Source: Motilimonas eburnea | GTDB taxonomy: Bacteria > Pseudomonadota > Gammaproteobacteria > Enterobacterales > CBDFNC01 | Reading direction: 5' to 3' | Assembly: GCF_021295345.1 (NCBI RefSeq) | Contig: NZ_JAIMJB010000005.1 | Coordinates: forward strand, 1 to 64,000 | DNA: 64,000 nucleotides | Part shown: positions 1-64,000 of the stretch, in pieces | Numbering within the stretch: the stretch's first letter is position 1 | Layout of the letters: each line of letters begins with the position of its first letter | Position numbers and translations under genes: made by a program | The notes under the pieces: generated by a model | The model's database searches: none | Told to the model about the DNA's origin: nothing | Seen by the model: only the letters and a program-made list of their open reading frames with translations

Positions 1-107
1 ATGTTGCTGTAATGCGTAAGTATTTAACGGGATTGTGGGCAGTTTATAAAGAAGGTCAAGCATTTGACTCCGCAAAATTATTCAATTTTGAGAGTAAAAA
101 TGCTTGA
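1..107 (+). CDS. IS110-family-like transposase, C-terminal fragment cut by the window edge
   Basis: The frame starting at base 3 is open from the window edge to a TGA at 105-107 and encodes about 34 residues beginning VAVMRKYLTGLWAVY and ending in FESKNA. A valine/alanine-rich VAVMRK stretch followed by a hydrophobic helix close to the C-terminus is typical of IS110/IS116/IS902 transposases, which use DEDD chemistry. The element would therefore end between 108 and about 160, right at the 3' end of the sensor kinase gene, which looks intact. IS110 elements usually lack terminal inverted repeats, so its boundary cannot be placed. The rest of the gene is outside the window, and the family call rests on this short stretch only. 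Confidence 0.55.
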   Translation, partial: VAVMRKYLTGLWAVYKEGQAFDSAKLFNFESKNA

Positions 108-159
108 ACTTGGACAGAGTATCTACAAACAGCAGCTCCCACAATACTGTTACCCGCAA

Positions 160-3100
160 TCATCGCTGTAACACTTGGGAGATTTCCTGCTCCAGCTGGG
201 TTAGCAAAGGCGCTAATTCGGTTAGGCCTTGTTGCGCTTTGGCCTTATCGCCTTCTTTGCAGGCTTGCTCTATGGCTTGGCATAGCTCGCCTACCGCTGT
301 CGCTCCCATCGTCAGGCAAGAGGACTTCAGCTTATGAGCCAGATCCTGCATAGTAGGCAAATCAAAATCTTGCTCTTGCATGCGCGCCATTACCTTTAAT
401 TGGGGTAAGCTAAGCTGCTGAAAATCCTCGAGCGAATCATAATAGTCTTCCATATCATCAGCAAAAATATCACTGATCACACTGCTATTTAATTGTGATC
501 CAGCTTGCATTGCGTCAGCCTGTGGGGCTTTGCTGGCTAACGCTGTGGTAGCAACCTGATCAATACTTTTAATTTTCAACCATTTATACACCATGGCTTG
601 GAGTTTACTTAACTCCACCGGTTTAGATAAATAGTCATCCATTCCGGCAGCGAGGCATTTTTCTGCCTCACCCAGTAAGGCGTTGGCGGTAATGGCAATA
701 ATAGGCACACTCTGATGCCGTTGACGCTGCTTAATCTTGAGTATGCGAGCCAGCTCGTAGCCGTCTCGGTTAGGCATATGGCAATCTGTTAACACCAAAG
801 CCACTTGATACTGTTCGTAAAGTTTTTCAGCTTCAATACCGTCTTCAGCCACGACGCAAGTAAAACCTATTTTGCGCAGTTGTTTGCGGATCACCTCTTG
901 GTTGGTTTGGTTGTCCTCTGCAACCAAGATCAATTGCCCAGCAGCTTGTGCTTCCTCAACGGACAGCTCCACCTGCTGAACCTCAAAGCTGGTATCTTGA
1001 AACGCATCGATTGGGCTTTCACGACCTATTGCCACATTAACACCATGATACAAGGTGCTGCGTTTAAGGGGTCTAGCACCGATGGAAAAGGCTTGCTCAG
1101 CCACGATGCCCTCACCGCGCGAGGCGGATGACAACACCAAATAACGCAGCCGTAATGCAACTGATGCCGGAACATAGCGTTCTATTTTGCTGCTACAGTC
1201 GTCATAGTTATCGGTGACCACAATAAAGAACTGGCTTTTCTCACTGTGTAAATGACCGGCAATATCTTGATAGGTGCAATCAATCAACTGGGCATTAACC
1301 GCCGCTAAATACTCAGGCACATAACGTGACATCCAGTTATCTTTGATAAAAGAAAATGCGCAAACATCACTGAGGTCTAACGCTTTTTCGCTGCTAGTAT
1401 GAGAGACGGCAAAATTCAGTTGCAAATGGAAGGTTGAGCCGACGCCCACTTCACTTTCTACACGGATATCGCCGCCCATTAATCGTACTAGGTTATGACA
1501 AATAGCCAAGCCCAAACCTGTGCCCCCAAAGCGCCGTGTGGTAGACGATTCTGCTTGGGTAAAAGGCTGGAATAAATCATCAATATCGTGCTCTTTAATG
1601 CCAATGCCATTGTCTTTAATGGCGATATCTAACTTAATGCTGCGCGCTTCATGGCTAGGTTGCATTTTGGCACTGATGGTGACTAAACCTTTTCGATCCA
1701 AACCACTGGAAAATTTCACCGCATTGCCCAATAAGTTAAATAACACTTGCCTGATCCGCACAGGGTCGCCAATTAAGGCGTTGGGAATATGGGGGTCGGT
1801 GTAAAGCTGCACTTTCACTTGTTTCGCTTCCGCTCCCGGCACTAAGGTATCCACCACCCCTTCAAGTACATCTATCAATGAAAAATCGATTTCTTCTAAC
1901 TCTAATTTACCCGCCTCAACCTTAGAGAAATCCAAAATATCATTGATGATGTTCAGCAGCGAAAAAGAAGAGTCACGAATGGTGGTACCCATGTCTTGCT
2001 GCTCTCGCGTCATTTTCGTGGTCATCAGCAAGTCTATCATGCCGATAATACCGTTCATCGGCGTGCGTATCTCATGGCTCATGGTCGCTAAGAAGTTAGC
2101 CTTGGCTTGAGAAGCCGCTTCGGCATTATCACGCGCGGTGACTAACTCTTGCTCAACGCGATCGCGTTCAATGATGTTTTGTTTAAACACCTCAAGGGAT
2201 TTTGCCATGTCACCCACTTCATCAGCCCTATCTTGATAGGTGATGGCGATATCGGTATTGCCTCGCGCCAGCTCCCGCATGGTGTGATTTAAACTGGCAA
2301 TGGGTAAACTAATGGTGCGATAAGAAAAATAAATGATGGCAATACAGCACAATAAAACAAGCAATAAAGAAATGGTCAGAAAGTACTGATTTGAAGCAGT
2401 AAGTGAACGTAACCCCTCTAAGGAATCTCGCGCATTTTTATCGGCTTCAAGCGCTAAGTTATCCAATATGGTTTCTAATCGAGAGAATACTTGGTGCTCC
2501 AACACGTCAATGGCAATGATAGCGCGTTTCTTCTGAGCTGAATCGTACCGAGCAAAAATTTCTAAGCCACCATCTCGTAGCACGGTATAGAGCGCATTCA
2601 CTTTAGACAAGGCTTCAACCTCTTCATTTTTTTGCTCTAGCGGCTTGAGTTTATTGAAATAATACTCGAAGTTCTGACTGCTTTTGATAAAGGTTTTCTT
2701 GGCGTTAAAGTCACCATCAACGTAATCATTTAAACTACTGACCATGTCGCCGGCAGCATCTCGAATCTCAAGGTAATACTGCACCCCCGGCAAATCATCC
2801 TGTAACACCTCTAAGAAGTTTTGTTCTACGCCTTCACTGCTACTTCCCGCATCTTCAAGCTCACTGTTTTTCAGATCATCTAATAATGTTTCAAGCTCAG
2901 CACCGGTCACTTCAATCAACCCTTCTAAGCGCTGATTGGCCCAAAACTCTATCTCGGGATCATAAATATTCAGCACTTCGGCTCGTGCTCGGGTCTGATA
3001 TTCTGAAAATAAGTTCTCAATTTCCTCTAGACGAGGGTTAACTTGCCCCCCTTGAGCTATTTCAGCCTCATTGGCTTCGCGTAACTGGATCAAATACTCC

Positions 3101-3390
3101 CTGAAGGAAATCATATTGATATCGAAATCTTCTTTTTCATCAGACTCCCCTAAGGTGTACTCCAAAATATTAGAGTTCATATCCCCTAATTCATCCAACA
3201 TATTAATGGATGACAGGGCTTCGGGGATGTCTGAACGACTCACTATGGTGGTATCGGCTTGCACCCGAGTATTTAGGAAGTAGCTGGAACTGGCTTGAAT
3301 AATCACCAAAAAACTGATGGCGCACATGGCCAATGCCACCTTACCGCCGATGGTGTTAATTGAGAAAATACCCCTTTTTCTCTCTTGCAT
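160..3390 (-). CDS. Hybrid sensor histidine kinase (HAMP-HisKA-HATPase-pseudo-REC-REC-Hpt)
   Basis: Membrane-bound hybrid kinase of 1076 residues. A first membrane segment near residues 16-36 and a second near 335-360 enclose a helical periplasmic sensor of about 300 residues. Then come HAMP, a HisKA domain with the phospho-acceptor His in SHEIRTPMNG (about residue 439), an HATPase domain with N, DNGIGI and GGTGLGLAI boxes, a degenerate receiver-like stretch, a true receiver with acceptor Asp in VLTDCHMPNRDG (about 867) and a C-terminal Hpt domain with AHKLKSS (about 1017). The full His-Asp-His relay suggests an output on a separate regulator. The obvious candidate is the divergently transcribed REC-EAL gene, 108 bp away. 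The signal sensed is unknown. The 3' end abuts a transposase end but Hpt is complete. Confidence 0.92.
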   Translation of the reverse strand: MQERKRGIFSINTIGGKVALAMCAISFLVIIQASSSYFLNTRVQADTTIVSRSDIPEALSSINMLDELGDMNSNILEYTLGESDEKEDFDINMISFREYLIQLREANEAEIAQGGQVNPRLEEIENLFSEYQTRARAEVLNIYDPEIEFWANQRLEGLIEVTGAELETLLDDLKNSELEDAGSSSEGVEQNFLEVLQDDLPGVQYYLEIRDAAGDMVSSLNDYVDGDFNAKKTFIKSSQNFEYYFNKLKPLEQKNEEVEALSKVNALYTVLRDGGLEIFARYDSAQKKRAIIAIDVLEHQVFSRLETILDNLALEADKNARDSLEGLRSLTASNQYFLTISLLLVLLCCIAIIYFSYRTISLPIASLNHTMRELARGNTDIAITYQDRADEVGDMAKSLEVFKQNIIERDRVEQELVTARDNAEAASQAKANFLATMSHEIRTPMNGIIGMIDLLMTTKMTREQQDMGTTIRDSSFSLLNIINDILDFSKVEAGKLELEEIDFSLIDVLEGVVDTLVPGAEAKQVKVQLYTDPHIPNALIGDPVRIRQVLFNLLGNAVKFSSGLDRKGLVTISAKMQPSHEARSIKLDIAIKDNGIGIKEHDIDDLFQPFTQAESSTTRRFGGTGLGLAICHNLVRLMGGDIRVESEVGVGSTFHLQLNFAVSHTSSEKALDLSDVCAFSFIKDNWMSRYVPEYLAAVNAQLIDCTYQDIAGHLHSEKSQFFIVVTDNYDDCSSKIERYVPASVALRLRYLVLSSASRGEGIVAEQAFSIGARPLKRSTLYHGVNVAIGRESPIDAFQDTSFEVQQVELSVEEAQAAGQLILVAEDNQTNQEVIRKQLRKIGFTCVVAEDGIEAEKLYEQYQVALVLTDCHMPNRDGYELARILKIKQRQRHQSVPIIAITANALLGEAEKCLAAGMDDYLSKPVELSKLQAMVYKWLKIKSIDQVATTALASKAPQADAMQAGSQLNSSVISDIFADDMEDYYDSLEDFQQLSLPQLKVMARMQEQDFDLPTMQDLAHKLKSSCLTMGATAVGELCQAIEQACKEGDKAKAQQGLTELAPLLTQLEQEISQVLQR

Positions 3391-3498
3391 ATCGGTTCCT
3401 GTTAATTTTTGATTATGATTTCGGCAACTTAAATTAAATATAGCTATAGTTATTTTATTTGGGGCAACATCAAGGCAGTTAATTTAAGAAGAGCAGTT

Positions 3499-4695
3499 AT
3501 GGCCGAGAGAAAATTACAAGATATGCGCATTCTGGTGGTTGACGATGACCCCTTTATTTTAAAAACCCTAGAGCGAACCTTATTAAAAGCAGGGGTCAGT
3601 AAGCTGATTTGCACTGACATTTCTAGCCACGCCTTGAAATACTTGAGCTCGCGATTAGAGCCCGTCGATATCTTGATCACGGATCTGAATATGCCGGATA
3701 TTGATGGAATTGAGTTGATTCGCTATGTCAGTGAGTTATCCCACCCTGTTGCCTTGGTGTTGATCAGCGGCGAAGATGAGCGCATTTTGGCCACCGCCGA
3801 AAGCATTGCCAAAGAACGCTCTGTTAATGTGCTTGGCGCATTGCAAAAGCCCATCAATGCACCGCTCTTACTTGAAATGCTATCCAGCCCTGAATTGGTT
3901 AACAACGTCAGATCCCGTGATGTACTCAGTTCGGACTTGGCGAACGAACTCAGGCAGGCGATTAAAGCAAAACACATAGTTCCCTTTTACCAACCTCAGG
4001 TATGCGCCCACAGTTTAAACGTGGTTGGCATTGAAGCCCTCGCTCGCTGGCATCACCCCGAACGCGGCCTCATCCCGCCAAATTGGTTTATTCCTTTGGC
4101 TGAAAAGCTGGCGTTAATTAACGAGCTGACCGAGCTAATTTACCAACAAGCCATCGCCGATTTAGCCACCTTGCACCAGCAGGGCTGGAGAATACAGCTA
4201 TCCGTCAACTTTTCGGCCCAGTGTTTAGCTTGGTTGGATGTACCAGAGCGATTACAACAAGCCCTAACTAGCCATAAAATCCTGCCCAAATACCTGACGG
4301 TTGAGGTCACCGAATCTTTATTAAGCCAAGATTTAGCCACCAGCCTAGATATATTGACCCGATTAAGGTTGAAGGGGCTTGGCTTGTCCATTGATGATTT
4401 TGGCACCGGCTTTTCTACTATGGAGCAACTTAAACGCATTCCCTTTAATGAGCTTAAAGTCGATCAGTCCTTTGTTCATGGTGCAACCCATAATCATGTC
4501 AGTGGTGCCATCTTGGAATCGAGCCTCAATCTGGCGCAAAAACTCGATATCACCACGGTTGCAGAGGGCGTTGAAGATCAAGCCGATCTCGATTTTGTTA
4601 AACAACTGGGTTGCCAACGCCTACAAGGGTATTTATTTGCCAAACCGATGCCGATGGATGAGTTATGTAGCTGGTTAAGCCAATATCCCCATTAA
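3499..4695 (+). CDS. Response regulator with EAL domain, predicted c-di-GMP phosphodiesterase
   Basis: 398-residue cytoplasmic protein. The N-terminal receiver spans residues about 9-125, with the acidic DDD cluster, acceptor Asp in ITDLNMPDIDG and a lysine in LQKPI. The EAL domain covers about 145-395. Visible catalytic and metal residues include EALARW, SVNFS, VEVTES, DDFGTG, LKVD, AEGVE and the QGYLFAKP end, so hydrolysis of c-di-GMP to pGpG is expected. The REC-EAL layout resembles RocR and VieA without a DNA-binding domain. It is divergent from the hybrid kinase at 160-3390, and I infer that phosphotransfer from its Hpt domain gates phosphodiesterase activity. A GAAGAG ribosome site lies just ahead of the ATG. 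Confidence 0.93.
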   Translation: MAERKLQDMRILVVDDDPFILKTLERTLLKAGVSKLICTDISSHALKYLSSRLEPVDILITDLNMPDIDGIELIRYVSELSHPVALVLISGEDERILATAESIAKERSVNVLGALQKPINAPLLLEMLSSPELVNNVRSRDVLSSDLANELRQAIKAKHIVPFYQPQVCAHSLNVVGIEALARWHHPERGLIPPNWFIPLAEKLALINELTELIYQQAIADLATLHQQGWRIQLSVNFSAQCLAWLDVPERLQQALTSHKILPKYLTVEVTESLLSQDLATSLDILTRLRLKGLGLSIDDFGTGFSTMEQLKRIPFNELKVDQSFVHGATHNHVSGAILESSLNLAQKLDITTVAEGVEDQADLDFVKQLGCQRLQGYLFAKPMPMDELCSWLSQYPH

Positions 4696-4733
4696 GAGAA
4701 GATACTGACTTACTAGGTAGGTTGGCAAAAGAG

Positions 4734-6023
4734 TTAGGATGACACGCCCATTTTTGCTTTCATTTCAGCCACTCTGGCTTTGTAAATCGCCAATCGCTGT
4801 TTCGACATTTCGGTCGCAAAAGGTAGCTTCACCTTGAGCGGATTAACGCGGCGACCGTCAATGTGAAATTCAAAATGTAAGTGAGGCCCAGTAGAGCGAC
4901 CCGTATTCCCGGTTTTGGCCACCATTTGCCCCATCGACACACGCTCGCCCTTACGCACGAGTATTTTACTTAAATGCAGGTAACGTGTGACATAGCGACG
5001 GCCGTGTTTCAATACCAGATAACGCCCTGCCAGTGGGTGGTTCTCTACCCGTTCAACCACACCATCACCAATGGAATAAACCGGGGTGCCTATTGGTGTG
5101 GCCCAGTCAGTACCATAATGAGGACGAATTTTACCGGTGACAGGATGACGTCGTTTTAAATTAAAGTGCGAGCTAAGGCGGTATTTGCCATTGAGAGGGC
5201 TTTTACGATATGCCTTACTTAAACCACTGCCTTCTTGGTCATAATAGTTACCATCATCATGTAAGAACGCGCTGTAGGTGGTGCCACGGCTCTTGATCAC
5301 CACACCCAAGACTTCTTCTTGGTAATATTCGCCCTTGATGCTTTGCTGGTTAACTAACACATAGTATTTATCACCCGCGCGTAGCTTTTTAAAATTCATC
5401 CTTTTTTCTAGCAGCTTTCTGATATGGGCGATACTCCCCATACTGAGTTCGTTGCTGTTAGCACTGACGTTAAACGAGCCATGAATGGCACCCGCAACCA
5501 CTTTCTCCTGCCATTCGCCAGGGTCGGTGAATAGCTCGGCGTCATAGCCATCTTCCGTTAAGGTAAAGGTCAGTTTATTCGCAATATCTATCCCTAATAC
5601 CAGCTTAGACAATTTGCCCTTGGCATCTAAGGTAATGTTTAAAGTTTGCCCCGGTAAAACGTTACCTAAGCGCAGGTCTTTTTCGTCCGCCACCAGTAAC
5701 TCTGGTAAGGCGCTGTAAACGTTAAGCCCACTTAAATACTTACCTACCGTATCGCCCTTTTGCAGGGTGATAAAGTGCTCCGATGCCCCTGACATATCAG
5801 GAAAGTCGGCATGAGCACGTAACACTTCGTTGGGATCCGGCATGGCTTGCTGCGCTTGCTGCTCCATGATTTTATCAATATCAAGGGTCAAGCTACGCGT
5901 GACCGGCTTTTGCGTTAAAGTTTCATGGCTCGGAAACATGAATAACAGAACAAGGGAAATAACAGCAATGGCGATAATAGCCAAAATATGAAAACGAGGC
6001 AGTCGGGACAACATTGAAAGCAT
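4734..6023 (-). CDS. mepM: Murein DD-endopeptidase MepM-like, M23 family
   Basis: 429-residue periplasmic or membrane-anchored peptidoglycan hydrolase. An N-terminal signal-anchor (residues about 10-30) is followed by a LysM/OapA-like region and a second domain. The C-terminal M23 (LytM) zinc peptidase has HYGTDWATPIGTPV, the GDG turn and the HLHFEF box, giving the usual His-x3-Asp and His-x-His zinc ligands. Length and order match E. coli MepM, which cleaves D-Ala-mDAP crosslinks to allow cell-wall growth. It converges with the REC-EAL gene, with only 38 bp between the stops. The start may also be the ATG three codons in; neither has a strong ribosome site. Confidence 0.9.
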   Translation of the reverse strand: MLSMLSRLPRFHILAIIAIAVISLVLLFMFPSHETLTQKPVTRSLTLDIDKIMEQQAQQAMPDPNEVLRAHADFPDMSGASEHFITLQKGDTVGKYLSGLNVYSALPELLVADEKDLRLGNVLPGQTLNITLDAKGKLSKLVLGIDIANKLTFTLTEDGYDAELFTDPGEWQEKVVAGAIHGSFNVSANSNELSMGSIAHIRKLLEKRMNFKKLRAGDKYYVLVNQQSIKGEYYQEEVLGVVIKSRGTTYSAFLHDDGNYYDQEGSGLSKAYRKSPLNGKYRLSSHFNLKRRHPVTGKIRPHYGTDWATPIGTPVYSIGDGVVERVENHPLAGRYLVLKHGRRYVTRYLHLSKILVRKGERVSMGQMVAKTGNTGRSTGPHLHFEFHIDGRRVNPLKVKLPFATEMSKQRLAIYKARVAEMKAKMGVSS

Positions 6024-6351
6024 ACTCAGGTTAAGGTTATAGAGTAACAGGTGTTATAGAGTAACAAAAGCGCTCAGTTTATAAGAATTTCCATGGAGAA
6101 TATAGCGGTATCTAGTAAGTCTCAATCCATAATTTGAAGTTGATTACGTAATCAAAGCATCGGCCAAGGCGGACAAATGACATAGTTCAGGAAGAATGAT
6201 TGGCTAAACCACATTTGCAACCTTACCTATTTCACATTATTTACCCAAACATCAAAAGCCAAATAAATAGTCTTTCAGGCTATATATATGTTTTTAATAT
6301 ACATTCACAAAAAACTCGGAATTAACGATAATTACAACTGTAAATCGCGAA

Positions 6352-6380
6352 TTGTTCCGAAGTGTTAGTCCGATTATAAA
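6352..6380 (+). promoter_or_regulatory. Sigma-70 type promoter for the candidate sRNA
   Basis: TTGTTC at 6352-6357 and TATAAA at 6375-6380 are separated by exactly 17 bp. Transcription would begin near 6386-6388, at the first base of a hairpin-forming stretch. No open reading frame follows, which supports a non-coding transcript. The rest of 6024-6351 is AT-rich; I see no gene in it. It contains the upstream region of mepM, read the other way. Confidence 0.6.
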
Positions 6381-6386
6381 TGCACC

Positions 6387-6474
6387 TGAGCAAGCGGATG
6401 TGTTCGCTTACTCACTCAACCCTTTGCATCCTTTTGTCATATGGGACCAAACCTTCTAGGTCCCATCTTTTTTT
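6387..6474 (+). ncRNA. Candidate small RNA of about 88 nt, unrecognised family
   Basis: A good promoter (6352-6380) leads into a 10-bp stem, 6387-6396 paired with 6405-6414 with a single C-A mismatch. A pyrimidine-rich stretch of about 25 nt with no evident pairing follows. The transcript ends in a perfect 8-bp stem (6441-6448 with 6459-6466) and a CTTTTTTT tail at 6467-6474, a classic intrinsic terminator. Promoter, 5' hairpin, open linker and terminator in under 100 nt with no reading frame is the layout of an Hfq-dependent trans-acting sRNA. It lies between the divergent side of mepM and the 3' end of a diguanylate cyclase gene read toward it. I do not recognise the sequence. A leader or remnant of a lost gene is the alternative. 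Confidence 0.6.
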
Positions 6475-6533
6475 CCTCAGCATCAATAAGTCAATGAGCT
6501 AAGTGGTTTAGCCAGTGATGACCGTCCTTCTAC

Positions 6534-8105
6534 CTAAGCCAAGGTAACCCGGTTTCGCCCATCGTTTTTCGACTGATACAAGGCTTTATCGGCTAACTCA
6601 AAAATTAACTTGGCATCGGCATCCGCTTGCCTAATCGCCACCCCCAAACTGATGGTGATATTGCGACCTGGGGTAATGTCTTGCCATTGATGCGATGACA
6701 CCATTTGTCTGATCCGCTCTGCGGTATTAACCACTTTATCCAGTTCGGTTTCGGCCAATATAATCACAAACTCCTCACCGCCATAACGGGCTACATAATC
6801 ACCACTGCGAATGCTTTGCTGTAGGATGAAGGCCAACTCTTGCAGTACTTGATCACCCACTTGATGGCTGTAGTTGTCATTCACCATTTTAAAGTGGTCG
6901 GCATCGATAAGAATAATGGCGTAGCTGTCATCGCGCTGAGCAAATGACTTATCAAGCCAACGGCGATTGTAAAGGCGAGTCAAAGGATCACGATACGCAT
7001 CACGCTCTAGTTTACTTACGACTTCTTGCTGACTGATCGCTTGGTCTTTAAGTGCGGCGTTTTCTAACCGTGTTTTTTCCATATCAAGCCTTGGCTCCCA
7101 ACGCTTGAAACGACGTAAACAATGTTGCCCTAATTCACTTACCGGCACGCGACTCAATAGCTCAACCGCAATCACGTGAGCCGCTTTTTCACTTTCTAAG
7201 GCTTTTTCATAATCTTTGCCAGCATCATAGGCTTGGCTTAATGCCTCGTGGATCTCGCACTTCAAGAGTGGCAAACTCAGAGCTTGGATTGAATCTAATG
7301 TTTGCATCAACAAGCTAATCGCTTGCTGAGGCTGGCCTTGCTCAATCAAGCACAAGCTCACTTCAACACTGATTTTATTGGAGATCCATTTAAGCTTTAA
7401 GCGCTCGCTTGAGGCCTTCGCTTTTTCAAGCAAGTTCATCGCGATATCTAGCTGGCCAACACTGCGGCAAATCTGGCTATGATAAAGGTAGATTTCTGCC
7501 AGATACGCATCTGCAAAGCCGTTATCAAGTAAGGCTTGGGTTTCGCAATCGGCTAACAACTGCCTAGCATCTTGATAAAGCGTCAGTGAAATTAAGCATG
7601 ACACTTCACACAAGTTCAGCCTAAGCTTGAGCTGTTTCGAGTTGAGATTATCGTAATGTTGGCGCGCCTGATGATAGAACTGCAGCGCCCTTTGATGATC
7701 GCTGACAATCTCAAGCAGTAACGCAATGCCAATCAGCCCTTCAGCAAAGTGGTCAACATTGCCTAAATTGGCCGCCTCAGCCGACATGCTCAACCAAGTA
7801 TTCATGGCATCTTCAAAGCGAATATCATCCGCGTAACGTTGTGCCAAGGTATTTTGCACAATAAGCAGCTCCACGCTACTGGCCTGCTCTGTTAGCTTGG
7901 CTTGCGCGGTTTCCAGTAGGTGGATCGTGGTATCAATTTTACCTAAGCCTAAATAGATATCAGCCAAAATACGTAACCCCAGAGCGCATTGCTCTGGTTG
8001 GTCATGGGTTTCGTCAATATATTGCTCGCAATTGGCGATGGCCCGCTTTTCATCACCTTCTGCTAATGCCTGACTGGCCAGATTAAGTAAGTTAGTTGGC
8101 GTCAT
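6534..8105 (-). CDS. TPR-containing diguanylate cyclase
   Basis: 523 residues from the ATG at 8105. A longer frame would need a TTG at 8153 deep inside the upstream gene, whereas the ATG has a GGGGA about 12 nt upstream. Residues 1 to about 340 form TPR-like helical repeats, followed by a short coiled linker and a C-terminal GGDEF domain with an intact GGEEF active site. The RSGD five residues before it matches the inhibitory I-site (RxxD), so c-di-GMP feedback control is likely. No membrane segment is seen, so the protein should be cytosolic, with the TPR region sensing a partner. It overlaps the related TPR gene upstream by 14 bp and is probably translationally coupled to it. Confidence 0.9.
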   Translation of the reverse strand: MTPTNLLNLASQALAEGDEKRAIANCEQYIDETHDQPEQCALGLRILADIYLGLGKIDTTIHLLETAQAKLTEQASSVELLIVQNTLAQRYADDIRFEDAMNTWLSMSAEAANLGNVDHFAEGLIGIALLLEIVSDHQRALQFYHQARQHYDNLNSKQLKLRLNLCEVSCLISLTLYQDARQLLADCETQALLDNGFADAYLAEIYLYHSQICRSVGQLDIAMNLLEKAKASSERLKLKWISNKISVEVSLCLIEQGQPQQAISLLMQTLDSIQALSLPLLKCEIHEALSQAYDAGKDYEKALESEKAAHVIAVELLSRVPVSELGQHCLRRFKRWEPRLDMEKTRLENAALKDQAISQQEVVSKLERDAYRDPLTRLYNRRWLDKSFAQRDDSYAIILIDADHFKMVNDNYSHQVGDQVLQELAFILQQSIRSGDYVARYGGEEFVIILAETELDKVVNTAERIRQMVSSHQWQDITPGRNITISLGVAIRQADADAKLIFELADKALYQSKNDGRNRVTLA

Positions 8106-9564
8106 TGTTAGTTTGTTTCCCCAGCTCAGGTACTTGCTGCAAAAAATCTGCAATCGTGCTTATTTCAATCTTAAAATCCGCTTTACTTAGCTGGCTACGC
8201 CACCAAGGGTAATGATCGAGCAAGCGTTTAATATTCTCCAGTAAGCGCTCAGTTTCAAGTTCAGACACGGTGAGCTTAAATACTAAGGTATTTACATCCC
8301 AAACTGCAGCGCGGTCGTCACCCTGTAGCATACTGTGTAACAAGGCCACCGCCAGTTCAGCATGCACAGCGCTAGTGAAACGAATTTTAACGACCACACT
8401 GTTGAGTTCCTCCACGCGTAACCGGCAACTGAACAACCACGCCCCCTTGTGTCGCATATAGGGTAAATGCTGTATTTGATTCACTTGATCGGAAACGTTA
8501 ATGCGCTTGATTAATTGTTTTGAGCGTAAATCCAACTGGCCACGAGACGATAAGTATTCATCATTTCCTTTTGAGATCGACTGCTCTTTAATCAGGTTTA
8601 ATTCATAACGTCGAAAATCTCGGTAGTGACGTAGGGCTTGTCCCCCTTGACCTAAACGCTGACAAATTTCAGAGCGTTCTAAACAGATCTGAGACAACAA
8701 CTCACCTTGGTCAAACTCCTTGGCCAGTTCTTCCGCCCGCTGCAAAAAGTCATTGGCTTGGCTTAACGCGCCTTGTTTCTTGGCTACCCGCGCACTCGAT
8801 ACCGAGGCATGGGCCGACATCCAAGCCAAATTATGCTCAGTGGCAATGGTTAATGCTTGTTTAATTTCTAACTCGGCTTCACTGACACTGCCTGAGTAAA
8901 GTAAAGCTAACCCGCGAAAGTCATGAATTTCCGCATGCCAAGTTTGATCGGGACAATCTTTGAGTAATTCATTACAACGTGCTAACAAGGGCAGCATGTC
9001 GACATATTTTTTCTGCAAAAATAATGTCCACGCTAATAAGATAGATGCCTTACCCGCAATCCATTCATAATTTCTTAGCAGTGCTGTATCTAAGGCAAAT
9101 TTCAGGGCAGCTTCAGAATGGGTTAAATTGGCTGTGATCCGCCAAACGTTCCCCAACCCGATCAAGGCCTCAAGCTGCAGCTCAAACTCATTGTGTAAGA
9201 TTGATTTTTCAAGAGCTTGGTTCCAGTAATGCTGAGCTGAGCGATAACGGGCTAGCCCCCAATTCAAGGTGGCTATGCGATGAAATAATTGGGTCGAAAA
9301 TTGATATTCAAGCTCAGGCGTCAAAATCGATTCAACCCGCCGACACACTCTTAGCCCCGCTTGGTAATCCATGGTATGCCAGTAAACCTCTGCCATTTTT
9401 AGCAGTGCCGTGACATAGCCTTGATCGTTTTGGGTTTGCCTAACAGCCTCAACCAGCTGTAACACGCGCGGCAACGCGGCTTGTGGCGAATGAGATAAAA
9501 GGCTGTCAATGTTTGCCAGCTCAGCTTTAATATGACTGTCTTGTTGTGAAAAAGAAACGGGCAT
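8092..9564 (-). CDS. TPR protein with a degenerate GGDEF-like C-terminus
   Basis: 490 residues. TPR-like helical pairs run from about residue 10 to 330. The last 120 residues keep the spacing of a GGDEF domain, but the signature is replaced (WDVNTLVFKL where an active protein has RYGGDEFxxL) and no catalytic acidic pair or I-site is visible. It has the same build as the gene that follows and overlaps it by 14 bp, so I infer an old tandem duplication in which this copy lost cyclase activity. It may bind and regulate its partner. Family assignment of the C-terminal part is by pattern only. Confidence 0.7.
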   Translation of the reverse strand: MPVSFSQQDSHIKAELANIDSLLSHSPQAALPRVLQLVEAVRQTQNDQGYVTALLKMAEVYWHTMDYQAGLRVCRRVESILTPELEYQFSTQLFHRIATLNWGLARYRSAQHYWNQALEKSILHNEFELQLEALIGLGNVWRITANLTHSEAALKFALDTALLRNYEWIAGKASILLAWTLFLQKKYVDMLPLLARCNELLKDCPDQTWHAEIHDFRGLALLYSGSVSEAELEIKQALTIATEHNLAWMSAHASVSSARVAKKQGALSQANDFLQRAEELAKEFDQGELLSQICLERSEICQRLGQGGQALRHYRDFRRYELNLIKEQSISKGNDEYLSSRGQLDLRSKQLIKRINVSDQVNQIQHLPYMRHKGAWLFSCRLRVEELNSVVVKIRFTSAVHAELAVALLHSMLQGDDRAAVWDVNTLVFKLTVSELETERLLENIKRLLDHYPWWRSQLSKADFKIEISTIADFLQQVPELGKQTNNDAN

Positions 9565-9610
9565 GGCTTTCCTATTTAAAACGCAAACGGATCATCATCG
9601 TGTTAGCTCA

Positions 9611-10387
9611 CTATTTGGGCATCTCATCAAGATCTATCACCTCACTGTGGCTGGCACCTTGTAACAACTGGCGATAAACTTTATGGCTATCACCGCGTTG
9701 CTGCCACCATTGAACTTGCTGGACCGAAGGGCAACGCAAGCGCGCGGCGCTTAACTTCTCTATATTAGCGCCAGCAAATGCACTTAGATTACTATAAAAC
9801 AAGCTCACTACGCTGTCGTAAATCTTCAGCTGATTGACCTTGGCATACTGCTTTGCTAATTGCCAAAAGGTTTCCCCCTTAGTTCGCGCAATACTACATT
9901 GGCCGTCATCAACCTGACTATCGGCGCTGCTCAAAGTACCAGAGGCGCGTTGAGCCTGACTAGGTTGTGGCGCGATTTTTGGCGTCAATTCCGCCAATAA
10001 AATGGGCCGAATAACCTGATATGCTTGCAACTGATAACGTTGCGCATCGTAATCCACCTTGGCGGAAGACACTTCGAACATATATTGGCTAGTGCGACGT
10101 TGCTCTAACCAAATCACCTTACCCGTAACCCCATCACTTAATGCAAACATCAGCTCCATGGCTAATGACTCATCACCGATATAATTCACCCGTGCCCGAA
10201 ACGGCTTAGAGCTGACAATCGCATTTAAACTAATGAAGCTAGTGCCCTCTACCTGAGCTGGCACCGTTTCATCCATTTGCACACGCGCAGCGCCATGACT
10301 GCTCTTGGGCACCCCATCATCAGCTTGTGCTGCAAACGCCAGTAGCCACCCGGCCCAAGCCATGCACACATATCTATAACACAACAA
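9611..10387 (-). CDS. Exported protein with FimV/LysM-like domain, function unknown
   Basis: 258 residues with an N-terminal signal peptide ending at AFAAQA (about residue 22). The central part (about 35-130) resembles the FimV N-terminal region. After a polar linker there is a LysM-like unit, recognisable from KGETFWQLAKQY, the LFYSNLSAFAG stretch and the closing ARLRCPS, which parallels the GETLW...NPxAFxGxxxxLxxGxxLxxP pattern of FimV proteins. It should therefore be a periplasmic peptidoglycan-binding protein. It lacks the large cytoplasmic TPR half of true FimV. It lies just downstream of the two TPR genes on the same strand and may belong to the same transcript. Confidence 0.6.
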   Translation of the reverse strand: MLCYRYVCMAWAGWLLAFAAQADDGVPKSSHGAARVQMDETVPAQVEGTSFISLNAIVSSKPFRARVNYIGDESLAMELMFALSDGVTGKVIWLEQRRTSQYMFEVSSAKVDYDAQRYQLQAYQVIRPILLAELTPKIAPQPSQAQRASGTLSSADSQVDDGQCSIARTKGETFWQLAKQYAKVNQLKIYDSVVSLFYSNLSAFAGANIEKLSAARLRCPSVQQVQWWQQRGDSHKVYRQLLQGASHSEVIDLDEMPK

Positions 10388-10458
10388 TTGACTGTCCTTA
10401 TCTTTTTATCTTTGTTGAGTTGGCAGGGATTCAAACCACCCCACAGGCATTTGCCACT

Positions 10459-10944
10459 TTAATCCGTTTCCGTTTTATAGATACAAAGACCCCGCCCTTG
10501 ATAATTCGCCAAGGCGCTAGGGTGGTCCGTATCACAGGTGTGAACCCACACCCGTTTTGCTTGCCATTGCCAAGCTTGTTGAATGGCTTGGGTAAGCAAA
10601 TACCCCCCGAGGGATTGTCCGAGAAACTGCTCACTTAACCCAAAATAACGAATCTCAACCTGTTCATTCTCTTTATGTAACTCAAAATACCCAGCCGGCG
10701 CCCCGGCATAATAAAGTACCCAGGTCCTTAACTGGGGTGAGTTAACATAGTCTTGCCACTGCTTATCACTCCAACTCGACTTATCCGTCCATGACCAAGC
10801 GGTGCCGACCAGTTGGTATAAAAATCGATTGTATTGATACTCGTTTTGCTCCACTTCCAGCAACTGTAAGGGTAAATTATCCGGCGCCGGTTTCGGCTTT
10901 AATTGCGCGGGACTGTTTGATTCTAAATACCAAATGGTTGCCAC
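10459..10944 (-). CDS. GNAT-family N-acetyltransferase
   Basis: 161 residues. The central strand VLYYAGAPAGYFEL is followed by the strand EIRYFGL and the acetyl-CoA motif A region (GLSEQFLGQSLGGYLL, about residues 101-116), then a helix and the VWVHTCDTDHPSALANYQGRG segment typical of GNAT proteins. It would transfer an acetyl group from acetyl-CoA to an amine, but nothing in the sequence identifies the acceptor. Single-gene unit, divergent from rlmA. Confidence 0.8.
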   Translation of the reverse strand: MATIWYLESNSPAQLKPKPAPDNLPLQLLEVEQNEYQYNRFLYQLVGTAWSWTDKSSWSDKQWQDYVNSPQLRTWVLYYAGAPAGYFELHKENEQVEIRYFGLSEQFLGQSLGGYLLTQAIQQAWQWQAKRVWVHTCDTDHPSALANYQGRGLCIYKTETD

Positions 10945-11091
10945 ATCACTGCCTTAAGTACTTCGATAAAAGCTTACGTTATCATAGCACTATTCACTTT
11001 TCAGTCAGCACTTTAATCACCCTATTAAACCTGAATCATGCTGACTCATCACTGAATACGCCTTATAATGATGCCTTTTAGGCCTATTATA

Positions 11092-11940
11092 ATGCTTTTT
11101 TCATGTCCTATCTGCCAACGCCCTTTGCTAGCACAGCAGGCCAGTGCGCGCTGTTGCAACAATCACTGTTTTGATTTTGCCAAAGAAGGTTATTTAAACC
11201 TGTTGCCAGTACAAAAAAAGAACTCGATCGATCCCGGCGATAACAAAGCTATGATGCAGGCTCGACGTGATTTTCTCAATGCGGGTCACTATCAACCACT
11301 GGCGTGCCAAGTCAGTCAGTTAATTCAAGATTATTGTGTTCAAGATCAGGCGACGGCTCAGCCCTGGCAAGGATTAGATTTAGGCTGTGGAGAAGGCTAT
11401 TACAGCCAGTTTTTTGCCGAGCAAAGTAGTGGAAAGATTGACTGGCATGGACTCGATATTTCTAAAGCGGCGATCCGCAGTGCGGCGAAACGAGCCAAAA
11501 CCATTCAATTCTGTATCGCCAGTGCCTTTGATTTGCCGTTTCCTGCCCATAGCTTTGATATTATCACCCGCATCTATGCCCCTTCCTCTGCATCAGAGCT
11601 TGCTAGGGTAATTAAGCCAAGCGGGCACCTCATTACGGTCAGCCCAGGACCTCGGCATTTATTCCAGTTAAAACAGGTAATCTATCAAACCCCGCAGTTA
11701 CACTCGGAGCAAGCGTCGCATATTGAAGGTTTTAAGCGCCTGCACAGCCAGCAACTGGCACAGCAAATCACCTTGTCGAATGCGCAAGACATCAATAACT
11801 TACTGGCTATGACGCCATTCGCCTACAAGCTGACTGAAACGCAAAAGCAGGCGCTGACACAGCAGCCTCTTTGCTTAGATTTGGATTTTAAAATTGAGGT
11901 GTTTGCGCTGGACAATAGCCAAGTGGCCACCCCTGCATAA
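11092..11940 (+). CDS. rlmA: 23S rRNA (guanine-N1)-methyltransferase RlmA
   Basis: 282 residues from the ATG at 11092, which gives the usual N-terminus beginning at the zinc-binding CPIC; an upstream in-frame ATG at 11068 would add eight untypical residues. A zinc finger (CPIC...C...H, residues about 4-27) precedes FDFAKEGYLNLLPVQ and DPGDNKAMMQARRDFL, which are hallmark stretches of RlmA/RrmA. The SAM-binding motif LDLGCGEGYYS follows. RlmA methylates N1 of G745 in helix 35 of 23S rRNA. The gene is isolated, divergent from the GNAT gene and convergent with the DUF1835 gene, with 3 bp between stops. Confidence 0.93.
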   Translation: MLFSCPICQRPLLAQQASARCCNNHCFDFAKEGYLNLLPVQKKNSIDPGDNKAMMQARRDFLNAGHYQPLACQVSQLIQDYCVQDQATAQPWQGLDLGCGEGYYSQFFAEQSSGKIDWHGLDISKAAIRSAAKRAKTIQFCIASAFDLPFPAHSFDIITRIYAPSSASELARVIKPSGHLITVSPGPRHLFQLKQVIYQTPQLHSEQASHIEGFKRLHSQQLAQQITLSNAQDINNLLAMTPFAYKLTETQKQALTQQPLCLDLDFKIEVFALDNSQVATPA

Positions 11941-11943
11941 GTA

Positions 11944-12903
11944 TTAAAAGCTGGGTTGCTGCGAGGTCACTTTACGACTGAGCTTGCCACTGACTTCATC
12001 CCACAACCATATGTTATCTGCAGTGAGGTGGACGCCACCAATCCAGTAATCGGGAGGCAGTAGATCTACCGCATGACGTCGTCCGGCCAATACTTGTTGG
12101 CCAAGCTCGGTGATCGCCACGGGGCTATCCCAGCTTGGCGCACTCCAACTGATAATGCGTGCCGCGTTGAGTGACATTAAACGTTGAAAAAATACGGTAT
12201 CGGCCATAAAGCGACGCGCTTCTTCCACCTGGTATAAACGAAACAGGGTCTTTGGGTCTTGCTCACCCTGGGCAATATGACTTAGGGCAATTTGCTGAGC
12301 CAAGCCTAAGCCATTGTCGGTTGATGGATATTCTTGCAGCAAACGTTTCACTGCGCCATTTAAATAAGGTAAAGCTGTGGTATCTAAATCGAGTAACGAA
12401 GCCAGTAACTGCGGATTGTCTTGGCTAAACACTTGCCAGGCATAACTGGCCACGTCCAGCATCTCATGGCTAAGGGCTTGCTCCTGATTTAACATGCACA
12501 ATAGCTCAACATCGCTGCATTCCGATAAATACTTATCGACACATATCACCCCAATATCGACGTTCAGTGAACGCTGCTTGTTAAACCAATCAAGGATTTG
12601 CAGCATTTGCAATTGGTCATACAAGTCAAACTCAAACCATAAAATGATTTTTTTGTAGTAAGTAAAGCGCTGCAACTGCTGATCGCGCGTGCGAAAACTG
12701 TCGAGCACTTGCTGATAGTCACCCCAACCCATTTGTGCGATGTACTCGGCCCGGATCCCAGATAAGGCTTCCAGTGTGAGTCCGTGAGGGACTGGGCCTT
12801 CGTGTAATAAATCACGCCAAGGTAAAAAGTCACCAATGATGCCTGCATGACGCATGGCATCGGCAGCACAATCACCGTTGGTAATATTGAGTATCCGTGA
12901 CAT
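11944..12903 (-). CDS. DUF1835 domain protein, function unknown
   Basis: 319 residues from the ATG at 12903, preceded by a clear GAGGG seven bases upstream; 19 further upstream codons are open but unlikely to be translated. The N-terminus MSRILNITNGDCAADAMRHAG followed by FLPWRDLLHEGPVP is the DUF1835 signature, a fold that resembles a nucleotide- or sugar-binding domain. The C-terminal part contains a DUF3658-like region with LNAARIISWSAPSWDSPVAIT. No catalytic role is established for the family. No signal peptide or membrane segment. Confidence 0.8.
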   Translation of the reverse strand: MSRILNITNGDCAADAMRHAGIIGDFLPWRDLLHEGPVPHGLTLEALSGIRAEYIAQMGWGDYQQVLDSFRTRDQQLQRFTYYKKIILWFEFDLYDQLQMLQILDWFNKQRSLNVDIGVICVDKYLSECSDVELLCMLNQEQALSHEMLDVASYAWQVFSQDNPQLLASLLDLDTTALPYLNGAVKRLLQEYPSTDNGLGLAQQIALSHIAQGEQDPKTLFRLYQVEEARRFMADTVFFQRLMSLNAARIISWSAPSWDSPVAITELGQQVLAGRRHAVDLLPPDYWIGGVHLTADNIWLWDEVSGKLSRKVTSQQPSF

Positions 12904-13045
12904 AACTATCCCTCTTAATTCGCCTGACTCTAAAGATAGCAGTAAACCTCCAACTGCCAAACTGAGATTTATTTCATTTTTGATTTATTGTCGATTTTTC
13001 AAATGCGTAGTATCACAGGAAGTAAAAAAATGAGACTAATAAATA

Positions 13046-13072
13046 GCAAAAAGCCCCGCGAATGCGAGGCTT
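13046..13072 (-). terminator. Intrinsic terminator of the porin gene
   Basis: Read on the minus strand, AAGCCTCGC pairs with GCGGGGCTT (one G-U pair) around an ATTC loop and runs into TTTTTGC. It lies about 25 bp after the porin stop. Confidence 0.8.
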
Positions 13073-13095
13073 TGAAGTCAGCTATCTCAACTCAA

Positions 13096-14475
13096 TTATA
13101 GCGAGAATGGCATGATGATCATGAACTTAAGATCTTGCTCATCTTGGAAAGCGTTTTTGTATGCGCCCCAGCTTGGCTGATCTGATTCATTTTCGTACTT
13201 GGTGTAGTGTAGCTTAGCCGTGGTACCTTTAAACGAACCATCTTGTACCGTGTAAGCAATGTCTAGGTTCCAAGCATTTTCTTTTAGCTCGTCAGTCGGT
13301 GCTTCGATTGATTCACCACCCCAACCGTAAGCGTAAGATACACCTGTGCTCCAACCCGCTGCGCCTAAGTCAGCTAGGTCACGCCAAACACCGATAAATA
13401 CCGCTTTCTCTTCGTTGTGGTTCCAGTCAGAGCGCGCATCCCACCATGGTTCGTAAGCACCGTTTGAACCACCGTAAGCACTAGTTAGACGGTAAGCAAA
13501 TTGACCTTGGTGATACGTTTCACTTTGTGGTGCCTTCGTATACAAACCTTCTGCACGCACTGTGTATGGGCCAGTATTATAACGTGCGCCAATGTAGTGC
13601 TGGTATGCGGTGCCATCAAAGTTTTCATTCGCATTGTTATGGCTATTAATGTCGCTCATCATGTAAAGCTGATAAGTCATGTATAAGCTGTCTTTCTGAC
13701 GCACTGCCATATCATGTTTCAGTTTTAGGTGACCATTACGTAGATAATCATCCGATTCACCGTAAGCCAGTTCTACTGAGGTGCCAAAATCAAAGGTGTA
13801 GCGACCACCGATAGAGTAAAGGTAATCCACCTTAGTGGTGCCGTCATTCATACGAAACTCGTAGGTATCTTTAAACCACGGCGCTTTATATTCGGTCGCG
13901 ACAGCGGCAGCAAAATCAAAACCATTGATAGAGAAACCGGCTTCACCACCTAGGTAAGTACCTGGCATAAATGACCAGTTCACACCCATTACACCCGGGC
14001 CTGAAGGTTGGAAGTAACCGGCTTTTGCCCATGCTGGGCCACCTTTTACTTTTACGGCCGCTTTGTATACAGATACACCTGCTTCGTCTTTACTGCCCCA
14101 GTCTGTGCCACCCCAAGGCGTACCACCTGGGAAGAATGACATTTCGTGGCCGGTTAACCCGTCATTACGTAGGTCGCCCGCAAAGAACACACCAAAATCA
14201 AGACCGATGATGTCGTTAGCATAACCTGAAGTAAAATCTAAGTTAGCGTTGATCGTGGTATGGGCAAGGTTCGTTTCATAGTCTGCACCATCTTCTGGGC
14301 CACTGCGACGGTCACGATTACGATCCCACAGGTACAAACCACCTGTTAGGCTAGAGTCTTCCATAAAGCCATTAGCTTGAGCCTCAGGTGCGTTTGCCAT
14401 TGATAGGCCAGCTACAGCAGCAAGCACTGCCGCGCCTACAGAATTTAATCTAAAAAAGTTTGAACCTTTTTTCAT
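13096..14475 (-). CDS. Outer-membrane porin, OprD/chitoporin-like
   Basis: 459 residues from the ATG at 14475, which has AGGAG seven bases upstream; the longer frame adds 15 residues without a ribosome site. A signal peptide ends at about residue 34 (APEAQA), and the mature protein begins NGFMEDSSLTGGLYLWDRNRD, like the start of OprD-family porins. The rest is glycine- and aromatic-rich alternating strands and ends in FMIIMPFSL, consistent with a beta-barrel. OprD-type porins of marine relatives carry chitooligosaccharides or other small substrates; the substrate here cannot be read. It has its own terminator and a repeat-rich promoter region (14511-14570). Confidence 0.8.
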   Translation of the reverse strand: MKKGSNFFRLNSVGAAVLAAVAGLSMANAPEAQANGFMEDSSLTGGLYLWDRNRDRRSGPEDGADYETNLAHTTINANLDFTSGYANDIIGLDFGVFFAGDLRNDGLTGHEMSFFPGGTPWGGTDWGSKDEAGVSVYKAAVKVKGGPAWAKAGYFQPSGPGVMGVNWSFMPGTYLGGEAGFSINGFDFAAAVATEYKAPWFKDTYEFRMNDGTTKVDYLYSIGGRYTFDFGTSVELAYGESDDYLRNGHLKLKHDMAVRQKDSLYMTYQLYMMSDINSHNNANENFDGTAYQHYIGARYNTGPYTVRAEGLYTKAPQSETYHQGQFAYRLTSAYGGSNGAYEPWWDARSDWNHNEEKAVFIGVWRDLADLGAAGWSTGVSYAYGWGGESIEAPTDELKENAWNLDIAYTVQDGSFKGTTAKLHYTKYENESDQPSWGAYKNAFQDEQDLKFMIIMPFSL

Positions 14476-14510
14476 TTCGGTACTCCTACGTATGTAACGT
14501 TTAAAAGTTG

Positions 14511-14570
14511 TCACTGTCATGTATTGGTTTGGCCGCCGAAATGACAGTGATAATATTTATGTCAGTGATA
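14511..14570. promoter_or_regulatory. Putative operator cluster upstream of the porin
   Basis: TCACTGTCAT (14511-14520) and ATGACAGTGA (14541-14550) form a perfect 10-bp inverted repeat with a 20-bp spacer. A further half-site, GTCAGTGATA, follows at 14561-14570, in direct repeat with the second arm. The cluster lies 36-95 bp before the porin ATG. I infer binding by a dimeric regulator; the family is unknown. The remaining interval 14571-14789 contains no gene that I can see. Confidence 0.45.
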
Positions 14571-14789
14571 GTACTACAATTCTGCTTTCCAATCACTTGA
14601 TTCCAAACAAATACTATAGCCTATATTGAAGACAGCAACCGCTTCGTCTTGGATCTGAGCGAGTCTTAACAAATCCCGAAATTAAACTCTTAACCTGATT
14701 TGTGATTAAGCTTAGGTTCAGCTTGCGTTGATTATTGTCTAGATTTCCTTTCCATTCTGGCTCATTTCCCCTCCATTCCAATCTCAAAT

Positions 14790-14838
14790 GTTCTATTTTT
14801 TAGAACAAAAAATGCCATATATTGCTCTTTTGTTCTAA
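14790..14838. promoter_or_regulatory. Putative operator before the cytochrome b561/YceI operon
   Basis: TTAGAACAAAA (14800-14810) and TTTTGTTCTAA (14828-14838) form a perfect 11-bp inverted repeat with a 17-bp spacer. A third half-site, GTTCTA at 14790-14795, pairs with TAGAAC at 14801-14806. A TTGCTC element at 14822-14827 inside the spacer could be a -35 box, so a bound protein would block or contact polymerase. No rho-independent tail follows, so a terminator is unlikely. Confidence 0.5.
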
Positions 14839-14897
14839 ATTAAATTACACCATGATATAAATCTAAATCGTTATTATTTGCTAGCGAGGTTTCACCG

Positions 14898-15464
14898 GTG
14901 CTCAAAAACTCTCAACATGGCTATGGCCTCATTACCATCGGTTTACATTGGCTAAGTGCGTTGGCTGTTTACGGCTTATTTGCTCTGGGCTTTTGGATGG
15001 TTGATCTCAGCTATTATTCCGAATGGTATCAAACGGCACCTATGCTACATAAAAGCATTGGCCTTTGTTTGTTTACCCTAGTGCTGTTTCGCCTGATTTG
15101 GCGCTTTATTAATCCCGCCCCCAAAGCACTCGATAGTCATAGCCAATGGGAACAAGTGGCCGCCAAACTAGGGCATAGTTTGCTATACCTAATGCTATTT
15201 ACCTTGATGTTGTCTGGTTATTTAATATCGACCGCGGATGGGCGTCCTATTTCTGTGTTTGGTTGGTTTGACGTACCCGCGGTGATCAGCGGCTTACCAC
15301 AGCAAGAAGAAATAGCCGGTGATATCCATGAACTGGTCGCTTGGGCCTTGGTTATTTTCAGTTTGGCCCACGCCATGGCAGCACTTAAACACCATTTTAT
15401 CGATAAAGACTCAACCCTCAGCCGGATGCTTAACCCGGTAAACGCGACATCAAAAAGGAAATAA
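14898..15464 (+). CDS. Cytochrome b561 family protein
   Basis: 188 residues with a GTG start and an AGG about ten bases upstream. There are four membrane segments (about 12-32, 48-68, 92-112, 147-167) and conserved histidines in the first (GLHWLS), second (MLHKSIG) and last segments (DIHELVAW and AHAMAALKHH), as in di-heme b561 proteins. It shuttles electrons across the inner membrane, probably from quinol. It sits two bases ahead of the YceI gene, a pairing known from E. coli yceJ-yceI. Confidence 0.9.
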   Translation: MLKNSQHGYGLITIGLHWLSALAVYGLFALGFWMVDLSYYSEWYQTAPMLHKSIGLCLFTLVLFRLIWRFINPAPKALDSHSQWEQVAAKLGHSLLYLMLFTLMLSGYLISTADGRPISVFGWFDVPAVISGLPQQEEIAGDIHELVAWALVIFSLAHAMAALKHHFIDKDSTLSRMLNPVNATSKRK

Positions 15465-15466
15465 AA

Positions 15467-16045
15467 ATGAAAAAACAACTGACTGCAGCCATTCTTTCTG
15501 CTGGACTATTCACCGCTGCTGCACCTGCATTAGCAGCAGACTATGTGATTGATACGCGCGGTGCTCACGCCTCGATTAACTTCAAGGTTAATCACTTAGG
15601 TTACAGCTGGGTGATTGGCCGTTTTGATACCTTTAGCGGTGAGTTTAGCTACGACGCAGAAAAGCCAGGCGATGCCAAGATCGCGGTGACCATAGACACA
15701 AAAAGTGTTAACTCTAACCATGCAGAGCGCGACAAGCATTTACGCAGCAAAGACTTTCTAGAAGTTGATAAGTTTCCAGAAGCAAAATTCGTGAGCACTA
15801 AGTTTGAAACAACCGATGGCAAAACGGGTCAACTACACGGCAAATTCACCCTACGCGGTGTGACCAAGGATATCGTGATTGATGTAACCAAAGTAGGCGA
15901 AGGCCAAGATCCTTGGGGCGGTTACCGCAGTGGCTTTGAAGGCTCAACCACGATCACCATGAAAGATTATGGCATTCCGATGGATTTAGGCCCTCAATCA
16001 GCCACTGTACAACTTGATCTGCACGTTGAAGGCATTAAGAAGTAA
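15467..16045 (+). CDS. Periplasmic YceI family protein
   Basis: 192 residues with a signal peptide ending at APALAA (about 23). The mature part shows the YceI lipocalin-like pattern: YVIDTRGAHASINFKVNHLGYSWVIG, then NSNHAERDKHLRSKDFL and FTLRGVTKDIVIDV. The fold binds polyisoprenoids such as ubiquinone in characterised homologues. It is translationally linked to the b561 gene, so I infer a role in quinone handling or electron transfer at the periplasmic face. In E. coli the family is induced by high pH or osmotic stress. Confidence 0.92.
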   Translation: MKKQLTAAILSAGLFTAAAPALAADYVIDTRGAHASINFKVNHLGYSWVIGRFDTFSGEFSYDAEKPGDAKIAVTIDTKSVNSNHAERDKHLRSKDFLEVDKFPEAKFVSTKFETTDGKTGQLHGKFTLRGVTKDIVIDVTKVGEGQDPWGGYRSGFEGSTTITMKDYGIPMDLGPQSATVQLDLHVEGIKK

Positions 16046-16121
16046 TCTCCTTCCTACCTAGGCTCCCTCCCCCTTGCTTGTGCCTGTGGGAGGCGAGCTA
16101 TAAATACAACCCTCCCCCTCT

Positions 16122-16146
16122 GTAGGAGCCGCAGTCAAGCGGCGAT
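16122..16146. repeat. REP-like palindrome
   Basis: GTAGGAGCCGC-agtcaa-GCGGCGATC has a 5-bp stem and the GTAGGAGC...GCGATC layout of gammaproteobacterial REP sequences. Related stretches with GTGGGAGGCGAGC lie at 16086 and 30486-30520. There is no U-tract, so it does not look like a terminator. Confidence 0.5.
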
Positions 16147-16220
16147 CTAGCTAAGCGCGATAGCCAACTGCAATGCAATCGACAGTTCATTTTTCCAGCA
16201 AACCCTGCTATGTTGAAATC

Positions 16221-16490
16221 ATGGAACAGTTAGAGTTTTTTAACATCCCGAGCCCTTGTCGCGGTATCTGTCGTACAGATAACCGGGGCTACTGTGTTGG
16301 CTGCATGCGTAGTCGGGAAGAAAGATTTAACTGGCTTGAATTTACCCCAACCCAACAGAGAAATATCATTCGATTATGCCGTCAGCGGTTGATCAGAAAG
16401 CTGCGCGCCGAAAAGGCTAATGCGCTGGCCGATGCCCAAGCCAATGGCCAAGACGCGCTACCCGATAACCCACAAGAAGAGTTGTTTTGA
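16221..16490 (+). CDS. DUF1289 domain protein (YdhL-like)
   Basis: 89 residues from the ATG at 16221, chosen because E. coli YdhL also begins at the EQLEFF stretch; an ATG 16 codons upstream is open but adds sequence not typical of the family. The core CRGICRTDNRGYCVGCMRSREERFNW has four cysteines in the DUF1289 pattern, probably a small metal or Fe-S site. A basic helical C-terminus follows. Function unknown. It converges on the L,D-transpeptidase gene with an 8-bp gap. Confidence 0.85.
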   Translation: MEQLEFFNIPSPCRGICRTDNRGYCVGCMRSREERFNWLEFTPTQQRNIIRLCRQRLIRKLRAEKANALADAQANGQDALPDNPQEELF

Positions 16491-16498
16491 TGGGAGAT

Positions 16499-17005
16499 TT
16501 AAGGACGAATTTCAATCTCGGTACCATCGGCAACCAAATTCCATATCTCTAGCATTTGCTCGTTAAGCACCGCAATACAACCATCTGTCCAGTCAGTGCC
16601 CTTGTATTTATGCACTAAATGCTCTTTACCATTGGGTAAGCCATGAATATAGATAGCCCCACCTGGGTCGTAACCCTTTTTCTCGGCGTAGGCGAGATCT
16701 TGCTCATTAGGGTAGTTGATATGAATGGAGCGAAAAAAGTTACTTTCAGGGTTACGAAAATCCAAGACATAGCGCCCTTCTGGCGTTCGCTTATCCCCCT
16801 GCCATTTCTTATGCCCTTCGGGCCGTTTGCCTAGGGATATATCATACTTTTGCAAAATACGACCGTTGTTCAGTAAATACATGGTGCGGGCACTTTTGAT
16901 GACCAATACCTTATCCACATTACTGGCTTGTACTTGCGGTACATGAACAATCAAAACCAATAAAGAAGAAAGTAAATAGAGACACGTTTTAATGCTAATG
17001 GCCAT
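16499..17005 (-). CDS. L,D-transpeptidase family protein (YkuD fold)
   Basis: 168 residues from the ATG at 17005, which overlaps the end of the upstream gene by 11 bp; an upstream ATG at 17038 lies in that gene's His-rich tail. A signal peptide (residues about 5-27) is followed by the YkuD domain with KRTPEGRY, the conserved IYIHG and the catalytic WTDGCIAV (Ser replaced by Thr-Asp-Gly-Cys, Cys nucleophile retained). Such enzymes form 3-3 crosslinks in peptidoglycan or attach lipoproteins. It is one of the short stand-alone forms without LysM. Likely co-transcribed with the transporter upstream. Confidence 0.87.
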   Translation of the reverse strand: MAISIKTCLYLLSSLLVLIVHVPQVQASNVDKVLVIKSARTMYLLNNGRILQKYDISLGKRPEGHKKWQGDKRTPEGRYVLDFRNPESNFFRSIHINYPNEQDLAYAEKKGYDPGGAIYIHGLPNGKEHLVHKYKGTDWTDGCIAVLNEQMLEIWNLVADGTEIEIRP

Positions 17006-18857
17006 GGTGATGTCCGTGCTGATGCCCGTGGTGGGCATGCTGGTGTTGATGCTTTTTCAATAAGTTTACCGGTATCAATTCAGCCAAAAACGCCCTAGCG
17101 CCACGCTTGAATAAAGAGACCGAGAACAGCGCACATATTACCGCTAAACTAATATATTCCAACCACTCTTGAGTCCAATTGTGATCGTGCTCTAGCCACG
17201 GAATAGGGGTGACTTGAGCGTATTGATTCAGCACCATTCCCGCGCAGAAAGCAAAGCCTATAACGGCGACGAACAAACTCACAGCAACCATTTGTCCTTG
17301 TTGCTTTTTAATAAAATGAAACAAGGCAAAGTTGATGGTTGGCCCCACTAATAACAAAGCCAATGCTGCGCCAGGAGACACCCCCATTAACAATAGCACA
17401 GCCACTATTGGCGTTAACCCTGTTGCGCATAGATGTAGCGGCAAAGCCACTGCAATTACAAGGATAATCTGCAACCATAAGTGGTCAGCAAAGGCTTGCC
17501 AACCGGGCGTTGGGGCGAGCGTGGCTGCCACCGTCCAACCCAAAATTATCCAAGGGGCAGTGTGATCCAGTAAATGCTCGAAACTGTGCCGAATGGCCTG
17601 CAGTAAGCGTGAGCCTTGTGCTTGGCTGAGTTCAACGGGAGCGGTGATCTTGGCTAGATCTTCCTGTCGTTGTAACCAACGGCCAAGTAACAGCCCAATC
17701 AGCAACACTAAACACAAAGCCAACACTAAGCGCAGCATCAACCATTGGGATCCCAGCAGGGGCCAAGAAAGCAATAAAGCATCAAAACTCAGTATGGGAG
17801 CCGCTAATAAAAAGGACAATGCGAAGACTTGGCTTGCTCCCTGACCTTGCAATTGCTGATACATGCGCGCCGCATCAGGCACACATATCGGCATCGACAA
17901 CCCTAAAAAAGCCCCTTTAATGCTGTCACTTGGGCCTTGCCGGCGATTCAATCTAGCCAACCAGCGAGTGGGAACCTGTAAATAGTTAATTAAATAAGTA
18001 ACGAAATAGGCTAACAACAAAGCCGGTGAACTGTGAAGGGCCAAGCTAATAAAGCGCTGCAAGGCAAGTGCGGTTTCTTGACCATGATGCGCCCCGCCTT
18101 GTTTCCACATTTGCGCGCGATCCCAAATAGAATCCATATGAACATGATTATGTGCCACATAACCCAGCCAATGAGGCAATAACACCGCCGCCAAACACAC
18201 CAAACCAAATAGGGTACCCCAGCCTGCCATGCGCTTTTCTTGGCGCGCACCCAACTGCTGATTTTTATCCTGATAGGGACGATGAAACACCACATGCAAT
18301 ATCGACCCCGTGACCAAGGCTTGGAACCAAGCCAACCATTGGTTACTCAAGTGTGGAATGACTTGCCCACCAAAATAGCTACCCGCGATGGTAGCCAAAG
18401 ACATGGCGGTGAGCACCGCAAGGGGTAAGGCCCGTCCATATTGCGGCCGCAATAGCCACCACACCGTTAACCCAACGGGCAAGCGATGTAAAATCACCCC
18501 TAGCGCCAATAACCAAGCCGTTTGCGACTCGCCGACCACCAAGGCACCGCCATCAGTAATGGCATGAATAACAAGCCCCCCCACCCCAAATAGCAAGGTA
18601 TAGTTATGAGCTTGATTGGCTATACGGTGAAAGTATTTTTCGACTAAACCCGGCCCAAACAAGCCCAAGGCAACGAAAAGCAACGAAATTAAACCACCGT
18701 GATACAAGGCTTCGGGCAGAATATGAAACAGTACTAAGCCGCTGATGGTCACAAAGATAAACGCATCCAATAGGGTAAACCAACCTTGGCGGCGTTGGAT
18801 GGTCTGGCAAATAAGTGGCCCGGTAAATAAGGCGACGATACTAAGGATGACTAGCAT
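16995..18857 (-). CDS. Polytopic membrane protein: ZIP-like half fused to ArsP/YraQ-like permease, His-rich tail
   Basis: 620 residues. The N-terminal half (about 1-210) shows ZIP-transporter features at the right spacing: FHILPEAL, then HAITDGGALV, then LHRLPVGLTVWW, where ZIP proteins carry metal-binding HxxPE/D motifs. After a His-containing loop (HNHVHMD), the C-terminal half (about 265-590) has ArsP/DUF318 permease features: GPSDSIKGAFLGLSMPICVPDAARM, AAPILSFDALLL, TAPWIILGW and LHLCATGLTPIVAVLLLMGVSPGAA. The last 18 residues are almost only His, Gln and Gly, a likely metal-binding tail. I infer transport of a divalent metal or metalloid, with direction and substrate unknown. It overlaps the L,D-transpeptidase start. 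Confidence 0.65.
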   Translation of the reverse strand: MLVILSIVALFTGPLICQTIQRRQGWFTLLDAFIFVTISGLVLFHILPEALYHGGLISLLFVALGLFGPGLVEKYFHRIANQAHNYTLLFGVGGLVIHAITDGGALVVGESQTAWLLALGVILHRLPVGLTVWWLLRPQYGRALPLAVLTAMSLATIAGSYFGGQVIPHLSNQWLAWFQALVTGSILHVVFHRPYQDKNQQLGARQEKRMAGWGTLFGLVCLAAVLLPHWLGYVAHNHVHMDSIWDRAQMWKQGGAHHGQETALALQRFISLALHSSPALLLAYFVTYLINYLQVPTRWLARLNRRQGPSDSIKGAFLGLSMPICVPDAARMYQQLQGQGASQVFALSFLLAAPILSFDALLLSWPLLGSQWLMLRLVLALCLVLLIGLLLGRWLQRQEDLAKITAPVELSQAQGSRLLQAIRHSFEHLLDHTAPWIILGWTVAATLAPTPGWQAFADHLWLQIILVIAVALPLHLCATGLTPIVAVLLLMGVSPGAALALLLVGPTINFALFHFIKKQQGQMVAVSLFVAVIGFAFCAGMVLNQYAQVTPIPWLEHDHNWTQEWLEYISLAVICALFSVSLFKRGARAFLAELIPVNLLKKHQHQHAHHGHQHGHHHGH

Positions 18858-19078
18858 GGATCGTTAACTCTAAAAACTTGGAACGTGATAATATAACAAA
18901 TGCTCCCTGATTGGCTTATTTTTGTTGCTCTTTTAGCCCAGTTTTTTTCACCCTTGATCTCACAGAAACCGTCCCCAGATCTAAATATGAACAATGATTA
19001 ATACATCGCATATCCATGATTTACAGAAAATTAGCTAAAATGCCATAGAGTTAGCCGTTAATTTAAGAGAGCACGACC

Positions 19079-19633
19079 ATGAAACACAACTTGCTTGCAG
19101 CCTGTTTACTTGGCCCCGCATTACTTCTTAGCGCAGGTGCCAGTGCTGATATGAACGAAAGCGCTGCGGTCGCAGAATTAATCGAGCAGCATCAGCAACA
19201 AGGGCCAAAACAAATATTGGAGCAAGTGAGCGAGCAATATGCTGGTGTGATCACGGATTTCGAGCTAGATGATGACGAAGGCCAGCTGATCTACAAAGTT
19301 GAGGTCATTAACCTCAACGACAATATCAAACATAACTTGGTCTTTGATGCTCACACTAAAGCCCAAATTAGCGCCAAACAAGTCGCGATTACCGGTTGGT
19401 TCAATGATAACAACAACATCAAAGCGGTAGAGCAAATTCAAGCCAATGGATTTTCCATGATCAAAGCCCTTGAAGTGGTTCAAGCGCAGCACCCGGGGTT
19501 TCTGGTGGAAGCCGAGCTCGACCACAAAAAAGGCATCAACTTATTTGAAATTGAATTGGCGACCCCATCAGGCAAACAGAACTGGTTAGTTGATATCTCA
19601 ACCCAAGACCTGATTCCGGTTTATCGCAAGTAA
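19079..19633 (+). CDS. Exported PepSY-domain protein
   Basis: 184 residues with a signal peptide ending at GASA (about 23). Two PepSY-like repeats follow (about 45-100 and 125-183), each with a helix and a ...YKVEVIN or ...FEIELAT strand pattern. PepSY proteins in two-component operons are thought to modulate the sensor or inhibit peptidases. It is the first gene of a three-gene unit, 30 bp ahead of the response regulator, with a GAGAG ribosome site. Confidence 0.85.
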   Translation: MKHNLLAACLLGPALLLSAGASADMNESAAVAELIEQHQQQGPKQILEQVSEQYAGVITDFELDDDEGQLIYKVEVINLNDNIKHNLVFDAHTKAQISAKQVAITGWFNDNNNIKAVEQIQANGFSMIKALEVVQAQHPGFLVEAELDHKKGINLFEIELATPSGKQNWLVDISTQDLIPVYRK

Positions 19634-19663
19634 CCATGCCGCAAGGTTACCACAAGGAACAAA

Positions 19664-20341
19664 ATGAAAATCCTCACCATCGAAGATGATAAAACAACCT
19701 TAGAGTACATCCAAAAAGGGTTTCAAGAACAAGGGCATACCGTAGATACCGCCAGCGAAGGCCCAGATGGGCTTTTTTTAGCCACCACCCAAGAATACGA
19801 TCTTATTGTGCTTGATCGCATGCTTCCCAAGATGGACGGGCTTAAGCTCTTGTCAGCACTGCGCGCAACAGGTAGTCAAACCCCAGTGATCTTTTTAAGT
19901 GCGCTGAGCCATGTCGATGAGCGCATCAAAGGGCTTAAAGCAGGCAGCGATGACTACCTGACTAAACCGTTTTCATTTCAAGAGTTATTGGTGCGCGCTG
20001 AAATTCTGATGCAGCGTAAACAGCATCAGCCGCAGCAAGTCACCGAGCTCAGTATCGATGATCTGGTGATGGATTTGGTGGGCCACAAGGTCACCCGTGG
20101 CAACCGAGAAATTCGCCTGCAACCCAAAGAATTTCAGCTATTACGCTACTTACTTGAACATCAAGACCAAGTGGTGTCGCGCACCTTGCTGTTTGAATCG
20201 GTCTGGGATTATCACTTCGACCCCAAAACCAATGTGATCGATGTGCATGTCGCTAAACTGCGTAAAAAATTAGAAGAACAAGGAGAAAGCCAACTGATCC
20301 ATACCGTGCGTGGTGCTGGTTATGTTGTCAGAACACCTTAG
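19664..20341 (+). CDS. OmpR/PhoB-family response regulator
   Basis: 225 residues. The receiver (1-115) has the EDD acidic pocket, acceptor Asp in LIVLDRMLPKMDG (about residue 51), and Thr/Ser and Lys in LSALS and LTKPF. The winged-helix DNA-binding domain (about 130-225) ends in TVRGAGYVV. It should bind DNA as a dimer after phosphorylation by the kinase encoded next, whose start lies inside this gene. The targets are unknown; the PepSY gene upstream is a likely one. Confidence 0.95.
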   Translation: MKILTIEDDKTTLEYIQKGFQEQGHTVDTASEGPDGLFLATTQEYDLIVLDRMLPKMDGLKLLSALRATGSQTPVIFLSALSHVDERIKGLKAGSDDYLTKPFSFQELLVRAEILMQRKQHQPQQVTELSIDDLVMDLVGHKVTRGNREIRLQPKEFQLLRYLLEHQDQVVSRTLLFESVWDYHFDPKTNVIDVHVAKLRKKLEEQGESQLIHTVRGAGYVVRTP

Positions 20342-21707
20342 TATCTTCACCCGCACCTCCATTTGGCGCTTTACCCTCGCCTTTACCTTACTGGTACTGT
20401 TTATCAGCGGCGGTATCTTGGCGATGGTTTATCACTTTTCCATCGCCGGCCAACAAAGGGAGCAAAGCCAGCGTTTAAGCCTCGCGGCAGAAGGCTTTAT
20501 CTCATTGGCCAGTGCCAACAGCATGACCACCCAAAGCTTTATCCAATCTGTGGTCGCACGGGCATCACAAACCAACAACATGGTACTGGCGCTGCGCCGT
20601 GACAGTAAAGTTTACGGCAACCTCAACCACTTACCACAAAACATCCCGCAATACCCTAACGTGCTGCATTTTCCTATCTTAGCAACCAACTACTTAGGTG
20701 AAATGGAGCTGAAAAAAGTCATGGCTACGCGCCTTAAAACTCCTTTTGGTACCTTACTCGTTGGGTTAATTGACGACAGCCAAGATGCCTTAGATCAAAG
20801 CTTTACCACTGCCAGTTTAAGTGCCCTCGGCGCCGGCATGATCTTTACCTTAGTGGTAGGGTTTATTTTTAATGCGCGCGTATTACACAGAGTAAGGCAA
20901 ATCAACCGGTTAACCTCAGAGGTTAAGGCTGGGCGATTGCAAGCGCGCCTCCCCATCAGCAGTGAAGCCGATGAGTTTGACCACATTGCCATGCAAATCA
21001 ATCAAATGTTGGATGAAATAGATGAATTGATCGGCTCGGTTTCCAGTGTCACCGACAATATAGCGCACGATCTTCGCACCCCGCTGTCACGACTGCGTAT
21101 TCGGGTCGAAGAAACCCTCACCCAAGACAATTTGGATGAACAGGATCTGGAATGGCGTCACGCCCTGCTGCAAGAATTAGATCATATTATGGACACCTTC
21201 AATGCCATGTTAGAGCTGTCGCGGCTAGAAAAAGGGGTGTCGGGCGCAGAGCATAAATCCTGTGACTTACTGGCCATTTGCCAGGACGTGCAAGACCTGA
21301 TTCTTCCCATCGCAGAAGATAAAGATCAACAAATTGAACTTAAGCATAATGCCCCTTGTAAGCTTAATGGCGATCCTAACTTACTGTTTCGCGCTATTTA
21401 TAACCTCGTTGACAATGCGGTTAAATATGGCCCACCCGAAACCAAGATCAGCATAGAGCTACACAGCGACGGCGTCACCATTGCAGACAATGGCTTAGGG
21501 ATCCCTGAGGAAGAGTTTGATCGCGTGTTTCGACGTCTCTATCGTTTAGATAAAAGCCGTCATAGTAGCGGATTTGGTATGGGGCTCTCTATCGTTAAAG
21601 CCATCATCAGCCTGCACCAAGGTACCATAGAATTGAGCGATAACCATCCCGGGCTACGTATCGACATTCACTTTTCTGACAACGTATTACAACCCCAGCC
21701 TCAATAA
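20322..21707 (+). CDS. Sensor histidine kinase of the PepSY operon
   Basis: 461 residues from the ATG at 20322, overlapping the regulator gene by 20 bp; a GTG four codons upstream is also possible. Two membrane segments (about 15-37 and 165-187) flank a short periplasmic domain, followed by HAMP, the H-box DNIAHDLRTPLSRLR (about residue 250), the N-box NLVDNAVKYG, IADNGLGIP and GFGMGLSIV. Class and length match EnvZ/QseC-like kinases. Signal unknown; the co-expressed PepSY protein could be its periplasmic partner. Confidence 0.93.
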   Translation: MLSEHLSIFTRTSIWRFTLAFTLLVLFISGGILAMVYHFSIAGQQREQSQRLSLAAEGFISLASANSMTTQSFIQSVVARASQTNNMVLALRRDSKVYGNLNHLPQNIPQYPNVLHFPILATNYLGEMELKKVMATRLKTPFGTLLVGLIDDSQDALDQSFTTASLSALGAGMIFTLVVGFIFNARVLHRVRQINRLTSEVKAGRLQARLPISSEADEFDHIAMQINQMLDEIDELIGSVSSVTDNIAHDLRTPLSRLRIRVEETLTQDNLDEQDLEWRHALLQELDHIMDTFNAMLELSRLEKGVSGAEHKSCDLLAICQDVQDLILPIAEDKDQQIELKHNAPCKLNGDPNLLFRAIYNLVDNAVKYGPPETKISIELHSDGVTIADNGLGIPEEEFDRVFRRLYRLDKSRHSSGFGMGLSIVKAIISLHQGTIELSDNHPGLRIDIHFSDNVLQPQPQ

Positions 21708-21742
21708 GATTGAAAAAATAGTACGAGCGCACTATTACTTAA

Positions 21743-22010
21743 TATACCCAATCAACTTGAAGATGCATGTTTCAGAGCGCCACCGTGCTTTCAATACTAG
21801 GCACGCTAATGCAGGAATGTAGGCACCTTCTAAATTAGCGTAACTACGTAGTGGAAGCACGATGGCGCTCCCAAAGGGCAAGTTTTACAGGCGTTTATGC
21901 CACGTTATTGATTTTGATAAGGGAGCAACCCTTAACTGCAATCAATGCCTTGCCTAAACGCCTGTAAATTCTTGCTGAAATCAAGCATATCCAGGTTGAT
22001 TGGGTATACA
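21743..22010. repeat. MITE-like palindromic element, copy 1 (268 bp)
   Basis: Bounded by TATACCCAATCAAC at the left and GTTGATTGGGTATA at the right. Inside are two long imperfect hairpins: one between AGCGCCACCGTGC and GCACGATGGCGCT, the other between ACAGGCGTTT and AAACGCCTGT. No coding capacity. The same sequence in reverse orientation is at 46915-47180, and an internally deleted form is at 35005-35061. The terminal TA may be a target duplication. It separates the kinase from the TetR gene and fills most of that gap. Confidence 0.85.
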
Positions 22011-22041
22011 TGGCACAAGTAACTGATTTAAAGAGATAGCA

Positions 22042-22623
22042 ATGAAAAAAGGCACGGTCACCCGCATGGCCATTTTACGAACAGCGCTCGATCTGGCCAG
22101 CCGAATTGGCCTTGCTAGCCTCACTATCGGGAACTTAGCCAAGGCACGTGGCATGTCAAAGAGTGGCGTGTATGCCCACTTTCAATCTAAGCAAAAACTG
22201 CAACTGGATCTGGTGCAATATGCGCAAATGGTTTTCAGCGAACGCGTGGTCAAGCCCACCCGCCATCTCAGTGATCCCATTGAACGATTAACGCAACTGG
22301 CTGAACATTGGTATCAGTGGAATAACCGCTTTAGTGGTGGCTGCTTTTTTATTGGCGCAGTGATCGACTTTGATGATGTCGACGGGGCCGTGACCGAAGA
22401 GCTCAAGCTACAGCAACAAAGCTGGTGTGACCAGCTTAAACAAGTCGCCCAGCAAGCCATCAACCTAGGTCATTTTAGAGCCGACCTGGATTTAGACTAC
22501 TTTGTATTTCAATTCAACAGCCTATACCTTGGAGCTTGTTGGTACCAATGGCTCGAGCCAGAACAAAGCCACCCTCATTACCAACAAGCCTTCAGCCAAT
22601 TGTTGGCTAGCAGTAGGAAATAA
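22042..22623 (+). CDS. TetR/AcrR-family transcriptional regulator
   Basis: 193 residues. The helix-turn-helix (about 8-55) reads ILRTALDLASRIGLASLTIGNLAK and GVYAHFQSKQKL, typical of TetR. The C-terminal ligand-binding part has the FSGGCFFIGAVIDFDD stretch seen in the TetR_C_6/YcdC-like group. It probably represses a nearby or distant gene in response to a small molecule; no neighbour is an obvious target. AGAGA lies before the ATG. Confidence 0.9.
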   Translation: MKKGTVTRMAILRTALDLASRIGLASLTIGNLAKARGMSKSGVYAHFQSKQKLQLDLVQYAQMVFSERVVKPTRHLSDPIERLTQLAEHWYQWNNRFSGGCFFIGAVIDFDDVDGAVTEELKLQQQSWCDQLKQVAQQAINLGHFRADLDLDYFVFQFNSLYLGACWYQWLEPEQSHPHYQQAFSQLLASSRK

Positions 22624-22631
22624 AAAGATCC

Positions 22632-22695
22632 GTGGGAGCTCAGTCATGCAGCGATTTGAGCTCATAGTTAATCGCCCCATGACTGGGGCTCCCAC
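22632..22695. repeat. REP-like inverted repeat, copy A
   Basis: GTGGGAGC at 22632-22639 and GCTCCCAC at 22688-22695 are the arms, with AGTCATGCAGCGAT and ATCGCCCCATGACT inside. A close relative lies at 61864-61938. It sits between the convergent TetR and DUF4357 genes and lacks a U-tract. Confidence 0.6.
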
Positions 22696-22709
22696 AGTAA
22701 TAGAAGCTG

Positions 22710-23171
22710 TTACTTTTTACCGTAGCCCGATTGCTTTAATGACTTGCCTTGGCTATTAACCCAAGCGTCCAATCCACTGCGGGCATTACCTGCAACAAAA
22801 CAGGCCGCCATACTTGGACTCGTAAATTCAACTTCGATGTTAAAGTGAAGCAGCTCACCCTGCACCGACACCTTACCCTCGGCAATGAGCTGGTCGCGTA
22901 ATTGCTTAATCGATGGGCGTAAGGATCCGACATTTGAGTAGTTCGCGGTCGAACCACGCAGTACCACAAAACTCGGTTTAGTCACGTCGCCTTTTGGGTA
23001 ACCCGTCGCCAACGCCTCTTTGCTTTGAAACTCATAGCTTTCCTGTTGGGCGGGTTTAAGGCTGGTTATTTCTTGTTTTAACGTGATTAACTCATTGTAT
23101 AAATCGATGGGGATCACCACCGCTTGGCGCACACCGTTGGCATCAACTAAAAATTGCACTGAGTTATTCAC
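22710..23171 (-). CDS. DUF4357-domain protein with antitoxin-like N-terminus
   Basis: 153 residues from a GTG at 23171 with a strong GGAAGG five bases upstream; the longest frame starts 16 codons earlier at another GTG without such a site. Residues 1-35 (FLVDANGVRQAVVIPIDLYNELI) look like a Phd/YefM-type strand-helix unit. Residues about 75-145 match DUF4357: FVVLRGSTANYSNVGSLRPSIKQLRDQLI and FTSPSMAACFVAGNARSGLDAW. DUF4357 is often attached to DNA-modification or restriction proteins, but none is nearby and no toxin gene is seen. Function unknown. Confidence 0.65.
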   Translation of the reverse strand: MNNSVQFLVDANGVRQAVVIPIDLYNELITLKQEITSLKPAQQESYEFQSKEALATGYPKGDVTKPSFVVLRGSTANYSNVGSLRPSIKQLRDQLIAEGKVSVQGELLHFNIEVEFTSPSMAACFVAGNARSGLDAWVNSQGKSLKQSGYGKK

Positions 23172-23345
23172 ATCAACCTTCCCTTGCCAAATTAAAGCCG
23201 CCTGCTTGCAGCTTGTCACTGATGAATGAAGGCGTTATTACAGCAAGAAAGAAGATCAGGGACAAGGTGATAGAAAACAGAAAAAAGCAAAACTGTGCGC
23301 TAACAGTTCACCAAATGTTGAGATTGCTTGTTCAATCACAAGCCA

Positions 23346-24302
23346 TTATTTTCGTAACCAGACTCGCTCGACTTGATGGCCCGCGCCCTTGGTTAAGATC
23401 AGATTAGCCCGCTCACGCGTTGGGCTAATGTTTTCAATCAGGTTAACACCATTAATCTCATCCCAAATCCGACTGGCCGTTTTGGTTGCCTCGGTTTCAG
23501 AAAGGCTGGCATAGTGGTGGAAGTAGGCCTTAGGATCCGTAAAAGCACCGCTTCTAAATTTTAAAAATCGCTCGATATACCACTGCTTTAAGTGCTTTTG
23601 CTCGGCATGAACAAACAATGAAAAATCAACAAAATCAGAAACAAACACGCGATGTAATTGATCCGGGTAATCCATGCCACTTTGCAGTACATTCAACCCT
23701 TCTAAAATCAAGATATCCGGCTGCTCAACCACCTGAAACTGATCCGGTACGATGTCATATTGCAGGTGTGAGTAAACAGGCGCGCTCACCTTAGGCTTAC
23801 CTGATTTAATGTCAGACACAAACTTAACCAAGCTGCGAATATCATAACTGGCGGGAAAGCCCTTTTTCGCCATCAACCCACGCTGTTCTAACTCATGATT
23901 CGGGTGTAAGAAACCATCTGTAGTCACCAGCGCGACCTTAGGGTGATCGCTCCAACAAGACAATAAGGCTTGTAAAATACGCGCCGTCGTACTTTTGCCG
24001 ACGGCAACACTGCCGGCAATGCCGATAATATAAGGAACGTGAAAGTCCTTAACCCCCAAAAACTGCCCCTGCACCGTACTGCGCTTTTGTCTGGCTTCCA
24101 CATACAAGTTTAGTAGCCTAGACAGGGGTAAATAGATTTCGACCACCTCTTGCAAGGAGATATCTTCGTTTATCCCCTTTAGGTTCGCCAGATCTTGCTC
24201 CGACAAGGTCAAGGGCACGTTATCGCGCAGTTCAGCCCAGCTTTGGCGGGTGAATTCTAGATAAGCTGAGTGCACCAGCTCTTTATGGTCGAGTATAGGC
24301 AT
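23346..24302 (-). CDS. coaA: Type I pantothenate kinase
   Basis: 318 residues from the ATG at 24302, which has AGGA nine bases upstream and gives the usual length of about 316; a longer frame adds 12 residues. The Walker A P-loop GSVAVGKS (about residue 98) is followed by [17 protein letters not shown] and ILEGLNVLQ, all signatures of CoaA. It phosphorylates pantothenate with ATP, the first and rate-limiting step of CoA synthesis, feedback-inhibited by CoA. Single gene, downstream of the exporter on the same strand. Confidence 0.95.
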
Positions 24303-24364
24303 GGCAAATTTCCTGTCCGGCAAGGGCGCAACATACAATAGAGTGCGCCTTGATCACAAGGGTT

Positions 24365-25555
24365 TTACACATGGCGCACCCTTAATACAGTGGCAAATGC
24401 CAACAAGGTGAGCAGTGCACAAGCAACAAACACAGCATAAAAACCAAAACGATCGGCAATAAAACCCGCCATAACACCACTTAAAATGCCACCCGTTTTA
24501 ATCGAGTTAGAGTATAGTGTGGTGACCTGCCCCACCTTGCTTGGTTTTAAATCTTGAAAATAGGAAATTCCTAATGCCGAGGTCACGCCAACAAAGATGC
24601 CGTTGAACAATTGCAGCGCCAAAAACCCCCACAGGGTTTGATTCACCAACATGCCGACATAGAACACAGTGCCTGCTAATATCGAGTAGCAAATCAGCTT
24701 ATGCTTACCAAAGCGCAGGGCATAACTTCCCGACATCAGCATCACGGGAATTTCTAACAGCGCAGCTCCGCCCATCATCATCCCTGCCAGTTCAGGTGCC
24801 AGACTTAGCTCGTTGACTATGTAAAGTGGCATACTAATCAAGTACATATTGTTAGCGGCATACATAAATACAAAAGCCGCCGACAAAGCCAATAAGTCTT
24901 TATCGCGCCATAAACTGATCTGCGGCGCATTAGCATGAGTCGGGTGACTCACTGGCTCTAAACTAGGTAGTTGGCAATAAGCCACCATCGCCAGTACCAC
25001 ATACATAAAAGCAGCAAATAAAAATAAAAAGCGAAAGCCAAAACCATCGGCGATAAAAAATGCCAATGGCGGCCCAGCCACCCAAGCCAGGGCTATCTGA
25101 GCCCGTAAGAAAGAACTGAATTTTTCCGCATTTTGACCTCGCCTATCTAAAATATCTCGCGCCAACGCAAACATTTGTGGCAACGCCGCCGAAGAGGTAC
25201 TCATAAAAATCAGCGCAGAGAACAGCAATATCCAATAATCGCGATTAAAGGCAAAGACGGTAAAACCAATCACCCCCATGATGTTACAAGCTAAGATCAA
25301 CTTGCGGCGGTCGATACCTTTATCCGACCACCACCCAATTAACTGGCTTACCACCACGCCCGAAATAGCCAAACAAGCAAAAAAGGCTCCTAATAAGGCG
25401 GGACGAACGGCCACTTCATCATTCATAAACAAGCTCATGGTTGGGATGGTAAACGAGCCCGCCACGCCAATACCAAAGCAGCAAAATAATAACGACAGCG
25501 ACACGGAGTCAACCTGTTGATTTGGAAACAGAGAACGCCAGTAACGAGTGATCAC
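24365..25555 (-). CDS. MFS sugar-efflux transporter, SetB-like
   Basis: 396 residues with twelve predicted membrane segments. The first loop motif region (GWWSDKGIDRRKLI) is the MFS loop 2-3 signature. The stretches SSAALPQMFALARD and FSSFLRAQIALAWVAGPPLAF are characteristic of the SetA/SetB group, which export sugars and analogues. The start is a GTG with no clear ribosome site, so the N-terminus is uncertain. It ends 62 bp before coaA and could share its transcript. Substrate unknown. Confidence 0.82.
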   Translation of the reverse strand: MITRYWRSLFPNQQVDSVSLSLLFCCFGIGVAGSFTIPTMSLFMNDEVAVRPALLGAFFACLAISGVVVSQLIGWWSDKGIDRRKLILACNIMGVIGFTVFAFNRDYWILLFSALIFMSTSSAALPQMFALARDILDRRGQNAEKFSSFLRAQIALAWVAGPPLAFFIADGFGFRFLFLFAAFMYVVLAMVAYCQLPSLEPVSHPTHANAPQISLWRDKDLLALSAAFVFMYAANNMYLISMPLYIVNELSLAPELAGMMMGGAALLEIPVMLMSGSYALRFGKHKLICYSILAGTVFYVGMLVNQTLWGFLALQLFNGIFVGVTSALGISYFQDLKPSKVGQVTTLYSNSIKTGGILSGVMAGFIADRFGFYAVFVACALLTLLAFATVLRVRHV

Positions 25556-25716
25556 AATAGATGAGAGTAATAACGAAAAGAGGGCTGCATTCTACCGCTT
25601 TTAGACAGGGAATGCAGCTGTGAATCTGTCGATTTTAGCGGTATTTCGCGATTACCTACCACTAGCACCGAGCGTACCGAGGGGAAATCCCTAAACCAAC
25701 TAGCTATTGCTCAGGC

Positions 25717-27084
25717 CTAAATAACCCGAGAAAACTGTTGTTGATGAGCGCGTTGACGCAAGTAGACGTCAAAACACATGCAGATATTGCGGATCAACAG
25801 CATGCCTCTGGCCTCAACTTGAATACCTTGCCCATCAAGGCTCACCAATTGATCATCGACAAAAGGTTTAAGTAAGGCTAAATCCGTCTCAAAATAGCGT
25901 TTAAAATCAATATTAAATGCTTGTTCTATCTCGACAAATGATAATTGGAAGTTACAAATCAATTGCTTGATCACGGCGCGGCGAATTAAGTCATCTTCAC
26001 TTAAGGCCACCCCTTTCCACTGGGCATGGCCTAATTGATCAACCTGCTGATAATACGCTTTTAAGTCTTTTTGGTTTTGCGAATAGCCATCGCCAATTTG
26101 GCTGATGGAAGAGACGCCTAACCCCAATAAATCCGTATCCCCTTGAGTGGTATAACCCTGGAAGTTGCGATGCAAGATCCCCTGCGCCTGAGCGCGTGCC
26201 AGCTCATCATCGGGTTTAGCGAAATGATCCATCCCAATGAACACATAACCTTGGTCGGTGAGGTATTCTATGGTGTGTTGCAATATGCTCAGCTTTTCTT
26301 GCGGGCTAGGCATATCCGCTTCTTTCAACTTGCGCTGCGCGGCAAAGCGACTCGGCAAATGGGCATAGTTAAAGGTCGTGAGTCGAGCAGGCGCAATCTC
26401 CATCACTTTTTCCAAGGTACGCGCAAAGCTGGCCTTGGTTTGGTGCGGCAAACCATAAATGAGGTCTAGGTTAGTAGAATGAAATCCTTGGGCCTTAGCG
26501 CGCGCCAGTAAGGTGAAAATAAAGTCTTCATCTTGTTCACGGTTAACGGCTTGCTGCACTTGCTTATCAAAGTCTTGAATACCTAAACTCAAGCGATTAA
26601 AGCCCTGCTCGGCTAAAAGATCTATGGTTGTCAGCTCAATTTCACGCGGATCGACTTCAATGCTGAGCTCTGCATCAGGCAAGAAATCAAATTCACTGCG
26701 CAACACGCTCATCAAACGTGTAATTTGTGCTGGGCTTAAGAAGGTGGGGGTGCCGCCACCCCAATGCAGTTGGCTGATTTTGCGCTGCTTAAAATGCTTG
26801 GCTTGGCTTTTGATCTCCCGCTCTAGGTAATCCAGGTATTGATCTGCTTTATGTTGATGGCGTGTGATCACCTTGTTGCAACCACAGTAGTAGCACAGCT
26901 TATGGCAAAACGGGATGTGCACGTATAGCGACAGCTGGCGATCGGGATAACGTTGCGCCGCTTGCAGTAAGTCTTGGTAACCAAAACTTTCAGCAAACTC
27001 TAACGCGGTCGGGTACGAAGTGTACCTTGGCCCACTGTAGTTATACTTTTCAATTAACCCTTGATCCCAAACTATCTTTTCCAC
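25717..27084 (-). CDS. hemN: Oxygen-independent coproporphyrinogen III dehydrogenase
   Basis: 455-residue radical-SAM enzyme. YNYSGPRYTSYPTA is the HemN N-terminus, and HIPFCHKLCYYCGCNK carries the CxxxCxxC that binds the 4Fe-4S cluster, with the extra HemN cysteine after it. WGGGTPTFL and SLGIQDFDKQVQQAVNR follow. It converts coproporphyrinogen III to protoporphyrinogen IX without oxygen. I looked for an FNR box in the 150 bp upstream and found none convincing. The order hemN, then DUF2489 and yihI upstream, is conserved in related bacteria. Confidence 0.96.
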   Translation of the reverse strand: MEKIVWDQGLIEKYNYSGPRYTSYPTALEFAESFGYQDLLQAAQRYPDRQLSLYVHIPFCHKLCYYCGCNKVITRHQHKADQYLDYLEREIKSQAKHFKQRKISQLHWGGGTPTFLSPAQITRLMSVLRSEFDFLPDAELSIEVDPREIELTTIDLLAEQGFNRLSLGIQDFDKQVQQAVNREQDEDFIFTLLARAKAQGFHSTNLDLIYGLPHQTKASFARTLEKVMEIAPARLTTFNYAHLPSRFAAQRKLKEADMPSPQEKLSILQHTIEYLTDQGYVFIGMDHFAKPDDELARAQAQGILHRNFQGYTTQGDTDLLGLGVSSISQIGDGYSQNQKDLKAYYQQVDQLGHAQWKGVALSEDDLIRRAVIKQLICNFQLSFVEIEQAFNIDFKRYFETDLALLKPFVDDQLVSLDGQGIQVEARGMLLIRNICMCFDVYLRQRAHQQQFSRVI

Positions 27085-27235
27085 TGACTTTACCTTGTGT
27101 TACAGCTTATTAGCAATTCTGTGACAAATTATGGCATAGCTAAACCCATGCAAAGCTGAGCAAGAACAAAAAACCAGAGATAAGCTGAATTTAAATGGGG
27201 GTCTTGGCAGTGCCAACGCACCGCCAAGAAAGGGA

Positions 27236-27685
27236 TTATGCCGGCAACTGCCAGTCTTGCAATTGTTTCATTTCTTCTATGATGCTGGCTTCTAAGCGCT
27301 GTTCATGCTTTTCGCGCTCGGCATCCAGTTGACGAATTTCTTTTTTAGTTCTTTCCTTACGCACTTCATGGGTCGGCATATCTTTAACCACCTGATACAA
27401 AGCGTGTAGATTCGGATATTCCGCGTCAAAGTTGATCGGTTGGGACAGCCTTAATTCATTAAGTAAAACAGTCAGGCGAATTGCGCCTTCCGATAAGTTA
27501 CATTGCCCCTGCACCATGGCCTTGGCAATCAAGTTTATACTGTCCATTAAGGTTGCATTACGTTTGTTAATCACCTTTTGTAATGCAAGCTGTTGATCTT
27601 TAACACGACGTAACAAGGTACCCGCATAAACCGAAAGCCCTAAAATGACCACTAGGCCGACGCCGGCCAATACCCACCACAACAT
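27236..27685 (-). CDS. DUF2489 family membrane-anchored protein
   Basis: 149 residues. One N-terminal membrane segment (about 2-24) is followed by a charged, largely helical cytoplasmic part with GQCNLSEGAIRLTVLLNELRL and a long Lys/Glu coiled-coil. These match DUF2489, a family of unknown function found next to yihI. Its ATG abuts the yihI stop directly, so the two are translationally coupled. Confidence 0.85.
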   Translation of the reverse strand: MLWWVLAGVGLVVILGLSVYAGTLLRRVKDQQLALQKVINKRNATLMDSINLIAKAMVQGQCNLSEGAIRLTVLLNELRLSQPINFDAEYPNLHALYQVVKDMPTHEVRKERTKKEIRQLDAEREKHEQRLEASIIEEMKQLQDWQLPA

Positions 27686-28258
27686 CTATTTATCCTTATC
27701 TAGGTTATCCATCCAAGCGTTATCTAAATTGCTAAACGCATCAAACATGGCATCCTCATCGGGTGCACCAGTTTCGTCTTCTTCAAGTAGCCCTAACTGT
27801 TCAAGTAAGGCTTGATGGCGTGCCATTTGTTGATTGACCCACTTCATATCTTTTGCATTTAGTTGCTCACCGTCATCCAACCTATCTAATAACGAGGCTA
27901 AACGCTCATCGGATTCTAATTGGGCTAATTCTTTTTCCGGTGACAGTTTCGGCTTAGGCTTGCTATTAACGAGCTTGGCCTTAGGCTGATGCTGAGCAAG
28001 CTGCACAGGTGCTTGTTGCAATGCTTGCTCTGGTGTCAATGCAATGGGCTTTTTACTGCCTGCGCGCGGATCTTTCGGGGCGCTTTGTTGGCTAACCACA
28101 GCCTCCTTTGCTTCCATGGCATTCCGGTTACCCGCCTTTAAGCCCTTACGCTTTGATTGCTTTTTTTGCAATTTAGCTTGTTCTTGATTTACCTTAATGC
28201 GCTCACCCAATTTAGGGCCGTTGGCATTCACTTTACGTGTCTTTTTCTGACGTGACAT
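27686..28258 (-). CDS. yihI: Der GTPase-activating protein YihI
   Basis: 190 residues. A very basic N-terminus (SRQKKTRKVNANGPKLGERIKV, then KRKGLKAGNRN) and an acidic C-terminal helical part with RLDDGEQLNAKDMKWVNQQMARHQALLEQLGL match YihI. The protein stimulates the GTPase of the ribosome-assembly factor Der and so slows 50S maturation in early growth. It sits between the methyltransferase and DUF2489 genes with gaps of 3 and 0 bp. Confidence 0.93.
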   Translation of the reverse strand: MSRQKKTRKVNANGPKLGERIKVNQEQAKLQKKQSKRKGLKAGNRNAMEAKEAVVSQQSAPKDPRAGSKKPIALTPEQALQQAPVQLAQHQPKAKLVNSKPKPKLSPEKELAQLESDERLASLLDRLDDGEQLNAKDMKWVNQQMARHQALLEQLGLLEEDETGAPDEDAMFDAFSNLDNAWMDNLDKDK

Positions 28259-28261
28259 ATT

Positions 28262-28921
28262 TTATTCTCTACGTTGAAACAGCATAACGTCTGCATCATA
28301 AAATGCGATGTGACAATTGAATTGCGCAGCAATCCAGTTCATCGTGGTTTGACTATAAAAACTCACATGGGTCGGATCACCTTTGTAATACCAGCGCTGA
28401 AATTGCGCATCATTACTGGCGAGCTGTGTCATCACGGCCAACCAACCATGGGGTTTTAATAGGGCAAATAATTTCGGCCAATCCCTCGCCGGTTGATAAA
28501 AATGCTCAACTACCTCGGTACAAGTTACAAAGTCATATTGCTTTGTCAGTACATCCTTATTGGGGTAGTAGAAAGGATCATACAAGGCGACTTGGTGACC
28601 CGCTTGGGCTAACATCTGAGACACCGTTGGCCCTGGTCCACAGCCATAATCTAATCCCACTGATTGCGGCGCTAACTTAGCCGACAAGGGGGCTACTAAG
28701 CGATTTAAAAAAGCTTGATAGCGTTGATCATCCGGGTCGTTAATGTGGCAGTCGTAGATGGCTTTTTCCGCCTCGCCATACAAAAAATGCAGGGCATCGG
28801 CAAAGCGTAAGTCACAATCTTGGCAGCAAAAATAATCTCGCTTTTTGTCTACAAGAAAAAAGCGTACTTGCGAACTTCCACATAATGGACACGCGTCCAA
28901 ATTAACAACCTCCAGAAACAC
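28262..28921 (-). CDS. Class I SAM methyltransferase with N-terminal zinc ribbon
   Basis: 219 residues. A zinc-ribbon pattern CPLCGS...CCQDC occupies residues about 12-38. A methyltransferase fold follows with motif I VGLDYGCGPGPTV, then CTEVVEHFYQPARDW and the LKPHGWLAVMT strand typical of Methyltransf_23-like enzymes. Substrate unknown. It is first in the operon with yihI and DUF2489, which suggests a link to translation or ribosome assembly, although that is inference. Confidence 0.82.
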   Translation of the reverse strand: MFLEVVNLDACPLCGSSQVRFFLVDKKRDYFCCQDCDLRFADALHFLYGEAEKAIYDCHINDPDDQRYQAFLNRLVAPLSAKLAPQSVGLDYGCGPGPTVSQMLAQAGHQVALYDPFYYPNKDVLTKQYDFVTCTEVVEHFYQPARDWPKLFALLKPHGWLAVMTQLASNDAQFQRWYYKGDPTHVSFYSQTTMNWIAAQFNCHIAFYDADVMLFQRRE

Positions 28922-29024
28922 AAAAGACTGTACTAACTATAAAGCCAGTACAGTCAATCAGTTGCAGCCATTTCATAGTCAGCTGATGGTGAGGCGTTTA
29001 GCCAGCCAAGCAGCTTAAAAAAGA

Positions 29025-29648
29025 CTAGTGTAAACCTGCAATGTATTTAGACAAGATAGCAATATCTTCGTCTGTTAGCTTTTTCGCTATGTCACGCATC
29101 ATGCCATTCATGTCATTATTACGCTCACCGCTGCGGAACTGTTCAAGTTGTGACTTGATGTAAGCAGGGTACTGGCTTGAAATTTTCGGAAAGCCAGATA
29201 GCTCAGTGCCTTCACCACGTGGGCCGTGACAGGCAGTACAAGAAGGAATGCCTCTTGCGATATCGCCACCCATATAAAGCTTTTGACCTGCTTCGACAAC
29301 GTCAGCCGGAGTGGTCGCAGGAGACATGGTTTTACTGGCGTAATAGGCAGCCAAGTCCGCCATATCTTGCTCGGTCAAGCCGGCAACCATGCCACCCATA
29401 ATGGCGTTATTACGGCCTTTCTCACCACCCGTTTCTACCGCTAACTTAAATTCTTTAAGTTGCTTTTCTAGGTACTTTGGGTGCTGGCCTGCGAGTTTAG
29501 GGTACATATCAGTTGGTGAATTACCATCTGCCCCGTGACAAGCAACACACGTTGCTGATTTCGTTTCTCCTGCAGCAGCATCACCTTGTGCTAAAGCGGC
29601 ACCGCTGAACCCGATCATTGCTACTAGAGCTAGCGCTATGTTTTTCAT
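29025..29648 (-). CDS. Cytochrome c4, di-heme
   Basis: 207 residues with a signal peptide ending ALA (about 20) and two heme c sites, CVACHG and CTACHG, in two similar halves, each with a downstream methionine ligand region (GGMVAGL and NGMMRDI). This is the c4 layout: a periplasmic, often membrane-associated electron carrier to terminal oxidases. It is divergent from engB, as in several related genera. Confidence 0.94.
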   Translation of the reverse strand: MKNIALALVAMIGFSGAALAQGDAAAGETKSATCVACHGADGNSPTDMYPKLAGQHPKYLEKQLKEFKLAVETGGEKGRNNAIMGGMVAGLTEQDMADLAAYYASKTMSPATTPADVVEAGQKLYMGGDIARGIPSCTACHGPRGEGTELSGFPKISSQYPAYIKSQLEQFRSGERNNDMNGMMRDIAKKLTDEDIAILSKYIAGLH

Positions 29649-29791
29649 GGCTATCCAATTTTATTATTAAGCTTCCAGATCACATGCGAATCCGCGCATG
29701 CTACAATCGTTATTTTTATGAACTTGCATATTTTACACAATTTTAAAAAAAAGTAATCAATACGTAAAACATTCCCGCTGGAGACCGCATT

Positions 29792-30442
29792 TTGACCAAG
29801 CAAACCATGAATTACAACCTGGCTCACTTTATTACCAGTGCCCCTGATATTCGCCAAATGCCTGATGATACGGGGATTGAAGTGGCATTCGCAGGTCGCT
29901 CCAATGCCGGTAAGTCTAGCGCACTGAATGCCCTCACCCGACAAAAAACCTTGGCTCGCACCAGTAAAACACCCGGTCGCACCCAGTTAATTAACGTTTT
30001 TGAACTAGCCGAAAACAAGCGCATTATCGATTTACCCGGTTATGGTTACGCCAAAGTACCCGAGGATATGAAGAAAAACTGGCAAAAAGCCCTCGGCGAG
30101 TATTTGCAAAAACGTGAATCTCTTAAAGGTTTAGTGGTATTAATGGATATTCGCCACCCATTTAAGGACTCTGACCAAGATTTAATCTACTGGGCGGTGG
30201 ATAGCAATCTTCCTGTCTTGTGCTTACTGACTAAAGCTGACAAGCTCAAACAAGGCTTACGTAAAACCACCGTCACCAAAATGCGCCAAGAAGCCAAAAC
30301 CTTTGAGGGCGATGTTACGGTTGAAGCATTTTCCTCCACTAAAGGCATCGGCTTAGATCGCCTCAGAGCTGTACTTGATACTTGGTACTTTAATGAAGCA
30401 GAAATAAATGAGCAGGATGATGCTGAGTCAGCAGCAGAATAA
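29792..30442 (+). CDS. engB: Ribosome biogenesis GTPase EngB (YihA/YsxC)
   Basis: 216 residues from a TTG at 29792 with GGAG eight bases upstream; the ATG five codons later is the alternative. G1 [10 protein letters not shown]2 region [12 protein letters not shown]3 DLPGYGYA, G4 TKAD and G5 SST are all visible. EngB acts in late 50S assembly and is essential in many bacteria. Its position facing Spot 42 and polA is the same as in E. coli (yihA, spf, polA). Confidence 0.96.
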
Positions 30443-30624
30443 CCAAGCTCTGCTTCTAGTGATTAGTAAGTGGTTTTGAGTTTGTGTAGGTATTATTCGC
30501 CGAGCAAGCTCGCCTCCCACTAGGCCTGAATGCGCTTGTGAGCTTAACTCCAGTTTGTTAGCAAGCAACAAATTTGTATTTTGAATTCAATCTATCCACA
30601 ATATTAGTCTACCAAATTACAGAT
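30443..30624. other. Intergenic stretch after engB
   Basis: No gene is seen. It holds a REP-like piece around 30486-30520 (a GTAGG start and CGAGCAAGCTCG palindrome close to GCCTCCCAC). The rest is AT-rich sequence up to the Spot 42 terminator, which would also serve convergent transcription from engB. Confidence 0.5.
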
Positions 30625-30748
30625 AAAAAAAAGCCTTGGCAAACTGCCAAGGCGCTTAATATAGCTTTATTCAATACGTGAAATAAAAGGTCTGAAAGAT
30701 AAAACTCTAGATAGAGTGTCTAGAACTATCCTTCCCTCTGTACCCTAC
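30625..30748 (-). ncRNA. spf: Spot 42 regulatory RNA
   Basis: On the minus strand the transcript begins GTAGGGTACAGAGG at 30748, identical to the start of E. coli Spot 42, and contains ATCTTTCAGACCTTTTATTT, which matches its unstructured targeting region closely. It ends in a perfect 9-bp stem (30633-30641 with 30645-30653) and a U-run from 30632. A TATAGT -10 box is at 30756-30761. Spot 42 is an Hfq-dependent sRNA that represses secondary carbon uptake and catabolism and is itself repressed by CRP-cAMP. The polA-spf-engB order is conserved. Confidence 0.95.
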
Positions 30749-30891
30749 AAGACAAACTATAGACAAAGCTTTTGCTTAGATAAAGTGCAAATTTGTAATT
30801 TATTTACATCTTTTGATCTAAAACAGTAAATCCATACCCACGCGACTTTGTTGTTAAACACAGCCCAGCAAAGTAGCGCAAGCAGCGGTTT

Positions 30892-33654
30892 TTAGTGCGC
30901 TTCATTCCAATTATCACCCACTCCCGCTTCTGCCACTAACGGCACATCTAAGGTCATGGCTTGCTCCATCAAGGTTTGCAACTGTGGCACATAGTCAGCC
31001 ACGCAGGACTCGGCGATTTCAAATACCAGTTCATCGTGCACTTGCATGATCATCTGAATTGAGTCAGCAGGTTGCTGCGCAATCCAATCGGCCACCTTGA
31101 TCATCGCCAACTTGATAATATCGGCCGCGGTGCCTTGCATGGGGGCGTTGATCGCAGCGCGCTCGGCGGCTTTTTTACGCATCGCATTACGTGCCTTAAT
31201 GTCGGGCAAATGTAAGCGGCGTCCTTTTAGGGTTTGCACATAGCCATCTTGCTCGGCGTCGGCGCGAGTCGATTCCATATAGCGCAACACACCGGGGTAG
31301 CGTTCAAAATACAGATCCATGTATTGCTGCGCTTCTTGGCGGCCTATACCAAGCTGCTTAGCTAAACCGAAGGCACTCATGCCATATATCAAACCAAAGT
31401 TAATGGCCTTAGCACTGCGGCGTTGCTCGCTAGTAACGTCATCAAGGGCAACTGAAAACACCTCTGCTGCGGTGGCGCGGTGAATATCTTTACCTTGAGC
31501 AAAGGCCTCTAATAGGCCCTTATCTTGGGATAAATGTGCCATGATCCTAAGTTCAATTTGACTGTAGTCGATGGCGACAATTTTATTACCCGGCTTGGCA
31601 ATAAAGGCTTCGCGAATACGGCGGCCTTCTTCATTGCGAATGGGGATATTCTGTAAGTTAGGATCGCTTGAGGACAACCGTCCCGTCGCGGTGACCGCCT
31701 GATGATACGAAGTATGCACTCGCCCTGTGGCCGGATTAACCATTTTAGGTAACTTATCGGTATAGGTGGATTTCAGCTTGCTTAAGCTTCGGTATTCTAA
31801 AATTAGTGCCGGTAATGGGTAATCATAAGCCAGCTCTTGTAACACTTCCTCTGCGGTTGATGGGGCACCTTTAGGTGTCTTTTTCAACACTGGCAACTTC
31901 ATCTTTTCAAACAGAATTTCTTGTAACTGTTTAGGTGAGCCAAGGTTAAACGGTTGCTCAGCGATGGCGTGGGCCTTATTTTCAAGGGCAATGATTTTTT
32001 CACCCAATTGCTGGCTTTGTGCCTGTAACAACTGGCTATCAATCAACACCCCTGTGCGTTCAATGTTAGATAAGACGCCAGCTAAAGGATGTTCTATCTC
32101 CTGATATAACGGCTCCAGACTCGATTCTTTCGTCAACTTAGGCCACAGGGTTTGGTGCAGTTGCAGGGTAATGTCCGCGTCTTCGGCGGCGTAGGTAGCT
32201 GCGGTGTCGAGTGGCACTTGGTTAAAGGTCAGTTGTTTTGCGCCTTTACCGGCCACATCTTCAAAGCTAATAGCTTTATGACCAAGATACTTAAGCGCCA
32301 AACTGTCCATGTCATGACGATTAGACACACTGTTAAATACATACGATTCCAACATGGTATCAAACTGCGCACCGCGTAACTGCACGTCATAGCGCGCTAA
32401 TACGCTGGCATCATACTTTACGTTCTGGAGCACCTTAGCTTGGGTCTCATCTTCCAGTATTGGTTTTAATTGCGCCAACACATCATCCAATGCTAATTGC
32501 TCAGGCGCATCGGGATAATCATGAGCCACAGGCAAGTAGGCCGCCTCACCTGGGGCAACGGCAAACGAAAAGCCCACCAATTGCGCGACCATATAATCTA
32601 CACTGGTGGTTTCGGTATCAAAGGCAAACAAGGGGGCTTGCTGTAATTTTTTTAGCCACTCATCCAGCTGAACTTGGGTCAAAATCGTTTCATAGTTAGC
32701 ACTGCTTAAACCGCTAACCAGAGGCGCATTGTCTCCCTCTTCCTCTGTTACACTGGTCGGTGCCGCACTCGAACCGTCTAATACTTCCGCCAGCCAACGT
32801 TTGAACTCCATTTTACCGTAAAGCTCAATCAGCTTGTCTTTGTCTTTTGGCTTCGCGATCAAATCATCATAGCCTTGGCTTAGCTCGACATCGGTTTTGA
32901 TGGTCGCCAAGGTATAAGACATTCTTGCTTCCGTCTCATGCTTACGCATTTTTTCTGGCATGGATTTAGCGCCTCGGAATCCCAGCGCAGGCAGTTCATC
33001 CAAGCGTGAATAGATCTCATCCATGCTACCTATGCCTTGCAACATGGCGATGGCGGTTTTTTCGCCCACCCCAGGCACGCCGGGAATGTTATCCACCTTG
33101 TCGCCCATCAAGGCGAGATAATCAATAATTAATTCTGGGCCGACGCCAAATTTTTCCACCACGCCGTCGCGATCTAGCACGGTATTAGTCATGGTATTGA
33201 TCAGCAATACATGCTCATCGACTAATTGCGCCATGTCCTTATCGCCAGTGCTAATCAGCGTAGGGATCCCCTGAGCACTGGCTTGTCTGGCTAGCGTACC
33301 AATCACATCATCGGCCTCAACCCCTTCATGAATAATCATCGGCAAACCTAAGGCGCGAATAATGTTATACAAAGGCTCTACCTGAACCCGTAAATCATCC
33401 GGCATGGATGGACGCTGCGCCTTATATTCAGGAAACATCTCATCACGAAAGGTTTTACCTTTAGCATCAAACACCACCGCAATATGACTAGGTGAAAACT
33501 GATTCATCAAACTGCGCAGCATATTGACCACGCCATATACCGCCCCCGTTGGCTCGCCAGCCGAGTTCGTTAAGTGAGGAGGAGCGAAAAAAGCACGGTA
33601 GAGATAAGATGAGCCATCAACAAGAATAAACGGATTTTCGGGTATTTGCGGCAT
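30892..33654 (-). CDS. polA: DNA polymerase I
   Basis: 920 residues with all three domains. The 5' nuclease (1 to about 290) has [12 protein letters not shown] and the acidic ADDVIGTLA and [18 protein letters not shown]. The proofreading exonuclease (about 330-520) retains [20 protein letters not shown] and YAAEDADIT, so it should be active. The polymerase domain has motif [16 protein letters not shown], motif [15 protein letters not shown] and motif [12 protein letters not shown]. It fills Okazaki gaps and repairs DNA. A long promoter region lies upstream. Confidence 0.98.
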
Positions 33655-34127
33655 AGTAGCTATCTGTCGTTAGAATGAATGGCGTTAGCATGCCATATCA
33701 ACCGCATCGGCTCTATGCCTATCATGGGATTTTTTCTCCGTGTAGCACATTGGGCCGCACCTAAAACGAGCCCGCAACCTCTCCTAAAGTCAGTGTTGCC
33801 GGATCAATCAAAACAATCGACTAGCCTGTGGATATCTCTGTTCACAAAAACATCTTAAATGTAACATTTTGTTAATAGATGCCAACCACAAAAACGTAAA
33901 CCAATGAAATAGAACAAAAAATAAGACATTCTATTTCGTATCATCCTCTTTTTATTTTCAATTTAATTGTGGAAAAGATTTGTTGATTTTTTACAACACT
34001 TGATATTCACTCAGAAATACAGCCGAAAAAACTAACTATGCGGGGCAATTTTGGTGAGAAATGTTGCGAGAAAGAAAAGAGTTGGAGGCCACTGTAAGAT
34101 TAACTGGATAGTGAATGACAGAAGTTA
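33655..34127. other. Promoter region of polA and flank of the RyhB pair
   Basis: No coding frame of note is seen. A perfect 9-bp inverted repeat, GAAATAGAA at 33906-33914 and TTCTATTTC at 33929-33937, lies about 250 bp upstream of polA, with a 14-bp spacer and no U-tract. The rest is AT-rich with no further structure that I can defend. Confidence 0.4.
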
Positions 34128-34241
34128 ATTAAACAGCAGCCCCCAAATTCAACAAAATGCTGAGAAAAAGCAATGTGAGCAAAGTCGTGCTTGCGTTAAC
34201 TCTTTTTACACCATGCCAGATGCCAATGAATTAACGCCAAC
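34128..34241 (-). ncRNA. Second RyhB-like small RNA (copy B), tandem to copy A
   Basis: The minus strand reads AGCACGACTTTGCTCACATT at 34191-34172, one base different from the RyhB core, then a T-run where RyhB has the CCAG end. The 5' part has GCGTTAA pairing with TTAACGC just before the core. The promoter is TTTACA-17-TATCGT with a Fur-box-like sequence in the spacer. No strong terminator is seen: a short CAGCA/TGCTG stem and TTTAATT near 34130 is the best candidate, so the 3' end is a guess. It lies directly downstream of copy A on the same strand, about 70 bp after that copy's terminator. It could be functional with a different target set, or be decaying. Confidence 0.65.
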
Positions 34242-34247
34242 AAGTTA

Positions 34248-34276
34248 ACGATAATGAATATCATTTAGATTGTAAA
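34248..34276 (-). promoter_or_regulatory. Promoter and Fur-box-like site of RyhB copy B
   Basis: Minus strand: TTTACA (34271-34276), 17-bp spacer, TATCGT (34248-34253). The spacer reads ATGATATTCAT on the minus strand, close to the Fur consensus, and covers the region between the two promoter boxes, so Fe-Fur would block polymerase. Confidence 0.6.
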
Positions 34277-34310
34277 GCACTATTTTACTCGACTTACATT
34301 TCTTTGAGCG

Positions 34311-34412
34311 AAAAAAAACCGACCCTAAAAAGAGTCGGTAAACTGGAAGCAATGTGAGCAATGTCGTGCCATGTATCAAAAAGCAATTTGCTTTACGAGT
34401 ATCTGGACAACG
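34311..34412 (-). ncRNA. ryhB: RyhB iron-responsive small RNA (copy A)
   Basis: On the minus strand the sequence at 34370-34343 contains GCACGACATTGCTCACATTG followed by CTTCCAG, the conserved RyhB core, with no mismatch to the E. coli core as I know it. The transcript of about 102 nt ends in a stem CCGACTC/GGGTCGG (one G-U pair) and eight U residues ending at 34311. The promoter has a perfect Fur palindrome. RyhB pairs with mRNAs of iron-using proteins with Hfq, leading to their decay when iron is scarce, and so spares iron. Very likely functional. Confidence 0.93.
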
Positions 34413-34418
34413 AGATAA

Positions 34419-34447
34419 ATAGTAATGATATTAATTATCATTTGCAA
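34419..34447 (-). promoter_or_regulatory. Promoter with Fur box of RyhB copy A
   Basis: Minus strand: TTGCAA (34442-34447), 17 bp, TACTAT (34419-34424). Between them lies AATGATA-ttaat-TATCATT (34424-34442), a perfect 7-bp inverted repeat matching the Fur consensus. Repression by Fe-loaded Fur is expected. Confidence 0.85.
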
Positions 34448-34540
34448 GTGTTATTTTTGTTTTTCTCGATTCATTGCAACACAAGCATCTTGTTGCGGTT
34501 AAGGTTATACTCTCAACGTTAATAAATATGAGGTATCAAA

Positions 34541-34984
34541 ATGAGAGTTTGTGGCGTTGAAATCCAAGGCAGCGAGGCCGTTATCGCACTATTAGCACTC
34601 GACAAAGGGCTATTTGAATTACCAGAATGTCGCACGCGTAAATTTATTTTGAGAGATGATAGGGATCAAGCGCAACTCGCCAAGTTTCAATTTGACGTGG
34701 CCAAGCTAGTTGAAGACTACAAAATCGAAAAGCTAGTGATCAAATCAAGACCCCACAAAGGAAAATTTGCTGGCGGTGCCGTGGGTTTTAAAATAGAAGC
34801 GGCGATTCAGCTTATCGACGGGGTCACCGTTGAGTTTATCAATGGCAATGAAATCAAAGAGCAACTAAAACGTAATCCTGTCGCCATCGACTTTACGGCA
34901 ACGGGCCTGAAAAAATTCCAAGAGCACGCATTCAACTCCGCTTACGCTAATATGATACACGCTATGTATAACAAGGAAGATTGA
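34541..34984 (+). CDS. DUF3010 family protein, function unknown
   Basis: 147 residues, beginning MRVCGVEIQGSEAVIALL and with KLVIKSRPHKGKFAGGAVGFKIEAA, which matches DUF3010. The alternation of strands and the conserved lysines and glycines recall an RNase H-like fold, but no activity is known. It is divergent from ryhB copy A and ends just before the deleted MITE copy. It has no membrane segment and stands alone. Confidence 0.8.
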   Translation: MRVCGVEIQGSEAVIALLALDKGLFELPECRTRKFILRDDRDQAQLAKFQFDVAKLVEDYKIEKLVIKSRPHKGKFAGGAVGFKIEAAIQLIDGVTVEFINGNEIKEQLKRNPVAIDFTATGLKKFQEHAFNSAYANMIHAMYNKED

Positions 34985-34987
34985 TCA

Positions 34988-35061
34988 TTCAAGTTGATTG
35001 GGTATATACCCAATCAATTTGAAAATGCATGTTTCAAGCATATCCAGGTAGATAGGGTATA
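34988..35061. repeat. Internally deleted MITE copy plus a single adjoining end
   Basis: 35005-35061 (57 bp) keeps both termini of the 268-bp element, TATACCCAATCAATTTGAAA at the left and GCATATCCAGGTAGATAGGG then TATA at the right, while all internal sequence is missing. To its left, 34988-35006 carries one more terminus facing away, so the two ends form a nearly perfect palindrome over TATA. The block fills the gap between DUF3010 and the csrB terminator. Confidence 0.75.
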
Positions 35062-35065
35062 GAAC

Positions 35066-35347
35066 AAAGAAAAGGGGCGATGTCTTAACAACATCGCCCC
35101 TGATAGTCATAACATCAAATCCATGACGTATGGTGCTCCCTGCACTTTGACTATAACAGCTACCTATCCTTAGGTTGCATTTCCCGGTCTTCCTTAACCT
35201 AACAAATCATCCTGATTTGCCTTCTCTCTCCATCCTGGAGGTGTCCCTAACCGCATCCTGCGGCGTTCCTTACATCTTCCTTGATTGCCAAACATCCTGT
35301 CTGACGACGATGTTCAACGTCCTGTTAAACATCATTTGCTTCCTGCA
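35066..35347 (-). ncRNA. csrB: CsrB-family RNA, antagonist of CsrA
   Basis: The minus strand holds thirteen AGGA or GGGA motifs in about 230 nt, many presented in hairpin loops, for example CTCC-AGGAT-GGAG, CCGC-AGGAT-GCGG, AAATC-AGGAT-GATTT and TGC-AGGGA-GCA. It ends in a 10-bp stem (35074-35083 with 35091-35100) and TTTTCTTT. A TATATT -10 box is at 35354-35359. There is no reading frame. These are the defining features of CsrB/CsrC RNAs, which bind many CsrA dimers and free their mRNA targets. Expression normally needs a BarA/UvrY-type system; I could not identify a clean regulator site upstream. Confidence 0.93.
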
Positions 35348-35359
35348 GTTATAAATATA

Positions 35360-35879
35360 AGGGAAAACCAGAATAAAAATAGCGTTAAACCCTAACCTTA
35401 ACGGCCAAAGAATCATTCAGATATGACAATTAATAGTAAATACCCTTAAATAACAACATATTAAATGTACTAAGCACTCGTTTTACGCAATCATAAAACG
35501 ACATTGCAGCCACAAAATGGGGCAATAAACGCCATCACGAATAGTCAATGTCTCACAACAGGATTGACTGCCACCCAGTACACGCCACCAACATAAAACT
35601 TCGTTTAAATTCAACTGTACAGCACAACCCATACTTTTGACTGATTAAAACCGGTTTCACTATTTTTTTGCGCGTTCAAGAGACCTTCAAACAAAACAAT
35701 CAACTAAACAAAATAGTAACGAGAAATGAAAGGCGAGTAGCAAAAGATAAATGTAAATGAGAAATATTATTTTGTAATAAAAACGATATTTATCAGTCTA
35801 AATTAATCGAAGCACAGCCTGCAGAGTGGTCAACGACGGCTAGAATTAGATCAAAATGACTAAATGGTGACCAAAATCA
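35360..35879. other. Intergenic region between csrB and the chemoreceptor gene
   Basis: About 520 bp of AT-rich sequence. It should hold the csrB upstream activator region and the chemoreceptor promoter. I see no gene, no strong repeat and no clear terminator. Confidence 0.5.
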
Positions 35880-37892
35880 ATGCAACTTAAATTCAAACTC
35901 GCGCTGTTGTTTATTGTTATTGGCTTAGTTCCTGCGATACTCAGCAGCCTTATTGTCGAAAATATCGCTTCTAAGGCTTTAAAAGACCAAGCCTACGAGC
36001 AACTGTCCGGACTGTGGAAAATCAAACAAACCCAGCTCAACAACTACTTTAAGCAAAAACAAAGGGATCTAAATGTATTGGATAGTTTGTTGCTGAATTT
36101 GCAACAAGAGAATGCCAGCAAATCAGCAGAACAGTATGCCGCTAACTATCATGCTCTGTTCACTCAGTATATTGAGCAAAAGCAATATTATGATTTTTTT
36201 ATTATTAATCAGGCAGGTGATGTATTTTACACCGTCACTAAAGAGCCCGACTATCAGACCAACATGCTTAACGGCCCCTATCGCGACTCCGGCCTAGGCC
36301 AAGTATTTAAAAAAGCGCTGGCGAATACCGGGTTTAACATTGTTGACTTTTCACCCTATGCGCCCAGTAAAGACGCGCCAGCGGCCTTTATTGCCCATCG
36401 TATTACCTTGGCTGATACCCCTTATGTGATCGCTTTGCAGCTCTCTATCGATGAAATCAATGCCATGATGCAGGTGCGTGAGGGGCTGGGCGAAACTGGA
36501 GAGACCTACCTGGTTGGAACCGATAACTTAATGCGATCGGATTCCTTCCTCGACCCAAGTAATCGCAACATCCAAGCTTCGTTTGCTGGCGATGTCAACA
36601 ATAACGGCGTTGATACCGAGGCAACCAAGGCGAGCTTTAGTGGTCAACAAGGCTTTGCTTTGATCCAAGACTACAATAACAACCCGGTATTATCGGCCTA
36701 CGGTGCAGTGCAATTTGGTGATGTGCAATGGGCTCTGCTGGCTGAAATTGACGAAAAAGAAGCCTTAGCGCCCGTTGCTAAACTCACCAATACCACCTAC
36801 TCCATTGTTGGTATCTCAAGCATCATCATCTTAGCTGTGGCTTGGTTAACCACGCGAAGTATTACTCAACCCTTGGGGGGTGAGCCAAAAGACATGCTTG
36901 ACCTGACAAGCAATATTTCCAGTGGTGATCTCACTTATCCCTTTGAATTTAATCCACACGACACCAGCGTGTATTCAAGCCTAGGTAAGATGCAGCAAAA
37001 CTTGTCGGACCTATTAGGCAAGATAGCCAGTGCTAGCCAAGTGATGGCACAAAAAGCAGAAGAAACCTCCGTTGTATCGAATCAAACGCGTATCTCGGCC
37101 GCCGAGCAGACCAAAGAGATCGAGATGATGGCCACCGCAATGGAAGAAATGAATGCCGCAGCCAATGAAATTAACCACCATGCTAATTTGGCCGCATCCG
37201 AAATCAACGACATCAACCGTCACCTCAATGATGTTGATACCGCCATAGATGACACCTTACATTCGATGTCTGATGCCCTTAACCTTAACACCACGACAGC
37301 ATCAGAAATGGAAGCCCTTAACTTACATAGCCAAAAAATCGGTCAGGTACTTGAAGTGATCCAAACTATCGCCGAGCAAACCAACTTGCTTGCCTTAAAT
37401 GCGGCTATCGAAGCAGCGCGAGCAGGCGAGCAAGGCCGCGGATTTGCCGTGGTTGCCGATGAAGTACGTGAACTGGCGAAGAAGGTACAAACCTCGACCA
37501 AAGATATTGAACTGGTGATTGGCGAACTCAACCATCAAGCCAGCCATGTCTCCGCATCGATGCGCTCAAGTGCCAGCCAATCTGAGCATACGTTTGAAAA
37601 GGCCAAAGAAATGCAGCTAGCCTTACATGAAGTAGCCAAGACCATGAATCAAATCAACGAACACGCCATGCAAACGGCGGTCGCTGCTGAGCAGCAATCG
37701 CAAGTCACTGCCGATGTCGCCCGCAGCATTACAAATATCGGTGTCGCTGCCGAACAAAGCAGCCAAGGCGCAACACAAACCTCACAAGCCAGTGGTAACC
37801 TAGCGCAACTGGCCAGCGAGCTAGAAGCCGCCACCCAGTTCTTTAAATTTAAAGCCACCAGCACGGTAAGCAATACGTTAGAGCCGAGCTAA
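35880..37892 (+). CDS. Methyl-accepting chemotaxis protein
   Basis: 670 residues. Membrane segments at about 7-27 and 305-325 bracket a large periplasmic dCache-like sensor domain ([16 protein letters not shown] and [18 protein letters not shown]). After HAMP comes the cytoplasmic signalling coiled-coil with the hairpin tip [20 protein letters not shown] followed by [19 protein letters not shown]. Glutamine/glutamate pairs around [13 protein letters not shown] are likely methylation sites. The ligand is unknown. A GGTGA precedes the ATG at a loose distance. Single gene, followed by a convergent hairpin. Confidence 0.95.
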
Positions 37893-37916
37893 CCAAAACC
37901 CTGCGTTAGGAAGGGC

Positions 37917-37953
37917 GCCAAGCAAGGTAAAGCAAACACTCCCCTTGCTTGGC
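37917..37953. terminator. Bidirectional hairpin between convergent genes
   Basis: GCCAAGCAAGG (37917-37927) and CCTTGCTTGGC (37943-37953) form a perfect 11-bp stem between the chemoreceptor and VWA lipoprotein stops. U-tracts on both sides are weak, so termination efficiency is uncertain. Confidence 0.55.
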
Positions 37954-37960
37954 ACTTTAC

Positions 37961-39592
37961 TTATGGTAATGTGATTTCACGACTGACAGGCTCGCTGCCA
38001 TTCACAGACAAGCTCACATTCAATACTTGCCCCGATGTTAAAACCGTATTCAAGTTGGCGTCATAGTTAAAGGTGACTCGAGTAGAGATCCCAGCAAGGA
38101 AACCACCAAGCTGACTCAGATCGGTCACTTCAAAGTATTCGCTACCTGTCTCACTAGAGATACGTTTCATATCCACAATATCAGAGCGAGAGAAACCTGT
38201 ACCTGCTGCAATCACAGTAACAGGGTAGTTATACTGCTGAGCTCGCGTGATCACTTGATCGACATTGACATTTGAACTGTTATCGCCGCCATCGGTCAGT
38301 GCAACAATGGCAGGCTTAGTAGGATTAACATTTTCTAAGGTTGAAATCGCCACATCAATACTTTCTAAGAAAGCGGTTGCACCACTAAACGGATAACCGC
38401 TGATACGATCTATATTATCGGTGCGATCTGGATGGCGCTGAATCAGTGGCTCTTGGTAGCTTCCGTACGTACTCGAGTAACGGTTGTAAATGTCGATTAG
38501 GGTATGTAGGGTGGCAACATCTTGGGTAAAGTTGCCCGTACGGCCGGTATCTAAGGTAATGTTATCGCCATTACTGTCAAACATATTCAGTTCGGCATTA
38601 AGAATTTGGTCGGTAAACGGGTAAACATCAGAGCCAAACGAAATGACAGCTAATTCGGAAGCGGGGTCATTGGCTTTAGTCATGTCGATAAGCTGATGGG
38701 CGGCGGCCGCCGCAAGTGTATGACGACGATGAGGATTACCATCAGGAGCGAGGACATAGTCACCATTCTCATCTTCCACTCTCGAGATCATAGAGCCACT
38801 CGCATCCAGCGTGATGACAACAGAGGCGGAATCACTATCGGTGCTTTGTGAGCCTGTAATAGAAGGATTAACTACCGTTTGGCCATCAATAGTAAAGGTA
38901 AATGCGGAATCTTGAATACCGAGAATAGCTTTTTTAGATTCACTATCAGTCACGATAAAGTTGATTGTTTGGGTACCACTTTTTTTCAAACCTGTGATTT
39001 CATAGCTGGCTTGCTCCGAAATGGTTGATGCAATGCGTGAGGCGTTACTTTCAAGAAAATTGTCGACATCGGCAATAATATTTTTGAAACCCGCTTTTGC
39101 TGCCACAACTTGACTAATATTCTCAACGAGCGTTTCTGGCACGACAAATTCAAATTCACCACAATCATCAGTGGTGGCTGCAGGCTCAAGACTATCTCCT
39201 GCTGCCCCCTTCAATTCAACAATCGCATTTTGCAATGGACTGTAACCATCAGGAATGCCAGGACACGCTTGAGAACGCGCTTTAACTGGGATCAATGCGG
39301 ATTTCGCATTCGCTGTAATGGTTAAAGGTACAACAAGCTGACCATTAATTGTGGTCATGACTGGCTCGGGTGTCGGGGCAACAGTTGGCTCAGGCGTTGG
39401 CTCTTCAGTAGGCGTAACGGTTGGCTCTGGAGTTGACTCTGGAGTTGGCTCTGGAGTTGGTGCTGCTGTGGGCTCAGCTGTTGGTACAGGTGTTACTTCA
39501 ACCGCTTTTTCATCTGTTGATGAGCTGCTCCCGCCACAGGCGGATAAAGATAAGCTCAGTAGCACAGCCAGCGCAATACAGGATTTGTTCAT
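37961..39592 (-). CDS. Lipoprotein with von Willebrand factor A domain
   Basis: 543 residues. The signal peptide ends in the lipobox LSACGG (Cys about 19). A low-complexity linker of Pro-Thr-Glu-Pro repeats follows (about 35-80), then a carboxypeptidase-regulatory-like beta domain (about 80-190) and a VWA domain (about 245-500) with the metal-binding DASGSM motif, a later Thr and ALTDGGDNSS. It is probably an outer-membrane lipoprotein that displays a metal-dependent protein-binding domain at the surface. The partner is unknown. Short DNA repeats encoding the linker may vary in number. Confidence 0.85.
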   Translation of the reverse strand: MNKSCIALAVLLSLSLSACGGSSSSTDEKAVEVTPVPTAEPTAAPTPEPTPESTPEPTVTPTEEPTPEPTVAPTPEPVMTTINGQLVVPLTITANAKSALIPVKARSQACPGIPDGYSPLQNAIVELKGAAGDSLEPAATTDDCGEFEFVVPETLVENISQVVAAKAGFKNIIADVDNFLESNASRIASTISEQASYEITGLKKSGTQTINFIVTDSESKKAILGIQDSAFTFTIDGQTVVNPSITGSQSTDSDSASVVITLDASGSMISRVEDENGDYVLAPDGNPHRRHTLAAAAAHQLIDMTKANDPASELAVISFGSDVYPFTDQILNAELNMFDSNGDNITLDTGRTGNFTQDVATLHTLIDIYNRYSSTYGSYQEPLIQRHPDRTDNIDRISGYPFSGATAFLESIDVAISTLENVNPTKPAIVALTDGGDNSSNVNVDQVITRAQQYNYPVTVIAAGTGFSRSDIVDMKRISSETGSEYFEVTDLSQLGGFLAGISTRVTFNYDANLNTVLTSGQVLNVSLSVNGSEPVSREITLP

Positions 39593-39630
39593 GATATAGC
39601 CTTACTTTCAATGAAAAAAAAGTAAAACTA

Positions 39631-39864
39631 TTATACATGACGAGTAAAGTAAAGATGGCTGCCTTGATGGCGATTGGGATTAAGCGCTAGCGCAAAAAAT
39701 GAAAAAGTATCACTTGAATAATTACTAAGTCGCCAGCTTGCAATCACTTTCAATTTGTCCAAGCGGGGGGCAATAAAGGGCTGGCCAATATTCTTTGACC
39801 CATCGCTCATGGACAACTTAGCAAACCCAATAGTTAAGTCAGGCAGATACGCTCGGGCACATGA
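39631..39864 (-). pseudogene. Possible remnant of a small protein gene behind epd
   Basis: The minus-strand frame is open for 78 codons from directly after the epd stop codon, and in the same frame, to a TAA at 39631. The translation has a protein-like composition: ARAYLPDLTIGFAKLS, then KLKVIASWRLSNYSSDTF and RHQGSHLYFTRHV. The YLPDLT stretch and the C-terminal pattern loosely recall the second half of 2H phosphoesterases (HxT motif), with His replaced by Asp. There is no start with a ribosome site. It may be a decayed gene fragment or chance. Confidence 0.25.
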
Positions 39865-40899
39865 TTAAGATTGACTGACCCTTTCCCCCAACGGCGCGAA
39901 GTGCATGGCCAGTGCGGTATCTAGCATGCGGTTAGCAAAGCCCCATTCGTTGTCACACCAAACAAGCGTTTTCAATAAGTTACCATTACTGACTCGGGTT
40001 TGTGTGGCATCGATAATGGCGCTATGGGGATCGTGGTTGAAGTCTACCGACACCAGCTCAGCCTCACTAAAATCAACGATGCCTTGATAGAAGGTTTGGG
40101 TTTGCTGTTTTAGCAGGTTATTGACGGTCGCTACATCGACTTGGCTTTTTAAACTGACACTTAAGTCCATGGCAGTGACATTGATGGTCGGCACACGCAC
40201 CGCGATGGCTTCAAATTTATTGGCAAATTCCGGCATGATCCGCTCTATACCGCGGGCCAGTTTGGTATTTACCGGAATAATTGAAGTGCTGGCGGCGCGG
40301 GCCAAGCGCAGATCTTGATGATATGCGTCAATCACTTGCTGGTCGTTCATCGCCGAATGTATGGTGGTGATAGTGCCTGATTCGATGCCAAACGCTTGGT
40401 TAAGCAAGTGGATCACCGGCACGATGCAATTGGTGGTACAAGAGCCATTGGACACGATTTGGTGCTGCTGCGTCAGGGTTTGATGGTTAACGCCATAAAT
40501 AATGGTGTGGTCTAAATCAGCACTGCCCGGATGAGAAAACAGAACCTTGCTGGCGCCGGCTGCGATATGGCGCAAACCATCGGCGCGACTACCGTATTTG
40601 CCGGTGCAATCTAACACGATGTCCACTTCAAGGTCATGCCAAGGCAACAAGTCGATTTCGGTTTGATGGAAAATGGCAATTTGTTGCTGCTCGATATAAA
40701 GGTGCTGCTGATCAAAATCCACTGCTGACTCAAATCGACCATGGCTGGAATCATATTGCAACAGATGCGCCATGGCTTTCGGGGTGGCCAATTCATTAAT
40801 CGCAACCACCTGAATTTTGCCCACGTAGTCATTTTCATAAATTGCCCTAACAACACTGCGGCCAATACGGCCAAATCCATTAATGGCAATTTTTAACAT
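39865..40899 (-). CDS. epd: D-erythrose-4-phosphate dehydrogenase
   Basis: 344 residues from the ATG at 40899 (GGAG 11 bases upstream), which gives the canonical [16 protein letters not shown]; a longer frame adds 15 residues. The Rossmann NAD motif, the catalytic SCTTNC and the sequence [20 protein letters not shown] with [10 protein letters not shown] point to Epd rather than GapA. It oxidises erythrose-4-phosphate to 4-phosphoerythronate, the first step of the pyridoxal phosphate route. Usually pgk and fba follow epd; here they are absent and a gene remnant lies downstream. Confidence 0.92.
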
Positions 40900-41043
40900 T
40901 TTCTTATTCACTCCAAGGCACCAAACGCCTACTTTGCTCAACACTAGGGTATAAAGTGTGAACCTAGGCTATATCATTTCTAACTACTATATTTAATAAT
41001 TTAAGCTAATTTACATTTACTTTACATCTAAGGCATTAGTTTT

Positions 41044-44000
41044 TTGATTGGCTCGCGCATTTGTTTGTTTCTCGCTTGGCTCGTTTGCTTTTTGTTAGTG
41101 AACCCACCGAGTGTGGCCAACGATCTTGCGCTCACCGAAGCCGAAGAAGCGTTTTTAACCGAGCACCCTGTTTTTCGCGTATCCAATGAAACCGATTGGC
41201 CGCCATTAGACTTTGTCGATAAGGGAGTGCCGGCTGGTTATTCCATTGACTACCTGAATTTGCTCGCTGACAAAATGGGCGTCAAGTTTAGTTACGTCAA
41301 TGGTTACAGTTGGTTTCAGTTACTCGAACAAGCCAAAGCAAAAAAACTCGATTTAATGCACTCCATTGTCAAGACCCCAGAACGTGAAGATTATTTGCTG
41401 TTTTCAACCCCCTACTTTGAGATGCATCAAGTTATCGTTAGCACCCAGAAAAACAAGCATTTATCCCATTTGGCGGCATTGCAAGACAAAACCGTGGCCG
41501 TGATTGCCGGGTATCACTTCACAAAATTTTTGACTCAGCACTACCCCAATATCAAGCAACTTAATGTCGCCTCCCCCTTAGCGGCGCTGCGCGCGGTGGC
41601 GACAGGGCAAGCCGATGCTTACGTCGATAACTTAGCCACCGTCAATTTTCTCATCGAAAAACACCTGATGGGCAACTTATTTGTGTCAGGCAGTGTTGAG
41701 TTAGACGATATGCAATCCGGGTATTTGCATGTCGCGGTGCGTAATGACTGGCCCATCATGCAAAGCATCATTAATAAGGCCATCGCGCAAATTAAGGAAA
41801 GTGATTTAATTCCGCTGCGACAAAAATGGCTGGGGGAGTTTAACCGGATTAACCGAGCCAGCAGCTTAAATTTAACTCAAGTTGAACAAGATTACCTCAA
41901 TCAACTGGATAGCTTAAGCTTGTGTGTCGATCCCGACTGGATGCCTTATGATCAAATCGATCAACACGGTCAGCACCAAGGGTTATTTGCCGATTACCTC
42001 ACCGTGATGACCAAGCGATTGCAGCTATCCCTCTTTCTCAACCCAACGTCAAGCTGGCAAGAAACCCTGACCAAGGCGCAACAGGGTGAATGTGACCTCA
42101 TTTCCGGCATCATTAACACCCCCGAGCGCCAACACTATTTGAATTTCAGCCAACCCTTTTTAAGCTCACCCGTTGCCATTATTAGCCAACAACAAACGCC
42201 TTATTACACCCTAGAGCAACTATCAGGAAAAACCTTAGCCTTGGTGGCTGGCTACAATGATGAAGTTGAAATAAGAACAAACTACCCCGAGATCAATATC
42301 AAACTGTTTAATGATGTCACCAGCGCACTGGACGCCGCTGCTAAAGGCGAGGTTGATGCAACACTGGGAACCTTATTTGTCAGCTTGTACCACATTCAAG
42401 AACAAGGCTTGGCCAACCTGAAAATGCATGGCTTTACCCCATTTAAAAACCACTTCAGCATCGGTATTGGTCATAAGGATCCGCTGCTCACCAGCATAGT
42501 AAATAAAGCCCTCGCCAGTATCGCGCCCGAAGAGCACATCGCCCTACGTAAGCAATGGTTGAGCCTAGATCCACAGCAACACAACGAACAGCTGGTTGAA
42601 AGCAGTCTCAAAGAGGGCCTTGATATTGACAATGACAACGCCATCTTTAATTTAGAGCAACAAGCTTATCTGAGCCATAAACCCTGGATCACCATGTGTG
42701 TTGACCCTGATTGGGCCCCATTTGAGTGGATAGATGATAACCAGCAGCACCTGGGGATTGTTGCCGACACCATGAAACTTTACCAACAAAAGCTGGGTAA
42801 AGAATTCAAGCTGATCCCAACCCGAAGTTGGACCCAAACCTTATCTAAGGCCAAGCAGCGCGAATGCGATATTATTTCTGCGGCTGCCATCACCCCAAGT
42901 CGAGAGGAATACCTGGATTTCGGTGAGCCTTTTATGAAGTTACCCGTTGTGGTGATCACCCGAGAGCTGCCCTATTTCATCGGTAACCTAGGCCAAATCG
43001 AAGGTAAACCAATCGGGATTGTCGCAGGCTACTCCCTAGTGGAGATGGTCAAACAACAGTATCCCAATGCCAATATTATTGAGGTCAGTAATGTTGAAAA
43101 GGGCATAGAGAAAGTCTCCACCGGCGAACTGTTTGCCTTTTTAGGCACAGTGGCATCCACTAGTCACGTAATCCAAAAAGGTAAAATCACCAATGTTAAA
43201 ATCAATGGTGCAACCGGATTGGAGTGGTCGGTAGGCGTGGCAACCCGCAATGATGAACCGCTCCTTAGGCAAGTATTTGATATTGCGACTCGAGAAATCA
43301 AACCCACAGAGCACGATGAGATATTTAACCGTTGGATAAATATTAAATACTTATATGAAGGGGATTACCGTAAGCTCTGGCCCATGGCATTATCCTTGTT
43401 GGTGCTACTCAGCTTATTTGTCTATTGGAATCGTAAACTCAGCCGCTTGAATCGGAAAATTAACGGCTACCTAGATATCATTGACAATCATGTACTCAAC
43501 CTGAAAATTGATCGCGACCAAACCATCATAGATGTCAGTGATGCCTTTTGCCAAGCCATTGGCATCGCCAAATACAAACTCGTTAATAGTGACTTTCGTT
43601 TGCTCTACAGCAATGCCAATAGCGATGACGTTGACACCGCCTTTCATGAGGCGATTAATCAACATGCAAACTGGCAGGGCGAATTTAGCTATGTGAAGAA
43701 AAATGGCAAACTGCTCAACACAGAAACCTACCTCTCTCCGATAAAGCGTGGTCAAAGGGTGGTTGGCTTTAGTGTGATCCAACAGGACATCACAGACAAA
43801 AAACGGATTGAAAACATTACCCGTATCGATGAGTTAACGGGTTTGTTCAACCGCCGCCATTTCAATGAAATTTTCCCCAAAGAGCTTACCCGGGCAAAAC
43901 GCGATGGTAAGTTATTTGGTTTTATGATCATCGATGTCGATCACTTTAAGGCCTTTAATGATACCTACGGCCACCCCAAAGGCGATCAAGTATTAATCGA

Positions 44001-44328
44001 TATTGCTAAGGCACTACAAAGTAAATTACACCGCGCTTGTGACTATGTGTTCAGACTGGGCGGTGAAGAGTTTGGTGTGATAGTCTCTGGCGCTGCGATC
44101 GACAACGATGTGTTAGATATTGCCTATCGATTAAAAGAAGCAGTGGAAGCACTCAATATTACCCATATTCGTAACCAACCTTACAACATCATCACCATTT
44201 CTATTGGTGTCAATATCGTCTCAGCAGACCAAGAGACAAATCAAGAGGCGATTTATCAACAGGCCGATGACGCGCTTTATCAAGCCAAAGGGCACAATCG
44301 AAACTGTGTACTCCTAGCTAACAAGTAA
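41044..44328 (+). CDS. Diguanylate cyclase with three periplasmic SBP domains and a PAS domain
   Basis: 1094 residues from a TTG (AAGG about 13 bases upstream). A signal peptide (1 to about 26) is followed by three solute-binding type-3 domains (about 30-275, 285-505, 530-770), each with the CVDPDW or SNETDWPP ligand-pocket start and a SxIxxTPxRxxYLxFSxPF pattern. A membrane segment (about 778-796), a PAS domain (about 815-920) and GGDEF follow. The active site is GGEEF, with RACD five residues before it as I-site. It probably senses amino acids or similar small molecules in the periplasm and makes c-di-GMP inside. A terminator begins at its stop codon. Confidence 0.93.
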   Translation: MIGSRICLFLAWLVCFLLVNPPSVANDLALTEAEEAFLTEHPVFRVSNETDWPPLDFVDKGVPAGYSIDYLNLLADKMGVKFSYVNGYSWFQLLEQAKAKKLDLMHSIVKTPEREDYLLFSTPYFEMHQVIVSTQKNKHLSHLAALQDKTVAVIAGYHFTKFLTQHYPNIKQLNVASPLAALRAVATGQADAYVDNLATVNFLIEKHLMGNLFVSGSVELDDMQSGYLHVAVRNDWPIMQSIINKAIAQIKESDLIPLRQKWLGEFNRINRASSLNLTQVEQDYLNQLDSLSLCVDPDWMPYDQIDQHGQHQGLFADYLTVMTKRLQLSLFLNPTSSWQETLTKAQQGECDLISGIINTPERQHYLNFSQPFLSSPVAIISQQQTPYYTLEQLSGKTLALVAGYNDEVEIRTNYPEINIKLFNDVTSALDAAAKGEVDATLGTLFVSLYHIQEQGLANLKMHGFTPFKNHFSIGIGHKDPLLTSIVNKALASIAPEEHIALRKQWLSLDPQQHNEQLVESSLKEGLDIDNDNAIFNLEQQAYLSHKPWITMCVDPDWAPFEWIDDNQQHLGIVADTMKLYQQKLGKEFKLIPTRSWTQTLSKAKQRECDIISAAAITPSREEYLDFGEPFMKLPVVVITRELPYFIGNLGQIEGKPIGIVAGYSLVEMVKQQYPNANIIEVSNVEKGIEKVSTGELFAFLGTVASTSHVIQKGKITNVKINGATGLEWSVGVATRNDEPLLRQVFDIATREIKPTEHDEIFNRWINIKYLYEGDYRKLWPMALSLLVLLSLFVYWNRKLSRLNRKINGYLDIIDNHVLNLKIDRDQTIIDVSDAFCQAIGIAKYKLVNSDFRLLYSNANSDDVDTAFHEAINQHANWQGEFSYVKKNGKLLNTETYLSPIKRGQRVVGFSVIQQDITDKKRIENITRIDELTGLFNRRHFNEIFPKELTRAKRDGKLFGFMIIDVDHFKAFNDTYGHPKGDQVLIDIAKALQSKLHRACDYVFRLGGEEFGVIVSGAAIDNDVLDIAYRLKEAVEALNITHIRNQPYNIITISIGVNIVSADQETNQEAIYQQADDALYQAKGHNRNCVLLANK

Positions 44329-44361
44329 AAGCTATCAAAATCATAATCACGATAGCTTTTA
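44326..44361 (+). terminator. Intrinsic terminator of the SBP-GGDEF gene
   Basis: TAAAAGCTATC (44326-44336, including the stop codon) and GATAGCTTTTA (44351-44361) form a perfect 11-bp stem, with the 3' arm itself ending in TTTTA. Confidence 0.7.
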
Positions 44362-44464
44362 TCTATCAAGGCTATTGATCTAAACCATTTCAACGCCGCG
44401 TTATTTTCTTCCATAATGGCTACATCAAAACGACAAACCTTTTGCAAAATACAAGGAACATAAA

Positions 44465-45193
44465 ATGTTAGAAAATAAAGAAGGCCAATCAGTACCTCAA
44501 GTTACATTCCACACTCGCGCTAATGATGCTTGGGTAGACGTAACGACAGATGAAATCTTTAAAGGCAAAACCGTCGCCGTATTCGCACTGCCTGGCGCGT
44601 TTACCCCGACTTGTTCATCAACACACCTACCACGCTATAACGAACTCGCTGGCGTGCTAAAAGAAAATGGCGTTGATGAAATCGTCTGTATCAGTGTCAA
44701 CGATACCTTTGTTATGAATGCATGGTTGGCCGACCAAGAAGCCGAAAATATTCGTGTTATTCCTGATGGTAACGGTGAATTCAGCGCAGGTATGGGCATG
44801 CTTGTTGATAAAGATGACTTAGGTTTTGGTAAGCGTAGCTGGCGTTACTCTATGTTAGTTAAAGATGGCATTATCGACAAAATGTTCATTGAGCCAAACG
44901 AGCCTGGCGACCCGTTCAAAGTATCGGACGCAGACACCATGCTGAATTACATCAACCCGAATGCCAAAGCACCAGAAGCGATCAGCATTATCACTAAACC
45001 AGGCTGTCCTTTCTGTATCAAAGCCAAGGAACTACTAAAAGATAAAGGCCTTGCTTTTGAGGAAATCCTATTGGGTAAAGACGCCACCAGCGTAAGCTTA
45101 AAAGCACTGAGCGGCCGCACTACTGTACCTCAAGTGTTTATTGGCGGTAAGCATATTGGTGGCAGCGATGATTTAGCGGCTTACTTCGCCTAA
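44465..45193 (+). CDS. Peroxiredoxin-glutaredoxin fusion (PGdx)
   Basis: 242 residues. The Prx5-type peroxiredoxin (1 to about 160) has the peroxidatic Cys in [15 protein letters not shown] glutaredoxin domain (about 172-242) has KPGCPFC as redox site and the GSH-binding [14 protein letters not shown]. The fusion reduces hydroperoxides with glutathione using its own glutaredoxin as reductant, as known from Haemophilus and Vibrio. The 3' end is partly duplicated downstream. The next gene is a flavin disulfide reductase, possibly functionally linked. Confidence 0.96.
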
Positions 45194-45331
45194 TACCGAC
45201 AGCCGCCGCCCCTGTTCTTCAAGTGTTTATCGGCGGTAAGCACTAAACAGATCGGCGGCAGCGATGATTTAGCGGCTTACTTCGCCTAATACCGACAGCG
45301 GCAGCGATGATTTAGCGGCTTACTCTGCTTA
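45128..45331 (+). repeat. Decayed tandem duplications of the PGdx 3' end
   Basis: The last 75 bases of the PGdx gene plus its trailer (45128-45202, CCTCAAGTGTTTATTGGCGG to AATACCGACAG) recur at 45216-45298 with a frameshifting insertion of TAAACAG, and a third, shorter piece (GGCAGCGATGATTTAGCGGC) follows at 45299-45331. All three carry the GGCAGCGATGATTTAGCGGC core. Copies two and three have no start and cannot be translated as proteins. Confidence 0.85.
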
Positions 45332-45341
45332 AGCATTGCCA

Positions 45342-45368
45342 AACAAGGGCAAGTCTCTTGCCCTTGTT
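45342..45368 (+). terminator. Hairpin after the PGdx duplications
   Basis: AACAAGGGCAAG (45342-45353) pairs perfectly with CTTGCCCTTGTT (45357-45368) around TCT. The following AATTAAA is a weak U-tract, but the position and stability suit a terminator. Confidence 0.65.
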
Positions 45369-45445
45369 AATTAAACCAGTTCACTTACCTGATGTTATTG
45401 CTCAGTAATTTCAGGTAAGTAAATTACCCCCTTAATGAGGTTGTT

Positions 45446-46894
45446 ATGAAAGTAAAACAATTAGACGTAGCGGTTATTGGTGGTGGCACCGCAGGCTTAG
45501 CTGCTTACCGTGCAGCAAAAGAAACCACAGATTCGGTTGCCATCATTGAGGGTGGCCCATTTGGCACCACTTGTGCCCGAGTGGGTTGTATGCCAAGTAA
45601 ACTATTGATTGCAGCTGCAGAAAACGCCCATCAATACGAAAAATCTGCCGCTTTTGGCGTCCACCTTGGCCAACCGCAAATTAATGGTCAGCAAGTCATG
45701 TCCCGCGTCAAAGCCGAGCGCGACCGCTTTGTTGGCTTTGTGTTGGAATCCGTTGATGGCATTCCAGCGCAAGATAAGATTGCAGGTTACGCTAAATTTG
45801 TTGATGCCAACACCTTGCAAATCGGGGAAGATCTGCAAATTCAAGCCAAGCGCATTGTGATCGCCACAGGCTCTCGTCCTAGCTGGCCTGCGCCTTGGAA
45901 TGTGTTAGGGGATCGACTTGTCATTAACGATGACATTTTTGACTGGGATGACTTGCCCGAATCGGTCGCCGTGTTTGGCCCAGGTGTGATTGGCCTTGAG
46001 TTAGGCCAAGCCCTACATCGTCTTGGCGTAAAAGTACTCATGTTTGGTGTCGGTGGCCAAGTCGGCCCACTAACCGACCCAGATGTCATGGCTTACGCCT
46101 ACCAAACCTTTGCCAATGAGTTCTACTTGGATGCCGACGCTAGGGTCAGCAAGATTGAGCGCCACGGTGACAAGGTATTGCTCCAATACACAGATAAGCA
46201 AGGTAATGAACAACAAGCCTCAGTGGATTACTTGGTAGCAGCCACTGGCCGACGCCCTAATGTGGATAAAATTGGCCTTGAGCAACTCGACATCCAACTA
46301 GATGATAAGGGGGTGCCAGTTACAGATAAGTTCACCATGCAAACGTCTATCCCCAATATTTTTATTGCTGGGGATTCGAGTAACCAAATCCCCTTGCTCC
46401 ATGAAGCGGCAGATCAAGGGAAAATTGCAGGCCACAACGCAGGCATTTACCCCGACATACGTGCAGGCCTGCGCCGTACGCCGATTGCTGCGGTGTTTAG
46501 CGACCCACAAATTGCCATGGTAGGGGAAAGCTATCGTGAAATAGAACGTCGCTTAGGCAGTTGTGGCTGTTTTGCTAGCGGTGAGGTGAGTTTTGAAAAT
46601 CAAGGCCGCAGCCGGGTTATGTTAGTCAATAAAGGGCTACTTAAAGTCTATGGTGAAAACGGCACCGGTCGCTTCTTGGGAGCCGAGATGACAGGCCCCA
46701 ATGCCGAACACTTGGCCCACTTGTTAGCATGGGCTCACCAAAACAAAATGACCGTGGCACAAATGCTGGATATGCCTTTTTACCATCCGGTGATTGAAGA
46801 AGGTGTGCGTACCGCACTGCGGGATTTGAATGCCAAGCTACACCTTGGGCCAGAAATGACCCAAATGTGTATGGAATGTGGCCCAGGCTGCTAA
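45446..46894 (+). CDS. Dihydrolipoyl-dehydrogenase-like flavin disulfide reductase with Cys-rich tail
   Basis: 482 residues. An FAD-binding GGGTAGLAAYRAA is followed by the redox-active GTTCARVGCMPSK (Cys pair four apart), an NAD-binding GPGVIGLELG, the second FAD motif IFIAGDSSN and the interface His-Glu in FYHPVIEEG. The family includes lipoamide dehydrogenases; no 2-oxoacid dehydrogenase subunits are nearby, so a role in another thiol system is more likely. The last ten residues contain three cysteines (CMECGPGC), as in enzymes that pass electrons through a C-terminal thiol pair. It lies about 250 bp after the PGdx gene, behind a hairpin. Confidence 0.85.
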   Translation: MKVKQLDVAVIGGGTAGLAAYRAAKETTDSVAIIEGGPFGTTCARVGCMPSKLLIAAAENAHQYEKSAAFGVHLGQPQINGQQVMSRVKAERDRFVGFVLESVDGIPAQDKIAGYAKFVDANTLQIGEDLQIQAKRIVIATGSRPSWPAPWNVLGDRLVINDDIFDWDDLPESVAVFGPGVIGLELGQALHRLGVKVLMFGVGGQVGPLTDPDVMAYAYQTFANEFYLDADARVSKIERHGDKVLLQYTDKQGNEQQASVDYLVAATGRRPNVDKIGLEQLDIQLDDKGVPVTDKFTMQTSIPNIFIAGDSSNQIPLLHEAADQGKIAGHNAGIYPDIRAGLRRTPIAAVFSDPQIAMVGESYREIERRLGSCGCFASGEVSFENQGRSRVMLVNKGLLKVYGENGTGRFLGAEMTGPNAEHLAHLLAWAHQNKMTVAQMLDMPFYHPVIEEGVRTALRDLNAKLHLGPEMTQMCMECGPGC

Positions 46895-46914
46895 CCCTTG
46901 CACTCGAGCTGCTC

Positions 46915-47180
46915 TATACCCAATCAACCTGGAGATGCTTGATTTCAGCAAGAGTTTACAGGCGTTTAGGCAAGGCATTGATTGCAGGTAATGGTTGTTC
47001 CCTTATCAAAATCAATAACGCGGCATAAACGCCTGTAAAACTTGCCCTTTGGAAGCGCCACCGTACTTCCACTACGTTGTTACGCTAATGTAGAAGGTGC
47101 CTACATTCCTGCATTAGCGTGCCTAGTATTGAAAGCACGGTGGCGCTCTGAAACATGCATCTTCAAGTAGATTGGGTATA
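46915..47180. repeat. MITE-like palindromic element, copy 2 (266 bp, inverted)
   Basis: Same ends, TATACCCAATCAACCTGGAG and GTAGATTGGGTATA, and the same two hairpins as the copy at 21743-22010 but in opposite orientation, with a few point differences. It fills most of the gap before the next lipoprotein gene. From 47181 to 47321 there is a promoter region with an 8-bp hairpin (TGAAAATG at 47279-47286, CATTTTCA at 47300-47307) just ahead of the ribosome site. Confidence 0.85.
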
Positions 47181-47321
47181 GATCCAAAACGGCTTGTTGA
47201 GCGGCTCACTATTTTGCCTTTCAGTCTGCGCTAACCCTCGCTTACAATGACCTTTAGTTGACAGGAAAATAAATATCCTGAAAATGTAAACCTCTATCTC
47301 ATTTTCAAAGGATGTTGGGCA

Positions 47322-48626
47322 ATGATGGTGTTACGATGCGGGCTACTAGCCACCATTTTACTTGTTAGTGGCTGTGGCGGTGGCTCCCTTGATTTATCGG
47401 GTAAGCCCAGTGACGGCGGCGGAGGCTCGACGCCTGAAGTGCCAAGCGATAGCTTAATTTTAGCGCGAAGCGATAGCCCCTATGCCGACAAGCTTATCCC
47501 CTGTGTTCTTGGCTTACAGGCCAATAACGCTTGTTCCTTAAATGAACTGAACTTTATCTACCAAGCGACCCCTAATCCTACTGTTGAAGACATCATGAAC
47601 CGGGTAGTGGTGTCAGATATATGGATGGCACGGCGCTTTGAAGAGATGCTCAAGCACCCTAACATGCCTAATACCATGTTGCCCTTGTTCCAGAGTGTGC
47701 GCGCCGTGGTGATCAGTAAAGACATTCGCCCTGCCTTTTTTAGCCTTTACTCAGGGGCCATCTATTTAGACCCAGACTTTATTTGGCTAACCAACGCGGA
47801 AAAAGCCACCATTAACAAAGATGAAGATGCGCGCGCCGAATTTGCTCGCCAATTTGACTTTTTAGCTACCCAGCGCTTTGTCAAAAATAATGCCCGTGCG
47901 TTTCCAGCAGGCACTCTCAGTGATCGAACCGAACGCAGTTTAGCGGCAACAGTTCCCTTATTGGCAAGCCTGCTATTTCATGAATTAGCTCATGCCCGTG
48001 ATGCATACCACAGTACCTTTCTCGATACCCTAACCCCTTCCGATACGCGCTTATCGGACATCTTTCAAAACCGCACGATTAAGGTGATGAACCAGCAGCT
48101 ATTTGTCGACACATTTGCCTTAACCGACAAAAATATGAAGTCATTATCTCAGGCACTCTACGGGGGCCAAACACCAACGGCAGAGCAAAAGGCTTACACC
48201 GCAGCCGAGGTGGGCGCGATGCTTGAGGGAGAAGGGGCCAACGATCAATACGCTTATTACACAGGCTATGAAGATTTCGCCATGTTGTTTGAAGAAACCA
48301 TGATGAAATATCACTACAACATCGACCGTGATGTTGTTTATCTTGAAGTGCCTGATGAGTTGACTAAATGTGACGATTATGTGGTGGGTTGGGGTCAACG
48401 TAATCGCATTGCCGCCAGTGAAGTTCGCCCTCGCGCCCAAATGGTGGCAAGAAAAGCATTAGCCAATATCAGTGGTAATGAATTGTTAGAAATTGATGCA
48501 TTCTTCAGTCGCCTAGGCTCACCCACAAGTCTACCTCTAATCGGCTACTGTTCTTCAATTAATCCAAATAGTCGCAGCTTAAGTGACAGTCAATTTGACC
48601 CACGCTTAGACAGCATTCGCTACTAA
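47322..48626 (+). CDS. Lipoprotein with HExxH motif, predicted zinc metallopeptidase
   Basis: 434 residues with a lipobox LVSGCGGG (Cys about 18) and a short Gly/Ser-rich linker. In the middle, LLASLLFHELAHARDAYH holds a HELAH zinc motif (about residues 222-226), and a conserved acidic run YEDFAMLFEETMMKYHY about 95 residues later could supply the third ligand as in gluzincins. The overall family is not one I recognise. I infer an outer-membrane-anchored protease. The second ATG at the start is equally possible. It stands alone. Confidence 0.6.
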   Translation: MMVLRCGLLATILLVSGCGGGSLDLSGKPSDGGGGSTPEVPSDSLILARSDSPYADKLIPCVLGLQANNACSLNELNFIYQATPNPTVEDIMNRVVVSDIWMARRFEEMLKHPNMPNTMLPLFQSVRAVVISKDIRPAFFSLYSGAIYLDPDFIWLTNAEKATINKDEDARAEFARQFDFLATQRFVKNNARAFPAGTLSDRTERSLAATVPLLASLLFHELAHARDAYHSTFLDTLTPSDTRLSDIFQNRTIKVMNQQLFVDTFALTDKNMKSLSQALYGGQTPTAEQKAYTAAEVGAMLEGEGANDQYAYYTGYEDFAMLFEETMMKYHYNIDRDVVYLEVPDELTKCDDYVVGWGQRNRIAASEVRPRAQMVARKALANISGNELLEIDAFFSRLGSPTSLPLIGYCSSINPNSRSLSDSQFDPRLDSIRY

Positions 48627-48639
48627 TTGTATCGAAGAG

Positions 48640-49653
48640 TTAAGCGGCAGATGAACGCTTAACTCTTCTTAAGTCCCGATAGTCAAATGGATCTATCAGT
48701 ACATTATTAACCTTAGCGCCTTGCGCGATCGCTTTTTCTTTGGTTGTTCTTACCATGGCTGGATCGCCAAATAAATAAACCTTAAACGCCGCCAATGAAC
48801 TAAACCTTGCTAGGGCCAACTCTGCCATATTGCCCTGAAAATACTGTGCAGGTAAGTCTTCCCTCACTTGGTGCTGGTCATCTAAACAAGGCCGATAATG
48901 AAAGTTGTCAAAGGCCTCATCCATGCTCAACAGCTGCTGGTGAAAGTACAAACCCGCTAAGGTTTTACTGCCATGATAAAGATAAATTTGGCCGGCAAAC
49001 CCCGAATCCAAGGCATCACGAATAACCCCCAATGCGGGAGCGAGCGCGCAGTCATTGGCAATTAATAACAAGTTCATATGACTAGGCGTATCATAATAAA
49101 ACGCACGTCCATACGGCCCTTGAATGTCGATACAATCTCCCACCTTAGCTTCGTCAATTAACCAGTTACTGAGCACGCCATTTTTCATTCGCTCAATATG
49201 AAACTCTAAAGCCCCACCGCGCGCGGGCAAGCTGGCAATCGAGTAGCTACGCGTTTCACCATCGTCACGGCGAAAATTAAGAAATTGCCCAGCATGGTAA
49301 TAAATGGGATTAGCAGGCTCTAACTCCAACACACAGACCTTATTATTGATCATGCGTTTAGCCGTGATCACGCCCCGCCCAAGATAATCGGCGCGCTTGC
49401 CTGTGGTTAACACCACATCCGAGTCGCAAAAAGCACTGCACGTTTTGTAATAATCTTGTAGCGCAAGAGTCTCGCGTAAGCCTTGCTGCGCTTCTTCATC
49501 TATCTCGCCGCTGACTTTTTGAAGGATGCAGCTTTGGCAAACCCCCGTTTTGCACGAATAGGGGATACTAACCCCTGCTGCCAATAGGTTATCAAGAAGT
49601 GATTTACTGGTATCGAGCGGGAAAGTCTGGCCGTTGAATGTTAGGGTTGCCAT
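48640..49653 (-). CDS. Ferredoxin-NAD(P)H reductase fusion (2Fe-2S plus FNR-type domains)
   Basis: 337 residues. The N-terminal plant-type ferredoxin (1 to about 90) has SCKTGVCQSC and a distal Cys in YYKTCSAF. The FAD domain (about 95-195) has RSYSIAS and the NAD(P) domain has NDCALAPALGVIRDAL, with YLFGDPAMV at the end. This is the layout of reductase components of oxygenases and of CDP-6-deoxy-type reductases. No oxygenase is nearby. The physiological electron acceptor is unknown. Confidence 0.85.
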   Translation of the reverse strand: MATLTFNGQTFPLDTSKSLLDNLLAAGVSIPYSCKTGVCQSCILQKVSGEIDEEAQQGLRETLALQDYYKTCSAFCDSDVVLTTGKRADYLGRGVITAKRMINNKVCVLELEPANPIYYHAGQFLNFRRDDGETRSYSIASLPARGGALEFHIERMKNGVLSNWLIDEAKVGDCIDIQGPYGRAFYYDTPSHMNLLLIANDCALAPALGVIRDALDSGFAGQIYLYHGSKTLAGLYFHQQLLSMDEAFDNFHYRPCLDDQHQVREDLPAQYFQGNMAELALARFSSLAAFKVYLFGDPAMVRTTKEKAIAQGAKVNNVLIDPFDYRDLRRVKRSSAA

Positions 49654-49798
49654 AAAAAACCTTTAGCTATCGCTTACTCATCTGAACTCGCCCGAGAGCG
49701 TAAACAGAGAAAAGTAACGCACGTCCATTTGTACTTGTTTTTTAGGTATAGAAGAAAATGAAGACTTGAGCGAACGTTTAATGGTCAAAAAAACACCA

Positions 49799-49825
49799 CA
49801 AAAAAGCCACCCGTTCGGGTGGCTT
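49799..49825 (-). terminator. Intrinsic terminator after the choice-of-anchor I gene
   Basis: Minus strand: AAGCCACCCGAA with CGGGTGGCTT (stem over 49804-49825) runs into TTTTTTG. About 40 bp after the stop. Confidence 0.85.
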
Positions 49826-49862
49826 CAAATCAGCACCAAAAAGGCTGTTTGTTTTCTTAGGC

Positions 49863-51656
49863 TTATTTCAGCTGGTAAACCGAAGTAGAGCCACTCACTT
49901 CATTACCAATAATCAGTAGCGGGTAACCCGTTGGGCTGTCTTTTTGGCTAACAAACAACATGCCTTCAGGCCCCACATCACCGGCCGCTTCTTTGGATGG
50001 GTCTTTACTGAAGTCGCGATTGATAGTGTAGCTGACAAATTTCGCTTCGGCAGGCACGGTCACATCGTACATCATAAAACCACCGACACGCTCTAAGCCG
50101 ATAAAGGCATAAGTACGACCATCGATTTCACCAATAGTGAGCGCTTCTGGCTCAGGGCCTTTGGCACTTGAGCGGTCGTTTTTCTTGTGGGTTTGTGCAC
50201 GATCATTGCTGGCGTTAAAGTTCTCTTTAACACGCTGCGCGGTGATACGTTCAAAATCGCTGCCCGAATCAAAAACCAGCTCACCCGACTCAGACCAAAT
50301 TGAGAAAGAGCGCGCACCATAAGAATAGAGAGTTTCATATTCACCGTTGGCGTTCTTACCTAAGGTATTGGTAATTTTCAGTCGACCCAATTGAGTTTCA
50401 TCGGTTTTATCCTTCAGAGCGGCGCTGAACTTCTCGCTATCGACTAAGTCTTCAACGCGGTATTCTTCATTGAAGGCTAGGCAGCCATCATCTTCGTCCC
50501 AAGCTAGACCGCCCTGTTTAGTACATTCGGCCTCACTGGCATCGAAGAAATATTCACGAGCATCACCTTCATTCGCCGTCACAAAGTAGTGTTGGCCATT
50601 CACGCTGTAGCTGGCAATGGAATCCGGTTGATACATGCCCACCACATTGTTCCATGGGCGGATGTTGATCTTAGCCTTACCGTTCGCTAACACCACGCCA
50701 TCAATGCTATCGATATTGTCACGATCATTAAGATCAAGGGCATTATTAACTTGGCTGTAATCTTTGTAACCTAAGGCAATCAGTTGCTTGATCTCACCGT
50801 TTTTAACATCCACGACGGCAACGCCGTTGTTTTCTTGCAGTGACACAAAAGCCGTGCTGCTATCAGCCGTTACACTGATGTACTCGGGCTCTAAATCTTG
50901 TGCCAAGGTGGATGCAACGCCTTGCATGCTCTTACCATACACACGTAGGTCAGCCGGCACTTCACCCGCGCGCTTGCCACCTTGGTTAAACTCAGCAAAG
51001 CTCAGTTCAATGGCTTCGCTTGGCTGGCCTTGGTTGATTTTAATCAGGCTGATAGAGCCTTCAGGATCCACATTGTAGTCACCCGACGGCTCACCTTCGT
51101 TCGCGACTAAGACCGTTTTACCGTCAGGAGCAAATGTGATCATGTCAGGTAAGTAGCCTACTTTTACGGCCTTGATAAAGGTGATCTTGCCATTCTTAGC
51201 CACCTTATAAAAAGCAGCATAGCCACGACCTTGTCGTTTATTGCCATTACCATCACCCGCTTCAATAGCCACCGCTAATAAATCACCCGATACCGAGACG
51301 CTGTTGGCCGCCCCTACCAGTGGATCTGCCACATCTTTTCTAACGTCTAAGGTTGTTAACTTAGGTAGATTATTCAGTGTTAAAGGGTTATTCACCTTGG
51401 CCTTAGCCTTAAGTTTACGGCCATCAAGCACGTCGATAGCACCACTGTTAGCATTCACCACAAAAATTTGTTTGGTGCGTTTATTAAAGCTAACAATTTC
51501 TGCCGCACTTTCATCAAAAACACCCGTTGCATGACGTGCAATTAATGTCGGAACAGGTGCTTTCGTCGCCGCCGTTTCAGCGCCAGCGACAGCCAGACCT
51601 TGATAAGCTAACGCCAGACTGCTGATTAAAAGTGTATTAATGCCCTTAAATTTCAT
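49863..51656 (-). CDS. Secreted choice-of-anchor I domain protein
   Basis: 597 residues with a signal peptide ending at about 25 (GLAVAGA). Beta-propeller-like repeats and the signatures FAPDGKTVLVANEGEPSGDY, YISVTADSSTAFVSLQENNG and the late GPEPEALTIGEIDGRTYAFIGLERVGG are typical of choice-of-anchor I proteins, sometimes annotated as alkaline phosphatase-like. No sorting tail is seen, so it should be periplasmic or released. A Fur-box-like site lies 34 bp before the ATG, pointing to induction under iron limitation. It has its own terminator. Confidence 0.87.
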   Translation of the reverse strand: MKFKGINTLLISSLALAYQGLAVAGAETAATKAPVPTLIARHATGVFDESAAEIVSFNKRTKQIFVVNANSGAIDVLDGRKLKAKAKVNNPLTLNNLPKLTTLDVRKDVADPLVGAANSVSVSGDLLAVAIEAGDGNGNKRQGRGYAAFYKVAKNGKITFIKAVKVGYLPDMITFAPDGKTVLVANEGEPSGDYNVDPEGSISLIKINQGQPSEAIELSFAEFNQGGKRAGEVPADLRVYGKSMQGVASTLAQDLEPEYISVTADSSTAFVSLQENNGVAVVDVKNGEIKQLIALGYKDYSQVNNALDLNDRDNIDSIDGVVLANGKAKINIRPWNNVVGMYQPDSIASYSVNGQHYFVTANEGDAREYFFDASEAECTKQGGLAWDEDDGCLAFNEEYRVEDLVDSEKFSAALKDKTDETQLGRLKITNTLGKNANGEYETLYSYGARSFSIWSESGELVFDSGSDFERITAQRVKENFNASNDRAQTHKKNDRSSAKGPEPEALTIGEIDGRTYAFIGLERVGGFMMYDVTVPAEAKFVSYTINRDFSKDPSKEAAGDVGPEGMLFVSQKDSPTGYPLLIIGNEVSGSTSVYQLK

Positions 51657-51689
51657 TATTTTCCCTAATTGTTATGGTTATCAAATTCA

Positions 51690-51708
51690 GCTAATGCTAA
51701 TGATTATT
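51690..51708. promoter_or_regulatory. Fur-box-like site before the choice-of-anchor I gene
   Basis: The plus-strand 19-mer starting GCTAATGCTAATGATTATT matches the Fur consensus at 15 of 19 positions by eye. It is 34 bp upstream of the ATG at 51656. Confidence 0.55.
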
Positions 51709-51908
51709 TATTACAATTAAGTTTACTTTTTGTTTCACCCAAATGACAACAAAAAGCCGCTAATAATTAAATAGTTATAAGAAAAGAGTTGGTTTTTGGT
51801 AAGAAAAATAAGACAAGCTAAGTCTCAAGCATGATCAATTAAAAGCTCAATACCAGCCAAAAGCATGAATAGAAACCGCCCTTTTACGGGGCTAGGATTC
51901 ACCCGTTA

Positions 51909-51938
51909 GGTGGCAGTGGAATCGGTTCCACTCCCACC
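51909..51938. repeat. REP-like hairpin downstream of fre
   Basis: GGTGG and CCACC form the outer arms and GTGGAA/TTCCAC around TCGG the inner stem. There is no U-tract. The rest of the interval 51709-51966 shows nothing else that I can support. Confidence 0.5.
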
Positions 51939-51966
51939 AAGATCAATTTAACTTCGCTATCAGTGA

Positions 51967-52662
51967 CTACTTAATAAATTCAAAAGCATCACCGTATAGA
52001 TGAGCTTCTTCGATGCCCTGAGCGCGAAAATCTTCACGTGCCGCGCCTGACATCTCAAAGCGGCCCGCGATGTAAACGTCATAGCCTTCAAGGCTAACAA
52101 AATCGGCGAGTACGGCCTTATGTACCAGACCCGTGCGACCACCGGCGACCTCACCCTCTTCAACCACAGGGATATACGTGATATGTGAATGTTGCTCAGC
52201 AAGCTGAACAAGCGTTTGGTGAGCATAGAGGTGCTCAGGCTGTTTAACACCCCAATAAACAAATATTGGCTGTTTGTTGGCCGTGGTTAGGCTGTAATCG
52301 AGGATCGATTTAACGTAAGAAAAACCCGTACCGCCGGCAATTAAGATAACAGGGCGTTTTGATTCTTCACGGTAAAAAGCCTTACCCGAGGCAATTTCAA
52401 CAGTGAGTTCACCCGTTGCTTTGACTTTGTCGATCACTTCCATCGCATACGGATTATGCTCAGAGGCGCCAATATGTAGCTCAATCACGTCCGAAGTTGG
52501 GCTATTGGCAATAGAAAAAGGTCGTTTGTCTTTTTCTCCCATCACGACAGTTAAGTACTGGCCTGCAATAAACGGGGCGTCTTGATCCGGTTTAAGCACC
52601 AACTTATACACAAAATCGGTGAATTGAGAGAGTTCAACTAATTTACAACTATATGATTTCAT
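51967..52662 (-). CDS. fre: NAD(P)H-flavin reductase
   Basis: 231 residues. The FAD/FMN-binding RPFSIANSP and FIAGQYLTV, the NAD(P) motif LIAGGTGFSYVKSIL and the end GDAFEFIK match Fre/LuxG. It reduces free flavins with NAD(P)H; reduced FMN is needed by UbiX to make the prenylated cofactor of UbiD. It is the third gene of an operon ubiD, ferredoxin, fre with gaps of 18 and 15 bp. Confidence 0.93.
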   Translation of the reverse strand: MKSYSCKLVELSQFTDFVYKLVLKPDQDAPFIAGQYLTVVMGEKDKRPFSIANSPTSDVIELHIGASEHNPYAMEVIDKVKATGELTVEIASGKAFYREESKRPVILIAGGTGFSYVKSILDYSLTTANKQPIFVYWGVKQPEHLYAHQTLVQLAEQHSHITYIPVVEEGEVAGGRTGLVHKAVLADFVSLEGYDVYIAGRFEMSGAAREDFRAQGIEEAHLYGDAFEFIK

Positions 52663-52677
52663 AACCCTTCCTAACGC

Positions 52678-52941
52678 CTAAAGCTTAATTTCCAAATCTG
52701 ATAATGGCTTGGCTAGGCAAGCATAAGTCCAACCTTGCGCCTGCTCTTGCTCAGTTAACCAAGGCTCCATGGCGCCGTATATCACCTCGCCCTTAACTCG
52801 TTGACAAATGCAACTTTGACAACCGCCTGTGCGGCAACGATAGGGAAAAGCCACATCCTGTCGGATCGCCGCAGCCAAAATGGTTTCGTTTTCAAAAATG
52901 TCGAATTCTACCCCATCTGGTAGCAATCTGGCTTTAAACAT
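52678..52941 (-). CDS. Small 2Fe-2S ferredoxin
   Basis: 87 residues, plant-type fold. The cluster ligands are CRTGGCQSCIC (residues about 36-46) and a distal Cys in YACLAK. It resembles the ferredoxin half of the fused reductase at 48640-49653. Its position between ubiD and fre suggests that it takes electrons from Fre or serves a ubiquinone-pathway hydroxylase; E. coli has no ferredoxin gene at this place. Confidence 0.88.
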   Translation of the reverse strand: MFKARLLPDGVEFDIFENETILAAAIRQDVAFPYRCRTGGCQSCICQRVKGEVIYGAMEPWLTEQEQAQGWTYACLAKPLSDLEIKL

Positions 52942-52959
52942 TTAACATTTTGTTCATTT

Positions 52960-54441
52960 TTATCGCTTTAATGGCGTTTCTATGCCTAAATCATCCCAAA
53001 TCGCATCGATACGCTGGGTCACTTCGGCATCCATCACAATGGGCTCGCCCCACTCTCGATTGGTTTCCCCCGGCCATTTATTGGTCGCGTCTAGGCCCAT
53101 TTTGGAGCCCAAGCCAGAAACCGGCGAAGCAAAGTCAAGGTAATCAATCGGCGTATGGTCAATCAGAGTGGTGTCACGGGTTGGGTCCATCCGAGTTGTG
53201 ATCGCCCAAATCACATCATTCCAATCTCGCGCATTAACGTCATCATCACAAACAATCACAAACTTGGTGTACATAAATTGGCGCAAGAATGACCACACCC
53301 CCAGCATCACACGCTTGGCATGACCTGGGTATTGCTTCTTGATAGTGACCACCGCCATGCGGTATGAACACCCTTCAGGAGGCAGGTAAAAGTCTACAAT
53401 TTCAGGAAATTGCTTTTGGATTATCGGCACAAACACTTCATTTAGCGCCACCCCTAAAATCGCGGGCTCATCGGGTGGACGGCCGGTATAAGTACTGTGA
53501 TAGATCGGGTTTTCCCGCATGGTGACATGGGTGACGGTAAACACAGGGAACTCATCCACCTCATTGTAGTAACCAGTGTGGTCGCCATAAGGCCCCTCAG
53601 GCGCCATTTCATCTGGATACAAGTAGCCTTCTAACACAATTTCAGCACTGGCAGGCACTTCTAAATCGTTTGAGATACTTTTCACCACTTCGGTGCGCCC
53701 ACTCCGTAACAAGCCCGCAAAGGCGTATTCACTTAAGGTATCGGGCACTGGAGTCACGGCACCTAAGATGGTGGCAGGATCGGCACCTAACGCCACCGAA
53801 ACCGGATAGGGTTGGCCAGGGTTTTGCTGCTGAAATTCACGAAAGTCGAGCGCGCCACCACGATGGGATAACCAACGCATAATCAGTTTGTTCTTACCTA
53901 GCACCTGCTGGCGATAAATACCTAAATTCTGACGCTTTTTATTGGGACCTCGGGTAATGGTTAATCCCCAAGTCACCAACGGAGCCACATCGCCCGGCCA
54001 ACAGCGCATCACAGGTATCTTGGTTAAATCGACCTCGTCACCCGCCAGCACAATTTGCTGACATGGGGCTTTGGATAATTTCTTAACCGGCATATTCAGT
54101 ACTTGTTTAAAGATGGGGATTTTTTCCCACAACTCTTTTAATCCCTTCGGCGGCTCAGGCTCTTTTAAGTAAGATAACCAAGTGCCCACATCACGCAAAG
54201 CAGATACTTCTTGTTGACCCATACCCAAAGCAACGCGCTCTGGGGTACCAAATAAATTAGCCAGTACGGGCATGTCATAGCCCACTGGGTTTTCAAATAA
54301 TAATGCTGGCCCCCCGCCCTTCAAGGTGCGGTCTGCGATTTCGGTCATTTCAAGATTGGGATCAATCGGCTGACTGATCCGTTTTAGTAAACCACGTTGC
54401 TCAAGCAGCGCAATAAAATCTCGTAAATCTTTATACTTCAT
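52960..54441 (-). CDS. ubiD: 4-hydroxy-3-polyprenylbenzoate decarboxylase
   Basis: 493 residues from the ATG at 54441, giving the usual [10 protein letters not shown] and a length close to E. coli's 497; a longer frame adds 15 untypical residues. The prenyl-FMN and metal site stretches [26 protein letters not shown], with [15 protein letters not shown] and HRGGALDF, are those of UbiD. It decarboxylates the ring precursor in ubiquinone synthesis. It leads the operon with ferredoxin and fre. Confidence 0.96.
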
Positions 54442-54564
54442 GTGCGAAAACCTGTGTTGCGAAGGCAATAGTATATACTCAAGCAAAAATTAATTCAGAA
54501 TTTGCGTGAGGAATGAAAAGTCAGACGAGAATACGGCCAAGCAAATATTTTAGCTTAAAACAGA

Positions 54565-55695
54565 TTAGCGCTGCGGCACTGGACCATAGTTTTTGCGGAT
54601 ATCATCCAATTCAAACAATTGCTTAATTAAACGTTTGGCTTCCGGTGAAGTATTCAAGAACAAACTGAGCCAAGCATTTTGGGTATCTGTGTTGGCTGGA
54701 TCCCCCTCGGTCACCAAGATAACGAGGCGAGAGAGAATATTATGATCCGTTAGCTGGGCTAACACCTGCGCGGCCACTTCACCCATTTCCTCATTAGCAA
54801 GGGCGCCCACTAAGTAGGTTTCCGCTTGTTTCGGCATAGGTTTTAGCTCAGCCATCAACTGCCAAGCATGTTCGGTTAACTCAGGGTTTTGTGCTGCGAT
54901 CCAGAGTAAATCAAATGCTTGCTCTGCCGGATAATTGTGCTTTACCCACCAAGCCGCCTTCATACTGTGTTGATCAACCGGCCGCAGCCATAAGCGACGA
55001 TAGAGATCCTCACTGCCATTGAGCATGGCCATGTTAGCGATCACTAAATTGTCGGGGAAAAAGATGTTCGGATCATCAAACTCACGCTCTAACCACTGCA
55101 AACGTTTCGGGTTTTGCATGGGTAAAACCTTAACCAGAGACTCTTGCTGATCTTCAATATAAGGATTGTTGCTATTAAAGATGGCTTTAACATCTAATTG
55201 CCCTTGGCTTAACTGACGATGAAACGTTAAGTGTTGGTTATTCACCCGCCATCCTCGCAAAGCGGCGCGAGCCAGAGCGGGATAATCAAACGCAGGCTCA
55301 CTTACCACAAAATCATCATTTCGTTGTTCTATCAATACATGAGGGCGTGATTGGGATAACTCGACTAACCAATGGCGGAGCTTGTCATTAATATGGTCCA
55401 TTGCCATGGCTTCTTTACCCACCAACAGCAGCAGGTACTCATATTGCTCACGTGGCATGCTTTCCATGTTACTGATTACCTGATTAATTTCACCTTGCTC
55501 AAGCAAGGGTAATAGCGAATTAAATCTGTCTTTTAGGTGAGAGCTGCGTTCAATCGCAGCAACGCGCGAGCCATCAATGATAAAGGTCGTATCATGATTA
55601 GTACTGGAGACATTTGACTGGGCAACAATCGGCAAGCTAAACAACCAAACAATCAGCCAGATCCATTTGGCGAAAGTCGCTTTGGTGAAGGCCAT
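54565..55695 (-). CDS. Exported protein of unknown function
   Basis: 376 residues from the ATG at 55695, which has AGGA nine bases upstream; an ATG three codons earlier lies directly on that site. A signal peptide ends at about residue 25 (IVAQS). The rest is mostly helical with Leu/Trp-rich repeats that could be HEAT-like, for example NPELTEHAWQLMAELKPMPKQAETYLVGALANEEMGEVAAQVLAQL. I do not recognise the family. It lies between ubiD and rho on the same strand and probably has its own promoter. Confidence 0.7.
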   Translation of the reverse strand: MAFTKATFAKWIWLIVWLFSLPIVAQSNVSSTNHDTTFIIDGSRVAAIERSSHLKDRFNSLLPLLEQGEINQVISNMESMPREQYEYLLLLVGKEAMAMDHINDKLRHWLVELSQSRPHVLIEQRNDDFVVSEPAFDYPALARAALRGWRVNNQHLTFHRQLSQGQLDVKAIFNSNNPYIEDQQESLVKVLPMQNPKRLQWLEREFDDPNIFFPDNLVIANMAMLNGSEDLYRRLWLRPVDQHSMKAAWWVKHNYPAEQAFDLLWIAAQNPELTEHAWQLMAELKPMPKQAETYLVGALANEEMGEVAAQVLAQLTDHNILSRLVILVTEGDPANTDTQNAWLSLFLNTSPEAKRLIKQLFELDDIRKNYGPVPQR

Positions 55696-55788
55696 TAAAC
55701 ACATCCTAATTCGGCATTTACCACTCTAGTGTGCGCTTAATTTAGCAGAAATACAAACAAGGGGGAGATTTGGCGGGTCAATTTTAAA

Positions 55789-55809
55789 GGGAGGTCACAA
55801 AGACCTCCC
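55789..55809 (-). terminator. Intrinsic terminator of rho
   Basis: Minus strand: GGGAGGTC with GACCTCCC, loop TTTGT, then TTTAAAATT. It lies directly after the rho stop. Confidence 0.75.
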
Positions 55810-55820
55810 TCACCAATGAA

Positions 55821-57086
55821 TTACGATTTTTGGCGCTTCATCGCTTCAAAAAACTCGTCATTCGATTTAGTCATCGACAATTTATCGATCAAGAATTCCA
55901 TCGCATCGATTTCACCCATAGGATGGATGATCTTACGCAGGATCCACATCTTCTGAAGTTCTTCAGAGGTGGTGAGCAATTCTTCACGACGCGTACCACT
56001 GCGCGTAATGTCGATCGCTGGGTAGACGCGCTTTTCTGCAATCTTACGGTTTAAATGTAACTCTAAGTTACCTGTACCTTTAAACTCTTCGTAGATGACT
56101 TCGTCCATCTTCGAGCCAGTGTCGATTAGCGCGGTTGCAATAATGGTTAAGCTTCCGCCTTCTTCAACGTTACGAGCAGCACCAAAGAAACGCTTAGGAC
56201 GGTGCAACGCGTTTGCATCCACACCACCTGTCAGTACTTTACCAGAACTTGGGATCACGGTGTTGTAAGCACGGGCTAGACGGGTGATAGAGTCGAGTAA
56301 GATGATCACATCTTTCTTATGTTCAACCAAGCGTTTCGCTTTTTCAATCACCATTTCAGCCACTTGAACGTGACGGCTAGCTGGCTCATCAAAGGTAGAG
56401 GCAACCACCTCACCACGCACTAGGCGCTGCATTTCGGTCACTTCTTCTGGACGTTCGTCAATCAACAACACCATCAGCACAGCATCGGGATGATTAAACG
56501 CAATGCTCTGAGCAATGTTCTGTAACAACATGGTTTTACCCGCTTTTGGCGGTGCCACCACCAAACCACGTTGACCTTTACCTATCGGTGATGCCAAATC
56601 AAGAATACGTGCAGTAATGTCTTCGGTGCTGCCGTTGGCGCGCTCCATACGCAAACGCTCGTTCGGATGGATCGGCGTTAAGTTTTCAAATAAAACTTTA
56701 TTGCGTGAATTCTCAGGCTTGTCGTAGTTGACTTGGTTTATTTTCAACAAGGCAAAATAACGCTCACCTTCTTTTGGCGGTCTAATTTTGCCAGCGACCG
56801 TGTCACCTGTACGCAGGTTAAATCGACGAATTTGGCTTGGCGAGACATAGATGTCATCTGGACCAGCAAGGTAAGAACTGTCTGCGCTACGTAAGAAACC
56901 AAAGCCATCTTGAAGGATTTCTAACACACCATCGCCAAAAATATCTTCACCGCTTTTAGCATGAGCTTTTAGAATCGAAAAGATAATGTCTTGTTTACGT
57001 AAGCGAGCTAGGTTTTCTAGCCCCATTGATTCACCCAGTTTGATTAACTCAGGTACGGGGGTATGTTTAAGGTCGGTAAGATTCAT
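55821..57086 (-). CDS. rho: Transcription termination factor Rho
   Basis: 421 residues. The N-terminal RNA-binding domain has the [26 protein letters not shown] stretch. The ATPase core has Walker A APPKAGKT, Walker [17 protein letters not shown] and the Q-loop and R-loop (TGGVDANAL and RTGTR-like ITRSGTRRE). Rho is the hexameric helicase that ends many transcripts. A leader of about 240 bp separates it from trxA, where autogenous attenuation is known in E. coli; I did not find a leader peptide. Confidence 0.98.
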
Positions 57087-57323
57087 AGTTGTGGGGTTTC
57101 AATGTGAGAACTTGAATTAAGGGGTTAAATAATAGTAAATAAACAGGTTACAAAGGAATTGCTGTTTGGAAATAGATTATCGGGTTGTAAATTAGCACTA
57201 AAACGCCAAGGCGTCTACTAATTCACCAAAAACAATTAAAACTTAATCACAAATTTGGCTAAAAAACGGCCAGCACTTCGTTGTGATAACGATAAGACAT
57301 GACCGTTAGCTGTCATTTTGTAA

Positions 57324-57650
57324 TTAGATGTTGTCGTCAAGAAACTCTTTTAATTGAGTCTTAGACAGAGCACCGACCTTAGTCGCTGCAACTGCACCAT
57401 CTTTAAATAGCAGTAATGTAGGGATACCACGAATACCAAATTTCGGTGGAGTTTCGCTGTTTTGGTCGATGTTTAATTTACCCACCGTCAATCTGCCTTC
57501 ATACTCAGCAGCCACTTCGTCTAAGATCGGGGCAATCATTTTACAAGGGCCACACCACTCTGCCCAAAAATCAACCAATACCGGTCCGCTGGCATTAACC
57601 ACATCTGCATCAAAGCTTGCATCTGTAAGCTGAACTATCTTGTCACTCAT
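57324..57650 (-). CDS. trxA: Thioredoxin 1
   Basis: 108 residues, with the active site [15 protein letters not shown], the cis-Pro [11 protein letters not shown] and DFWAEW typical of TrxA. It is the general protein disulfide reductant in the cytoplasm. It lies upstream of rho on the same strand and divergent from rhlB, the order seen in E. coli. Confidence 0.98.
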
Positions 57651-57760
57651 TTTTTACTCCAAAAAATTTAGCTTCTGATGGATTTTTATCCATAAAGAGT
57701 TGCCTTATTTGAATAGATCCTGTTTCTTATTGCAAGCTTTACCTGATATGCTAACTAACT

Positions 57761-59041
57761 ATGAGCAAAACACACTTAACAGAACAGAAGTTTTCAGACT
57801 TTCCACTACGTGCTGAAGTTATTTCTGGATTAGAAGCCAAAGGCTTCCACAACTGCACTCCGATTCAGGCGCTTAGCCTTCCTGTTGTACTTGACGGCAA
57901 AGACATTGCTGGCCAAGCGCAAACCGGTACAGGCAAAACAATCGCTTTTTTATCGGCCGTTTTCCATCACCTTTTAGAAAACCCAGCTCCAGAGGGCCGT
58001 AAACAAAATCAGCCTCGTGCGATTATTATGGCGCCAACCCGTGAACTGGCCATCCAAATTCATAACGATGCGGTGACGATGGCGAAAAGCTGTCAGCTTA
58101 GCCTCGGTCTGGTATACGGCGGTGAAGGCTATGAGAGTCAACGACAGCAATTAGAAGATGGCGTTGATGTCCTCATAGGGACCACTGGCCGTATCATTGA
58201 TTATTTCAAACAAGGTACCTTCTCCCTTAATGCCATTCAATGTGTGGTATTAGATGAAGCCGACCGTATGTTTGATCTTGGGTTTATCAAAGACATACGT
58301 TACTTGTTCCGGCGCATGCCTGAGGCAAAATCACGCCTTAACATGCTGTTCTCTGCCACGCTATCATTTCGTGTGCAAGAGCTCGCCTTTGAACACATGA
58401 ACGACCCTATCCACGTTAAAGTGGAAGCCGAGCAGATGACAGGCACACGGATTAAACAGGAATTATTCCGTCCGTCAAATGATCAAAAAATGCGTTTATT
58501 CATGACGTTAGTTGAAGAAGAATGGCCAGATAAAGCCATTGTTTTTGCGAATACCAAGCATAAGTGTGAGCTGGTTTGGGGTCAACTGGCGGCCGACGGT
58601 CATCGTGCCGGATTACTCACTGGTGATGTGCCACAGAAAAAACGTCTCAAAATTCTTGACCAGTTTACTAAGGGTGAGTTGGACTTTTTAGTCGCCACAG
58701 ACGTGGCCGCACGCGGTTTACATATCCCATCGGTAACCCATGTCTTTAATTATGATTTACCGGATGATGCCGAAGACTACGTACATCGTATCGGACGCAC
58801 CGGGCGTGCTGGTGAAAAAGGGATTGCGATCAGCTTGGCCTGTGAAGAGTATATTTTTAATCTTCCCGCCATTGAAGACTACATCAAAGATGAAATTCCA
58901 GTCAGTGAGTTCGATGAAGACGCATTACTGGATGACCTTCCCCCACCGTTGCGTTTGCATAAAGCGAAGTCACCTAATTCGCAAAAATTTAGAGACAAAT
59001 CGCAAAGCAGAAAGCAAAATCAGCACAGAAATCATCGGTAA
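57761..59041 (+). CDS. rhlB: ATP-dependent RNA helicase RhlB
   Basis: 426 residues. The Q motif ([13 protein letters not shown]), Walker [13 protein letters not shown] as [16 protein letters not shown], and the C-terminal [13 protein letters not shown] are all present, and the N-terminal [14 protein letters not shown] is specific to RhlB. It unwinds RNA in the RNase E degradosome. The basic Gln/Lys/Arg-rich tail (last 30 residues) is shorter than in some relatives. gppA follows 123 bp later. Confidence 0.97.
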
Positions 59042-59164
59042 ACCTCGGCTCATGATCTTGGTTTACCCATTGCTGGCTTAATCGTTAAGCCAGCCTATTT
59101 TGTAGGCCAACCTTCAGTTGCTCTAACAAATAAACTGATAGTGAACTGATAGGTGAACGGATAG

Positions 59165-60673
59165 GTGAACAAAGTGAGCAGTAAATCTCCCCTCTATGCC
59201 GCGATTGATCTTGGCTCTAACAGCTTTCACATGCTCGTGGTGCGTGAAGTTGAGGATGCCATTCGCACTCTGGCCAAAGTTAAACGTAAGGTTCGTTTGG
59301 CAGACGGGTTAGACGATGACCTAGTGTTAAGTCACGAAGCCATGGTGCGCGGTTGGCAATGCCTTAGCCTGTTCGCTGAGCAGCTACAAGATGTACCGCC
59401 AGAAAACGTCCGCATTGTGGGGACCGCTACCCTCAGGTTAGCGAAAAATGTGGATATGTTTATCGAACGTGCCGAACAGATCCTACAAAATAAGATCAAC
59501 ATCATATCTGGATTAGAAGAAGCCGAAACCATTTATTATGGGGTGGCGCAAACCAGTTGTGGCGAAGGTAACCGCTTGGTCATCGACATAGGTGGAGCCA
59601 GCACTGAACTCGTGGTAGGCAAATCATCCCAAGCCTTGTTACTTAACAGTCTAGACATGGGGTGCGTCACTTGGCTGAAACACCATTTCAAGGATCAAGC
59701 CCTCACTCACAACAACTTTGAGGCTGCCATTAACGCCGCCAAAGCCAAGCTACAGCCCATCGGCCAAGAATACCTTAGCTTAGGGTGGCAAACATGTTTA
59801 GGCGCTTCAGGCACGGTGCAATCACTGCAAAGCATACTTAAGGCCCAAGGTTTAAGTGAGCAAGTCACACTCGAAAAACTGCAAGAATTAAAACAGCAGA
59901 GCATCGATTGCGGCCACATCAACCAACTGGCATTACAAGGTCTGTCCAGTGAACGCTTGGCAGTCTTCCCTAGCGGTTTGGCGATATTAATCGCGATCTT
60001 TGAATTTTTTGAAATAGACACCATGACCTTAGCGGGAGGCGCCCTCAGAGAAGGCTTAATCTATTCCATGCTGGGCGAATCTAAATACCCAGGTGTACAA
60101 GAGCGCACCCTAAGAAGCCTGATCAGCCGTTATCAGCTCGATCAAAAACAGGCCAGCCATGTTCGTAGTACCGCCAGTCTGTTATACCAAACCTTAGTGA
60201 GCCAATCACAGCAAGACGACATTAGCCTGACCATGCTCACCAGTGCAGCAACCTTATACGAAATTGGTTTATGCATTGAATATAAAAAAGCCCCGCAACA
60301 TGCGGCTTACATTATCGACAATATCGATCTGCCCGGTTATACCCCGGCGCAAAAACAACTGCTTGCCGCCTTGCTGTTTAACCAAAGAGGCAAATTACAG
60401 CTTGAGATGTTTAACCAGCAGAACGCGCTAGAAGTGGCGCAAGCCATCCAACTGTGCCGCTTATTACGCTTGGCCATTATTCTTTGCATGCGTCGCAGTA
60501 AAGGTTCAATCCCTGAGCTTACCTTAGAGTGGCAACGCGATGTGATGTGCTTATCTTTACCCCATGGCTGGCTAGAAGGACATGCCTTACGTGCGGCGGA
60601 ATTAATGCAAGAGGTGGAGTACTTGGCAAAATCCGACTTGAAACTCAACGTCATTGAAGTTGATAAGATATAA
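59165..60673 (+). CDS. gppA: Guanosine-5'-triphosphate,3'-diphosphate pyrophosphatase
   Basis: 502 residues from the GTG at 59165; the GTG three codons later has AGG at a better distance and may be the true start. Ppx/GppA motifs are AAIDLGSNSFHML, VIDIGGASTELV and TLAGGALREGLIYSML, and an HD-like C-terminal half completes the family. The context next to rhlB marks it as GppA rather than Ppx. It converts pppGpp to ppGpp. Three GATAGGTGAAC-like units run through 59137-59168 at the start. Confidence 0.93.
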   Translation: MNKVSSKSPLYAAIDLGSNSFHMLVVREVEDAIRTLAKVKRKVRLADGLDDDLVLSHEAMVRGWQCLSLFAEQLQDVPPENVRIVGTATLRLAKNVDMFIERAEQILQNKINIISGLEEAETIYYGVAQTSCGEGNRLVIDIGGASTELVVGKSSQALLLNSLDMGCVTWLKHHFKDQALTHNNFEAAINAAKAKLQPIGQEYLSLGWQTCLGASGTVQSLQSILKAQGLSEQVTLEKLQELKQQSIDCGHINQLALQGLSSERLAVFPSGLAILIAIFEFFEIDTMTLAGGALREGLIYSMLGESKYPGVQERTLRSLISRYQLDQKQASHVRSTASLLYQTLVSQSQQDDISLTMLTSAATLYEIGLCIEYKKAPQHAAYIIDNIDLPGYTPAQKQLLAALLFNQRGKLQLEMFNQQNALEVAQAIQLCRLLRLAIILCMRRSKGSIPELTLEWQRDVMCLSLPHGWLEGHALRAAELMQEVEYLAKSDLKLNVIEVDKI

Positions 60674-60710
60674 ACAAAAAAACCGGCGAGAAAATACACC
60701 TCACCGGTTT
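60674..60710 (-). terminator. Intrinsic terminator of the cation-efflux gene
   Basis: Minus strand: AAACCGGTGAG pairs with CTCGCCGGTTT (one G-U pair) and runs into TTTTTTTG. The plus-strand version has a C-A mismatch and no U-tract, so it mainly serves the minus-strand gene. Confidence 0.75.
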
Positions 60711-60724
60711 GACCCCCTGTCAAA

Positions 60725-61618
60725 TCAGGTTAACGCGAGATTAAGCTGCGCTCGAAACGGTAATCGATCTAATTCCTTTTCAACGGCTAACTGCGCTTTT
60801 TGAATATGTTGTAATTGTAAGCCGGGCTGAGTTTTTAGATCATCTAATTCAAGCTGGATATGCAACTCTCGACCCACCTTAGTCAGCCCCGCCAAACGAA
60901 ATTGCACTGGGCTTTTACCATCTAGGCTATGCACACATTTATCGACCTGCTTTTCTAAGCTTTCATCGGCTTTCATGTGTAAAATTTCGCGCACCGCTTG
61001 CGACACCATCTCAATAGGCATCCGCAGGAAGTAACAGCTTACCAATAACATCATCACTGGGTCGGCATAACGCGCCCAAGGCGCCAATGGCGAAGATTGC
61101 AACAATGCCGAAATCACAAAGCCAATCAATACCGCTAAGCTTAAATAGCCATCCATTTTCCACTGTGCGTTTTCGGCATGAAGCAGACTCGAATCAACCC
61201 CTTTTGAAGCGCGTGTTAAATAGGTGAAAATAACAAAACAACCCACCGTATTAATAACACCAATCAGCAAGGAAATATTCACATCTATGATACGGCCTCC
61301 TTCAAACAGAGACACAATAGCACCATAAAATGCATAGGCACAAAGGAGGAAAATAACACTGCCTTTGACGATCAACACTAAGGGTTCAATGATCGCTCGG
61401 CCGAATGGAAATGCTTGATCGCGAGGAGCGTCAACTATTCTGACTGCCAAAACCGACAATAATGTCAAAGCAACACTCACCAGAGAATAGAAACCATCAA
61501 ACGCGATAACCAAAGACCCCAGCATTAAGCCGAATACAATAGACATGATTGCAAAAAAAGCCGCCAACCATGCCGATAAAATCAGCAAACTTCGCTCTTT
61601 ATTTGCGCTGTTACTCAT
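60725..61618 (-). CDS. Cation diffusion facilitator family protein with atypical metal site
   Basis: 297 residues from the ATG at 61618, which has GGGGGA five bases upstream; the longest frame adds 28 residues. Six membrane segments and a short C-terminal cytoplasmic domain match the CDF family, with FDGFYSLVSV in segment 2 and QWKMDGYLSL in segment 5. The usual DxxxD and HxxxD metal ligands read DxxxS and QxxxD, so zinc or iron transport by the standard site is doubtful. It resembles the COG3965 branch. Substrate unknown. Confidence 0.75.
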   Translation of the reverse strand: MSNSANKERSLLILSAWLAAFFAIMSIVFGLMLGSLVIAFDGFYSLVSVALTLLSVLAVRIVDAPRDQAFPFGRAIIEPLVLIVKGSVIFLLCAYAFYGAIVSLFEGGRIIDVNISLLIGVINTVGCFVIFTYLTRASKGVDSSLLHAENAQWKMDGYLSLAVLIGFVISALLQSSPLAPWARYADPVMMLLVSCYFLRMPIEMVSQAVREILHMKADESLEKQVDKCVHSLDGKSPVQFRLAGLTKVGRELHIQLELDDLKTQPGLQLQHIQKAQLAVEKELDRLPFRAQLNLALT

Positions 61619-61863
61619 AAATCCCCCAACACCATAAGATGTTAAGAGTGTCTGCTCAAAACGAACAATGATCAAAACAAGAAAGAGATAATAAGCGTTC
61701 AAAAAACAGCCAAAGATTGTTATTCCTTTATAAACAACAGGTTACAATGAGATTATTGCGACAACATTTTTGACGCTCAGCGATAGCTTTTTTGAACCCC
61801 GATCGACGCCAAACCATTTTAGGCTAAATAACAAACGATTTTGCCACCGTATTAGCAACGGCG

Positions 61864-61938
61864 GTTGGAGTTGCAGTCATGCAGCGATAAATGGTGAGAA
61901 ACAATAAACCAAATCGCCCCATTACTGGGGCTGCTACC
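61864..61938. repeat. REP-like inverted repeat, copy B
   Basis: Shares CAGTCATGCAGCGAT and ATCGCCCCAT-ACTGGGGCT with the element at 22632-22695 in the same order; the outer arms are weaker. It lies between the LysR stop and the cation-efflux promoter. The rest of 61619-61965 has no gene. Confidence 0.55.
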
Positions 61939-61965
61939 AATCATTGAGCCCCACAAGGCACGGAT

Positions 61966-62844
61966 TTAATAAGAAAAGAGGTATTCGGTGACGCGTTCAG
62001 CTAACCACTCCATTGCGGGGTGGTTTTGTGAATAATCCGGAGTGAGCAAACAGAATTCTTCCTGCACTAAACCATAGGAGTGGCGGATCACCGCCAGTTT
62101 TTCTTCGCGCAAAAAGGCTTTGATCAGGGGCTCAGGCAATACCCCCCAAGCCGATTCACGCAAGATAGCATCCAGCATGTGCTCAAAACTGTTAAAGCCG
62201 ATAAAGCGGCTGGCCATTGGCGCTAATTCAGGGTTTTCTTTTAGATTCAGGTACGCCAAACACACCTGCAGTTCACGGCGTAAGTCGAAATCTTCTACGC
62301 GACGCATTTTGGCTAGCTTATGCTCAGAGCGACATACCGACATCATACGAATTTTACCCAGACGCTGATACTTTAGGCTGGGCATGTCGTCCAGCACATA
62401 ATCAATGCCAAAGGCATAATCGACTTGCTTGAGCTCTATCATCGACGCCAAGTCGCCACTGGATGCCTGCACTAAGCTAAAAGAAGTGGCCGGGTACTTT
62501 TTACTCAACTCGAGAGAAGTATCACGCCAGAAATCACCGGGTAATGAATCGTCACGGGCAATCCAAATTTCTGCGGCAAAGGTTTCTTCCCTCGCCTGAC
62601 ACATATTACGGATCCGATCAGCGGTAGAAACCAAGTTTTCACAATCGCGTAAGATGGTTTTACCGGCTTCACTTAACGCCAAGCGATTGCCGGTTCGAAC
62701 AAATAAATCTACTCCCAGATCTTTCTCTAAACTTTTGATCGCCATGCTAAGGCGGGTACGGTTGCTGTTAAGCAATCGCGCCGCCTCGGCAATCGAGCCG
62801 GATTCAGCCACCCGACAAAAGATATCAACCTGATCCAGATTCAT
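61966..62844 (-). CDS. LysR-family transcriptional regulator
   Basis: 292 residues. The N-terminal helix-turn-helix MNLDQVDIFCRVAESGSIAEAARLLNSNRTRLSMAIKSLEKDLGV (45 residues, winged) is typical, and the effector domain (about 90-290) follows. It lies 12 bp after hemB on the same strand, so the two may be co-transcribed; it may also act elsewhere. Target and effector are unknown. Confidence 0.92.
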   Translation of the reverse strand: MNLDQVDIFCRVAESGSIAEAARLLNSNRTRLSMAIKSLEKDLGVDLFVRTGNRLALSEAGKTILRDCENLVSTADRIRNMCQAREETFAAEIWIARDDSLPGDFWRDTSLELSKKYPATSFSLVQASSGDLASMIELKQVDYAFGIDYVLDDMPSLKYQRLGKIRMMSVCRSEHKLAKMRRVEDFDLRRELQVCLAYLNLKENPELAPMASRFIGFNSFEHMLDAILRESAWGVLPEPLIKAFLREEKLAVIRHSYGLVQEEFCLLTPDYSQNHPAMEWLAERVTEYLFSY

Positions 62845-62856
62845 GTTGGGCGCTTA

Positions 62857-63930
<1,074 letters not shown>

Positions 63931-64000
63931 TTATCACACTTAAGGCCAATAATCTGCACTCCCGACGGTATCAGGTTTGCTCCGTCATCGCTTTGTTTTG

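Follow-up and report, generated by a model that had tools for sequence, protein, structure and literature searches.

Four regulatory RNAs lie close together around polA in the 64,000-nt stretch of the genome of the marine bacterium Motilimonas eburnea analyzed here (the window), which raises the question of whether they form a hub perhaps inherited as a unit, as the initial annotation proposed in case relatives share the order, or an inherited gene neighborhood. Covariance-model searches (cmscan) and comparison with relatives confirmed four minus-strand RNAs around polA, namely CsrB, RyhB-1, a RyhB-like RNA (RyhB-2), and a diverged Spot 42, and the family names given initially were correct. 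The protein-coding genes were also confirmed: engB/yihA for a ribosome-associated GTPase (29792 to 30442, plus strand; Pfam MMR_HSR1; product 66.7% identical to E. coli YihA) and a methyl-accepting chemotaxis protein (chemoreceptor) gene (35880 to 37892, plus strand; Pfam MCPsignal, 4.9e-40), which flank the cluster; polA for DNA polymerase I (30892 to 33654, minus strand; Pfam DNA_pol_A, 3.3e-166); and a DUF3010 protein gene (34541 to 34984, plus strand; PF11215, 1e-56), which is divergent from RyhB-1 and on the strand opposite to the RNAs. The covariance models, whose Rfam cutoffs are 71 bits for CsrB, 55 bits for RyhB, and 80 bits for Spot_42, gave matches with significant E values to CsrB, RyhB-1, and Spot 42. 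RyhB-2 failed this check (34194 to 34127, minus strand; 23.4 bits, E = 0.53) and is therefore called RyhB-like rather than filed as a member of RF00057. Stem-loops followed by T-runs, resembling terminators, were found on the minus strand for CsrB (35101 to 35073), RyhB-1 (34339 to 34318; 9-pair stem), and Spot 42 (30653 to 30633). By itself, the terminator scan is weak evidence (7 sites in total versus 5.5 expected), as is the promoter scan (8 sites versus 10.8 expected), which was therefore not taken as proof.

The CsrB match (35063 to 35368, minus strand; 110.7 bits, E = 5.3e-30) is above the gathering score and is one of four in its own genome. Its 306 nt hold 15 GGA triplets, compared with a mean of 6.9 and a maximum of 13 in 1,000 letter shuffles and with 8 in the richest 306-base plus-strand window of the 64 kb, and binding of CsrA by this RNA is predicted from the family. 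A UvrY-type box (TGTGAGACATTGACTATT; 35540 to 35557, minus strand) starts 189 nt upstream of the CsrB model start. With a pattern loosened so as to include the window copy, this box occurs once in the 64 kb and is present upstream of all four CsrB copies of the genome and all three orthologues examined; it is one base off the UvrY/GacA-type Salmonella csrC site quoted in PMC4682653. The classical UvrY palindrome, TGTAAG-N6-CTTACA, was rejected as the CsrB signal, as it had 31 matches in the window versus 27 expected and none at CsrB within 3 mismatches. Compared with CsrB/CsrC under BarA-UvrY as described in PMC4682653, the box distance is alike (center at approximately -180 from the model start in Motilimonas, -183/-182 for E. 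coli csrB), whereas the four Motilimonas genomes differ in having 4, 4, 7, and 4 CsrB matches.

The Spot 42 gene (spf) lies between polA and engB on the strand of polA (30625 to 30748, minus strand), with its 5' end placed at 30748 by homology (GTAGGGTACAGAGG). The Spot_42 model (RF00021) matched over its full length (30758 to 30625, minus strand; E = 5.7e-11), which supports homology, at a score of 63.8 bits; since this is below the curated cutoff, we call the RNA a diverged homologue and do not classify it by the cutoff. Its orthologues scored 62.8 and 60.9 bits. A TATAGT at 30756 to 30761 (minus strand), 7 nt before the 5' end, was read from the sequence as a possible -10 element; it is kept in genomes G001 and G003, missing in G002, and not among the sites listed by the promoter scan.

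RyhB-1 (approximately 100 nt; 34312 to 34412, minus strand) has a model match at 34373 to 34313 (61.4 bits, E = 4.8e-10), above the cutoff, and a 5' end estimated from a putative TTGCAA/TACTAT promoter (34424 to 34419), which was read by eye and is absent from the promoter-scan list because it matches at only 8/12 positions. A Fur-box-like site (15/19 consensus match) is located at 34427 to 34445 on the minus strand, within a region (34412 to 34450) 92.3% identical to the related locus L020. RyhB-2 has a site with the same 15/19 match (34250 to 34268, minus strand), overlapping promoter-like TTTACA (34276 to 34271) and TATCGT (34253 to 34248). The scan found no Fur consensus match with three or fewer mismatches, the RyhB sites having four; of the five best matches in the 64 kb (4/19 mismatches), four are these two sites counted on both strands, and the fifth is at position 51690.

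We propose RyhB-2 as a second, longer iron-response sRNA of approximately 170 nt (34072 to 34241, minus strand; both ends estimated), aligned with L020 and L021. It is backed by comparison, with counterparts in G001 and G003, the Fur-box-like site, and partly covarying hairpin arms. Its core stretch is 91% identical to L020, compared with 45 to 61% for leader, spacer, and downstream sequence; one core base is changed in the window copy and unchanged in L020 and L021. The 3' hairpin (34083 to 34145, minus strand) is followed by CTCTTTTCTTTC, and the region from 34070 to 34205 has a fold z score of -5.48. Among the 21 hairpin pairs, 5 are changed on both sides and 3 are broken in one sequence, as is 1 of the 7 pairs of the middle helix; changes on both sides number 6 versus 2.4 in shuffles, from three sequences of which two are nearly identical. 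A 21-nt loop segment (CTTCTGTCATTCACTATCCAG; 34104 to 34124, minus strand) is identical at 21/21 positions in three species and single copy in the genome. It occurs once each in G000 (the genome of the window), G001, and G003 and is not found in G002 at up to three mismatches on either strand; the hairpin was thus rejected as a repeat dispersed in the genome and as a long antisense. Pairing of the loop with Spot 42 (-13.7 kcal/mol) was also rejected as evidence of cross-talk, as 72 of 500 shuffled loops were as low, and so was pairing with CsrB (247/500) and RyhB-1 (219/500).

RyhB-2 is present in three of the four Motilimonas species. A model built from the G000, G001, and G003 sequences (R1) scored 140.7 bits for the window copy and up to 156.7 bits among the three, values that are high by construction. 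In a search of 247 genomes, run with Infernal's stricter filters, 14 of the 17 genomes matching R1 had scores of 35 bits or lower, each overlapping a RyhB match, and were discarded as evidence of RyhB-2 outside Motilimonas. A weak RyhB match in Motilimonas pumila (L012; 26.9 bits) was dismissed, as its letters show no RyhB core.

On present sequence comparisons, RyhB-2 is a new candidate element: a tandem paralogue that has a Fur-box-like site, a 3' hairpin with partly covarying arms, and a loop segment that does not vary. We consider it most likely to be a functional paralogue that has diverged, with a long 3' hairpin that would end the transcript and carry the invariant segment. The low RyhB model score, the altered core base of the window copy, the absence from M. 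pumila, and the broken pairs in the hairpin and middle helix could instead point to a decaying duplicate without a function of its own, which we consider unlikely given the conservation of the core over its surroundings, the retained Fur-box-like site, the excess of two-sided pair changes in the three sequences, and the fully identical loop segment. Somewhat less probable still is that the two RNAs resemble PrrF1 and PrrF2 of Pseudomonas, where read-through yields a third, longer RNA, PrrH. RyhB-1 and RyhB-2 are in tandem on one strand, with match starts 179 nt apart and a Fur-box-like site on each, and PMC2964681 draws a parallel between the two tandem ryhB copies of Shewanella amazonensis and the tandem sRNAs of Pseudomonas aeruginosa; however, the 9-pair stem and T-run of RyhB-1 argue against much read-through. 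We tentatively suggest that RyhB-2 is an iron-response RNA of two parts: a 5' half that may target mRNAs via the RyhB core and a 3' hairpin that may be a second functional module (protein binding or an antisense loop), acquired in Motilimonas once the tandem duplication had occurred. This suggestion draws on arms that partly change together while the segment around the loop stays identical. If RyhB-2 works as proposed, it would be a small natural case of an sRNA gaining a module after tandem duplication.

The initial annotation asked whether relatives share the order, and they do for RyhB-polA-Spot 42, while the adjoining CsrB is particular to Motilimonas among the 33 genomes compared. A total of 92 genomes had RyhB matches; leaving out 25 without an spf match, RyhB was upstream of spf on the same strand within 10 kb in 38 of 67 genomes of the order (groups f1, 4/4; f2, 8/8; f21, Vibrio-type, 18/18; f11, 1/1; f15, 4/5; f25, 3/15; f18, 0/16). 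In all 34 of these 38 genomes with a known polA position, polA was in between. A more sensitive RyhB run found the arrangement in 33/33 genomes of f1, f2, and f21 (counting G002, whose spf is doubtful), with the nearest copy 3.3 to 3.6 kb from spf. In all four Motilimonas species, RyhB has a same-strand CsrB copy 0.7 to 2.5 kb upstream. DUF3010 was rejected as an RNA partner: at 77 non-Motilimonas DUF3010 loci, a simple and insensitive pattern scan detected neither a RyhB core nor a CsrB-like stretch, short Spot 42 motifs at 6 loci were scattered matches with one or two mismatches, and cmscan of 7 loci gave no sRNA of the RyhB, CsrB, or Spot 42 families. Judged from these genomes, the order and strand of RyhB, polA, and Spot 42 are an old, mostly inherited neighborhood, and polA is a useful anchor for RyhB and Spot 42 homologues missed or scored low by Rfam.

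The locus is probably the form that an old gammaproteobacterial neighborhood, RyhB-polA-Spot 42-engB, takes in Motilimonas, with one of several CsrB copies adjoining it, a tandem second RyhB, and RNAs that act independently. Homology, order, Fur and UvrY site matches, stem-loops, and conservation are read from the genomes; for transcription, targets, and regulation, the families offer a prediction. Each RNA would be made from its own promoter, and independent regulation is the likeliest given the separate control elements. When iron is plentiful, Fur would repress RyhB-1 and RyhB-2; when it is short, both would use their shared core to base-pair with mRNAs encoding iron-using proteins. CsrB would be switched on by a BarA/UvrY-type response regulator and would titrate CsrA, and Spot 42 would respond to carbon status.

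A true hub, in which selection favors the cluster because shared gene dosage or cross-talk requires the four RNAs to lie together, is highly improbable. It would fit the same-strand CsrB less than 6 kb from spf in all four Motilimonas, an arrangement that may bring a mild advantage. It would also fit reports for Aliivibrio salmonicida that ryhB is close to oriC and that deleting spf or VSsrna24 lowered RyhB levels (the latter in PMC3295665); because of this effect on RyhB levels, neighboring RNAs of the locus may influence each other. However, M. pumila retains the neighborhood despite a degraded Spot 42, no RyhB-2, and two open reading frames inserted between RyhB and DUF3010, and the set is therefore no obligate unit. 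Moreover, the nearest CsrB pair is 22 to 40 kb away in 10/11 f2 genomes, CsrB in f21 varies in side and strand and can lie on other contigs, RyhB and spf are never within 10 kb in f18, and the RyhB-2 loop pairing with Spot 42 is matched by shuffled loops. The proposed inheritance as a unit was not supported, and co-replication, which is shared by all chromosomal neighbors, does not by itself speak for a function. The seemingly striking hub is mostly inherited gene order.

Known loci place this arrangement in context. The grouping of RyhB, polA, and Spot 42 is already known, having been pointed out for both Aliivibrio and E. coli in a 2012 paper (PMC3295665, which also places csrC near spf in E. 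coli); what is new is the longer of the two iron-response RNAs, RyhB-2, and the conserved hairpin it carries. The A. salmonicida locus likewise has spf between polA and engB and ryhB in the gap on the upstream side of polA, and it differs in the single RyhB named and in an extra sRNA, VSsrna24, beside spf; the spf-locus section mentions no adjacent CsrB for this species. The genes were initially described as far apart in E. coli, which is only half right. In the one strain compared, no RyhB was found in the 10 kb examined, but spf and csrC lie on one strand approximately 1 kb from each other, separated only by yihA, in the order polA-spf-yihA-csrC-yihI-hemN. Spot 42 and a CsrB-clan RNA thus share a strand there as well, and yihI and hemN also follow engB in the window, at a greater distance; the Csr RNA, however, is on the engB side in E. 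coli and upstream of polA in Motilimonas. The tandem ryhB of S. amazonensis (PMC2964681) is similar in its two RyhB-type RNAs with Fur boxes. Tandem RyhB copies aligned from f2 genomes are near-identical, whereas in Motilimonas the 3' half of RyhB-2 is unlike that of RyhB-1.

Rfam covariance models placed three regulatory RNAs on the minus strand of the window: CsrB (35368-35063), RyhB (RyhB-1; 34373-34313), and Spot 42 (30758-30625; E = 5.7e-11, under the curated cutoff). The polA, DUF3010, chemoreceptor, and engB-type GTPase genes were all backed by Pfam, and the top three relatives of the window DUF3010 among named genomes were Motilimonas species. The initial annotation had proposed four small RNAs on one strand between engB and the chemoreceptor gene, each expected to give a significant covariance match. 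The shared strand was borne out, as were the matches for CsrB, RyhB-1, and Spot 42, but the second RyhB-like RNA (RyhB-2; minus strand, match from 34194) scored only 23.4 bits (E = 0.53). Although it falls short on covariance score, RyhB-2 is rescued as a candidate RNA by comparison with relatives.

RyhB-2 could be aligned over 125 nt among the window, Motilimonas sp. E26, and M. cestriensis, with RNA fold z scores of -5.48, -4.51, and -4.61 and an RNAalifold structure with pairing in 95.2% of cells. Six of 35 pairs were changed on both sides, five of them in the 3' hairpin; shuffles averaged 2.4 such pairs, and none of the 500 reached six. Four pairs were broken in one sequence without a compensated change, and further pair types were not unusual (159 of 500 shuffles). 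Since the structure was derived from the three tested sequences, two of which are nearly identical, this covariation is suggestive only. The window and Motilimonas sp. E26 were 100% identical in a 21-nt loop segment and 91% identical across the core stretch; the corresponding values were 76% for the promoter stretch, 65% for the hairpin, and 45 to 61% for the leader, spacer, and downstream stretches.

A RyhB match (E of 0.001) was recovered from 92 of 247 genomes of the order, 67 of which also had a Spot 42 match. RyhB lay 5' of the Spot 42 gene (spf), on the same strand and within 10 kb, in 38 of these 67: all genomes with both matches in families f1 (Motilimonas; 4/4), f2 (8/8), f21 (18/18), and f11 (1/1), most in f15 (4/5), few in f25 (3/15), and none in f18 (0/16). 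Because genome scoring used stricter filters, these counts are lower bounds. Family f21 is read as Vibrio-type since the RyhB coordinates of two members, G187 and G177, are those of Vibrio sp. RE86 and V. galatheae. polA lay between RyhB and spf in all 34 of the 38 genomes for which a polA position was obtained (30 among the matches listed; G004, G065, G081, and G158 by tblastn); the other four are G097, G109, G134, and G146.

Published work sets ryhB on the 5' side of polA and csrC in the vicinity of spf (PMC3295665), reports V. cholerae ryhB downstream of VC0106 and Shewanella ryhB detected via synteny after Rfam and BLAST failed (PMC2964681), describes the S. oneidensis RyhB (PMC5826389), and notes ryhB close to oriC (PMC5511505). 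The proposed hub, while correct in setting four RNAs side by side, is mostly inherited synteny that is already in print; what is new here is RyhB-2 plus the close CsrB copy. A term search of a paper on Motilimonas genomes (PMC13182010) returned no mention of sRNA, RyhB, Csr, Spot 42, non-coding, or iron. In a search with most subscription journals outside its range, we found no literature pairing Motilimonas with RyhB and, among the matches listed, no published account of this cluster.

In a more sensitive run on 33 genomes of f1, f2, and f21, CsrB above the cutoff, on the same strand and <6 kb from spf, was confined to Motilimonas (4/4). Ten of 11 f2 genomes carried a same-strand CsrB pair 22 to 40 kb upstream, and the eleventh had its CsrBs on other contigs. 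CsrB lay 9 to 11 kb upstream on the opposite strand in four f21 genomes; three others (G119, G143, and G093) had weak CsrB-like matches (23.6 to 34.1 bits) ~2.4 kb downstream of spf, and in the remainder CsrB was tens of kilobases off, farther, or on other contigs. These weak matches share the strand of spf and fall on the side that csrC occupies at E. coli spf. In the polA-spf region of one E. coli strain (SK1144), cmscan placed Spot 42 (4971-5089 of that locus) and CsrC (6118-6371) on the same strand, separated by yihA. Duplication and synteny groups of csrB have been described in Vibrio (PMC6262261). CsrB matches numbered seven in M. pumila, compared with four apiece in the genomes of the window, M. 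cestriensis, and Motilimonas sp. E26.

M. pumila retained CsrB, DUF3010, RyhB-1, polA, and engB in order, with an AraC-type regulator and another ORF between DUF3010 and RyhB; the next chemoreceptor ORF was on the other strand, with only 33% identity over 340 residues. RyhB-2 is absent from this species, and its Spot 42 match (31.5 bits) had neither the conserved 5' box nor the CTTTCAGACC segment, which suggests that Spot 42 was lost or strongly diverged. The complete set is therefore present in three of four species. The M. pumila polA-engB gap (3769-4801 of its locus) holds an extra ORF (3821-4513) and the remnant-like Spot 42.

Putative control elements suggest that the RNAs answer to separate regulators. 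A Fur-box-like site that agrees with the consensus at 15 of 19 positions accompanies each RyhB, as is reported for S. oneidensis ryhB (PMC2964681); only one other site in the 64 kb matches equally well. Upstream of the window CsrB, TGTGAGACATTGACTATT (35557-35540) is one base off the Salmonella csrC site given in PMC4682653 and is placed at a similar distance. Boxes of this kind preceded all four of the genome's own CsrB copies and the three orthologues examined; the pattern, composed after seeing these sequences, occurs once in the window. The box starts 189 nt ahead of the CsrB model match in the window; this interval is 210 to 212 nt for two further copies of the genome and all three orthologues, and 373 nt for copy C3, where the match appears to begin late.

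The DnaA box consensus is TTATCCACA. Two DnaA-box-like sequences upstream of polA, TTTTCCACA (33976-33968) and ATATCCACA (33835-33827), both on the minus strand, are each one base off it, and matching sequences are visible at the other three Motilimonas loci.

Tandem RyhB matches occurred in 6 of 11 f2 genomes (two to three each; in G029 the second match is partial and spans 20 nt), so tandem RyhB is known in kind. In two loci (G158 and G065), three near-identical copies lie upstream of polA, 364 to 378 nt apart, each with a conserved promoter stretch of its own. Family f16 also had tandem RyhB-like copies, 229 nt apart in G117 (contig C119, 4362-4645) and about 1.2 kb apart in G074 (contig C8, 20126-21370); of the four RyhB-bearing genomes in f16, none gave a Spot 42 match at 0.001. 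Two tandem ryhB copies are reported for S. amazonensis (PMC2964681). Nine f2 copies aligned from four genomes were near-identical and also fold with a long 3' hairpin, whereas the second copy in Motilimonas has a different 3' half.
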